Positions 1-41,760 of a DNA stretch of 41,760 bases are shown piece by piece. How positions within the stretch are numbered: the stretch's first letter is position 1; every line of letters starts with the position of its first letter. The notes under the pieces are model-generated. The model did no database searches. It had not been told where the DNA came from and worked only from the letters and a program-made list of their open reading frames with translations. Source of the stretch: an uncultured Chlorobiaceae bacterium (GTDB lineage Bacteria; Bacteroidota; Chlorobiia; Chlorobiales; Chlorobiaceae); contig CAIXLG010000016.1 in NCBI GenBank assembly GCA_903920215.1, forward strand, positions 1 through 41,760, given 5' to 3'. The translations under genes were made by a program, and so were the position numbers.

Positions 1-1
1 A

Positions 2-202
2 ACAGATGTCGTTGACGAGGTCAACAAACTTGTTCCATCCATCCGTGAAAAATTCCCCGACATCGTCTTCTTTGGCGGACAGCTTGTCTTTACCAACGAA
101 ACAATCATGGATCGCTGGCTGCACAATTACACCGTTTTTGCTGTGCAGCAGAATCTCTATCTTCACGGTATTCCTTTTGTGATTCTGCCGGTTAAGGTAT
201 AG
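2..202 (+). CDS. C-terminal end of a permease-like protein (partial)
   Basis: An open frame enters from the left edge and stops at 200-202, giving the last 66 residues of a protein that starts outside the window. It has a short soluble tail with the phrases FFGGQLVFTNETIMDRWLHN and YLHGIPFVILPVKV. The pattern 'LHN-T-FA-Q--L---G-P-V-LP--V' resembles the cytoplasmic C-terminal tail of some APC-type amino acid permeases. That match is from memory and I see no membrane segment in this fragment. It could be the tail of another transporter class. It has no visible functional link to the leucine gene downstream. Confidence 0.5.
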   Translation, partial: TDVVDEVNKLVPSIREKFPDIVFFGGQLVFTNETIMDRWLHNYTVFAVQQNLYLHGIPFVILPVKV

Positions 203-231
203 CACTATTCTAACGGGTTTGCCTTCCGCTC

Positions 232-270
232 AATGTTCAGGTAATTCCGGATGTCGGAAAATGTTCAGGT
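232..270. repeat. 11-bp direct repeats flanking a palindrome
   Basis: AATGTTCAGGT occurs at 232-242 and again exactly at 260-270. Between them lies a perfect inverted repeat, TTCCG-gatgt-CGGAA (245-259). The unit sits between the stop of the upstream gene and the candidate promoter of the leucine leader. It could be a regulator-binding site for the leu transcript or part of the 3' end of the upstream gene. There is no T-run directly after the palindrome, so it is not a convincing intrinsic terminator. Confidence 0.45.
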
Positions 271-275
271 TTGTA

Positions 276-303
276 TTGCAAGCGTTCGCGAATTTTGTAT
301 TTT
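276..303 (+). promoter_or_regulatory. Candidate promoter for the leu leader transcript
   Basis: TTGCAA (276-281) and TATTTT (298-303) are separated by 16 bp and resemble sigma-70-type -35 and -10 boxes. Transcription from here would start near 310 and include the whole leader ORF and attenuator. The match is weak, and in AT-rich DNA such pairs arise by chance. Confidence 0.3.
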
Positions 304-346
304 TAGTGCGAAGGTATTGATTGATCGATTTAATTTTTTCTTGACG

Positions 347-415
347 ATGAGCATAGCGAACCTTAATAGCCTTTTGCTTACCCTGGGCCTGCTACTCCGG
401 GCTTTATGGCTCTAA
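347..415 (+). CDS. leuL: Leucine-rich leader peptide of the leuA attenuator
   Basis: A 22-codon ORF begins ATG AGC ATA GCG AAC and ends TGG CTC TAA. It encodes MSIANLNSLLL followed by TLGLLLRALWL, so 10 of 22 residues are leucine, including runs of three. It uses five of the six leucine codons (CTT, TTG, CTG, CTA, CTC) plus TTA. It lies 115 bp before leuA and just ahead of a terminator hairpin, the arrangement of leu leader peptides in enterobacteria. No strong Shine-Dalgarno precedes the ATG. An in-frame TTG at 317, preceded by AAGG, could start a longer 32-residue version. The peptide itself probably has no function beyond making translation sensitive to charged leucyl-tRNA. The gene name is used by analogy. 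Confidence 0.8.
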   Translation: MSIANLNSLLLTLGLLLRALWL

Positions 416-495
416 GGGGAGGTGCGTTTTAGTTCGTTTTTATCGCCAGAAAGAACATTGTTAAAGCCGCCAGCCCCTCAGGGTTGGTGGCTTTT
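387..495 (+). promoter_or_regulatory. Leucine-responsive transcription attenuator
   Basis: Four mutually exclusive segments can be traced. Segment 1, GCCTG (387-391, inside leucine codons), pairs with segment 2, CGGGC (398-402). Segment 2 in its longer form GGCTTTA (400-406) is a perfect 7-bp complement of TAAAGCC (462-468), segment 3. Segment 3 is also the 5' arm of the terminator, whose 3' arm is segment 4 (481-492). A ribosome stalled on the leucine codons at 371-379 would cover segment 1, free segment 2 and favour the 2:3 antiterminator, letting leuA be transcribed. When leucine is plentiful the ribosome moves on and 3:4 forms. The pairings are seen in the sequence; the mechanism is inferred from the enterobacterial leu operon. 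Confidence 0.72.
465..495 (+). terminator. Attenuator terminator before leuA
   Basis: AGCCGCCAGCCC (465-476) pairs with GGGTTGGTGGCT (481-492) through a four-base loop, with two G-U pairs and no mismatch. It is followed by TTTT and then a T-rich stretch to about 503. It lies 35 bp before the leuA start, inside the transcript leader, as expected for an attenuator. Confidence 0.8.
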
Positions 496-530
496 GTCAT
501 TTTATAGGATCAAAAGGAGAAGAAGGTGCA

Positions 531-2213
531 ATGAAAAAAATGAATTATCAAAAATATGCAGCATATCCAGCGGTTAATCTTACCGCAAGGAGCTGGCCGG
601 ACAACACAATAACAAAAGCGCCGATTTGGTGCAGTGTGGATCTTCGTGACGGTAATCAGGCACTTCCCGTCCCGATGAGCGTTGAAGAAAAGGTTTCTAT
701 GTTTCAGCTTCTGGTCTCCGTGGGTTTCAAGGAAATCGAGGTCGGCTTTCCATCAGCTTCGGCAACTGAGTATGCATTTGTCCGCAGATTGATCAATGAT
801 AATCTGATTCCGGATGATGTTACCATCCAGGTGCTGACTCAGTCTCGTGATCACCTGATACGAAAAACGTTTGATGCAATCAGCGGAGCGAAGCGGGCAA
901 TTGTCCACCTTTACAATTCGACCTCACAGTTGCAGCGGGATGTTGTGTTTCGTAAAAACAAGGAGGAGATCAAAGCGATTGCTGTTGAGGGAACGGCGCT
1001 TGTTCGCCGCCTCAAGGATCAGTCGGGCAATGCAGGCATTCGCTTCGAGTACAGCCCTGAAAGTTTTACCGGTACTGAACTCGATTATGCCCTTGATGTC
1101 TGTCACGCAGTCATGGATACGTGGGGAGCATCTGCTGATGAAAAAATCATCCTCAATCTGCCCTCAACGGTTGAAATGTCTCGCCCCAATATTTATGCCG
1201 ACCGGATCGAGTGGTTCTGTCGCCATATTAAGGCTCGGGATGCTGTCCTGATCAGCGTTCATGCCCATAATGATCGAGGTACAGCAGTAGCAACTGCTGA
1301 GTTAGCACTTATGGCGGGAGCAGATCGTATTGAAGGGGCTTTATTTGGAAATGGCGAGCGCTGTGGCAACATGGATATCGTAGTCATGGCATTAAACCTT
1401 TTCAGTCAGGGTGTCAATCCTGAACTTGATTTTGCCGATTTGCCGCGGGTACGCGAGGTTTATCGCCGCTGTACCCGCATGGATATTCATCCTCGCCATC
1501 CTTATGCAGGAGAACTGGTTTATACAGCTTTTTCCGGTTCTCATCAGGATGCCATCAGCAAAGGGATGAAAGCGCATGCTTTGTCTCCTGACGGGTTATG
1601 GGCTGTTCCTTATCTGCCAATCGATCCCCAGGATGTCGGTTGTACCTATGAAGCGATTGTACGCATCAACAGTCAGTCAGGAAAGGGTGGAATGGCCTAT
1701 GTGCTTGAGAAGGATTTCGGGCTTCAGATTCCTAAATGGATGCAGCCCGATTTTGCTGAAGCTGTTCAGGCTGTTGCCGACACTACAGGCGAAGAGCTCT
1801 CGTCTGAGCAGATTCATGAACTTTTTCATGCCGAGTATGTTAAACTCAAGGAACCTGTTACTCTCAAAAAGTGTCATTTCAGCTGGGACGATGAGGATCC
1901 TCTTCGGAGTGATGAAGAGGCTACTACTATCAACTGCATCGTGCAGATGAGGGAGAGTGAATTCAACTTTGAGGCTAGGGGAAACGGCCCTCTCGATGCG
2001 TTTGTCAAGGGCTTTATCAAGGAGAGTGGCCTCGAATTCAGTGTTGAAGAATATGCCGAGCACGCTATTGGGCGCAGCGCCCGCGCTCTTGCCATAGCAT
2101 ATATCAAGATTGGCTGCGCCGATGGAAGGATTGCTTTTGGTGCGGGAATCGATTCGAATATCAGTCTTGCGTCCATCAAAGCCACGGTCAGTGCACTGAA
2201 CCGTCTTCCTTGA
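531..2213 (+). CDS. leuA: 2-isopropylmalate synthase (LeuA, long type)
   Basis: This enzyme makes the first committed step of leucine synthesis, condensing acetyl-CoA with 2-oxoisovalerate to 2-isopropylmalate in the cytoplasm. The 560-residue length and N-terminal extension before the barrel match the long LeuA class (as in Corynebacterium). The DRE-TIM barrel signature DLRDGNQAL is at about residues 37-45, with the catalytic Arg39/Asp40. The metal-binding HAHNDRG motif is near residue 247 and GNGERCGN follows about 25 residues later. The last ~130 residues form the LeuA regulatory domain that binds leucine. The ATG follows AAGGAG (514-519) and a further GAAGG. A second in-frame ATG lies nine bases downstream. 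Expression is probably set by the attenuator just upstream, in addition to leucine feedback on the enzyme. No other leu gene follows. Confidence 0.95.
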   Translation: MKKMNYQKYAAYPAVNLTARSWPDNTITKAPIWCSVDLRDGNQALPVPMSVEEKVSMFQLLVSVGFKEIEVGFPSASATEYAFVRRLINDNLIPDDVTIQVLTQSRDHLIRKTFDAISGAKRAIVHLYNSTSQLQRDVVFRKNKEEIKAIAVEGTALVRRLKDQSGNAGIRFEYSPESFTGTELDYALDVCHAVMDTWGASADEKIILNLPSTVEMSRPNIYADRIEWFCRHIKARDAVLISVHAHNDRGTAVATAELALMAGADRIEGALFGNGERCGNMDIVVMALNLFSQGVNPELDFADLPRVREVYRRCTRMDIHPRHPYAGELVYTAFSGSHQDAISKGMKAHALSPDGLWAVPYLPIDPQDVGCTYEAIVRINSQSGKGGMAYVLEKDFGLQIPKWMQPDFAEAVQAVADTTGEELSSEQIHELFHAEYVKLKEPVTLKKCHFSWDDEDPLRSDEEATTINCIVQMRESEFNFEARGNGPLDAFVKGFIKESGLEFSVEEYAEHAIGRSARALAIAYIKIGCADGRIAFGAGIDSNISLASIKATVSALNRLP

Positions 2214-2226
2214 CTCTTTTATTCAT

Positions 2227-2268
2227 GCGGTAACACGATTATTGTAATCGGTTACCGCTATTTTTTTT
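2227..2268 (+). terminator. Intrinsic terminator of leuA
   Basis: GCGGTAAC (2227-2234) pairs with GTTACCGC (2251-2258). The stem continues inward as CGATTA/TAATCG with one bulged A and a TTG loop. A run of eight T follows at 2261-2268. It starts 13 bp after the leuA stop codon, so leuA appears to be a single-gene transcript. Confidence 0.9.
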
Positions 2269-2306
2269 CGTACAGGAACGGTTTAATTCATTCTTACCTT
2301 ACAAAT

Positions 2307-2319
2307 AGAAATAATTTCT
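2307..2319. promoter_or_regulatory. Possible Zur operator before zur-znuACB
   Basis: AGAAATAATTTCT is a near-perfect palindrome centred on 2313, ten bases before the zur start codon. It sits in an AT-rich stretch that must hold the promoter. Fur-family regulators bind AT-rich inverted repeats of this kind, and zur genes often repress themselves. The half-site is short and there is only one copy, so this is a suggestion. Confidence 0.35.
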
Positions 2320-2328
2320 GTTTAGATC

Positions 2329-2766
2329 ATGAATGAAGCCTATACCTTGATCAAAGCGGCCGGACTCAAGCTCACGCCGCGTCGTCAAGAGATGGTTGCA
2401 TTGTTTTTGCACACACAAAAGCCGCTTTCGCCATTGGAGGTTCAGGATCATCTGAAACTTCACTTCAGGCAGTGTGGACTGCCCGGTGTGTATCGCAATC
2501 TTGAAACCCTTGTCGATTGCGGGGTGTTGTTCCGGCTTGCAGGTTTTGCCCGTGAGCGAAGCTATGCTCTTTGCTGCCGGCCTGTTCATGAACATCATCA
2601 TCACCACCATATTATCTGTTCATCATGTGGAAAGGTTGGTCAAGTTGATGTATGCGGTTATCATGAGGGAATGATGATTAAAGGTTTCCGGCTTGTGAGC
2701 CATGTGGTGCAACTGAGTGGTATCTGCGACTCCTGTGTATCGAAAGAAAAGGAGAATTTCAGTTGA
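2329..2766 (+). CDS. zur: Fur-family zinc uptake regulator (Zur-like)
   Basis: This 145-residue protein is a cytoplasmic metal-sensing repressor of the Fur family. The N-terminal half is a winged helix (GLKLTPRRQEMVALF, then PGVYRNLETLVDCGVLFRL with the typical 'YR-L--L-D-G' recognition region). The C-terminal half carries a His-rich metal site (H87 and H89-H94) and two CxxC pairs, C97/C100 and C133/C136, which bind structural zinc in this family. The family match alone does not separate Fur, Zur and PerR. The zinc assignment rests on its being first in an operon with znuA, znuC and znuB, its stop codon overlapping the znuA start. It probably represses this operon when zinc is sufficient. Confidence 0.85.
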   Translation: MNEAYTLIKAAGLKLTPRRQEMVALFLHTQKPLSPLEVQDHLKLHFRQCGLPGVYRNLETLVDCGVLFRLAGFARERSYALCCRPVHEHHHHHHIICSSCGKVGQVDVCGYHEGMMIKGFRLVSHVVQLSGICDSCVSKEKENFS

Positions 2767-3665
2767 AAAGCATAGTATACAAATCAGTTTTGGCGTATAC
2801 GCTCGTGGCGATCCTTTTCCTGAGCGGGTGTATGCATCAGACCGAAACAACAAAACTTCAGGTTGTGTGCTCTATTGAACCGCTCTCCTACTTTGTCAAA
2901 CAGATTGGAGGCAGCCATGTTGACGTATCGGTTATGGTTCCTCCAGGCGGAAATCCCCATAGTTATGAGCCTTCACCCAGGCAGATGGTCCGGCTTGGCA
3001 GCTCAGCACTGTTCATTAAGGTCGGATCAGGGGTAGAGTTTGAGCTTGACTGGATGCAGCGCTTTTTGTCTCTGAACAGCAAGCTGAAGGTCTGTAATGC
3101 AGTTGAGGGTGTTCGCCTTCTTCCTGTAAAGAAAGATGAAGCGCATGAAACTTCTCAGGAAGAGAGTCATCATCACGGACGATACGACCCGCACTACTGG
3201 CTTTCTCCGTCGAATGGAATTATAATTGCCAACAATGTCGAACACGCCCTTGCTTCAGCAGACCCGATCCACAAGAACGACTACCAGGAAAACAGGGAAA
3301 AACTTGTAACTGAACTGCAGTCACTTAACCGGGAAATTCAGAGGCAGCTTGTTACAGTAAGGAATAGACGTTTTCTGGTTTTTCATCCTGCATGGGGATA
3401 TTATGCAACGGCTTTCGGTCTTGAACAGATTGCAGTTGAGGAGGAGGGAAAGACGCTCACTCCCAGGCAGATGCAGCGTGTCATTGATAAAGCCAAAGTA
3501 AATAATATCAAGGTGGTGTTTGTTTCACCACAATTCAGCAGATCCCAAGCTGAAACTATTGCCAGAGAAATTGGTGGGGTAACGAGGAGTGTTGATCCTC
3601 TTGCGGGTGATTATCAGGAGAATCTGCGACGTGCCACGAAAACATTCATCGAGAGTATGCAATGA
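2763..3665 (+). CDS. znuA: Zinc ABC transporter substrate-binding lipoprotein
   Basis: ZnuA captures zinc outside the inner membrane and hands it to the ZnuBC permease. The N-terminus is a lipoprotein signal with lipobox LSGC (Cys23), so it is membrane anchored. The cluster A-I family ligands are visible: His66 in NPHSYE, His144 in DPHYWL, and a His in FHPAWGYY around residue 212. A short His-rich loop (H136-H138), typical of zinc rather than manganese binders, precedes DPHYWL. Translation starts at TTG 2763, with AAGGAG (2749-2754) eight bases upstream. This TTG overlaps the zur stop, so the two are translationally coupled. The 3' end overlaps znuC by ATGA. Confidence 0.9.
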   Translation: MKSIVYKSVLAYTLVAILFLSGCMHQTETTKLQVVCSIEPLSYFVKQIGGSHVDVSVMVPPGGNPHSYEPSPRQMVRLGSSALFIKVGSGVEFELDWMQRFLSLNSKLKVCNAVEGVRLLPVKKDEAHETSQEESHHHGRYDPHYWLSPSNGIIIANNVEHALASADPIHKNDYQENREKLVTELQSLNREIQRQLVTVRNRRFLVFHPAWGYYATAFGLEQIAVEEEGKTLTPRQMQRVIDKAKVNNIKVVFVSPQFSRSQAETIAREIGGVTRSVDPLAGDYQENLRRATKTFIESMQ

Positions 3666-4420
3666 AGGATCCAATTATCCAATGTGACCAGCTTTCTGTC
3701 TCATTGGGAGGGATGAAAGTGCTTGACAAGGTGACACTGTCAGTTAATGATGGTGATTTTCTTGGTATTATAGGGCCTAACGGTGGTGGAAAAACAACGC
3801 TTCTTCGAGTGATTCTCGGGTTGGAAGCTCCCTCAGCAGGCAGTGTCAGGGTTTTCGGAGGTTCTCCGGGAAGTTTCCCTGCTCGAATCGGCTATGTGCC
3901 TCAGCGCCTGTTTTTTGACCGCGACTTTCCTATCAGTATCCGCGAGCTAGTCCTGATGGGTCGAATTTCGAATAAAAAACTTTTTCAGCACTATAACAAG
4001 AGAGACAGGGAGAACGCAGATCAGGCAATCTGCACGGCTGGTCTTGAACGGCTGGCGGATCGCCGTATTGGTGACCTCTCTGGAGGCGAGCTGCAGCGGG
4101 CCCTTATTGCCCGGGCATTGGCTGGAGATCCCGAGCTCCTTCTGCTTGATGAGCCAACGGCCAGTATTGATCCGCAGATGAAAACTACTATTTACGATCT
4201 GATGGAGCACCTCAAAGAAAAGCTTACGATTGTTCTTGTCACCCACGATACCGGAACCATAAGCCGTTACGTGACAAGAATAGCTTCTCTGAATGTAACG
4301 CTTGAACTCTATGAATCCGCATTGAGCCCGAACAGGGATAGCCTCAGCGCACTCTACCACTATCCAGTTAACACTGTTGTTCATCACTCTCAAGTTTCCA
4401 GAACTATTGATCATCCTTAG
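3662..4420 (+). CDS. znuC: Zinc ABC transporter ATP-binding protein
   Basis: This 252-residue ATPase powers zinc import with ZnuB. It has a complete nucleotide-binding set: Walker [10 protein letters not shown] (residues 38-46), a Q-loop at GYVPQR (about 77-82), signature LSGGE (139-143), Walker B LLLLDE (159-164) and the switch His in VTHD. Its ATG overlaps the znuA stop by four bases (ATGA). The family also serves manganese and iron importers. Zinc is inferred from the Zur-like regulator and the His-rich ZnuA. Confidence 0.9.
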
Positions 4421-4424
4421 CGGT

Positions 4425-5246
4425 ATGCTGCACGAAATTCTGGCTTTTGAGTTTATGCGCAATGCGTTGCTTGCTGCAATTCTTTCCAGTGTCGCCTGTG
4501 GTATTATAGGCACCTATGTCGTAGTGAAAAAGATCGGGTTTATCAGCGGAGGCATCGCTCATACAGCTTTTGGCGGGATCGGTCTTGGTTACTACCTCGG
4601 GATCAATCCACTGCTCGGAGTTATACCATTCAGTCTCTTCGCCGCCATTGCTATCGGCCTGATGAGCAAAAAGGCCAAAGTTGCCGAAGATAGTGCTATC
4701 GGTACGTTCTGGGCAGTCGGGATGGCTGTCGGGGTTATATGTATCAGTCTAAAACCTGGATATGCCCCCGATCTTTTCAGCTATCTTTTCGGTAACATAC
4801 TTACGGTTCCAACATTTGATCTCTGGATGATCCTGTTGCTAGATTTTTTTATCATTGGAGTGGTATGGCTACTCAACAAGGAGTTTCTTGCCATATCGTT
4901 TGATGAGGAGTACGCCAGGGTGTCGGGATTGAAAACAACAGCTCTCTACCTTTTGATGCTCTGTCTGATTGCATTGACGGTGGTGGTCATGATGCGGGTT
5001 GTGGGTATCGTGATGGTTATTGCGCTTTTGACTATTCCTGCGGCTATTGCAAGGATGTTCAGTCGTACTCTTCCTGGTATGATGCTGCTGGCAATAGCGC
5101 TTTCATTGTTATTCAGCATCAGCGGCCTTTGGTTTTCCTATCAGTTTGATCTGGCATCCGGAGCGACAATTATTCTTGTTTCAGGGTTTGTTTTTTTTCT
5201 GGTGCATGCCTGGCGGCTGGTCAGTGCTTCATTGACGGCACAATGA
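4425..5246 (+). CDS. znuB: Zinc ABC transporter membrane permease
   Basis: This is the channel-forming subunit of the zinc importer, of the ABC-3 family, with about eight hydrophobic segments. Typical family phrases are [25 protein letters not shown] near the N-terminus, and EEYARVSGL followed by [22 protein letters not shown] chose ATG 4425, four bases after the znuC stop. The frame stays open further upstream to a TTG at 4377, but that would overlap znuC by 44 bases and add a poor N-terminus. It is the last gene of the zur-znuACB unit. No terminator hairpin is evident after it. Confidence 0.9.
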
Positions 5247-5325
5247 TGACCGGGCAGGTAGCCCGACGGATTACCCCCTCTGACACACTGCCTACGATGA
5301 GGTGAAAGAGTGCAGCAAACCCGCA
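5221..5325 (-). pseudogene. Remnant of a universal stress protein gene (C-terminus only)
   Basis: On the minus strand, in a frame without its own start codon, 34 codons read CGFAALFHLIVGSVSEGV followed by [16 protein letters not shown] and a stop at 5221-5223. This is the C-terminal signature of universal stress proteins: the 'G--G-xxLxxGSVxExVxRxxxCPVxxV' stretch covering the nucleotide-binding loop and last strand. Going upstream on that strand, the similarity stops at about 5325 and no N-terminal USP sequence is found in any frame up to 5398. The fragment overlaps the end of znuB by 26 bases on the opposite strand. The simplest reading is a deleted gene whose 3' end survives next to an essential neighbour. 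Confidence 0.7.
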
Positions 5326-5398
5326 GAGTTTCTTTCTGCGATTGCCTGATAGGTAAAAGCAATGGTTAAACTACCGCATGACCTTCAGAAAATGGCTC

Positions 5399-5575
5399 TC
5401 AGGCTTTTACTTCGCATTTTCCTTGTTCCTGCGATATCAGGAAAAGCGCAAAAACGACTCCCGGCAACCAGCCAAGCAGAGTTAGAAGCCCGGTCAGCAT
5501 AATCGTTCCGGCTTCCTTGTTCATAATTGCGGCGGGTGGAAGAATAACGGCGAGAATCAATCTGCGAATATCCAT
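5399..5575 (-). CDS. YqaE/Pmp3-family small membrane protein
   Basis: This 58-residue protein has two hydrophobic segments and the UPF0057 (YqaE/Pmp3) pattern: MDIRRLILAVILPPAAI, then a second helix GLLTLLGWLPGVVFALFLI. In yeast, Pmp3 affects membrane potential and salt tolerance; bacterial roles are poorly known. I start it at ATG 5575 because AAGGAG lies six bases upstream. The frame remains open a further ten codons with no better signal. It stands alone, with an AT-rich region of about 200 bases upstream (5576-5776) that probably holds its promoter and shows no other gene. Confidence 0.8.
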   Translation of the reverse strand: MDIRRLILAVILPPAAIMNKEAGTIMLTGLLTLLGWLPGVVFALFLISQEQGKCEVKA

Positions 5576-5776
5576 AGCAATCTCCTTTTTGTATGAAATA
5601 AACAAAATTTACTACTTAAACTGACAACAAGCAATGCAAAAACATAATCATGAATTTTGTAACTATTTGGTAATAGTAAAGCTTGCATTATTAAGCTAAA
5701 TTAGTAAATTAAATTCCCTTCAGAAAAATCGTGAGTAAATAGTGCTCTAGATTTGTTCAACATAAATTGAAATAAC

Positions 5777-6088
5777 TTGCCTAATAAAGTTCATCCCGAA
5801 GTGGTTTTGGATGATGTAGAAGAGGTCATTGAAGAGCCTAATTTTAATAACTACAATACCTCGCCAGAGCCGCCCAGCCCTTACGCAGACCTTGAAAAAA
5901 AGTATCGAAAAAATCGGTTTAACAAAGGAAGAAGCAAAAATCCTTCCGAGTTTTTCAGCGTAAGCGGTACAGGTGCACGTTCTGCATCGAAAAGTGCTGA
6001 CGGCAACAAGCTGCAGCAAAAAAGAAAACCGAAAAAAAAGACAACCTCCAAAGTATATCGATCCACTTCCGGCAAACGTAACCCGTAA
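5777..6088 (+). CDS. Hypothetical protein with acidic N-terminus and basic C-terminus
   Basis: I do not recognise this 103-residue protein. The first 50 residues are acidic and Pro/Asn-rich (VVLDDVEEVIEEPNFNNY). The last 55 are strongly basic (KLQQKRKPKKKTTSKVY near the end). There is no signal peptide, membrane segment or Cys/His motif. The charge split suggests a disordered protein that could bind nucleic acid, but that is a guess. The start at TTG 5777 lacks a clear ribosome site; valine codons about ten residues in are alternatives. The opposite strand also has an open frame (5747-6115), but its composition looks less protein-like. Confidence 0.5.
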   Translation: MPNKVHPEVVLDDVEEVIEEPNFNNYNTSPEPPSPYADLEKKYRKNRFNKGRSKNPSEFFSVSGTGARSASKSADGNKLQQKRKPKKKTTSKVYRSTSGKRNP

Positions 6089-6234
6089 GCAGCCTGCTGA
6101 ATCAGCACGCCGCATCCTTTAACCTCAATTTTTTATGAGGTCAGGATTGTGCGGGAATATTTCAGCTGTTGAACTCTTCAAAGAAGATTCGTAGCTTTCA
6201 TAGGTTGTAACTTTATCATTACATCTTATGTCCT

Positions 6235-6750
6235 ATGCTGCTTATCAATCGCTTCATTTGTCTTATTGAAGACCATGCGGAATCCCTTTCTCTGCAATGG
6301 GTACAGAATGTCCGCAATAATCCACTCACATCAGGATACGCCAGCCTCTCAAAAGAAGCTCTACATGATATTGTCTATAACCGGTTCAGAAAACTGGGCC
6401 AGTGGATAGGCAGACAAGAGGGTCGAGATCGTGAAATCGCAGAGCAGTTCTGTGAAATAGGAGTTCAAGGGGCAAAATCAGGTTTTAAAGTCAGTGAAAT
6501 GGTCTATTCGTTCATGCTTGAACGGGATCTTCTCTGGAGCTACCTTCTTGATGAAGGTATTGTTACCGAAGGTATCGATTTGAACCGGGCGATCGAATTT
6601 TCCCACCAGTTGAACTATTTTTACGAAAAGGCTATTTATTTTGCCATTGTCGGATACGAAGGTCAGCAACTTTCCTCTCCTGACACAAGGGCTCAAGGTG
6701 TTTTCGACAAAATTTTTGAAGGTTTCAAGCATTGGATTGTTGTTCAATAA
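6235..6750 (+). CDS. RsbRD_N-like helical sensor protein
   Basis: This 171-residue, apparently all-helical protein resembles the N-terminal domain of RsbR/RsbD-type stressosome co-antagonists and related kinases. Features are a helix with 'L--W---V' (SLSLQWVQNVRNNP), then 'LYNRFRKLGQWIG' and KVSEMVYSFMLERDLLW. In this protein the domain stands alone, with no STAS, kinase or output domain. That makes it a candidate small signalling protein, but no partner gene is nearby. The ATG at 6235 gives the full domain. It may share a transcript with the phosphodiesterase gene 56 bases downstream. Confidence 0.6.
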   Translation: MLLINRFICLIEDHAESLSLQWVQNVRNNPLTSGYASLSKEALHDIVYNRFRKLGQWIGRQEGRDREIAEQFCEIGVQGAKSGFKVSEMVYSFMLERDLLWSYLLDEGIVTEGIDLNRAIEFSHQLNYFYEKAIYFAIVGYEGQQLSSPDTRAQGVFDKIFEGFKHWIVVQ

Positions 6751-6806
6751 CGATTGTGTAAAGCCAGCAGCAGAGTGGCATTGATCGTTCCTATTATTTC
6801 CGTGGT

Positions 6807-7646
6807 ATGGTTTTTGAAATACAGGCACACCGGGGGGCACGATCGTTCTTTCCTGAAAATACCATACAGGCATTCTGCAAGGCTGCGGATCTTGGTGTCA
6901 GAGTGGTGGAGCTTGATCTTGTGGTTTCCAAAGATCACCAAATTGTTGTGTCTCACGATCCTTGGCTTTCCGGTCCCCACTGTTCTGATCCTTATGGAAA
7001 TCCATTGAGCACCGAAAACCTGCAGCGATGTATCTATGATATGGCTTATCGTGATATCGCTGCCTATGATTGCGGTTCGCCGCATCCATCCTTTCCCCTT
7101 CAGCAGCGTATTGCCTCCTGCAAGCCTCTTCTTTCTACAGTGTTCACAAGAGTTGATGCCTGTATGGCTTCGGTAGGGATGAAGGGCCGGATGATCTATA
7201 ATCTTGAAATAAAATCATGGCCGGATAAGGATGGAATCCTTCATCCGTCACCGGAGCGGTATGCTGAACTTGTTCTTTGTCTGGTTGATGCTTTGGGATT
7301 ATCCGGTCGCATCAGGATACAGTCTTTTGATTATCGTGTTGTTCGCGAGGCTTGGAAGCTTAACCCTAAACTCTGTTATGGGTTGCTGATTGAAGATCCA
7401 AAAAATATGAAACAGCTTTTGCAAAGGCTCGGCTTCCTGCCTCAATATGTAAATCCCCATGTCTCTCTCGTTGATCGTGAAATGGCAGAATATCTCCATG
7501 CCGAAAGTATCCGGATGATACCCTGGACGGTGAACAGCAGGGAAGATATGCTGGCGATGAAGCATAGTGGTGCTGACGGAATTATTACCGATTACCCAGA
7601 GCTTGCTCTTTCACTTTTCGGTTTGCAGCAGGAACCTTCAACTTAG
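6807..7646 (+). CDS. Glycerophosphodiester phosphodiesterase
   Basis: This family hydrolyses glycerophosphodiesters from lipid turnover to sn-glycerol 3-phosphate and an alcohol. The TIM-barrel active-site set is intact: HRG (His8-Arg9), PEN (Glu17-Asn18), VELDLV (Glu35, Asp37), HD (His50-Asp51), then NLEIKS and the C-terminal PWTVNSREDM...GADGIITDYPEL block. No signal peptide is visible, so it is probably cytoplasmic (UgpQ-like rather than GlpQ-like). An insertion of roughly 40 residues follows HDPWL (SGPHCSDPYG...), seen also in other members. It ends 36 bases from the convergent batD gene. Confidence 0.88.
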   Translation: MVFEIQAHRGARSFFPENTIQAFCKAADLGVRVVELDLVVSKDHQIVVSHDPWLSGPHCSDPYGNPLSTENLQRCIYDMAYRDIAAYDCGSPHPSFPLQQRIASCKPLLSTVFTRVDACMASVGMKGRMIYNLEIKSWPDKDGILHPSPERYAELVLCLVDALGLSGRIRIQSFDYRVVREAWKLNPKLCYGLLIEDPKNMKQLLQRLGFLPQYVNPHVSLVDREMAEYLHAESIRMIPWTVNSREDMLAMKHSGADGIITDYPELALSLFGLQQEPST

Positions 7647-7681
7647 TGGTGGGGGTAATATGGGGGTCTATTGCTTATTTC

Positions 7682-9007
7682 TTATCGGGCACTGTAAATG
7701 GCGCTCAATGTCTGCCGGAGAGAGTTTACCCTCTCTGCAATCGAGTCAGGAGTTTGGGTGTCCTTTTTCCCTGTCGGACCGTAGAGGATTCTGTCAAGTG
7801 AGTCAAGAACCGCTGGGAGTTCTGCTTGAACGTCATCAGGGAGCCCTATCTCCTGCAGAGCATTTTTCAGTTCCACTCTTGTCAGTCCTCCTGGACTTTT
7901 TATCCCTGCTTTTTCCAGCAGCAAAAAAAGTTCTTGCTTAAGGTTTTCGGCAGTTGTATCACTACTGGTCAGAGCTTTTCCCTTTTCCGGGTTCATCTGT
8001 TTTCTTCTTAAAAGTATTGTGGTTGCACGTGTCATCAAAAAAAGCAATGCAACGGCGGTTACTATGAGCAGTGGTGACATAAAAGTGTGTATTTCTGGAA
8101 CAGAGCTGCGAGGCGTTGCTGTATTTGTTTTTCCTTCTGATGCGGGGGCTACTGTTATGGAGATTGGGTTTGCAAAAAGGGTGTTGTATTGCTTTGTGTC
8201 GGGATTGAAGGTAATCGTGCGTAGTGGCGCAATCTCGTATTCACCTGCTGATTGCGGCCAAGCAGTAATTGTTGCTGTTATGGTTCCGGTCGTAGGGCCT
8301 GAATTTGCTTGTAACGATGTGTTTATTTCGGGTGGATTCTGTCGAAAGCTTTCAGGAAGGTGAATATCCGGTAGTTTAAGGGTAAGCAGGCTTCCTGTTC
8401 CCGTGAGCAGAAGCTTTAGTGATACCGGCTCGCCGGCTTTGAGCTTCAGCTTATCTGCAACAAACTCCTGCGTAAAGGTGCCGACAGCACCGGCGAATCC
8501 TGCAGGAACCGGTTCAGGAAGGGTACGAACAGAGATAACAACGTCAGGTGCTGTAACCCGTACATGGGTTTCAGGTCTCTCCTGAAAGCCTGCAGCACCC
8601 TGATCCTGCGGCAGATTACATAAAATGCTATATCCTGAAACAGTGATTTTACCACTTTGAAGAGGCACAAGCTTAAACTGCTTGACAACAGCATATCTGA
8701 ACAGTTCACCATGAACTGATGTCGGTGAGCTTTTAATGAAGCGCTCAGGAACGGTTTCCTTTGTCCATACACCCTTGAGCAACGGGACCGTTTCTTGGGA
8801 TATTTTCGGTGCAACCTCTTTAAAATAGAGCGTATAGGTCAGGAGTATTTCCTGACCTATATAAGGCAGGCTATTGTTTACCGTGGAGGCAATAAAGAGT
8901 TTGTTCGACTGATTTACTTCTGCTCTGGCGATTACCGGAATAGAAGTAAATCCTATCACGAGCATGCATAGAGCTCTGTACAGGGTACGAACAACGCCTT
9001 TTCTCAT
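7682..9007 (-). CDS. batD: BatD-like oxygen tolerance membrane protein
   Basis: This 441-residue protein has an N-terminal signal sequence (LCMLVIGFTSIPVIARAEV), a long extracytoplasmic beta-rich part of about 290 residues, one membrane helix near residue 305-325 (PLLIVTAVALLFLMT) and a cytoplasmic tail. The motifs YIGQEILLTYTLYF near the start and KAGEPVSLKLLLTGTGSL in the middle are typical of BatD repeats. Bat proteins are linked to oxygen or envelope stress tolerance in Bacteroides and Leptospira; their mechanism is not settled. It lies five bases after proC on the same strand, so it probably shares that transcript. It is far from batA and batB (25216-27318), with which it is normally clustered. 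Confidence 0.82.
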   Translation of the reverse strand: MRKGVVRTLYRALCMLVIGFTSIPVIARAEVNQSNKLFIASTVNNSLPYIGQEILLTYTLYFKEVAPKISQETVPLLKGVWTKETVPERFIKSSPTSVHGELFRYAVVKQFKLVPLQSGKITVSGYSILCNLPQDQGAAGFQERPETHVRVTAPDVVISVRTLPEPVPAGFAGAVGTFTQEFVADKLKLKAGEPVSLKLLLTGTGSLLTLKLPDIHLPESFRQNPPEINTSLQANSGPTTGTITATITAWPQSAGEYEIAPLRTITFNPDTKQYNTLFANPISITVAPASEGKTNTATPRSSVPEIHTFMSPLLIVTAVALLFLMTRATTILLRRKQMNPEKGKALTSSDTTAENLKQELFLLLEKAGIKSPGGLTRVELKNALQEIGLPDDVQAELPAVLDSLDRILYGPTGKKDTQTPDSIAERVNSLRQTLSAIYSAR

Positions 9008-9012
9008 AGTGC

Positions 9013-9813
9013 TTATTTCATGAGTTCCATGGATCGTGCCGCAGCAGCAGCAACTGTTTCAACCAGAATCTGCCGAATATTTTTTTCATCAAGAACCTTC
9101 AGGCCGGCTTCTGTAGTTCCACCCGGTGTTGTGACTTCCCGTTTGAGTACTTCCGGGCTTTTCCCTCCGGAGAGCACCATTTTTGCTGCTCCAAGCATGG
9201 TCTGAGCGCCTAAAAGGAGAGCTTCCTCGTGGGTAAGGCCGCACTGCACTCCTCCTTCGGCAAGAGCGTCAAGAATATGGAACATATAGGCCGGTCCGCT
9301 GCCGGAGAGTGCCGTAGCAGCGTCCATCTGTGATTCATTGAGAATGGCTACCCGACCGATCGAGCTGAACAGGTCACATGCAAGAGCTACATCATCGTCA
9401 GAAGCCATCTTTCCTTTGCTGACAGAGGTCATTCCTTCGCCAACGAATGCTGGAGTATTGGGCATTACCCTGATAACTTTAAGGGTATCTATTGAGTTTT
9501 GTATGATAAACTCTGAGGAAATTCCCGCTGCTACGCTTATCAGCAGGTGATCAGCACTGAGAGCGGGTTTCAGTTCCGCAAGCACCTCTGCAATCTGGTA
9601 GGGTTTGACGGCAAGGATAATGACCTGTGACGTATGTGCAATAGCTTCAATAGAGAGGCAGGGATGAACGGGGTATTCGGCAGCAACGGAAGCGAGAGCC
9701 GAGGCTTCCTTGTCAAAGCCAGAAATGACTGTATTTTTTTTCCCGCTAAGTCCCGCAATAAGAGCTCGGGCAATTCTTCCTGTTCCAACAAAGCCGATAT
9801 GAAGTTGATTCAT
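9013..9813 (-). CDS. proC: Pyrroline-5-carboxylate reductase
   Basis: ProC carries out the last step of proline synthesis, reducing 1-pyrroline-5-carboxylate with NAD(P)H. The Rossmann motif GFVGTGRIARALI opens the protein (from residue 7). The proline-family signature is clear near the C-terminal half: SGSGPAYMFHILDALAEGGV, and REVTTPGGTTEAGLKVL. I place the start at ATG 9813, directly before MNQLHIGFVG, giving 266 residues, the usual length. The open frame extends 46 codons further upstream but that part is basic and unlike the family. batD follows five bases downstream. Confidence 0.93.
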   Translation of the reverse strand: MNQLHIGFVGTGRIARALIAGLSGKKNTVISGFDKEASALASVAAEYPVHPCLSIEAIAHTSQVIILAVKPYQIAEVLAELKPALSADHLLISVAAGISSEFIIQNSIDTLKVIRVMPNTPAFVGEGMTSVSKGKMASDDDVALACDLFSSIGRVAILNESQMDAATALSGSGPAYMFHILDALAEGGVQCGLTHEEALLLGAQTMLGAAKMVLSGGKSPEVLKREVTTPGGTTEAGLKVLDEKNIRQILVETVAAAAARSMELMK

Positions 9814-9904
9814 TGAATACTGTATTATTAAAATGAGTAGCCTGTTCTGGTATTTACGTTTTTTCCGCTGATTTACCATCACCTGCGGGGTTTGTTTGCA
9901 CTCT

Positions 9905-10165
9905 CTATTTGAAGCGCACTTTGCAGTATAGAATGGAGAGGAGCAGAACAAGAGTGATACTGTTGGCGGTAATGATAGGCAAATCGTTTTTTACAATACC
10001 GTATAGAAGCCAGAGAATAATCCCGAGATTCATCGCAAAAGCCCAAAGCAGACTGATATCACGGGTTTGCCTAGTTCTGAAAATCCTTACAGCCTGAGGC
10101 AAAAATGCCAGCGTCGTAATGATTCCGGCAGCATAGCCAAGGTGTTCTGTTTGAAGCATCATCAT
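9905..10165 (-). CDS. SemiSWEET-like PQ-loop transporter
   Basis: This is a three-helix membrane protein of about 86 residues. It contains the PQ motif in the first helix (TLAFLPQAVRIFRTRQTRDIS), then WAFAMNLGIILWLLYGI and ITLVLLLSILYC. This matches bacterial SemiSWEETs, which dimerise and let sugars cross the membrane by facilitated diffusion. The substrate cannot be read from the sequence. Three ATG codons in a row (from 10165) precede LQTEHLGYAAG; which one is used is unclear and no strong ribosome site is seen. An 11-codon upstream extension of the frame is unlikely. Its neighbour on the same strand is proC, 91 bases downstream. Confidence 0.8.
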   Translation of the reverse strand: MMMLQTEHLGYAAGIITTLAFLPQAVRIFRTRQTRDISLLWAFAMNLGIILWLLYGIVKNDLPIITANSITLVLLLSILYCKVRFK

Positions 10166-10191
10166 GCGGTTATGGGCTGATTTTTGGCAGA

Positions 10192-10221
10192 AAAACAAAA
10201 AGGCGGGAGATCTTCCCGCCT
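10192..10221 (-). terminator. Intrinsic terminator of the cytochrome genes
   Basis: Read on the minus strand, AGGCGGGA pairs with TCCCGCCT (10201-10208 with 10214-10221) around a short loop, and is followed by TTTTTGTTTTT (10191-10200 region). It lies 24 bases past the stop of the soluble cytochrome gene and insulates it from the SemiSWEET-like gene. Confidence 0.88.
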
Positions 10222-10244
10222 TTCCGCCTTATAAGCAAATAATC

Positions 10245-10574
10245 TTACTTGCTCGTATGAACGATATAGGCTACTGCATCGACAACCTGTGCATCAGTGA
10301 GATTCGGATGACCACCTTTTGCCATCATCATTCCTACTTTACCCTTGAATCCTTTGATGGAATTGTTGTTCAATACAGCAATACCCTGTTTGATGCGTGG
10401 TGCCCATGCAGCCTTGTCACCTAATTTCGGTGCACCCATAACGCCATCTTTGTGGCAGGCTGCGCAGTTGGTGTCATAAATAGCTTTACCAGCTTTGGCA
10501 TCAGCCTTGGCATCGATAGAGGTCATTGAACAAACAAAGAGTGCACACAGTGCAGCTGACAGAAAACGAGACAT
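10245..10574 (-). CDS. Soluble cytochrome c-555-type protein
   Basis: This 109-residue periplasmic class I cytochrome c has an N-terminal signal peptide (about 24 residues, ending near IDAKA). The haem site is C37-A-A-C-H41, followed by the family phrases DGVMGAPKLGDKAAWAPR and NNNSIKGFKG. The sixth ligand is probably a Met in GMMMAKGG (about 79-82). The sequence strongly resembles cytochrome c-555/c-554 of Chlorobium, which carries electrons from cytochrome bc or sulfur oxidation enzymes to the reaction centre. GGGAGG lies seven bases before the ATG. The frame remains open 38 codons further up without a start signal. It follows a lipoprotein paralogue by 80 bases. Confidence 0.88.
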   Translation of the reverse strand: MSRFLSAALCALFVCSMTSIDAKADAKAGKAIYDTNCAACHKDGVMGAPKLGDKAAWAPRIKQGIAVLNNNSIKGFKGKVGMMMAKGGHPNLTDAQVVDAVAYIVHTSK

Positions 10575-10653
10575 GGAAAATCCTCCCTTATAATGGTTGT
10601 GGGTTTGTGGAAACGGGTGTTGTGTGTATGTCAATAGCAAAGTTCTGTTCCGG

Positions 10654-11091
10654 TTATTTCGACTTGTCGACCATAAAGGCAACAGCATTGGTTACAGCTT
10701 CGTCGGTTAGAGTCGCATTGCCGCCCCTTGGAGGCATAGCGCCGACCTTGCCTTGGAACCCTGTGATTGATTTTTTAGCCATTGTCTCTACTCCCTGAGG
10801 GATACGTGCACTCCATGCAGCCTTATCGCCAGGTTTTGGCGCTCCCATCATGCCGGCTTCGTGACAGGCAGCACAGTTTGTATCATACACAGCTTTCCCT
10901 GCAGCAAGTTTCGGGTCTGCCGGAGCTTTTTCCGCAACTGGTGCAGCTGCAGGTGCAGCGGGCGCGGCTGGGGCGGCAGCTTCTTTCTTTTCATCAGGGA
11001 ACTTAAGGCTGGCAGGAGGTTTTTCAAGACCGCATGCGCCGAGGAAAACAAGGCTTAAGGTCAAACAAGGCAGGAAAGGTTTCATGTTCAT
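10654..11091 (-). CDS. Membrane-anchored (lipoprotein) cytochrome c-555 paralogue
   Basis: This 145-residue protein is a paralogue of the soluble cytochrome encoded next to it. It has a lipoprotein signal (lipobox LGAC, Cys20), then an Ala-Pro-rich linker of about 25 residues (AAPAAPAAPAAAPVAEKAP), then a c-555-type haem domain with C73-A-A-C-H77 and AGMMGAPKPGDKAAWSAR. The likely Met ligand lies in GAMPPRGG. The tethered haem domain on a flexible arm suggests short-range electron transfer at the membrane, alongside the diffusible form. The order lipoprotein gene first, soluble gene second, with one terminator, suggests a joint transcript. Confidence 0.85.
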   Translation of the reverse strand: MNMKPFLPCLTLSLVFLGACGLEKPPASLKFPDEKKEAAAPAAPAAPAAAPVAEKAPADPKLAAGKAVYDTNCAACHEAGMMGAPKPGDKAAWSARIPQGVETMAKKSITGFQGKVGAMPPRGGNATLTDEAVTNAVAFMVDKSK

Positions 11092-11186
11092 ATGCTTAAT
11101 ACTGGTTTAGTTGGAGTAGCGGGTATAGTATGAAAATTTATAACCTACAGTTTAAAAATTATTCAGCGTATGGCAAAATGGTTTTT

Positions 11187-12605
11187 TCAATGGGCATCTT
11201 TTTCCAGCTGTTGCTTTAAGTCATGGCGGGAGAGGCTGTAGAGGTGGGTGTAAAAAAGATTAAACAGCAGGACGGCAGCTTTAGCACTGGGAGCATCCAT
11301 CCCTCTTCCTAATGAATTTTTTATGGAGAATATCTCTCTGGTAAGAGTTGAATAACTCTCGATAAAGGCATCAAGCGGAATATTTTTTGGGGTGTAGAGC
11401 ATTTCCTGACCGAAAGTGTAACGGTATGCAGTAATGTCGAGGGGGTCAAAAAGCAACCGGCCTTCTTCCCTAAGCCGTTCGAATACCCTTGTGCCGGGAA
11501 TAGGTCGAAGGATGTTGATTCCAGGAACATCAAGCCGGGTATCACTGATAAAATCAAGAATTGCAGCAGGGGTATCGAGCGTATCACCGTCAAGACCGTA
11601 TATAAAACTTCCGTAAAGGCTTATACCGGCATTTCTAATGGTTTTAATGGCTCTAGAAAGTTCCCCTGCTTTGTTCTGGTTTTTTTTGTGAGCGTTACGG
11701 CTGATTGTTTCTATGCTTTCTATGCCTACCAGCAAGGCCTGGCATCCGGAACTGGCAAAAGTTTCCAGCAGTTCATGCTGCTGCCCAAGAGTTGTGGTGG
11801 CCTGGCCGAACCATCGGATTTTCAGGGGAGTGAGCTGCCGGAACAGTTCATAAGCGTAGATCGGATCTGCGTTTATAGTGTCGTCGATAAAAAAGAATAT
11901 TCTGCCGTCATCCTTTTTGAACCGGGCGACTTCAGCGACAATGTCGTCGATAGTTCTTCTTCGCAGGGTATGGCCATTGAGCACATGCACATTACAGAAA
12001 TCGCAGCTATGCTGACACCCGCGTCCTGTCTGGATAAGGTTGGTGGTAAAGTAGCGATTGTTGATCAGTGACGTTTTCATGACTGGTCTTGAGAGCGCCA
12101 GATCAGGAAACGTATCGGATTGGTAATGTGGCTTGAGCGAGCCTTGAGTAAGATCGGTGAGGAGCTCTTTCCAAAGGTCGTCAGCCTCGCCCAGTACCAG
12201 AACATCAGCATGCGGTCTGCACGATTCTGCAAAAAGAGTGACATGGGCACCTCCAAGTACTACACTGATTCCTTTCGAACGGAGGGCATCGGCAAGAGCA
12301 AAGGCCTTTTTGGCCATTCCGGTCTGTACGCTGATGCCCACCAGATCCCAAGTTTCATTAAAGGGAAACTCTTCAAACCGCATGTCACAGATCGACTGCT
12401 CAACTCCCTGCACCTCAATAGAACTGAGAATCATGAGTGAGAGCGGAGGAATAGCGAACTGGCTTTGCTTGATGACGTTTCTCAGCGAACGGTTGAACCA
12501 TGAAAACAAGGTGTTATTATTCTTTTCGCTGTAGAGTGATCGTGCGCCGTCCACACCGCTTTCCGAAGGCAGAAAAACCAGCAGGACTTTTTTTGTTGCA
12601 TGCAT
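11187..12605 (-). CDS. B12-binding-domain radical SAM protein
   Basis: This 472-residue protein has an N-terminal cobalamin-binding-type Rossmann domain (about 1-160; VGISVQTGMAKKAF, VVLGGAHVTLF, GEADDLW). A radical SAM barrel follows, with C197-x3-C201-x2-C204 (GRGCQHSCDFCNV) and later FIDDTINADP, LLVGIESI and GSFIYGLDGDT. In green sulfur bacteria this family includes BchE and the BchQ/BchR methylases of bacteriochlorophyll c, but also hopanoid and other methylases. I cannot assign the substrate. It begins three bases after batC on the same strand and so is probably co-transcribed with it. It is about 95 bases upstream of the cytochrome pair. Confidence 0.8.
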   Translation of the reverse strand: MHATKKVLLVFLPSESGVDGARSLYSEKNNNTLFSWFNRSLRNVIKQSQFAIPPLSLMILSSIEVQGVEQSICDMRFEEFPFNETWDLVGISVQTGMAKKAFALADALRSKGISVVLGGAHVTLFAESCRPHADVLVLGEADDLWKELLTDLTQGSLKPHYQSDTFPDLALSRPVMKTSLINNRYFTTNLIQTGRGCQHSCDFCNVHVLNGHTLRRRTIDDIVAEVARFKKDDGRIFFFIDDTINADPIYAYELFRQLTPLKIRWFGQATTTLGQQHELLETFASSGCQALLVGIESIETISRNAHKKNQNKAGELSRAIKTIRNAGISLYGSFIYGLDGDTLDTPAAILDFISDTRLDVPGINILRPIPGTRVFERLREEGRLLFDPLDITAYRYTFGQEMLYTPKNIPLDAFIESYSTLTREIFSIKNSLGRGMDAPSAKAAVLLFNLFYTHLYSLSRHDLKQQLEKDAH

Positions 12606-12608
12606 TCT

Positions 12609-13277
12609 CTACCAGTCCATGTTGTTGCTGCCGTTTTTTGCCGCTGTCGATTTGTTTCGGGGAAGTTGGCGCATCAGTGATGATTCATCCTGCTGTGTAT
12701 GTTCAAGCAGCCGTTGCGCCATATCCTGACTGATGCATGATTTTGGCTGAGTTTTACTCTTATTGCCGGTGCTTGATGACGAAGAGTGTTGAGGAGTATC
12801 AAGCTCCTGAAGGTAACGTCGCACAATTTCGTAATTGATTTTTGCATCACCATTATTCGGGTTGTTCAGGAGAACTGATTTCAGGCAATCGAGTGAACGG
12901 TGGAACAACACTGTTTTGCTTGACTTCGCAGTGGTTCCGATAGCGCTCATGGCAAGTGAGTTGCTTTCGTTGAAGAGTGATTGTAACTCTATATCATGAT
13001 CCTTGCCTGCCGTTTGCGGTTTGTGTGCAAACATGGCCGAAGCTTCAGCATATTTGCCTTGCATATAAAGGGTACAGGCAAGATTGAAGGTGGTTGCTGT
13101 TTTTTTTCTTCCTTCAGGGATAGTGCTCAAAAGTTGTCGCAACGTATTTTCTGCATTGCGATAGTCTCGTTTTTCATAGAGGGAATTGGCGCGCAACTGC
13201 AGTCGGTAGTCCTGCAGCATTTCCTGCATGGAAGAGACTAAGGTCACAATAAGCAGGATTGCAGGCAATCTGATCAT
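12609..13277 (-). CDS. batC: BatC-like TPR protein
   Basis: This 222-residue protein has a hydrophobic N-terminus (IRLPAILLIVTLVSS), then TPR-like helices (LYEKRDYRNAENTLRQLL; ATTFNLACTLYMQGKYAEAS; SLDCLKSVLLNNPNNGDAKINYEI). A polar linker comes next, and a conserved-looking tail QDMAQRLLEHTQQDESSLMR ending in MDW. The 'LL--...-D/E-E--L---L...-DW' ending is characteristic of BatC-type proteins of the Bat aerotolerance set. Here it is separated from the other bat genes and precedes the radical SAM gene by three bases. A generic TPR protein is the alternative. Confidence 0.68.
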   Translation of the reverse strand: MIRLPAILLIVTLVSSMQEMLQDYRLQLRANSLYEKRDYRNAENTLRQLLSTIPEGRKKTATTFNLACTLYMQGKYAEASAMFAHKPQTAGKDHDIELQSLFNESNSLAMSAIGTTAKSSKTVLFHRSLDCLKSVLLNNPNNGDAKINYEIVRRYLQELDTPQHSSSSSTGNKSKTQPKSCISQDMAQRLLEHTQQDESSLMRQLPRNKSTAAKNGSNNMDW

Positions 13278-13311
13278 AATGAGAGCGCTTTTTATAAAGA
13301 GAGAAACCTAT

Positions 13312-13335
13312 AAAAAAACCGCCCCGGAGGGCGGC
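13312..13335 (-). terminator. Intrinsic terminator after the aminotransferase gene
   Basis: On the minus strand, GCCGCCC and GGGGCGG pair (13329-13335 with 13319-13325) and are followed by seven T (complement of the A-run 13312-13318). It lies about 25 bases past the aminotransferase stop codon and precedes batC, so batC must have its own promoter in the short gap 13278-13312 or depend on readthrough. Confidence 0.88.
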
Positions 13336-13358
13336 TGTTTCATGAAAAAGTTTCCTGT

Positions 13359-14498
13359 TCAGTTTCCAAGAAATGCTTTCTGTACGGCGCTGACTCCGAC
13401 TCCGATTTCAAAATCATAGTTGATCTCTTTCAAAGCCCTTTCCAGGCCTCCGATAACCGTCAGCATGTCAAGTTCATCATAGTACCCGAGATGAGCAATA
13501 CGGAATATCTTGTCTTTATACTCATCCTGGCCAGCAGCAACGGTGATGCCGTTGTTGATCTTCAGTGCTTTATTGAAAGCTGACCATTTCACACCTTCGG
13601 GGAGCCAGACCGGAGTAACAGCAAATGAAGGGGAGTTGCTGAACAGCTTCATACCAAGAGCATTACAACCCTGGCGGCAGGCACTTGCCAGGCTTTCATG
13701 GCGTTTCCAGATAGTTTCAATGCCTTCTGCCTTGATCATTTGCAGGGCTTCGTCAAGACCGATAACCAGTGTAACTGCCGGAGTAAAGGGAGTATCGTCA
13801 CCGGCATGGGCTTTCAGAGCCTTTTTAAGGCTCAGGTAGTACTGGGTTTTACCACTCTGGCCATTAATGATATCCTGTGCTCTTTCAGAAATGGCAACAA
13901 GTGCAAGGCCTGGAGGCATCATCAGTCCTTTCTGGGAACCGGTAATGCAGATATCAACGCCCCAGTCATCAAAATGGAACTCGTGAGCCCCGACCGCAGT
14001 AATGCCGTCAACAAGGATAAGAGCCTCAGAGTGTTCGCGAACGAGAGCACTGAGAGTCTGGATATCAGCAGCGGTGCCGGTTGATGTTTCCGAATGGGTA
14101 AGGCAGACACCCTTGGCATCCGGGTGTTCTTTGAGCAGTTCCAACAATCGCTCAGGCTGAATGGCACTACCCCAGGCAACTTTTTCCTCGACACAGTTGC
14201 CGGTGAAGATCCTGACAAGCTCTCCCCAGCGTTCACCGAACTTGCCGGCGTTTACGGTTATGACCTTATCGCCTCGATTGAAGATGCTTGAAATAGAAGC
14301 TTCCATACCGCCGGTTCCAGAACAGCTGAGCACAACAACCGGCTGAGTGGTTCTGAAGAGATACTTGAGATCCTCATGAACCCTGGTCAAAATCTCCATG
14401 AACTCGGGGTTCCTGTGGTGGATAATCGGAGCAGCCATGCGAAGCATGACATTTTCTGGCACAGGGGTTGGCCCTGGTGTGAATAATCTTTTTTTCAT
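13359..14498 (-). CDS. Class V aminotransferase (alanine/serine-glyoxylate type)
   Basis: This 379-residue PLP enzyme opens with the family hallmark KRLFTPGPTPVPENV and HHRNPEF. PLP-binding features are SCSGTGGMEASI (about 58-69), Asp164 in LVDGITAVG and the Schiff-base Lys190 in GSQKGLMMPPG. Relatives transfer amino groups between serine or alanine and glyoxylate, pyruvate or related acids. In green sulfur bacteria, a member of this group may serve serine or glycine metabolism. The exact substrate cannot be read. Similar proteins are sometimes mislabelled as a 'soluble hydrogenase subunit'. It has its own terminator downstream and lies 45 bases after carA on the same strand. Confidence 0.85.
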   Translation of the reverse strand: MKKRLFTPGPTPVPENVMLRMAAPIIHHRNPEFMEILTRVHEDLKYLFRTTQPVVVLSCSGTGGMEASISSIFNRGDKVITVNAGKFGERWGELVRIFTGNCVEEKVAWGSAIQPERLLELLKEHPDAKGVCLTHSETSTGTAADIQTLSALVREHSEALILVDGITAVGAHEFHFDDWGVDICITGSQKGLMMPPGLALVAISERAQDIINGQSGKTQYYLSLKKALKAHAGDDTPFTPAVTLVIGLDEALQMIKAEGIETIWKRHESLASACRQGCNALGMKLFSNSPSFAVTPVWLPEGVKWSAFNKALKINNGITVAAGQDEYKDKIFRIAHLGYYDELDMLTVIGGLERALKEINYDFEIGVGVSAVQKAFLGN

Positions 14499-14543
14499 CT
14501 CTTCAGAAAGTGGTTTGAATGGAATTAAAGAGATTCTATGATA

Positions 14544-15653
14544 TTAGTTTTTTGCCTTGTCCATGAGCGCGGTGAACTGTTCAAACAGATAGTGCGAGTC
14601 GTGCGGTCCCGGCGCTGCTTCAGGATGGTACTGTACTGAAAAACAAGGCAGCTCCCGGTGTCTGACACCTTCGACGGTATTATCGTAAAGATTCAGGTGG
14701 GTCATTTCCAGTATTTCAGGCAGCGACTCCATTGTAACAGCAAAGCCGTGGTTCTGGGATGTTATTTCTATCTGCTTTGTGGTAAGGTTTTTTACCGGAT
14801 GGTTGCTTCCGTGGTGGCCGAATTTCAGCTTGTAGGTTTCAGCCCCAAAAGCCAGCGAAAGCAGCTGATGGCCAAGGCAGATACCGAAAATCGGAAGTTT
14901 TCTTGTTGTGCGGTTATACTCGGCAAGTTTTTTGATGGTCTCGATTGCATACCCGACAGCTGACGGATCGCCAGGGCCGTTCGACAGAAAGACACCGTCA
15001 GGATTAAGCGTTATGACCTCTTCGGCTGTTGTTCCAGCCTTCAATACAGTAACCTTGCATCCTGCATCCTGCAGCATTCGCAAAATATTGGTTTTGATGC
15101 CGTAATCAAACGCCGCAACGTGGAAGCGGGCATTTGCATTTTCAAGGGTATAGTTTTCACTGACTGTCACAGTTTTTACCAGATCGCTGCCACTCATTTC
15201 AGGGATAGCAAGAGCTTTCGTCTTCAGGCTTTCATCACTCGTATCAACCGCAGAAATAATGCCTCTCATGGCACCTTTTTCACGGATCTCACGCACAAGC
15301 TTACGGGTATCGATACCGGCCAGTCCCATGACGCCTGCCTCCTTGAGGCATGAGTCAAGAGTTCGTGTCGCTTCATAGTTGCTGTAGATTCGCGACACTT
15401 CACGCACTATAAAGGCCGAAGCCCATATCTTTGATGATTCATTATCGGAAGGATTGATGCCATAATTTCCAATCAGCGGATAGGTCATCAACACCATCTG
15501 ACCAGCATACGACGGGTCAGTAAGAATTTCCTGATATCCTGTGAGCGAAGTATTAAATACAACTTCGCCTGTTGCTTCTCCAATATGGCCGAATGCAGTC
15601 CCGTTATAGACTGATCCGTTTTCTAATACCAACTTTGCTGGTCTTGGCTGCAT
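14544..15653 (-). CDS. carA: Carbamoyl-phosphate synthase small subunit
   Basis: CarA is the glutamine amidotransferase subunit: it releases ammonia for CarB, which makes carbamoyl phosphate for arginine and pyrimidines. The N-terminal CPSase domain ([12 protein letters not shown]...[20 protein letters not shown]) is followed by a class I GATase domain. The latter contains the nucleophile Cys in [10 protein letters not shown] and the His-Glu pair in [13 protein letters not shown] prefer ATG 15653, with AAGGAG (15663-15668) 11 bases upstream, over an in-frame GTG four codons earlier that abuts the ribosome site. carB is not in the window. The start lies at the very end of yajC, implying co-transcription. 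Confidence 0.93.
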
Positions 15654-15661
15654 TATACTTG

Positions 15662-16015
15662 TCACTCCTTGGTCGTGAGTTTATCGCCCGATTCCTGTTT
15701 GTCGATATTGGCAATAGCGGTGCGGTCAAATTTGATTTTTGTGGTATCGGATACCTGAACAAGCACGGTTTTTTTGTCTGGATCAATTCCGGCAACAGTA
15801 CCGTGAACACCGCCTATGGTAACAATTTTGTCACCTCTTTTTAGGCTGTCGAGTACTTTTTCTCTATCCTTCTGTTTCTTCTGCTGCGGGCGGATCATAA
15901 AGAAGTAAAAGACAATGAAGATAAGGACAAGAGGGACAAGCTGAATGAACTGGTTCGGCGTCTGGCCGCCTGCGGGAGATGCAAAAAGGAACAGAGAGAG
16001 TATATGATTGTGCAT
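15662..16015 (-). CDS. yajC: Preprotein translocase accessory subunit YajC
   Basis: YajC joins SecDF at the Sec translocon in the inner membrane. The 117-residue protein has one hydrophobic segment (about 26-41, [16 protein letters not shown]) followed directly by the family motif [20 protein letters not shown] and [18 protein letters not shown]. Its stop codon is part of the ribosome-binding region for carA. A 71-base gap separates it from tsaD upstream. Confidence 0.92.
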
Positions 16016-16086
16016 GGTAGCGTTATGATATTATATAAAATCCAAGATCGTTTTTTGATGATCAACAATGTAATGTATTTATAGAA

Positions 16087-17148
16087 CTATTTCAATCCTG
16101 CCTTCCTCGATCCGGCAGCAAAGCTCGCGTAAGGCGCTATGTTATAAGAGCGCTTTGCCGTCATCCCTCGAGAGAGTTTTACACCGGCAAGAGTGGCAAT
16201 CATGGCCGCATTATCAGTTGAGTAAACGATGCCGGGGATATGCAGGGTGATACCCTCCTTATCGCACGCCTCTTTCATGGCTTTTCTGAGTCCCGAGTTT
16301 GCGCTGACTCCTCCAGCAATTGAAACGCTTTTTATGCCGCGGTTTCTGGCTGCCAATATGGTTTTTTCAACCAGCACGCTGACGATTGCCCATTGGATCG
16401 ATGCGGCAATATCTGCGAGATGGAGCTCAATATACTCTGGAGTTTGCTTCTGCAGCCAGGTAAGTACCGATGTTTTGAGCCCGGAAAAGCTGAAATCAAA
16501 ATTTCCCTGGTAGCTTTTGCTGGTTTGGGATTGTGATGTAAGCGCGCGGGGAAACTTGTGAAAAAGAGGATCTCCTTTCTCTGCGAGCTTGTCAATTACC
16601 GGGCCAGCCGGATAGTCGAGACCGAGCATCTTTCCTGTTTTGTCGAACGCCTCCCCCGCTGCATCATCAAGTGTCCGCCCGATAACTTCATAGGTAAGGT
16701 CCTGCGTTACAACCGACAGCAGCGTATGTCCTCCTGAAACCGTCAGAGAGACAAATGATCCCCGAGGGGCGTGATGAGCGTCGCTCTCATTGATAAAAGG
16801 GGAGAATATATGCGCCTCGATATGATTGACTGGTACAAAAGGCTTTCCAAGTGCATAGGCCAGGCCCTGAGCAAAGCAAAGCCCTACCATGACGGCGCCG
16901 ATAAGACCCGGCCCTGCAGTGGCGGCTATGACATCAAGTTCATTTTTTGTTATATTGGCTTCAGTTACGGCAGAATCTGTAATTGAAACGATAAGTCGTT
17001 CATGTTCTCTTGAAGCCAGTTCCGGCACCACTCCACCAAAGGCGGAATGACAGCGCTGTGAACTGACAATATTGGATTCTACCCTGCCGTCACGAACTAT
17101 GGCCGCAGATGTTTCGTCACAGCTGGTTTCTATGCCTAAAATAATCAT
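16087..17148 (-). CDS. tsaD: tRNA N6-adenosine threonylcarbamoyltransferase TsaD
   Basis: TsaD, with TsaB and TsaE, attaches the threonylcarbamoyl group to A37 of ANN-decoding tRNAs. The 353-residue protein begins [16 protein letters not shown], the ASKHA/Gcp family opening. It carries the metal-binding HxxxH motif NHIEAHIF (about residues 111-118), [22 protein letters not shown] and the C-terminal [13 protein letters not shown]. All expected motifs are present and the length is normal. It is divergent from the small membrane protein gene at 17172 with only 23 bases between start codons. Confidence 0.96.
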
Positions 17149-17171
17149 GGAATAATTTTTTATAAAGAGCT

Positions 17172-17399
17172 ATGGGCAAAGCTAACAAACCGGGCAATAA
17201 TAGCAAACCGAACGTCAAGGTAAGCGTTTTTCATGTTTTTGTGATTCTCGCGGGCGCCGACTTGATTCTTCTTCTTGCTCCCGACTTCGGTATTCTTAAC
17301 AGTATTCTTGTTCTCCCCGATATCTATTCATGGTCGGCTGTCATCGGTGGTCTTATTATGCTGGTTTACGGCTTTAATGGTCTGTACAAAAAGCTGTAG
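17172..17399 (+). CDS. Small two-helix membrane protein, unknown
   Basis: This 75-residue protein has a polar, Asn/Lys-rich N-terminus (about 18 residues) and two predicted membrane helices, FHVFVILAGADLILLLAP (about 20-37) and WSAVIGGLIMLVYGFNGLY (about 54-72). I do not recognise a family. It is divergent from tsaD and lies 67 bases before moxR on the same strand, so it may be the first gene of the moxR transcript. Confidence 0.6.
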   Translation: MGKANKPGNNSKPNVKVSVFHVFVILAGADLILLLAPDFGILNSILVLPDIYSWSAVIGGLIMLVYGFNGLYKKL

Positions 17400-17466
17400 A
17401 AAGTGTTCAGCAAGCCGATAGTCGGAAAAGGCGTTACGTTAACAAGCACAAGAGAGAGGAGGCGCA

Positions 17467-18465
17467 ATGCAGCATGCAGTCGAACTGGAAGAACTTGGAA
17501 CGCGGATAACGGAGGCCTCCCGTTTTATTGAAAAAGCGGAGGCACAGCTTTCGCGCAGGGTTATAGGGCAGCATGATGTGATCAGGCGGATCTTTATTGC
17601 TATGCTGGTTAACGGCCACATACTGCTGGAGGGTGTCCCCGGACTTGCTAAAACACTCATTATCCGGACCTTTGCTGCAGCTATGAACCTGAAGTTCCAG
17701 CGCATACAGTTTACCCCCGATATGCTTCCTGCCGACCTCATCGGTACAATGATCTACAATCCCAAAGACCTGGAGTTCTATCCCCGTAAAGGACCTGTTT
17801 TTGCCAATGTCATCCTTGCCGATGAAATCAACCGTTCACCGGCAAAGGTTCAGTCTGCGCTGCTTGAAGCCATGCAGGAGCGTCAGGTCACCATCGGTAC
17901 CCAGACCTTTCCCCTCGAAGAACCCTTTCTGGTGCTGGCCACCCAGAATCCCATTGAGCATGAAGGAACCTATGTTTTGCCTGAAGCCCAGGTGGACCGT
18001 TTTATGATGAAGGTTCTCGTCGATTATCCATCGTACGACGAGGAGCTTGAAATCATGCTGCAATCTGCTACAAATGCTGCTGCAGCTCCAATCATACCGG
18101 TTGTGCAGCCTGACGACATTGCCCGGGCAAGAGCGTTGATTGATCTTATTTATGTCGATCCGCGCGTGCAGCGCTACATTGTCGATCTCGTTGTCGCAAG
18201 CAGAAAGCCTGCGCAGTACGGCATTGCCTCTCTTGAAACGATGATCGAGTTTGGAGCCTCTCCAAGGGCCTCAATTTTTCTTCTGCTTGCATCCAAAGCC
18301 CATGCCTTTTTGCAGCACCGGGCTTACATAACACCTGAGGATGTAAAGGCAATCGCATACGATACCCTCCGGCACCGTATAAGGCCGGGGTACGAAGCTG
18401 AGGCTGACAACATAAAGCCTGACGATATTATCCGCCAGATTCTTCAGCACGTGCAGGTACCTTAA
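17467..18465 (+). CDS. moxR: MoxR-family AAA+ ATPase
   Basis: MoxR ATPases act as chaperones for metal- or cofactor-containing complexes and are nearly always paired with VWA-domain proteins. This 332-residue protein has Walker A GVPGLAKT (56-63), Walker B VILADEINRSPAKVQSALLEAMQE, sensor 1 LATQNPIEHEGTY and the C-terminal lid SPRASIFLLLASKA. GAGAGGAGG precedes the ATG. It heads a run with a DUF58 protein and a Bat-associated membrane protein, the front half of the usual Bat operon. Confidence 0.92.
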   Translation: MQHAVELEELGTRITEASRFIEKAEAQLSRRVIGQHDVIRRIFIAMLVNGHILLEGVPGLAKTLIIRTFAAAMNLKFQRIQFTPDMLPADLIGTMIYNPKDLEFYPRKGPVFANVILADEINRSPAKVQSALLEAMQERQVTIGTQTFPLEEPFLVLATQNPIEHEGTYVLPEAQVDRFMMKVLVDYPSYDEELEIMLQSATNAAAAPIIPVVQPDDIARARALIDLIYVDPRVQRYIVDLVVASRKPAQYGIASLETMIEFGASPRASIFLLLASKAHAFLQHRAYITPEDVKAIAYDTLRHRIRPGYEAEADNIKPDDIIRQILQHVQVP

Positions 18466-18514
18466 CCTCTGCACAAGTTCCCGGCTGATGGCTGAACAAT
18501 GAGTGGAGTCAATA

Positions 18515-19405
18515 ATGGAAAGGAATGACGATCATCTGAAAGAGCTTCAGAAAATTATAAGGCGAGTTGAAATTCGATCCAAGCGCATGGCCAGTGAGCA
18601 ATTCAGTGGCGAATACCACTCTTCGTTCAAAGGAAAAGGGATTGAGTTCAGCAATGTCAGGGAGTACCAGTATGGCGACGATGTCCGTTCAATTGACTGG
18701 AATACCTCTGCCCGCAAGTATGAATTGTATGTCAAGCTTTTTACCGAAGAGCGCGAACGGACTCTGCTGCTTGTTGTTGACGGATCAGATTCGATGCTGT
18801 TCGGGAGCCAGGAGCGCCGCAAAAAGGAGCTTGCCCTCGAAGTAAGCGCAGTGCTCGCCTTCAGTGCCATCCAGAATAATGACAAGGTAGGGCTTCTTAT
18901 CTTTACCGATCAGGTTGAAATCTTTATTGCGCCCCGAAAAGGCCGGGATCATGTTCTGGTTATTCTTGAAGAGCTCTTCCGCTTTAAGCCGCAAAACCGC
19001 AACACCGATATCAATCCGGCCCTCTCCTTTATCCGCTATACGCTTCGGAGGCAATCAATCATTTTTCTTATAACTGATCTGGTAGCCAGTGACTATGAAA
19101 AAGGTATGAAGCAGCTCAATGCCCGCCACGACTTTATACTGGTTCACATCAGCGATCCACTCGACAAAGCGCTTCCTCTCAGCGCCCTTCTTGACCTTGA
19201 AGAACCCGAAACCGGGTTACGTATAACGGTTGATGCAGCCAGTCGCCGTGAAATTGCCCGCTATCGCCAGGAGCAGTCAAGGCTCCATGAAGAGCTTCGG
19301 CAGCGTCTCCGTCGGATGCGTATCGACACCATCTTTCTTGATACTGACCGATCTTTTATCGGCGACCTCAACTCTTTTTTCCGGTATCGTGAACGGAAGG
19401 TGTGA
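18515..19405 (+). CDS. DUF58 (VWA-like) protein partner of MoxR
   Basis: This 296-residue protein shows the DUF58 core EYQYGDDVRSIDWNTSARKYELYVK. It is followed by a VWA-like fold with an apparent MIDAS motif D89-x-S91-x-S93 (VVDGSDSM), then DVNPALSFIRYTLRRQSIIFLITD-like strands (INPALSFIRY; IIFLITDLVAS). Such proteins are thought to be substrates or adaptors of MoxR. I chose ATG 18515, with GTGGAG (18503-18508) as ribosome site, over GTG 18503. The 3' end overlaps the next gene by 17 bases if that gene starts at GTG 19389. Confidence 0.88.
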   Translation: MERNDDHLKELQKIIRRVEIRSKRMASEQFSGEYHSSFKGKGIEFSNVREYQYGDDVRSIDWNTSARKYELYVKLFTEERERTLLLVVDGSDSMLFGSQERRKKELALEVSAVLAFSAIQNNDKVGLLIFTDQVEIFIAPRKGRDHVLVILEELFRFKPQNRNTDINPALSFIRYTLRRQSIIFLITDLVASDYEKGMKQLNARHDFILVHISDPLDKALPLSALLDLEEPETGLRITVDAASRREIARYRQEQSRLHEELRQRLRRMRIDTIFLDTDRSFIGDLNSFFRYRERKV

Positions 19406-20351
19406 GGGGTATAGCTCCGGTTCGCTCAAGTGGCTGCTTTTATGGCTGCTTGCTGCGCTTCCGATTATGACGTGCTCCCTCTTTTCTTCGAGGGCATTGG
19501 GAGCTGTTTCCGGTGTAACGGTGGCGGTTACACCCGACACAGTTCTTGTCGGTGATCGTATCCATTGTACCATTGGAGTCCGCCATTCGGCAAACGATGT
19601 TGTCTCGCTTGAAGGTATAGACAGTCTGTCGGTGCAGCCATTTGAGTTGATCAATCGCCGACAGTCATCCGCAGTTGTATCCCCGGGTACCCGTCAGGAG
19701 CGTTGTGATTTTGAGCTTGCAGTTTTTACCATTGGACGGCAACCTGTTCCCCGGTTTACTGTGGTGCTTCGCAATAACCAGGGCAAGCTCTTAACCCGTG
19801 AGCCCTACAGGCCATCGAGTGCCGTATTTGTCAGGGCGCTTACTGACTCAACCATGAGAGAACTCAGGCCTATAAAGCCGCCTGTAAAGCCAATGATTTC
19901 CCTTTTGCTGCTCTTGCCGGTTGTTCTTGGGGTGTTTGGTATTGCCGGTGTTGTGCTGCTCGTGCTTTTTCTCATCAAGCGCACAGTGCGCACGAGTGCT
20001 GAAAAGGTTGATCCCGGTCAGGTTGCCCAGCGAAAGCTTCGCAAACTTGGTTCGAGGCTTTCAGCCGGAATGCCACCGCCAGAATGCTACGAAGAGCTTA
20101 GCAACATCATGCGAACTTTCCTTGAAAAGCATTACCGCATCCGGGCGCTTGAAGCTGTGACACAGGAGATTGAACGCGATCTGAAAAAGCTTGGTGTCGC
20201 AGGTTTTGAAAGCATTATGAATCTTCTCGCACAGGCCGATCTGGTTAAATTTGCCGATAGTCGTCCGGATGCCGAGGAGTCCCTCCAGTCACTCCGCAAG
20301 GCCGAAGAAGTTATCCGTTCCGCACGCATTCCACACTCCCCCGATGAATAA
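19389..20351 (+). CDS. Bat-associated membrane protein, unnamed
   Basis: This protein (about 320 residues) has a signal-like hydrophobic N-terminus (LKWLLLWLLAALPIMTCSL). An extracytoplasmic beta-rich part of about 140 residues follows, reminiscent of one BatD-type domain (VTVAVTPDTVLVGDRIHCTIGV). Then come a membrane helix (MISLLLLLPVVLGVFGIAGVVLLVLFLI) and a cytoplasmic helical tail (CYEELSNIMRTFLEKHYRI) like that in DUF4381-type proteins of MoxR clusters. The start is uncertain: no ATG suits it, and GTG 19389, which overlaps the DUF58 gene, gives the best signal sequence. It completes a moxR-DUF58-membrane protein trio. Confidence 0.72.
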   Translation: MNGRCEGYSSGSLKWLLLWLLAALPIMTCSLFSSRALGAVSGVTVAVTPDTVLVGDRIHCTIGVRHSANDVVSLEGIDSLSVQPFELINRRQSSAVVSPGTRQERCDFELAVFTIGRQPVPRFTVVLRNNQGKLLTREPYRPSSAVFVRALTDSTMRELRPIKPPVKPMISLLLLLPVVLGVFGIAGVVLLVLFLIKRTVRTSAEKVDPGQVAQRKLRKLGSRLSAGMPPPECYEELSNIMRTFLEKHYRIRALEAVTQEIERDLKKLGVAGFESIMNLLAQADLVKFADSRPDAEESLQSLRKAEEVIRSARIPHSPDE

Positions 20352-20451
20352 ACTCATCCACTTTGCAGAAGAGAATCACCTATATTGGCAAAACGAATCA
20401 GCTGGTCAGGCCTAATTTTTTATCAATCAGACGCTTTACATTTCTCTTTCT

Positions 20452-23397
20452 ATGAGGAACAGGTTTTCAGTATGCCGCAACACTCCTGTCACGATGCTTA
20501 TGATCGGGATATTTTTTTTACAGTTGATATCCTGCACCTCCATAAAGAACGGTGGTAATGCCTATCCATACAGCTCTGTTCCTGGTGACTCCCTCCATAC
20601 AAGAATCTACACTCTCAACAATGGGCTGACGGTCTACATGAGTCCATATAAAGACAAGCCAAGAATCTATACGTCGATTGCCGTCCGCGCTGGAAGTAAA
20701 AATGACCCCCCGGAGACAACCGGCCTTGCCCACTATCTGGAACATATGCTTTTCAAGGGCACCGATTCGTTAGGAGCTCTTGACTATGAAAAGGAGCGTA
20801 TCGAGCTCGACAAGATTACAGCGCTCTATGAAAAGTACCGTTTGACCTCAGATATCCACCAGCGAGCTGCGATCTACAAGGATATTGACAGTATTTCCAA
20901 TGTTGCGGCACGATTGACAGTCCCCAATGAGTACGACAAGCTGATGAACTCGATCGGAGCCCAGGGAACCAATGCATATACATGGAAAGAAGAGACTGTT
21001 TTCTTAAATGATATTCCCTCAAACAAGCTCGAACAATGGTTGACCATCGAAGCAGAACGCTTCCGTAATCCTGTCATGCGACTCTTTCATACTGAACTTG
21101 AAACAGTTTATGAGGAGAAAAACAGGAACATGGACAGTGACCAGAACAAAATATCTGAAACCCTCTTTGCCGGACTTTTCAAAAAACATACATACGGCAC
21201 CCAGACGACTATCGGCAAGGCGGAGCATCTGAAAAACCCATCGATAAAAAATGTCATCGACTATTATCGCGCCTGGTATGTCCCTAACAATATGGCACTG
21301 TGTATTGCCGGTGACTTTGATCCGGATGTCACCATAAAACTGATCGATCAAAAATTTTCACACCTCAAGCCAAAAGCAATCCCCGTTTTTACTCCGGCAG
21401 TGGAAGAACCGATCACAAAATCATCGGTTATCAAAATTAAGGGGCCGGAAGCCGAAGAGATTGTCATTGGATATCGCTTTAACGGAATCAACAGTTCCGA
21501 TACCGATTATCTGACGCTTATCGATAAGGTTTTATACAACAATGCAGCAGGACTGATTGACCTCAATCTTAATCAGCAGCAGAAAGTGCTTGATGGAAGC
21601 TCAAGCCTGGTCTTGATGAATGATTACTCGCTCCATCTCCTCTCCGCAAAGCCAAGGAAAGGCCAAAGCCTGGAGCAGGTCAGAAAGCTCTTGTTTGAAC
21701 AGATTGAACGTCTCAAGGAGGGGAACTTTCCTGATTGGCTGATGGACGCAGCCATCAATGATATGAAAATCGAACAGCTCAAACTCTATGAACTCAATCA
21801 TGGTCGCGTCGCTTCGTATGTTAGTGCATATACTTCAGGTATGCAGTGGTCGCAGCATGTCAGCCAGTTTGAACGTCTTCAGAAAATCACAAAAAATGAC
21901 CTTGTGGCTTTTGCCCGGAAGCACTATGGCTCAAATTATGTAGCTGTTTACAAGGAAAACGGCAAGTCTGTAAGCGAAGCGAAAATCCAGAAGCCTCCCA
22001 TTACGCCCCTGAAGGTAAACAGGGATGTCACCTCACCCTTTGCAGAAAAAGTCCTGGCCCTGAAATCAAACAAACTCGAGCCGGCCTTTGTGGACTACAA
22101 AAAGGCCATCACCTTTTTAGATGTAAACCCATCGATAAAGCTGCACTATGTGCAAAATCGGGAAGACGATCTTTTTTCGCTCTCCTATGTGTTTGATATT
22201 GGAAAAAACAACAATAGAAAACTCGATCTTGCGCTGAATTACCTCTTCTATCTTGGAACATCGACCATGACTCATGCCGAGTTCAGAAGGGAGCTCTATA
22301 AAATTGGGGCCAGCTTTTCTGCTTCCACCTCTGAACATCATGTTTCTTTGGAACTTACCGGACTCGGAAAAAACGCGCCGGCAGCGATACGGTTGCTTGA
22401 AAATCTTCTTGTCGACGCAAAGCCCAATGAAGAAACCCTCTCAAAACTCAAGGCAGGCGTCATGAAGGAGAGGGCCGATGCCAAACTGTCGAAAAACAAG
22501 ATTCTTTTCGATGGCCTGATTAATTACGGCAAATATGGGCCGATCTCACCATTCACCAACGTGCTCAGCAGTGAGGAGCTTGAAAAAGTGACCTCTCAAG
22601 AACTGCTGGATGATGTACGTAACCTTTTGCAATATCGCCATCGGGTACTCTATTGCGGACCGGCCTCCTCTGCAGAGGTGCTCAGTGATCTGCATACTGT
22701 GCGTCATTATCCCCTGTCGTTCAAAAATCCACCGGCGTCTGATCCTTTTATTGAACTTGAACAGCCGGATAATCTTGTCTACGTTGTAGACTACGATATG
22801 ACGCAGGCGGAAGTGATCATGTTAACGAAGGATGCATTGTATGACCCTTCATTGGTTCCGATTGTCACTCTTTTCAACGAATATTACGGTGGAGGGATGT
22901 CTTCCGTTGTGTTTCAGGAACTGCGAGAAGCAAAAGCTCTTGCCTATGCAGTTTTTTCCGGATACAGTGTTTCGAAGCAAAAAGGAAAGTCAAACTATAT
23001 TTTCAGTTATATCGGTACCCAGTCAGACAAACTTCCCGAAGCGCTCGAAGGAATGAGAAAGCTGATGACCAATTTGCCGAAATCAACAAAACTTTTTGCT
23101 TCAGCGAAAAACGGTACTCTTCAGGGAAAATCCACTAATCGGTTAACAAAAACCGAAATCCTGTTGAATTATGAAGATGCTCTCAGACTCGGACACCGCT
23201 ACGACATCAGAAAAGATATATGCCGTGACGTTCCATCAATGAGTCTGTCAGATATCGATCAATTTCACACAAAACATTTTCACGATAAAAAACAGGTTAT
23301 GCTGGTTCTTGGCAAATCCGGCAATCTCGATATGGAAACCCTGAGGAAATATGGAACGGTCAGGGAGTTGTCGCTCAAAGAGGTTTTTGGGTATTAA
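20452..23397 (+). CDS. M16-family zinc metallopeptidase, lipoprotein
   Basis: This 981-residue protein is a two-halved M16 (pitrilysin/insulinase) peptidase. A lipobox-like LISC (Cys28) suggests a lipid-anchored envelope protein. The inverted zinc motif HYLEH is at residues 94-98 ([16 protein letters not shown]), with the third ligand Glu in [11 protein letters not shown] about 110 residues on. The second half (from about 540) has no HxxEH motif and is presumably the inactive partner domain, with the family phrase [24 protein letters not shown]. Substrates are unknown; relatives degrade peptides. It lies between the moxR trio and batAB, 100 bases after the former, and ends at a bidirectional terminator. 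Confidence 0.9.
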
Positions 23398-23410
23398 AAT
23401 GTGCCCGCTT

Positions 23411-23443
23411 GCCGCGAAATGCTCATTCAGCATGTTTCGCGGC
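23411..23443. terminator. Bidirectional terminator between convergent genes
   Basis: GCCGCGAAATGCT (23411-23423) pairs with AGCA-TG-TTTCGCGGC (23429-23443), leaving a CATTC loop and a two-base bulge. It sits exactly between the M16 peptidase stop and the stop of the convergent small secreted protein gene. The T-rich tail is weak on both sides (CTTTGGCTTTGTTCTT on the plus strand). Confidence 0.7.
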
Positions 23444-23459
23444 AGCTTTGGCTTTGTTC

Positions 23460-23666
23460 TTATAAGGGTTTCAGTTCACCCATTATACAGCACTCATCAG
23501 TTTTTGAATCAGTTTTTTCAGGTGCGGGAGCTGCCTCAGCTTTTACTTCAGTGGTAACAACCTGCTTGGTATCAGCAGCTTGATTATCTTCGGCAATTGC
23601 GACGCTTCCAAAGAGGGCTGTCATTGCAAGAGATACGATACAACCGGCAATAAAATTCTTTTTCAT
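23460..23666 (-). CDS. Small secreted protein with terminal Cys pair
   Basis: This 68-residue protein starts MKKNFIAGCIVSLAMTALFG and has a signal peptide likely cut after SVAIA. The mature part is about 40 residues, charged and Ala/Pro/Thr-rich, ending in DECCIMGELKPL with adjacent cysteines. I do not recognise a family. The Cys pair could bind metal or form a disulfide. It follows the PepSY gene by 29 bases on the same strand, so a joint role in metal handling is conceivable but unproven. The frame extends 35 codons upstream into the PepSY gene without a better start. Confidence 0.6.
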   Translation of the reverse strand: MKKNFIAGCIVSLAMTALFGSVAIAEDNQAADTKQVVTTEVKAEAAPAPEKTDSKTDECCIMGELKPL

Positions 23667-23695
23667 AGGGCTTCGTTTGTTTAGTTTATTGATGT

Positions 23696-24892
23696 TCAGA
23701 CCTTTTCCACCGTCAGGCGACGGCTGATTTTTCCTATATAAACATTCAGACCTGTTACGCAAATGACACACAAAAAAATGGCTCCCAGAAACACAGCGAG
23801 TTGACCAAAAAGCCCAAAAGCTTTTCCGCTATGCAACGGCCGCATCCAATTGATAAACCGGTCTCCCGCGCTGCCGGTTTCAGCTAATCTCAAGTGTTCG
23901 ACCTCTCCGGTCGCCATAGAGATGTAAGCATAGTTGTTTCCATTTGGCGAAATATCGCCGGGCAAAAGAAATCGAATGGTATAAACGCCATTCTTCATAT
24001 CCCGATTCACCGAGTATACCAATGTTTTTGGAAAAGTGCTTTGTATAACCCTGATGGCATCATCCACACTGCAGCCGATACCCGTTACTTGAAGCGGGCT
24101 TTTTGACTTGATGTGAGGAATCGGAGTTACCGGTGCCACGATATTTGTGATCGGCGTTACGGCCTCAGGCAGATTTAAATAAACTGCTGAAAAAGAAACT
24201 ACCACCATTATTGGAAAAATCAAAACAGATGCAAACTGGTGAAGGTCATAGTTGATTTTATAATTTCCCTCTTTCAACCGCAACTTCAGCACCGAAAGCC
24301 ATGATGCCACTCTATGGCTCTTTGCAGGCCAACTTAAGGTAAGGCCGAAAAACAAGGTAACCAGCCATACAACCGCACACCATCCCATAACAAGGATGCC
24401 TGATTTTCCGAGAAACAGTGAATAATGAAGGCGGCTTAACACTGGCAGCAGATTCGTTCGCGACAGGACAAACTGTGTTGTATTGCGCTGCCCAAGTATC
24501 TCGCCGGAATAAGGATTTACCATCACCTGATCAAACCTTATTGAGTTTTCCAATCCTGTTTGTGGCTTTTGCCTGCCGGGTGCATCCTGCTTTGCTCGTA
24601 ACGACACCACTAAAGCATCATCACTCTTTTTCGGCAGCCTCAACATGCCTGCAAATGCATCAGGAAATCGCGATTCAACAGTTGTTATAATTTCAGCATA
24701 AGGGCGCGACTTGGAGCATGGCTCAACCACAAAAAGATGGGGATTGATCATTCGCTCCAATTCACCGCGAAAGGAGATAGCCGCACCGGTAAATCCAGCT
24801 ATAAAAAGGAAAGCAAGGAGCAATAATCCCGTCCATCGATGTAATTTCATGAACACCTTCCGTGGTGTTTTTTTAACAGCAGGCACACTCAT
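23696..24892 (-). CDS. PepSY-associated transmembrane protein
   Basis: This 398-residue inner-membrane protein has the PepSY-TM (PiuB-like) layout: helix 1 after KLHRWTGLLLLAFLFIAGFTG, a periplasmic PepSY-like region, helices around LVMGWCAVVWLVTLFFGLTL and VLIFPIMVVVSFSAVYLNL, a second PepSY-like region (SVDDAIRVIQSTFPKT) and a last helix AVFLGAIFLCVICVTGL. Histidines in KLHRW, SRLHYSL, DLHQF and RPLHSGK sit near membrane edges, as in haem-binding ferric-reductase-like proteins. The family often accompanies siderophore uptake. No TonB receptor is in this window. Confidence 0.8.
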   Translation of the reverse strand: MSVPAVKKTPRKVFMKLHRWTGLLLLAFLFIAGFTGAAISFRGELERMINPHLFVVEPCSKSRPYAEIITTVESRFPDAFAGMLRLPKKSDDALVVSLRAKQDAPGRQKPQTGLENSIRFDQVMVNPYSGEILGQRNTTQFVLSRTNLLPVLSRLHYSLFLGKSGILVMGWCAVVWLVTLFFGLTLSWPAKSHRVASWLSVLKLRLKEGNYKINYDLHQFASVLIFPIMVVVSFSAVYLNLPEAVTPITNIVAPVTPIPHIKSKSPLQVTGIGCSVDDAIRVIQSTFPKTLVYSVNRDMKNGVYTIRFLLPGDISPNGNNYAYISMATGEVEHLRLAETGSAGDRFINWMRPLHSGKAFGLFGQLAVFLGAIFLCVICVTGLNVYIGKISRRLTVEKV

Positions 24893-25215
24893 CGTAACAT
24901 TTCTTCGGTTATATCAAGACTGGTAGAGTATTGAATGGGTTTCAATGAGGCTTTCCCCACCCATTTATTACGGACGATTTCTATCTAATATTCTTGCGTA
25001 CAAAAATGATAACCGGAAATTTTTTTCAACATACCATTCAAATCCAATTGAGTGCAGCTATTGAAAAAAATGAGAACATGACAGTTTATTGATAAGTAAT
25101 GTCCAGTGAAGGGAATGGAGTCTGAAAAGCTCCGGACTCTTTAGAGTTTGGAGTTCAATGGTTTAGAGGGAATTTAACCGGGGATTTTGCATCTTTGAGG
25201 TAAAATATTTCGCCT
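24893..25215 (+). other. Intergenic region before batA with two hairpins
   Basis: This 323-base AT-rich gap separates the divergent PepSY and batA genes and should hold both promoters. I find no gene. AATGGGT (24934-24940) is repeated inverted as ACCCATT (24959-24965). A compact hairpin, CTCCGGACTC-TTTA-GAGTTTGGAG (25130-25153), has a 10-bp stem with two G-U pairs but no T-run, 62 bases before the batA ATG. It is not a standard terminator. A role in the batA leader transcript is possible. Confidence 0.5.
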
Positions 25216-26226
25216 ATGCAGGAGTGGTTCGCTCGTATACCCAGCCTTGAGCTTGCGGAGCCTTGGTGGCTGCTCCTTCTGCCTGTGCTTCTTCTGGCAG
25301 CGTGGTTCAAAGAGAGGCATGAACGGCGTGGTAAAGGGCTGGCTATGCTCTTTCCCGGTCTTGAGTCCCTGCGTGACTTGGGATTTGGATCTGGCCGCAT
25401 CTTGCGGTTACTGCCTCAATGGCTGCGCTGGAGTGCTCTTTTCCTCTCCGTTATCGCCCTTACCAGTCCCCATCTCCTGTACCGTCAGACAGAAGCCGAA
25501 GCAAAGGGTATCGATGTCATGCTTGTGCTCGATATTTCAGACTCAATGCTGCAGAAGGATTTTGCCGGTGAAAGCCGTCTTGATGCTGCAAAGGAAGTTG
25601 CCCGCAACTTTGTACTGCATCGTTCGAACGACAGGATCGGGCTCGTGGTGTTTCGCGGAAAGGGATATACACAGTGTCCGCTGACGATTGATCATGATGT
25701 CCTTGCAATGTTGCTCGACCGCCTTACGCCAGCTGTGATACAGGATGAAGGGACAGCCATAGGGACTGCAATTCTTATCGCCGTCAACAGGCTTAAGGCT
25801 TCGGAATCGTCAAATAAGGCTGTCATTCTTGTGACCGATGGTGAGAATAATACCGGAGAGGTTGGCCCCTCAACTGCTGCCGGGTTGGCCCTGCAGAGCG
25901 GGATCAGGATATATGCAATTAACGCCGGTGTTATAAGCCCGGGTAATCCTCCGAATCTATCAGGGGAAAAAGGCAATCACCCGGAGCTGGATGAAGAGTC
26001 GCTTCGTGGTATTGCCAGAACTACTGGTGGCAGGTATTTTGAGGTGAAAGATCCTGCGGCATTTGGTGAAACCATGAAAGCCATTGACCGGCTGGAGAAA
26101 AAACGGACGTCAGGGACGATTATGGAGCATCGGTCAGGATTGTTTACCCGATTGGTGTTGACTGTGCTCGCGCTCTTTTTTCTTGAAATCATATTGTCAA
26201 ATACCCGATTCTTGCGGATACCGTAG
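25216..26226 (+). CDS. batA: BatA-like VWA-domain membrane protein
   Basis: This 336-residue protein has two N-terminal membrane helices (WWLLLLPVLLLAAWF, WSALFLSVIALTSP), a VWA domain, and a C-terminal helix (LVLTVLALFFLEIIL). The VWA MIDAS is intact: D106-x-S108-x-S110 (VLDISDSM), Thr in GTAIGTA and Asp in VTDGENNTGE. BatA and BatB are thought to form an envelope complex with MoxR as partner. It lies 70 bases before batB and is separated from moxR by the M16 and PepSY genes. Confidence 0.88.
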   Translation: MQEWFARIPSLELAEPWWLLLLPVLLLAAWFKERHERRGKGLAMLFPGLESLRDLGFGSGRILRLLPQWLRWSALFLSVIALTSPHLLYRQTEAEAKGIDVMLVLDISDSMLQKDFAGESRLDAAKEVARNFVLHRSNDRIGLVVFRGKGYTQCPLTIDHDVLAMLLDRLTPAVIQDEGTAIGTAILIAVNRLKASESSNKAVILVTDGENNTGEVGPSTAAGLALQSGIRIYAINAGVISPGNPPNLSGEKGNHPELDEESLRGIARTTGGRYFEVKDPAAFGETMKAIDRLEKKRTSGTIMEHRSGLFTRLVLTVLALFFLEIILSNTRFLRIP

Positions 26227-26295
26227 CCTCTTGAAGTCGTTTGTCTTTATGACGAATCGCTGTAACCGAAATGCCCACAGAATGAAATTACACGT

Positions 26296-27318
26296 ATGAG
26301 TTTTGCCTGGCCTGAAAATATTGGCTACATGCTTCTTCTTATTCCTCTTGCTGTGATTCTGGGCTATGGGGTTATGAGGCAGCTTCAAGCTCGAGAAGCG
26401 CTTGCCAGTTCGCTTATGTCTCGTGCCATAATGCCAGGTTTACGGCTATGGGTTCTCATTCTGAAAAAAGTCATGCTGTTTTGCAGCATGGGCCTCATGT
26501 TGTTCTCTTTGAGTGGTCCACGTCTTACCAGTGGAGGTCGCCCGGTAATGCGAAAAGGTGCAGATCTGGTTTTTGTGCTTGATATTTCCCGCAGTATGAC
26601 GGCCAGGGATGTGCAGCCGGATCGTCTTGGCCAGGCTAAGCAGGAAATTGCCAGCATCAGTCGTGCTGTTAAGGGGGGGCGAAGAGCTATTCTGCTTTTT
26701 GCTGCAGCTCCTCTCGTGCAGTGTCCTCTTACCACTGATCAGGAGGCTTTTGATGCGCTGCTTGGAATGGCCTCACCCGATCTGATCGAAGAGCAGGGAA
26801 CCGTGTTTCGCTCCGCACTTGAGCTTTCCAGGAAACTCCTGAAACCAGAAACGGAAAATCATCCGCAGTCAGGAATAAAAGGAGAGAAGATTGTTGTATT
26901 GCTGAGTGACGGTGAAGATCATCCCGGTGATTTTCTGGCTGAAGCAAAAAGGATGGAAAAGGACGGGATCCATGTTTTTGTCATCGGAGTAGGCATGAGT
27001 TCGCCTGTTGTGATTCCGTTGGGGGGGGGTGGAGAAGGAGTCAAGCGTGACGAACACGGATGGGCCATAGCGACGAATTTCCATAGTGAAACATTGCAGA
27101 AGCTGGCTCATGATGCGGGCGGATTATATTTTCGCAGTAAGGCTGATAATACCGTGAACCGTGAAATATCTGAACGGATTAACCATATCGAGGCAGTATC
27201 GCGCTGGGTGATGGAGCCTGTTGAGCGTGTGCCGCTTTCTCAGTATTTTCTTGCGGCGGGTCTTTTTTTTCTGCTAGCTGAAACCCTGATTGGAAGAGGC
27301 GGAGGGAAGCCCCGGTAA
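26296..27318 (+). CDS. batB: BatB-like VWA-domain membrane protein
   Basis: This 340-residue paralogue of the preceding gene has the same layout: N-terminal helices (IGYMLLLIPLAVILGYGV; VMLFCSMGLMLFSLSG), a VWA domain with MIDAS D96-x-S98-x-S100 (VLDISRSM) and LLSDGEDHPGD, and a last helix QYFLAAGLFFLLAETLIG. A glycine-rich insert (IPLGGGGEGVKRDEHG) near residue 240 is typical of BatB. The two genes probably form one transcript. batC and batD, usually next, are missing here and lie on the other strand at 12609 and 7682. Confidence 0.87.
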   Translation: MSFAWPENIGYMLLLIPLAVILGYGVMRQLQAREALASSLMSRAIMPGLRLWVLILKKVMLFCSMGLMLFSLSGPRLTSGGRPVMRKGADLVFVLDISRSMTARDVQPDRLGQAKQEIASISRAVKGGRRAILLFAAAPLVQCPLTTDQEAFDALLGMASPDLIEEQGTVFRSALELSRKLLKPETENHPQSGIKGEKIVVLLSDGEDHPGDFLAEAKRMEKDGIHVFVIGVGMSSPVVIPLGGGGEGVKRDEHGWAIATNFHSETLQKLAHDAGGLYFRSKADNTVNREISERINHIEAVSRWVMEPVERVPLSQYFLAAGLFFLLAETLIGRGGGKPR

Positions 27319-27431
27319 TAGGTATGTCGTGCGGGTTACTTTCCGATAGTTGTTGAAAAACATTGTTATATTTCCTTTATTATCAGGAGGTTGGAGTCAT
27401 TTATTCTATAGACGAAAAAAACAGAAATGTT

Positions 27432-27734
27432 ATGGAGCAACAGAACACTGGTCTGAAAGTTCTTGACTCTCTTGAGAGAGCGAAGCTTGGTTTCAGGGTT
27501 TTTAACTTGCCTTTTGATGAAGCAGAAGAGGTAATTGATGCTTACGTCAGTCAGGGAAATTATGATCCGGCGAGTGTTGAGCTTTTCAAGGATCAGCTCG
27601 ATACGCAGAGGAACATTCAGGAAAAAGGTGTTGAACTGCTCTCTACCAGCGCCCAGATTCTCCGTCAGGTTGTAAGTTCTTTCATCAAGAATTGGCCGAA
27701 ACCGCCAGAGGACAATTCCTCTCATTCCGGATAA
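27432..27734 (+). CDS. Small helical protein, unknown
   Basis: This protein of about 100 residues is predicted mostly helical (GLKVLDSLERAKLGFRVFNLP, DEAEEVIDAYVSQGNYD, STSAQILRQVVSSFIKNW). It has no signal peptide or recognised motif and I cannot name it. The frame is open upstream to 27363. A perfect AGGAGG (27385-27390) lies eight bases before an in-frame ATT (27399), a rare start codon. The nearest ATG in frame is 27432, which has only a weak ribosome site. A strong terminator follows at 27786. Confidence 0.6.
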   Translation: MEQQNTGLKVLDSLERAKLGFRVFNLPFDEAEEVIDAYVSQGNYDPASVELFKDQLDTQRNIQEKGVELLSTSAQILRQVVSSFIKNWPKPPEDNSSHSG

Positions 27735-27785
27735 CGGATAGGGGAAGTCAGGGGAGAGTGAAAAACCTCATTTTAACAGCTTTTA

Positions 27786-27822
27786 AAAGGTTGCGGCAGT
27801 ACAGAGTGTCGTAGCCTTTTTT
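27786..27822 (+). terminator. Intrinsic terminator before clpB
   Basis: AAAGGTTGCGGCA (27786-27798) pairs with TGTCGTAGCCTTT (27807-27819) with three G-U pairs and no mismatch, and runs into TTTTTTCTTTT. It ends the transcript of the small helical protein gene, so clpB should have its own promoter between about 27830 and 27930. Confidence 0.85.
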
Positions 27823-27937
27823 CTTTTCTGGTATGGCGAGTATTCGAGTAGTACGTGTTAACTTTTTTCTCATATCCATTGTTATACAGTAAGTAGTTTC
27901 TATGGCTTGCGGTAATGATCCAAAAACATTCACCATC

Positions 27938-29260
27938 ATGCAGTTTGATCCTAACAAATTTACGGTAAAAGCCCAAGAGGCCTTGCAGGCAGCATCCACG
28001 CTTGCCAGCAGCAGGCAGCAGCAGCAGATAGAGCCGGAACATTTGCTTTTGGCCATGCTTGAAGATGGCAGCAGTATTGCTGTGCAGATAGCGCAGAAGC
28101 TTGAAGCTCCCTCAGAAACCCTGCTTGCGGCGCTTGATCGCGAAATAGAGAGAATTCCTAAGGTAACGGGCGCTTCAGCAACGGGGCAGTATCTTTCACA
28201 GAATCTCGGCAAGGTCTTTGACGTAGCCTTAAAAGAGGCTGAAAAGCTGAAAGATGACTATATAAGTTCAGAGCACCTGCTTATTGCCATGAGTGAAGCA
28301 GGGCTCAACGTTTCGCGTATGCTTAAGGATTCGGGTATTAACCGTGAAGCTATTCTCAAGGTGCTTGCCACTATCAGGGGAACGCAGCGCGTGACCAGTC
28401 AGAGTGCTGAGGAGACCTATAATTCACTGAAAAAATATTCGCGCAACCTGAACGACCAAGCCCGCAAAGGAAAACTCGATCCGGTTATCGGTCGTGATGA
28501 AGAAATTCGCAGGGTGCTGCAGATTCTCAGCAGACGCACCAAGAATAATCCGGTCTTGATAGGTGAGCCGGGTGTTGGTAAAACCGCAATCGTTGAGGGA
28601 ATCGCACAGCGCATAGTTGCCGGTGATGTACCTGAAAACCTGAAGAGCAAACAGATAGCTGCACTTGATATTGCCCAGCTTGTTGCCGGTGCAAAGTTTC
28701 GCGGTGAATTTGAGGAACGGCTGAAAGCGGTTGTCCGTGAAGTGCAGGCGTCTGATGGGGAGATTATTCTTTTTATTGATGAAATCCATCTGCTTGTAGG
28801 AGCGGGTTCGGCCGAGGGCTCAATGGATGCGGCAAATATCCTCAAGCCCGCCCTTGCCCGCGGAGAGCTTCGCTGTATAGGCGCTACAACACTTGATGAG
28901 TACCGAAAGCATATTGAAAAAGATGCCGCTCTTGAGCGCCGTTTTCAGACCGTCGTGGTCGACCAGCCAAGCGTGGATGACACCGTCTCCATTCTGCGAG
29001 GCCTCAAGGAGAAATATGAAATTCATCATGGAGTAAGAATCAAGGATGCCGCAATTGTTGCAGCCGCCGAACTGTCGAACCGCTATATTTCAGACCGTTT
29101 TCTACCCGACAAGGCAATCGATCTGATTGACGAAGCCTCTTCACGTCTGAGGCTCGAAATAGACAGCAGTCCCGAAGAACTCGACCGCATCAACCGCGAG
29201 ATTCGCCGTCTCGAAATCGAACGCGAAGCCCTGAAGCGCGAACTCGAAGCCGGAGGATAA
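27938..29260 (+). CDS. clpB: ClpB N-terminal half (N domain and NBD1 only)
   Basis: This 440-residue protein covers only the first half of the ClpB disaggregase. It has the N-terminal repeat domain (residues 1 to about 145), the first AAA+ module and the very start of the coiled-coil middle domain. NBD1 has Walker A GEPGVGKT (about 200-207), Walker B ILFIDEIH, the Arg finger region ALERRFQ and [15 protein letters not shown]. It stops after [20 protein letters not shown], where a full ClpB of about 860 residues would go on through the middle domain and NBD2. No NBD2 sequence follows in any frame. I recall half-length ClpB entries in Chlorobaculum tepidum, which suggests a lineage-level split with the second half elsewhere. 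ATG 27938 is the canonical MQFDP start; an in-frame ATG lies 12 codons upstream. Confidence 0.85.
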
Positions 29261-29291
29261 ATGAATCATGTTCTTTTTTGTCAACTCGACG

Positions 29292-29345
29292 CGCTCTTTG
29301 TCATCCAGATATCCTCATTGTCATCCCGACCGAAGGGAGGGATCT
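29292..29345. repeat. Dispersed repeat, left copy by GIY-YIG relic
   Basis: CGCTCTTTGTCATCC (29292-29306) is repeated exactly at 29703-29717. Within this copy, GTCATCC is followed 20 bases on by GTCATCCCGACCGAAGGGA and GGGATCT (29320-29345), a degenerate doubling of the same unit. Units of the form 'GTCATCCCGA-CGAAGTGAGGGATCT' are common dispersed repeats in Bacteroidota and Chlorobiota genomes. This is recollection, not a search. Confidence 0.65.
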
Positions 29346-29376
29346 ATCTTATCGTCAACCCTTTCTCCCAATTGCC

Positions 29377-29676
29377 ATGAGCAGGGATAAGCCTTATTGC
29401 GTTTACATTCTAACCAATAGAACAAATAAGGTAATGTATGTCGGTATGACCAATGATCTGTAGCGTAGGGTTCGGGAGCATAAGAGCAGGTTGATTGATG
29501 GGTTTACAAAAAAATATAATGTTGATAAGCTGGTTTATTTTGAAGAAACAAATGACGCACTGAGTGCGATTACAAGAGAAAAAGAGATAAAAAATTGGCG
29601 CAGAGAAAAGAAAGATATGCTGGTCATCACTCTTAACCCCGAATGGAACGAGCTGTGCCCGGAGGGCGTTTGGTAG
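29377..29676 (+). pseudogene. GIY-YIG nuclease gene with an in-frame amber codon
   Basis: The frame reads MSRDKPYCVYILTNRTNKVM, then YVGMTNDL, a TAG at 29461-29463, then RRVREHKSRLIDGFTKKYNV and on to a stop at 29676, about 99 codons in all. This is a small single-domain GIY-YIG protein: the YxYIL...YVGMTNDL signature and RVREHK are intact on either side of the TAG. The intact family usually has Gln there (LQ-RV-EHK), so one C-to-T change of CAG explains the stop. Its catalytic Glu region (ITREKEIKNWRREKK) also survives. Flanking repeats (29292-29345, 29703-29740) suggest that it moved with or into them. A sequencing error or stop readthrough would restore a functional gene. Confidence 0.8.
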
Positions 29677-29702
29677 CTGTCCGTCACTCTGTCTTGCCAG
29701 CC

Positions 29703-29740
29703 CGCTCTTTGTCATCCCGAAACGCAGTGAGGGATCTCTG
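29703..29740. repeat. Dispersed repeat, right copy by GIY-YIG relic
   Basis: CGCTCTTTGTCATCC (29703-29717) is an exact copy of 29292-29306 and continues CGAAACGCAGTGAGGGATCTC, a fuller version of the dispersed unit. The palindromic feel (GATCCCTC and GAGGGATC-like ends) is weak. Together with the left copy it frames the GIY-YIG relic over about 450 bases. The rest of the gap to 29888 has no gene. Confidence 0.65.
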
Positions 29741-29888
29741 AGGTGAGCACTGGATGGTGGTTTAAACTGATAGAAAGGTAGCGAAGGTGGGATGTGTGAT
29801 TTATTCGAGTGAAAATTGTACATTACCGGTTGCATATCATTGGATGTTTTCTATGCCGGGATTTTATTAAACACGTAAATACGCCCAA

Positions 29889-30434
29889 ATGATGAAGAAG
29901 ATGAAAATGATGAGAATTGGTGTGCTGGCATTTATGCTTGCGGGATTGGTTTTTTCCACTGCTAAGGCAGGATGGGATCCGGCTGACGGGGATCGTGCGA
30001 AAGCCGGAGTTGAGTTTTTCAGGAAGAATGCTCCTGCGCTTGATCGTTTTTTTGAAAAAGCCTATGGATATGCTGTTTTTCCTGATGTTTTCAAAGGTGG
30101 CTTCATGATGCTGGGAGGGGGGCATGGTAATGGTTATGTCTATGAGCTTAATACTCTTGTCGGACATTCATCGATTACACAGCTCAATGTAGGCCCGCAG
30201 CTTGGCGGACAGTCTTTTTCGGAAATCATATTTTTTAAGGACAAGGCAGAGCTGGATAATTTCAAAAGGGGAAATTATGAGTTGAATGCCCAGGTAGAGG
30301 GAGTCGTGGCTACTGCTGGGGCGGCTACCACTATTGATTTTTCTCATGGTGTAGCTGTTTTTGTGCTTCCGAAGGCTGGAATTATGGCTGAAGCGACGGT
30401 GGGTGGCCAGAAGTTTTCTTATCGGCAATACTGA
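29889..30434 (+). CDS. SYLF/YSC84-domain secreted protein
   Basis: This 181-residue protein has an N-terminal signal peptide (RIGVLAFMLAGLVFSTAKA). The SYLF/YSC84 fold follows: AYGYAVFPDVFKGGFMMLGGGHGNGYVY, then VGPQLGGQSFSEIIFFKDKAELDNFKRGNYEL and GVAVFVLPKAGIMAEATVGGQKFSY. In eukaryotes the domain binds lipids. Bacterial members are envelope proteins of unclear role. It stands alone, 71 bases before gatB. The two Met codons at its start give alternative starts of no consequence. Confidence 0.82.
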   Translation: MMKKMKMMRIGVLAFMLAGLVFSTAKAGWDPADGDRAKAGVEFFRKNAPALDRFFEKAYGYAVFPDVFKGGFMMLGGGHGNGYVYELNTLVGHSSITQLNVGPQLGGQSFSEIIFFKDKAELDNFKRGNYELNAQVEGVVATAGAATTIDFSHGVAVFVLPKAGIMAEATVGGQKFSYRQY

Positions 30435-30505
30435 AAAGTTTTTTATAAGCAGGAGAGGCCCCGGTGTAAACGAACTGGTGTTTTTCCATAACGTTATTTT
30501 TTTTA

Positions 30506-31933
30506 ATGAAGTATGAATTAGTAGTGGGCCTTGAGGTCCATTGTCAGCTTAACACAGCAAGCAAGGCTTTCTGCGGTTGTTCTGCTCTTTTTGGAAAACC
30601 AGCCAACAGCAATGTCTGTCCCGTCTGTCTTGCTCTTCCAGGAGCACTGCCTGTATTTAACCGTCGTGTCGTTGAGGATGCGGTTAAACTTGGACTTGCA
30701 ATGGGCTGCACTATTGCACCAAGTTCTATTCTCGCCCGTAAAAACTATTTTTATCCTGATCTGCCGAAAGGCTACCAGATTTCGCAGTTTGAAGAGCCTA
30801 TCTGCAGTGAAGGAGTTCTCAAAATTGAGGCCGGTGAGGGCGAAAAGGTTATCAGGCTGATCAGAATTCATATTGAAGAGGATGCCGGCAAGTCGATTCA
30901 TGATATCGGCGATGATACCTACATCGATCTGAACAGAAGCGGGGTGCCATTGCTTGAAATTGTCAGTTACCCTGACATGCGTACTCCAAGGGAGGCTTCC
31001 GCATATCTGCAGAAAGTCCGGCAGATAGTTAAATATCTTGGTATTTCTGATGGAAACATGGAGGAAGGAAGCCTGCGCTGTGATGCCAACGTTTCTCTGC
31101 GTCCTGTGGGGTCGACTGAGTATGGTACCCGTACCGAGATCAAGAATATGAACTCGTTCAAGAATGTTGAAAAAGCCATTGAGTTTGAGGCTGACCGCCA
31201 TAAGGAAATTCTGGAAAGCGGCGGCGTTATCATTCAGGAAACCAGGCTTTGGGATGCCGATAAGGGAGAGACCCGTTCAATGAGGGGCAAGGAGTTTGCG
31301 CATGATTATCGTTACTTTCCCGATCCTGATCTGATTCCGGTGCTTGTTGATCAGGATATGCTTGATCGTATGCAGAGAGAGCTTCCTGAATTTCCTGAAG
31401 TTCGTGCAAGCCGTTTTGTAGCTGAGTATTCCATTCCGGCCTATGATGCAGGGGTTCTTACTGTTGAGAGAGAGGTCGCCGATTATTTTGAGGCAACAGT
31501 CAAGGTTTCGGGTGATACAAAAGCATCCTCGAACTGGGTGATGGGTGAGGTGTTGCGCACGCTTAAAGAAAAGTATCTTGATATTTCGGAGTTTTCGATT
31601 GCACCTGACCGTCTTGGCGGCTTGGTTCGTCTCATTGGCGAGGGGATGATCAGTAATACCATTGCCAAACAGGTATTCGAACTCATGCAGGATAATGGTG
31701 CCACTGCATTGGAAATTGTTCAGCGTGATGGTCTTGCCCAGGTTTCAGACAGTGGCGCGATTGAGAGTGTTATCGATGAAATTCTCGCAGCTAATCCGGG
31801 TCAGCTTGCTGCATACCGCGGCGGAAAGACTCAGCTGCTGGGCTTTTTTGTGGGACAGTGCATGAGCCGTATGAAAGGCAAGGCTAATCCGAAAATGGTC
31901 AATGAGGTTCTTCTGAAAAAGCTTGACGTGTGA
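30506..31933 (+). CDS. gatB: Aspartyl/glutamyl-tRNA amidotransferase subunit B
   Basis: GatB is the tRNA-binding and kinase subunit of GatCAB, which turns Glu-tRNA(Gln) or Asp-tRNA(Asn) into Gln- or Asn-tRNA. The 475-residue protein has all landmarks: [15 protein letters not shown] at the start, a Cys-rich zinc site (FCGCSALF...[15 protein letters not shown]), [46 protein letters not shown]-type loop and the C-terminal YqeY-like tail ([19 protein letters not shown]). gatA and gatC are not nearby. It converges with xseB, seven bases apart. Confidence 0.96.
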
Positions 31934-31940
31934 AAGGGGT

Positions 31941-32198
31941 TCAGGATTCGCTGTCGAAGAGGTCTTTGATGCGAGGTGTATCAGGCCAGGTTTTGGCGAG
32001 TTCCGGATTGATGACCTCTATTTTTTTTCTGGCTTCCTGCAGCCTTTTTTTGCAGTTGTCGGCAATGGTAAGTCCCTCTTCGTAGAGTGCAATGGATTTT
32101 TCGAGACCGGTTTCCGGATTTTCAATGTTCCGGGTTATTTCCTCAAGCCTCGATATGAGCTCTTCGATAGCGGGTTTTCCGGAATTGTGTGCTGTCAT
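31941..32198 (-). CDS. xseB: Exodeoxyribonuclease VII small subunit
   Basis: XseB binds the catalytic XseA subunit to form exonuclease VII, a single-strand DNA nuclease. The 85-residue helical protein has the family signature AIEELISRLEEITRNIENPETGLEKSIALYEEG in two parts and the typical 'C-K-L--A--KIE'. The C-terminal extension past residue 65 is variable in the family. xseA is not in the window. It is divergent from obg with 73 bases between starts. Confidence 0.88.
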   Translation of the reverse strand: MTAHNSGKPAIEELISRLEEITRNIENPETGLEKSIALYEEGLTIADNCKKRLQEARKKIEVINPELAKTWPDTPRIKDLFDSES

Positions 32199-32271
32199 GT
32201 GGTGTAAGAGTTTAGATATTGTGTTATGAAAATAGGTAAAGCGAAAGATTATTCAAAAGGCAGGTGTGTGA

Positions 32272-33285
32272 GTGAAGTTTGTTGATAGTGCATCGATTTT
32301 TGTTCAGGCTGGAGACGGCGGAAAAGGTTGTGTGAGTTTTCGTAGGGAAAAGTTTGTTCCCAAGGGGGGGCCTGATGGCGGCGATGGTGGCCGTGGAGGC
32401 CATATATGGCTGAGAACCAACCGGCAGCTGACAACTCTTCTTGATTTTAAATATAAAAAGAAGTACCTGGCAGTTCGCGGCGTCCATGGTCAAGGTGCCC
32501 GAAAAACAGGGAAAGATGGTGGTGATGTTACTATAGATGTACCATGCGGGACGATTGTCAGAAACGCTGAAACCAATGAAATCATTGCTGATCTGACAAA
32601 TGTGGATCAGGAGATTTTAATTGCCAGAGGCGGAAAAGGCGGCAGGGGAAACCAGCATTTTGCTACACCGACGCGTCAGGCACCGCGGTATGCCGAGCCT
32701 GGTCAGAAGGGTGAAGAGTTTACGCTCGAAATGGAGCTGAAGCTTATGGCCGACGTCGGTCTGGTTGGTTTTCCAAATGCGGGCAAGTCCACGCTGATCT
32801 CCGTGATCAGTGCGGCGAAACCAAAAATTGCCGATTATCCGTTTACCACTCTGGTGCCGAATCTCGGTATCGTCCGTTACGAGGAGTACAAGTCGTTTGT
32901 GATGGCTGATATTCCGGGGATCATTGAGGGAGCGGCAGAGGGTAAAGGCCTTGGTATTCAGTTCCTGCGTCATATCGAACGCACTAAAATACTTGCAGTT
33001 CTGGTTTCGGCGGATTCTCCCGACATAGCCGAAGAGTACCGGACGCTTCTCGGAGAGCTTGGGAAATTTAGCACGGGGCTTCTTGACAAGCCGCGGATAG
33101 TGGTTATTACAAAAATGGATATTGCAGCCGAAGATCTTGAAATTCCTGTCTTTGAAGAAGGTATTAAGGTTCTTCCGATTTCAAGTGTTTCCGGTCAAGG
33201 GCTTAAGGAGCTCAAGGATGAACTCTGGAAAGAGGTATCTGCTCGCATCAGGCCTGACGAACCGCTGGAAGAGGGTCTCGAGTAG
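32272..33285 (+). CDS. obg: Obg/CgtA ribosome-assembly GTPase
   Basis: Obg is an essential GTPase that binds the 50S subunit and links ribosome maturation to growth. The 337-residue protein has the glycine-rich Obg domain ([42 protein letters not shown]), a G domain with G1 GFPNAGKST (166-174), G3 DIPGIIEGA and G4 TKMD. It lacks the variable C-terminal OCT domain. The start is GTG 32272. It ends three bases before the acetyltransferase gene, so they are probably co-transcribed. Confidence 0.95.
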
Positions 33286-33287
33286 TC

Positions 33288-33755
33288 ATGCAGCAGAGTG
33301 AGCTCTATGTCAGGTACGCGCGTCTTGCTGATGCGACGGCACTTTCCGCGATTACTGTGGAGTATGCCCGCCAGGGAATTATGCTGGAGCGTTCCGATGA
33401 GAGTATTGTTGAAAATATCCGTAATTTTTTTGTTGCTGAATATAACGGTGAAGTCATAGGATGCTGTGCTATTGCATTTTATACCTCGAAGCTTGCTGAA
33501 ATTCGCTCTCTTGCGGTCTTTAACCGCTATAAAATGAAGGGAATCGGACGCCTGCTGGTTGAAAAGGCAGAGACCGTTCTCCGTGAGGAAGGAGTCAGTG
33601 AGGTTTTTGTCCTGACCTTGAGCAGTGAGTTTTTCAGGCGCCTTGGATACCGTGAAATTCAAAAAGAGTATTTTCCGCAAAAAATATGGAGGGATTGCAC
33701 CCATTGCCCTAAACTTATGGCGTGTGATGAGATTGCAATGGTGAAAACGCTCTGA
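33288..33755 (+). CDS. N-acetylglutamate synthase-like GNAT acetyltransferase
   Basis: This 155-residue protein is a stand-alone GNAT acetyltransferase of the type that can serve as short ArgA. It has the acetyl-CoA loop segment LAVFNRYKMKGIGRLLVEKAE (Q/RxxGxG/A variant KMKGIG) and FFRRLGYREI. The C-terminal signature KIWRDCTHCPKLMACDEIAM is shared by N-acetylglutamate synthase-like proteins. It would start arginine synthesis by acetylating glutamate. Other amine acceptors cannot be excluded. It begins right after obg. Confidence 0.8.
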   Translation: MQQSELYVRYARLADATALSAITVEYARQGIMLERSDESIVENIRNFFVAEYNGEVIGCCAIAFYTSKLAEIRSLAVFNRYKMKGIGRLLVEKAETVLREEGVSEVFVLTLSSEFFRRLGYREIQKEYFPQKIWRDCTHCPKLMACDEIAMVKTL

Positions 33756-33813
33756 AGTATAGAATAACCATTTTGGGTAGTGGGTTAATCAACAAAACAG
33801 GTAACACACATTC

Positions 33814-34080
33814 GTGATTGTAAAGGAAGTTATCGTTAAAAACAAGGCCGGGCTCCATACCAGGCCCGCAGCGTCAGTCGTTAAACTTGCATCTCGCTTT
33901 AAATCTGATTTTTATATCGAAATGCAGGGTGTTGAGATTAACGCAAAGTCAATTATTGGTGTTATGAGCCTTGCCGCTCCTAAAGGAACCAAATTGACGC
34001 TCAAGCTTGACGGTGAAGATGCTGATGAGGCTGCCCGTCAGCTGGTAGAGTTTTTTGAACAGGGATTTGGAGAACAATAG
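33814..34080 (+). CDS. ptsH: HPr phosphocarrier protein
   Basis: HPr carries phosphate in the sugar phosphotransferase system or in its regulatory branch. The 88-residue protein has the active-site His15 in KNKAGLHTRPAAS and the regulatory Ser46 in NAKSIIGVMSLAAPKGT. Both phosphorylation sites of HPr are therefore kept. The start is GTG 33814. No enzyme I, HPr kinase or sugar permease is nearby, so its partners must be encoded elsewhere. Green sulfur bacteria do not generally import sugars by PTS, so a regulatory role is likely (inference). Confidence 0.92.
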   Translation: MIVKEVIVKNKAGLHTRPAASVVKLASRFKSDFYIEMQGVEINAKSIIGVMSLAAPKGTKLTLKLDGEDADEAARQLVEFFEQGFGEQ

Positions 34081-34104
34081 TTTGAAAACTGTCCAAGAGC
34101 GTTA

Positions 34105-35247
34105 TTGAAATCATTGCGGATTGCATTCATCACTCCCTTTTTTCCACTTAAAGGCGGCATTGCCCGTTTCAGCGGACTTTTGAGGGATGCCCTTCTTCAT
34201 AGGGGCTATGATGTTGTTCCCGTTTCATTTAAGGCTCTCTACCCTGAATTTTTATCTAAGGGCGCGTTTGTCAGTGCCCATACGGCAGATGCTGTTGTTC
34301 CCGAGGCGTGTCGCTTGGTTCTCTATAACCCTTTTTCATGGTTTGGAGCAATCCGCTCAATAAGGGTATTGAAACCCGATATTCTGCTTGCAGCCTACTG
34401 GACCGGACTGTTAGCTCCTTTCTATTATCTGGTGCGCCGTTTAACCGGCATCAGGATTATTGTGTTGCTCCATAATTTTTCCTCTCATGAATCATTTTTT
34501 ATTGATTCCTTCATGCGTCGGTTGCTTGCTCTCTTTGCTGACGGGTTTGTGACACTCTCGCATGCCGTTTCAGGGGAGGTGAGTGCAGCTATGCCCGAAA
34601 TCCCGCTGCTGCCGCTGTTTCACCCTCTCTATGAACCGGAAGGAGAGGCTTATTCAATGCCTGATGCACGCCGGGCTCTTCACCTCGCCGAAGACTCTCC
34701 TGTTCTGCTTTTTTTCGGTTATGTGCGCCGCTATAAAGGGCTTGATATGCTGCTCCATGCCATGCCGGATATTCTTAAAAAGAACTCCGCACTAAGGCTT
34801 GTTGTTGCCGGACAGTTTTTTCAGTCCCCGGAGACTTATAAGGAACTGATCAGGCAACTTGGTATTGGCGGCAGTGTCGATCTCTATCCGGAGTATGTTT
34901 CCCTGGAACGCACAGCCCTGTTTTTTGCAGCTGCTGATGCTGTCGTGCTTCCTTATCGCACTGCAACGCAGTCTGGGGTGCTGCAGCTTGCCTACGGTCA
35001 TGGATTGCCTGTTATTGTTACTCCTTCAGGTGCACTTCCTGAGATGGTGCGTCAAGGTGAAACCGGGTTTGTTGCCCGTGATTGTTCTTCTGAAGGGATT
35101 GCTGAAGCTGTCGGGGAGTTCCTTGGAAGCAGGAGCAATCTGACCGAGGTGCGTTCAGCTATTGCATTGTTGTGCAAAGATTTTTCCTGGGACTCTTTTG
35201 CCGCTGCAACAGGTAGTTTTCTCGAAGCAGAAGTTTCCGGGAGGTGA
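34105..35247 (+). CDS. Glycosyltransferase, GT4-like
   Basis: This 380-residue protein has a GT-B layout: the N-terminal donor/acceptor domain opens RIAFITPFFPLKGGIARFSG, and the C-terminal domain has VLLFFGYVRRYKGLDMLLHAM, a GT4-type phosphate-binding segment, and SGVLQLAYGHGLPVIVTPSGALPEMV with a variant 'E---G-P' block. It should transfer a sugar from a nucleotide donor to a lipid- or glycan-linked acceptor at the inner membrane. The start is TTG 34105; the ribosome site is poor. It opens the six-gene glycan cluster, 24 bases after ptsH and five before the next gene. Confidence 0.85.
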   Translation: MKSLRIAFITPFFPLKGGIARFSGLLRDALLHRGYDVVPVSFKALYPEFLSKGAFVSAHTADAVVPEACRLVLYNPFSWFGAIRSIRVLKPDILLAAYWTGLLAPFYYLVRRLTGIRIIVLLHNFSSHESFFIDSFMRRLLALFADGFVTLSHAVSGEVSAAMPEIPLLPLFHPLYEPEGEAYSMPDARRALHLAEDSPVLLFFGYVRRYKGLDMLLHAMPDILKKNSALRLVVAGQFFQSPETYKELIRQLGIGGSVDLYPEYVSLERTALFFAAADAVVLPYRTATQSGVLQLAYGHGLPVIVTPSGALPEMVRQGETGFVARDCSSEGIAEAVGEFLGSRSNLTEVRSAIALLCKDFSWDSFAAATGSFLEAEVSGR

Positions 35248-35251
35248 TCTC

Positions 35252-36148
35252 ATGCATCCATTGACCTGGATTGTGGTCTTGAACTGGAATGGAGCAGATG
35301 ACACTCTGGCCTGTCTCAGCTCCCTTGCAGGGCTCATGTTGCCATCATGCAGTGTGCTTGTTGTCGATAACGGTTCAACCGATGGATCACCAAAGCGTAT
35401 CAAGGATGCATTTCCGGATATTGAACTGCTTCTTTTGCCTCTCAATTGCGGCTATGCGGCAGGCAACAACGCAGGGTTCAGGCGGGTTATGGAGCTGCAT
35501 GCAGAGTTTGTGATATTTTTGAACAATGATACTGTTGTCAATGCGGGTTTTTATCTGCCCCTTGTCGAAACTCTGCAGAGGAATCCTGCGGCTGGAATTT
35601 CAGTACCGAAAATATTCTATTTTGACTGTCCCGATACTCTCTGGTATGCCGGAGGAATTGTCAGACTTTCGACCGGGCTCATCAGCCATATCGGCATCCG
35701 GAAAAAAGATGCACCGCAATTTGATCGTCCCGGCAGCACTGCCTATGCAACAGGATGCTGTTTTGCCATGCGAACCAGGGATTTTCTGGCAGTCGGGGGT
35801 TTTGACGAAACGTTCAGGATGTACGCCGAAGATGTTGATCTCTCTCTTCGGGTTTCCTCTATGGGTTTGAGTGTAGAGTATGTACCCTCTTCAAGGATAT
35901 GGCATAAGGTATCGGCATCGCTGCCTGGCAATGCCCTATTGAAAGTGATAAAGAAAATGATAAAACAAAGCCTCGGCGTGCTTCATCTTCTCAGAAAGCA
36001 TCGGGCATGGAGAGGTATGGTCTCTTATCTTCTCCTGCTTCCTGTGCGCCTTGTCAGTAGTTTCGGGGAGGCGATGAGATTGATGGTTTCAGGGATGCAC
36101 AAAACAGGGAGGGTGCATAATGCAGAGCACATTCAGAACCGTCATTGA
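35252..36148 (+). CDS. Glycosyltransferase, GT2 family
   Basis: This 298-residue GT-A enzyme of the rhamnosyltransferase-like GT2 group has WIVVLNWNGADDTLACLSSL at the start. The nucleotide-binding VVDNGSTDGS (about 37-46) follows, then the metal-binding NNDT (DxD equivalent) near residue 93, and GCCFAMRTRDFLAVGGFDETFRMYAEDVDLSLR (acceptor and catalytic ED region). GGGAGGTGA precedes ATG 35252. The open frame extends 30 codons upstream into the previous gene, but that is not used. It overlaps the methyltransferase gene by 29 bases. Confidence 0.9.
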   Translation: MHPLTWIVVLNWNGADDTLACLSSLAGLMLPSCSVLVVDNGSTDGSPKRIKDAFPDIELLLLPLNCGYAAGNNAGFRRVMELHAEFVIFLNNDTVVNAGFYLPLVETLQRNPAAGISVPKIFYFDCPDTLWYAGGIVRLSTGLISHIGIRKKDAPQFDRPGSTAYATGCCFAMRTRDFLAVGGFDETFRMYAEDVDLSLRVSSMGLSVEYVPSSRIWHKVSASLPGNALLKVIKKMIKQSLGVLHLLRKHRAWRGMVSYLLLLPVRLVSSFGEAMRLMVSGMHKTGRVHNAEHIQNRH

Positions 36149-36680
36149 CGAGCAATATCTCGGTGATCCGGCCCACAGTGTCCGGTGGCAACATACCATC
36201 GACTTTATCAGGCGATCTTCTTTTTCAGGCACGGTTACTGCGAAAGGGCTTGATCTGGGTGACCGTACCCCTTTAACTGCATCACTTGAGCAGCTTTTCA
36301 GCTGTACGTTCAACAATACAACCGCTGATCTTGACGTTGCATCGCTTGAGGGATCTTTTGGTGTGGTTACTGCTTTTGAAGTGCTCGAACATCTCTATAA
36401 TCCACTCCATGCCCTGCTTGAGGTAAAGCGGCTTTTACAAGGAAAGAACGCCCGGCTTTATCTCTCCATGCCACTCCACAAACCGGCATTTCTTGCAAGC
36501 CCCGATCATTTTCATGAGATGAGTCGTCAATCGGCGCTCGCTCTCTTTACCCGGGCGGGGTTCAGTGTTGTCAGAAGCGAGGAGTTTCGTATACGCCCCC
36601 TCTTGTTTTATCTTACAGGATTGAAGCCGCTTTTGCGGGCAGTGTTTGAAAAAGTGCAGATTTATGAGCTTACCGTATGA
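36120..36680 (+). CDS. SAM methyltransferase-like protein with weak motif I
   Basis: This 186-residue protein resembles class I SAM-dependent methyltransferases of the type II (ubiE/Coq-like) group. The motif after the second acidic region, FGVVTAFEVLEHLYNPLHALLEVKRLL, is characteristic, as is RLYLSMPLHKPAFLASPDHFHEMS. Motif I reads KGLDLGDRTPLTASL, without the usual glycine-rich DxGxGxG, so cofactor binding may be altered. Its place between glycosyltransferases suggests sugar or lipid-carrier methylation. It overlaps both neighbours (29 and 4 bases). Confidence 0.72.
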   Translation: MQSTFRTVIDEQYLGDPAHSVRWQHTIDFIRRSSFSGTVTAKGLDLGDRTPLTASLEQLFSCTFNNTTADLDVASLEGSFGVVTAFEVLEHLYNPLHALLEVKRLLQGKNARLYLSMPLHKPAFLASPDHFHEMSRQSALALFTRAGFSVVRSEEFRIRPLLFYLTGLKPLLRAVFEKVQIYELTV

Positions 36681-37843
36681 CCTTGCCCTTCGAAAAGAGT
36701 ATCTCAGGCACTCCCTGGAGGCTTGTCTGGTTTTCTGAAATACAGTGGGACTTTCTCTCGACACGTAAACAGCGTATCCTTGGGCGGTTTCCGGAAAACT
36801 GGAAGATTCTCTTTATTGAGCCCTATGCCCTTGGGCGCCGGCATCACTGGATTCCAGTCAAAAGAGGCCGGGTGTGGGTCGTCAGCGTTCCGTTTTTAAA
36901 AAGCGTCCCTTTCAAGATAGGACGCCTGCTTGATAACCGGCTCCTGCGTTTACTGGTATCCTTGCCTGGTATTGTGCTGATGCTCTTCTGGGTAGCGCTT
37001 CTCGGGTTTTCTTCCAGTGAAAGAATCATTGGGTTGAGCAATGTCTATTGGGGTAGGGTTGCAGCTTTTTTGCCCTGCCGTCTCCGTTTTTATGATGCCA
37101 ATGACGATCATCTTGCTTTCCCGGGAAGTCCGCTGTGGCTGAAAGGCTATCTCAACACCTATCTTTCAAGCGTGCAGCTGCTTTTCAGTGTGAGCCCGGA
37201 GTTGACCGCCCGACTCTGGGTACCAGCGGGTGTCCGGTCTATTGAACTTGGCAACGGAGTTGAGTTCACTCATTTCGCCACTCCATCTAACCTCGTACCG
37301 GCAGGACTTTCCAGTCTGAATGCCCCGATTCTCGGCTATGCGGGAGCGATGGACTGGCTTGATACGGCTCTTGTTGCAGCTGTTGCAAGGGCTTGGCCTG
37401 ATTACTCGATTCTCCTTATTGGTCCGGCGTATGAACGGGAGTGGTGGAAAAAGCAGGGTATTATTAATACTATGCCGAATGTGCACTACGTTGGTAAGGT
37501 GGAGTATACCGAACTGCCTGCATGGATTCAGCACTTTGATCTTGCACTGATGCCGCTGCTTCGTAATGAGCTGAAAGGCGTTTCTCATCCTAATAAACTT
37601 TATGAGTATTGTGCCTCGGGTGTACCGGTGCTATCGATGAACTATTGCAGCGCAGTTAAGAGGGCGAGGCATGTGCTGCATGTTGCCGCATCCCCGGAAG
37701 AGTTTGTACGCATGGTACCCGAAGCCCTTGCCGACAGCAGAAGGGAGGTGCGGCAGGCATTTGCCCGACAGCATAGCTGGGACTGGCTTGCTGCCACTAT
37801 GGTGCAGGAGCTGCAGAACGCTTATCAGGAGCACTCCACTTGA
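36677..37843 (+). CDS. Glycosyltransferase, GT-B fold
   Basis: This 388-residue protein has an N-terminal half with a hydrophobic stretch (LVSLPGIVLMLFWVALLGF, about 95-113) that probably docks it to the membrane. The C-terminal half has GT4-type elements: APILGYAGAMDWLDTAL, NVHYVGKVEYTELPAWIQHFDLALMPLL and HPNKLYEYCASGVPVLSM. Its likely role is adding a sugar to the same glycan as its neighbours. Its ATG overlaps the methyltransferase stop (ATGA). Confidence 0.82.
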   Translation: MTLPFEKSISGTPWRLVWFSEIQWDFLSTRKQRILGRFPENWKILFIEPYALGRRHHWIPVKRGRVWVVSVPFLKSVPFKIGRLLDNRLLRLLVSLPGIVLMLFWVALLGFSSSERIIGLSNVYWGRVAAFLPCRLRFYDANDDHLAFPGSPLWLKGYLNTYLSSVQLLFSVSPELTARLWVPAGVRSIELGNGVEFTHFATPSNLVPAGLSSLNAPILGYAGAMDWLDTALVAAVARAWPDYSILLIGPAYEREWWKKQGIINTMPNVHYVGKVEYTELPAWIQHFDLALMPLLRNELKGVSHPNKLYEYCASGVPVLSMNYCSAVKRARHVLHVAASPEEFVRMVPEALADSRREVRQAFARQHSWDWLAATMVQELQNAYQEHST

Positions 37844-39330
37844 ATCGTAATAGTGTCATAGCAGGTCAGGCTGGGTTTTCCTTCGCAGGATTTCTTTTCG
37901 GCCAGGCTTCCCGGTTTGGTTTTAACCTGCTTGTTGCAAGAGTGCTTGATCCGGATGCGCTTGGTACTTACGCTCTTGCTGTTGCTGTTATCCAGATTTC
38001 AGAGGTCTTTGCCATAGCAGGGCTTGATTCGGGGCTGTTGCGCTTTGTGAGTAGTAACAGCAGCGATCCTCTCCGTCAAAAGGCAGTGATTGGTTCAGCC
38101 CTCAAAACCAGTCTTTTTCTTTCACTCGCTGTAGCACTTCTTCTGTTTCTTTTTTCAGGAAACATAGCTTCGATGCTTCACGGAAGCCATCTTCTGAAGC
38201 TTACACTCTGCTGCTATGCTGCAGCAATCCCCTTCAATGTTGCAACCATGCTTTATGGTCATGCAATTCAGGGGTTCCGGAAGCTGCAGCCGAAAATTAT
38301 TGCAACCCAGATAGTGAATCCTTTTTTGCTGCTCCTTTTAACACTCCTCTTTCGCTACACGGCTGGTCAGAAAGCAGCTCTTTTTTTCCCTTTCGGCCTG
38401 TCGGCGGTCATCGCATTTTTCTGGATTCGCCCCTATCTGTCGAAAATCAGCGGCGTTCTTCCACTGGACATTGTTCGTGCCTCTTCCGACAGTAGCATGA
38501 TGCGCTACGCGTTGCCGTTCATGGTGGTCTCGCTCTTGAGTATGATGACGCACTGGCTCGATGTCGTCATGCTTGGTATGCTCACCGATACGGCCACTGT
38601 CGGCCTGTATCATCCTGCAGCCCGAACAGCGGGTCTTATTCGTGCAGTGCTTCTTGCTTTTGCCGGAATTGCTGCGCCGATGATCGCAGCACTGCATACA
38701 GGGCAGGAGAGTGCAGAGATAGGAAGGATCTATAAAATGGTGACTCGGTGGATTATCGGCATTGTTGTTCCTCCGGTTATTCTCTTTATGCTGCTTCCCG
38801 AGCCAGTGCTCGGAGTATTCGGAGAAAGGTTTACCGCAGGGAGTACAGCCCTTCTGCTATTGACAGCAGCCTCTTTTCTGCAGGTCTGTTTCGGGCTCTC
38901 ATCAACACTGCTGGCTATGAGCGGGTATGCGAGGCTCAGTCTTTATAACGCTCTTGGAGCCCTTGGATTGCAGGTTGTCCTGAATCTTCTTCTGATACCG
39001 CTGTTTGGAATAAACGGTGCAGCTTTAGCCACATTGCTGGTATTTTTTCTGCTCTCAGCTGTCCGGCTTTCCGAAGTGTTTATTCTCTTAAAGATTCATC
39101 CTTTCGGTTATGCGTTGTTGAAACCTCTTGCCGCAGGGCTCTTGGCATCGCTTCTCCTTATGGTTGCTCGTCCCTGGCTGCTCACTCTTCCTGTTGTTGC
39201 CGGATTTTTGACGGGCGCCCTGCTCTCTCTCTGCACTTATACTGCGTTGATGCTGCTCCTCAAGTTGGAACAGGAGGAAAGAGAGATTATTTTTAGATTT
39301 ATCCCCTTTATTAACAAGGAAACAAAGTGA
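37840..39330 (+). CDS. Polysaccharide flippase (Wzx/MATE-like)
   Basis: This 496-residue membrane protein with about 14 hydrophobic segments belongs to the oligosaccharide flippase/MVF superfamily. It opens AGFSFAGFLFGQASRFGFNLLVARVLDPDALGTYALA, a typical Wzx start. Later segments include YALPFMVVSLLSMMTHWLDVVMLGMLTD and VLNLLLIPLFGINGAALATLL. It would move lipid-linked oligosaccharide across the inner membrane. Translation starts at TTG 37840, overlapping the previous stop (TTGA), with AGGAG eight bases upstream. Confidence 0.87.
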   Translation: MNRNSVIAGQAGFSFAGFLFGQASRFGFNLLVARVLDPDALGTYALAVAVIQISEVFAIAGLDSGLLRFVSSNSSDPLRQKAVIGSALKTSLFLSLAVALLLFLFSGNIASMLHGSHLLKLTLCCYAAAIPFNVATMLYGHAIQGFRKLQPKIIATQIVNPFLLLLLTLLFRYTAGQKAALFFPFGLSAVIAFFWIRPYLSKISGVLPLDIVRASSDSSMMRYALPFMVVSLLSMMTHWLDVVMLGMLTDTATVGLYHPAARTAGLIRAVLLAFAGIAAPMIAALHTGQESAEIGRIYKMVTRWIIGIVVPPVILFMLLPEPVLGVFGERFTAGSTALLLLTAASFLQVCFGLSSTLLAMSGYARLSLYNALGALGLQVVLNLLLIPLFGINGAALATLLVFFLLSAVRLSEVFILLKIHPFGYALLKPLAAGLLASLLLMVARPWLLTLPVVAGFLTGALLSLCTYTALMLLLKLEQEEREIIFRFIPFINKETK

Positions 39331-41705
39331 TACCGCTTGTGAAGAAATCCATCCTGCACTTTCTTATTGTATTTGCCTGCTATACGGCTCTGGCAGTGTT
39401 CCTGTATTACCCGGTCGTGTTTCAGTCGAATATCCTTGTTGCACCCGACACTCTGGTTCCCCAGGCTTCAACGATTGCCCTCGACCGGGTTCATGAGGCA
39501 ACCGGGAGCTATCCGCTCTGGCAGCCATGGATTTTTTCAGGTATGCCGACCGTGGAGGCATTCAGTTATCTGAGTGGACTCTACTATCCAAACCTGTTTT
39601 TTAATCTCTTTCATACCAGTGGGATTTTCCTACAGCTGCTTCATCTTGCATTTGCGGGTTTCGGACTCTTTCTTTTTTTGCAGGACTGTCGACTTTCAAC
39701 AATTGCAGCGTTTTTCGGCGGAGCTGTTTTCATGCTCAATCCCTATATAACAGCTATGCTGGTCCATGGTCATGGCAGTCAGCTTATGACTGCGGCATAC
39801 ATTCCCTGGATGCTCTGGGCGATTAAGCGGCTTGTTGAGCGGGGAGGGCTCACTGAAGCAGGTATTCTTGCTCTTGTTGCCGGCTTTCAGCTGCAGCGGG
39901 CTCATGTCCAGATTGCTTACTATTCGTGGATGCTTTCCCTGCTCTTTTTCTTGTTTCTTCTCATTTCCCGCAGGGATTCCCTGCATAAAAACCTGAAGCT
40001 CACCCTACTCATTCTGCTGGCGCTTGTCTGCGGTCTCAGTATGTCAGCTTCGATTTACCTTCCGGCATCTCAGTACGCCGCCTATTCAGTCAGGGGAATG
40101 GCAGCCGCTGGCGGAGGCGCTTCATGGGACTATGCAACACTCTGGTCTATGCACCCATTGGAACTTCTGACCTTTCTGTTTCCTGGAATTTTTGGTTTTG
40201 GAGGAATTACCTACTGGGGATTTATGCCGTTTACCGACTTTCCGCATTATGCGGGAATTGTTGTGCTTCTGCTTGCCATTGGAGGTGCTGCAATGCGCAG
40301 GAAGGAACCGACGACCTGGTTTTTTATTTTCGGACTGCTGCTTTTTCTGCTCCTGTCGTTCGGGAGTTTTTTTACTCCTGTTTTTAATCTCTTCTATTAT
40401 GCAGCTCCCTTATTCAGCAAGTTCAGGGTACCATCGATGGCCCTTATCATGGTTTATCTTATTCTGGCCTTTTTTGCTGCAGCAGGAGTTCAGGAATTGC
40501 TTCAGTGCCAGTCGGATCGCCTGAAGAAACCTCTTTATAAAGGAGCTCTTGCTCTTGCGGCACTGCTGCTTCTTTTTCTTGTGTTTGAACAAAGCATTGA
40601 GGGATTTTTCCGCTCACTCTATCCTGATCCATCCGTTGGAAGTTTTAATATGGCCTTTATGGTCAATAAAGTGCGGTGGGAGCAACTGAAGGATAGTTTT
40701 CTTGTCGTTATGCTGGTTGTAACTCTGTCATTCGGAGTACTCTGGCTGATTGTAAAAAATATGCTCTCCCGGAAGTTGTCTGTTACACTGCTGATGCTGA
40801 TCGCACTTGGTGATATTATCTGGCTTGATGTGCAGATAGTTCAACCATCGGCATTATCCCTTCGCTCTCCGGTGTTTACTGAGAGCAGTGTGGTTGATCG
40901 TGCTTTCCGCCAAGATGACATTACCAGCTATCTTTCTTCAAGAAAAGGGTTGTTCAGGGTCTATCCTGCCGGAGCGCTTTTTGCTGAAAACAAGTTTGCT
41001 CTTTTCGGTATTGAGTCGGCAGGCGGCTACCATCCGGCAAAACTCAAGCTCTATGAAGAGTTTCTTGCAAAAACAGGAAACCTTGCCAGTCTGAATATTC
41101 TTAGAATGCTGAATGTTCTCTATGTCATCAGTCCTGAACCAGTTTTGCATCCGGCACTCGAACTGGTCAAAAGCGGTTCACTCCAGCTGGCTGGTGGTCC
41201 GCTCATGGTCTATGTCTACAGGCTTCAGGGAGCGCTTCCCAGAGTATGGTTTGCCAATCGCCTGACATCGGTAAAAGCAGACGAAGATCTGTTTCCGAAG
41301 CTTCTTGATGATCACGCTGCTTCCGGGGAAGCCTATGTCGAAGGAGCAGCCTGGACTGGAACAAAGACGTTTTCGGCAGCAACTGTGACATCCGTCCAGG
41401 TAAAGCCTGAGATGATGGATCTCCTGGTTTCAGCTCCGGGCGAGGCATTTCTGGTTGTCAGTGAGCTCTATTATCCCTTGCGGTGGAAGGTGACGGTTGA
41501 TGGTCGTAATGCTTCAATGATAAAGGTGAACGGATTGCTACGGGGCGTCATCATTCCAGCTGGAAGCAATCGTGTGCATTTCTATTATGACAGAAGTAGC
41601 TTTGAAACAGGCCGATGGATGTCTCTTGGCGCATTCGGCACTGCAATACTCCTGATTTCAGTTGGTGTAGCTGCAGGTCGTTTTCGCACGAAGCCAGGGA
41701 TATGA
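39327..41705 (+). CDS. YfhO-family multispanning membrane protein
   Basis: This 792-residue protein has a large membrane part of about 12 helices and a soluble C-terminal domain (about 520-760) before a last helix. It belongs to the YfhO-like group, which resembles GT-C glycosyltransferases and modifies lipoteichoic acid or glycans in Bacillus. GT-C-like early loop features are present: PDTLVPQASTIALDRVHEATGSYPLWQPWIFSG, with acidic residues facing the outside. In this cluster it may glycosylate the exported polymer. The start is GTG 39327, overlapping the flippase stop (GTGA). No gene is visible in the remaining 55 bases of the window. Confidence 0.82.
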   Translation: MIPLVKKSILHFLIVFACYTALAVFLYYPVVFQSNILVAPDTLVPQASTIALDRVHEATGSYPLWQPWIFSGMPTVEAFSYLSGLYYPNLFFNLFHTSGIFLQLLHLAFAGFGLFLFLQDCRLSTIAAFFGGAVFMLNPYITAMLVHGHGSQLMTAAYIPWMLWAIKRLVERGGLTEAGILALVAGFQLQRAHVQIAYYSWMLSLLFFLFLLISRRDSLHKNLKLTLLILLALVCGLSMSASIYLPASQYAAYSVRGMAAAGGGASWDYATLWSMHPLELLTFLFPGIFGFGGITYWGFMPFTDFPHYAGIVVLLLAIGGAAMRRKEPTTWFFIFGLLLFLLLSFGSFFTPVFNLFYYAAPLFSKFRVPSMALIMVYLILAFFAAAGVQELLQCQSDRLKKPLYKGALALAALLLLFLVFEQSIEGFFRSLYPDPSVGSFNMAFMVNKVRWEQLKDSFLVVMLVVTLSFGVLWLIVKNMLSRKLSVTLLMLIALGDIIWLDVQIVQPSALSLRSPVFTESSVVDRAFRQDDITSYLSSRKGLFRVYPAGALFAENKFALFGIESAGGYHPAKLKLYEEFLAKTGNLASLNILRMLNVLYVISPEPVLHPALELVKSGSLQLAGGPLMVYVYRLQGALPRVWFANRLTSVKADEDLFPKLLDDHAASGEAYVEGAAWTGTKTFSAATVTSVQVKPEMMDLLVSAPGEAFLVVSELYYPLRWKVTVDGRNASMIKVNGLLRGVIIPAGSNRVHFYYDRSSFETGRWMSLGAFGTAILLISVGVAAGRFRTKPGI

Positions 41706-41760
41706 TCCTGAAAGAACGGTAAATGTTTAGAAAGTTTTAACAGTGCCTGCGGGCTTTACG

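Follow-up and report, generated by a model that had tools for sequence, protein, structure and literature searches.

The leucine attenuator of enterobacteria (leuL) combines a Leu-rich leader, in which the rare codon CUA occurs, with three helices that exclude one another and a terminator located before leuA. The actinobacterial LEU element is described as a pseudoknot in which the run of Leu codons and the Shine-Dalgarno box of leuA pair to form the base stem (PMC1262725). The Lactococcus Leu/Phe leader (RF01743) and an attenuator peptide of Staphylococcus aureus (PMC5794164) are described as Leu-rich, associated with branched-chain synthesis and non-proteobacterial. According to a 2010 survey, leader-peptide systems were known only in Proteobacteria and Actinobacteria before the Firmicutes cases it reported (PMC2965389). 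The Leu leader motif is listed in a 2013 survey whose genomes included 11 of Chlorobiales; that survey considers that such attenuators may be gammaproteobacterial in origin (PMC3766115). A study of reinitiation at leader peptides mentions Chlorobia solely as a group represented by too few genomes (PMC4833913). The structured RNAs reported for Chlorobi are Chlorobi-1, Chlorobi-RRM, Lnt and SAM-Chlorobi, the last of which precedes metK and ahcY; leuA is not mentioned there (PMC2864571). A first-pass annotation of the DNA analyzed here proposed an attenuator of a kind it did not know as described for leuA of Chlorobi, and our full-text literature search, with subscription papers mostly outside its coverage, likewise found no report of a leucine attenuator in this phylum.

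The leuA locus and its leader peptide in Chlorobiaceae

The window, that is the whole stretch of 41,760 nucleotides that was analyzed, is contig G000:C16 of a Chlorobiaceae genome whose nearest named relatives are Chlorobium, together with uncultured Chlorobiaceae MAGs. Near its start a leader ORF (347–415) is followed by an intrinsic terminator (463–494) and then by leuA (531–2213). The first-pass annotation had read the region as a 22-codon ORF with 10 Leu ahead of an intrinsic terminator just before leuA, and all of these elements are present in the sequence. The features of the gene and its leader are as follows.

276–303, + strand: promoter-like TTGCAA (276–281) ... TATTTT (298–303), about 43 nt before the leader ATG; putative, from a pattern in relatives
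347–415, + strand: leader peptide ORF, 22 codons with 10 Leu, MSIANLNSLLLTLGLLLRALWL followed by the stop; Leu columns conserved across relatives, no Shine-Dalgarno sequence before the ORF
362–412, + strand: control Leu codons (10 Leu, rare CTA and TTA included), recognized by Leu content, CTA enrichment and synonymous codon change
531–2213, + strand: leuA, 2-isopropylmalate synthase of 560 aa, TIGR00970/PRK03739 type; NCBIfam NF002991 and TIGR00970 above cut-off

The product of this leuA belongs to TIGR00970 ("leuA_yeast"), the "yeast-type" 2-isopropylmalate synthase. The same genome also encodes a citramalate synthase and, within an ilv-leu operon, a LeuA of the bacterial type, and a second, bacterial-type LeuA is present in most Chlorobiaceae genomes. 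Upstream of ilvD in that ilv-leu operon (G000:C92, L116, minus strand, approximately 1200–1020), a short Ile/Val/Leu-rich ORF with the terminal sequence MIGIFVTVVISSLSVAVL and a stop ends about 117 nt before the gene, and an Ile/Val-rich ORF ends 108–119 nt before ilvD in many of 30 relatives; it is a candidate ilv leader peptide. On the 3' side of leuA, the window carries genes for a Fur/Zur-like regulator and, after it, a zinc/manganese ABC substrate-binding protein (2329–3665; family scores below cut-offs).

From 86 Chlorobiaceae genomes that were searched, 84 leuA upstream regions could be compared, and the full Leu-rich leader with its terminator was found in 78 of them. One further locus (L079) is cut by a contig end and keeps the 3' half, as seen by a covariance-model match, and in another (L025) the upstream region is too short to tell whether a leader is present. 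The leader is missing from four loci (L035, L039, L054 and L056), three of which keep the terminator while one has neither; it is thus dispensable in these genomes, and the four natural losses are ready-made controls. L056 comes from a Chlorobium chlorochromatii MAG. In four loci a tRNA-Asn (GTT) gene lies directly 5' of the leader or of the bare terminator (L038:302–374, L039:173–245, L042:621–693 and L054:763–835), so leuA may be co-transcribed with the tRNA there. Within the family, the covariance model built from the alignment gave one match per genome, at leuA, except for two weak matches elsewhere (G063 C141 and G084 C3; L113 and L114), which turned out to be Leu-rich coding starts and not leaders. 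Matches away from leuA in the genome of the window were at chance level. The long (yeast-type) LeuA was not found in the other families of the class, and there is therefore no leader to compare in them. A TTGCxx-N-TATxTT pattern occurs at a similar distance in 63 of the 78 relatives, mostly 33–55 nt before the leader ATG. A Shine-Dalgarno sequence is missing before the leader ORF in 63 of the 78 loci and is present before leuA.

Ten Leu in 22 codons has a probability of 2e-5 for that one frame at a background of 10.5% Leu. Over the 78 leaders, Leu, the amino acid made by the downstream pathway, accounts for 574 of 2062 residues (27.8%), compared with 9.9% in long ORFs from ten Chlorobiaceae regions. 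CUA, which is the least used Leu codon of these genomes or close to it, makes up 11.8% versus 2.1% of Leu codons in genus 1, that of the window (p 8e-17, about 6-fold enriched), and 26.2% versus 1.1% in genus 2, the Chlorobaculum type (p 1e-27, about 24-fold enriched), p-values that overstate independence because the leaders are related. Such an enrichment of a rare codon would be a gain for a sensor of Leu-tRNA supply. In the 28-codon form of the peptide, columns 9, 10, 13, 15, 16 and 17 hold Leu in 26–31 of 32 sequences with codons that change synonymously; outside the Leu columns the peptide drifts, with 186 nonsynonymous versus 82 synonymous codon changes between nearest neighbors. In most relatives the frame continues through LRGGAF to a stop that is the homologue of 429–431. 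The leaders of the clade of the window (L001, L004–L006, L008) stop at 413–415 because the spacer is 1 nt shorter than in most relatives. With either stop, the 5' arm of the antiterminator described below lies under the ribosome as it terminates.

Three helices and the proposed switch

Comparison of the leaders points to three long-range helices and one small hairpin, which are made of the following segments.

355–361, + strand: segment 1 (A), 5' arm of the protector, within codons 3–5 and just 5' of the Leu codons; pairs with 432–438, with covariation
399–412, + strand: small hairpin just before the antiterminator arm, a possible RNA polymerase pause hairpin (putative role); recognized by folding z
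412–445, + strand: segment 2 (C+D), 5' arm of the antiterminator, whose D part (432–438) is also the 3' arm of the protector; the 27-pair antiterminator covaries
449–481, + strand: segment 3, 3' arm of the antiterminator, which shares bases with the 5' arm of the terminator; cognate pairing and covariation
463–494, + strand: intrinsic terminator hairpin (463–476/481–494) with T-run 492–495; 14 bp, about −25 kcal/mol, covaries

The stem of the terminator has 14 bp and its loop 4 nt, and the T-run (TTTTGTCATTTT) is imperfect. Compared with dinucleotide shuffles, the complete leader is more stably folded (z = −3.8); compared with synonymous-codon shuffles, leader-wide folding is only mildly biased (mean z −0.85 over the leaders, +0.29 for the window). 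Two tests were applied to the helices. When the duplex energy of each arm with its own partner was compared with that obtained with partners from other genomes (2000 permutations), cognate pairing was preferred for the terminator (z −8.2), the antiterminator (z −5.8) and the protector (z −4.1), and no permutation was as good (0/2000). Three control pairings, including both helices of the first-pass annotation, gave z values of +0.6 to +1.7 and thus no cognate preference. When pair counts in the alignment (cells paired and covariation score) were compared with those of 500 shuffles, the covariation score was 0.157 against 0.129 shuffled for the terminator and 0.214 against 0.169 for the 27 pairs of the antiterminator (412–445/449–481), each reached in 0 of 500 shuffles, as was that of the protector (355–361/432–438). 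All three helices exceed every one of the 500 shuffles in both measures, with an advantage on cells paired that comes from structures partly derived from these sequences. The shuffle and permutation controls ignore relatedness, and the control pairings stay flat on the same alignment and tree. The arrangement is that of an attenuator: the terminator lies between the ORF and leuA, the antiterminator excludes the terminator and the protector sequesters segment 2. A tentative pairing of the Leu codon run with segment 2 (372–398/409–428), weakly present in the consensus fold, showed no cognate preference. The hairpin at 399–412 has a mean z of −1.0 over the 78 leaders compared with +0.35 for a control stretch, is also present in leaders from two other phyla and may be an RNA polymerase pause signal.

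We consider it very probable, on sequence comparison, that this leader controls leuA by ribosome-mediated transcription attenuation, with charged tRNA-Leu as the signal sensed. The comparison supports the ORF, the enrichment of Leu and CUA, and three mutually exclusive helices with covariation; from these we infer translation of the leader ORF, termination in the cell and the response to leucine. With leucine plentiful, the ribosome would cross the Leu codons, reach the stop (413–415 here, the 429–431 homologue in most relatives) and cover segment 2. No antiterminator could then form, the terminator at 463–494 would fold and transcription would end before leuA. With Leu-tRNA scarce, the ribosome would wait on the Leu codons and, since segment 1 lies immediately 5' of them, mask segment 1, leaving segments 2 and 3 free. 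These would form the antiterminator 412–445/449–481, which consumes the 5' arm of the terminator, and leuA would be transcribed. If no ribosome were loaded, the protector 355–361/432–438 would hold segment 2 and termination would follow. In folding simulations with the ribosome on a middle Leu codon, the nascent antiterminator region had a mean of −23.6 kcal/mol and was below −12 in 78 of 78 leaders. Moving the ribosome to the stop codon raised the mean to −2.6 kcal/mol and 0 of 78 fell below −12, a weak folding that is partly trivial because less free RNA folds less. The terminator folds with a mean of −19.6 kcal/mol over the 78 leaders; the antiterminator rivals it in every leader and is positioned exactly under the terminating ribosome.

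The comparison therefore gives good support to the proposal that leuA of a green sulfur bacterium is under ribosome-mediated leucine attenuation, and other explanations have to be weighed against it. One is the same type of attenuator with the helices originally drawn, in which 400–406/462–468 would be the 2:3 antiterminator and segment 2 would be held through the Leu codons at 387–391. The 7-bp match 400–406/462–468 does exist in the window, where the best duplex reaches −9.7 kcal/mol, but it is not conserved: across the 78 leaders it has z +1.7, 1924 of 2000 permutations lie at or below the observed value, and its covariation score equals the shuffled mean (0.118 versus 0.119). Its cells are paired in 65% of cases against 77% for the 27-pair antiterminator, which is far stronger and, unlike the 7-bp helix, conserved. 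The 1:2 pairing with 387–391 is not conserved either (z = +0.7 for cognate pairing). An alignment of leuA upstream regions in relatives, which the annotation had suggested as a check, upheld the Leu-rich ORF and the covarying terminator stem and gave no covariation above the shuffled level for 400–406/462–468. We regard this set of helices as highly improbable. The classical 1:2, 2:3 and 3:4 alternatives that the annotation described keep their logic and their terminator, with 412–445/449–481 and 355–361/432–438 in place of its 2:3 and 1:2 pairings; as judged by covariation, the logic would be the classical one with these corrected segments.

If the ORF were incidental, a T-box or a riboswitch for leucine or for an intermediate of the pathway would share the use of a terminator/antiterminator pair, which riboswitches, T-boxes and attenuators have in common. 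Such an element would, however, leave unexplained the enrichment of Leu and rare CUA codons and the position of the stop codon on the antiterminator arm, and the leader has no large aptamer-like conserved domain, its conserved parts being the arms. No Rfam family matched the window at the gathering score, with chance matches only up to E = 10 in 250–540; the T-box family (RF00230) specifically gave no match at the gathering score in the window and none up to E = 10 in 250–540. We find this explanation scarcely credible. The ORF could instead be a translational uORF or encode a small peptide with a function of its own, in which case the terminator would be that of the upstream gene. Translation can be controlled by small ORFs, and the Shine-Dalgarno sequence before leuA, missing before the leader, would fit. 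This is also most unlikely: in 63 of 78 loci the leader is separated from the upstream gene by the promoter-like element, segment 2 covaries with the 5' arm of the terminator, and the peptide drifts apart from its Leu residues.

Related leaders in Omnitrophota and Elusimicrobiota

The leucine attenuator proposed here has counterparts in other phyla. The nearest relatives of this LeuA outside Chlorobiaceae (57–62% identical) come mostly from Omnitrophota and Elusimicrobiota MAGs, and their leuA genes are also preceded by Leu-rich leaders. Upstream of leuA, the Chlorobiaceae model scores 35.7 bits in L189 (leader MKQKLTNLNLLLLNLLLQLKTAADGVF, stop), 40.9 bits in L190 (MKLNNLLPGLLLSLLR, stop, within a 21-codon frame) and 22.7 bits in L193 (MSTRTIQTQQLFGFSSLLRLRR, stop); L250 has the Leu-rich leader MNGNSIQHNNRLTGKLLLLSLR (stop) before leuA. 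The protector is kept despite change in both arms, the cognate set being the best of 720 permutations for six leaders from three phyla. No such leader was found within 400 nt of the Omnitrophota leuA of L194, and the gammaproteobacterial LeuA relatives L200–L204 have no Leu-rich ORF with terminator upstream. In L189 (Elusimicrobia), approximately 580 nt with a repeated AGGAGAGAAAAATGATTACAGG unit (266–848) separate the terminator of the leader from leuA. In the LeuA tree the Chlorobiaceae proteins are nested among those of Omnitrophota and Elusimicrobiota; the branches are long, and the key forks are moderately supported (92/95, 81/79, 88/86). Since the tree groups these phyla with Chlorobiaceae, leader and gene probably moved together, and transfer of the two between phyla is the simplest reading. 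By sequence, the element extends beyond Chlorobi.

A model restricted to the antiterminator and terminator gave further strong matches in Omnitrophota and a few in Elusimicrobiota. Many of them carry a different peptide, such as MNQSTNQKHVTCLIMLFPAWRKPAREGVF (stop), before a protein of about 80 aa of unknown family or before EamA transporters. In the Omnitrophota loci L238, L240, L242–L245, L247–L249 and L251–L256, the peptide consensus is K(H/M)xxxC...(F/S)PxWRK...GVF-stop, and these WRK-type leaders mostly lie just behind a TTGACA-type promoter with a very short 5' UTR. Because the first antiterminator-terminator model included L238, all WRK-type leaders were kept out of a third model; with it the WRK loci, whose preselection with an earlier model is a bias, score 30–56 bits with one outlier at 26, and chance matches in about 190 kb reach at most 14.8. 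The protector of the WRK-type leaders covaries (0/5000 permutations). L270 and L271 (Elusimicrobiota) have the same RNA module, with leaders ending in GRGAF-stop, before a methyltransferase-like gene.

These matches are consistent with one attenuator family across Chlorobiaceae, Omnitrophota and Elusimicrobiota, having a constant RNA chassis and exchangeable sensing peptides, of which the leucine version moved with leuA; in our judgment the chances for and against this reading are about even. The chassis would consist of a protector (first codons with post-stop bases), an antiterminator, a terminator and a leader usually ending in GVF-stop or GAF-stop. The peptides would be a Leu run before leuA and H...C...PxWRK...GVF-stop in many Omnitrophota.

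Comparison with known leucine leaders

The proposed switch appears to be a common mechanism in a place where it had not been reported, with unusually good comparative documentation and a surprising spread across phyla, its function being deduced from sequence. It offers a family-wide, testable account of how leucine synthesis may be tuned in green sulfur bacteria, in a phylum for which our search found no description of a leader-peptide attenuator. That this leader also stands before leuA in two further phyla, known mostly from metagenomes, makes a rare, readable case of a regulatory RNA traveling with its gene, in which the helices were kept while the sequence turned over between phyla.

Chlorobi-1, Chlorobi-RRM, Lnt and SAM-Chlorobi come from the same phylum, but none of them matches the window at the gathering score. 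The Lactococcus leader RF01743 and the S. aureus peptide (PMC5794164) belong to another phylum, and the window has no Rfam match. The actinobacterial LEU element, as described in PMC1262725, resembles the present leader in having an upstream ORF with a Leu codon run before leuA, and differs from it in that an intrinsic terminator stands between leader and gene here. The enterobacterial family Leu_leader (RF00512) gave no match at the gathering score in the window and none up to E = 10 in 250–540. The leader nevertheless resembles leuL in its Leu-rich peptide, its rare CUA codons, its three exclusive helices and its terminator before leuA. In contrast to leuL, the peptide and RNA sequences are different, the gene is a lone "yeast"-type leuA instead of leuABCD, the leader has no Shine-Dalgarno sequence, and the protector is formed by the first codons and the bases after the stop.
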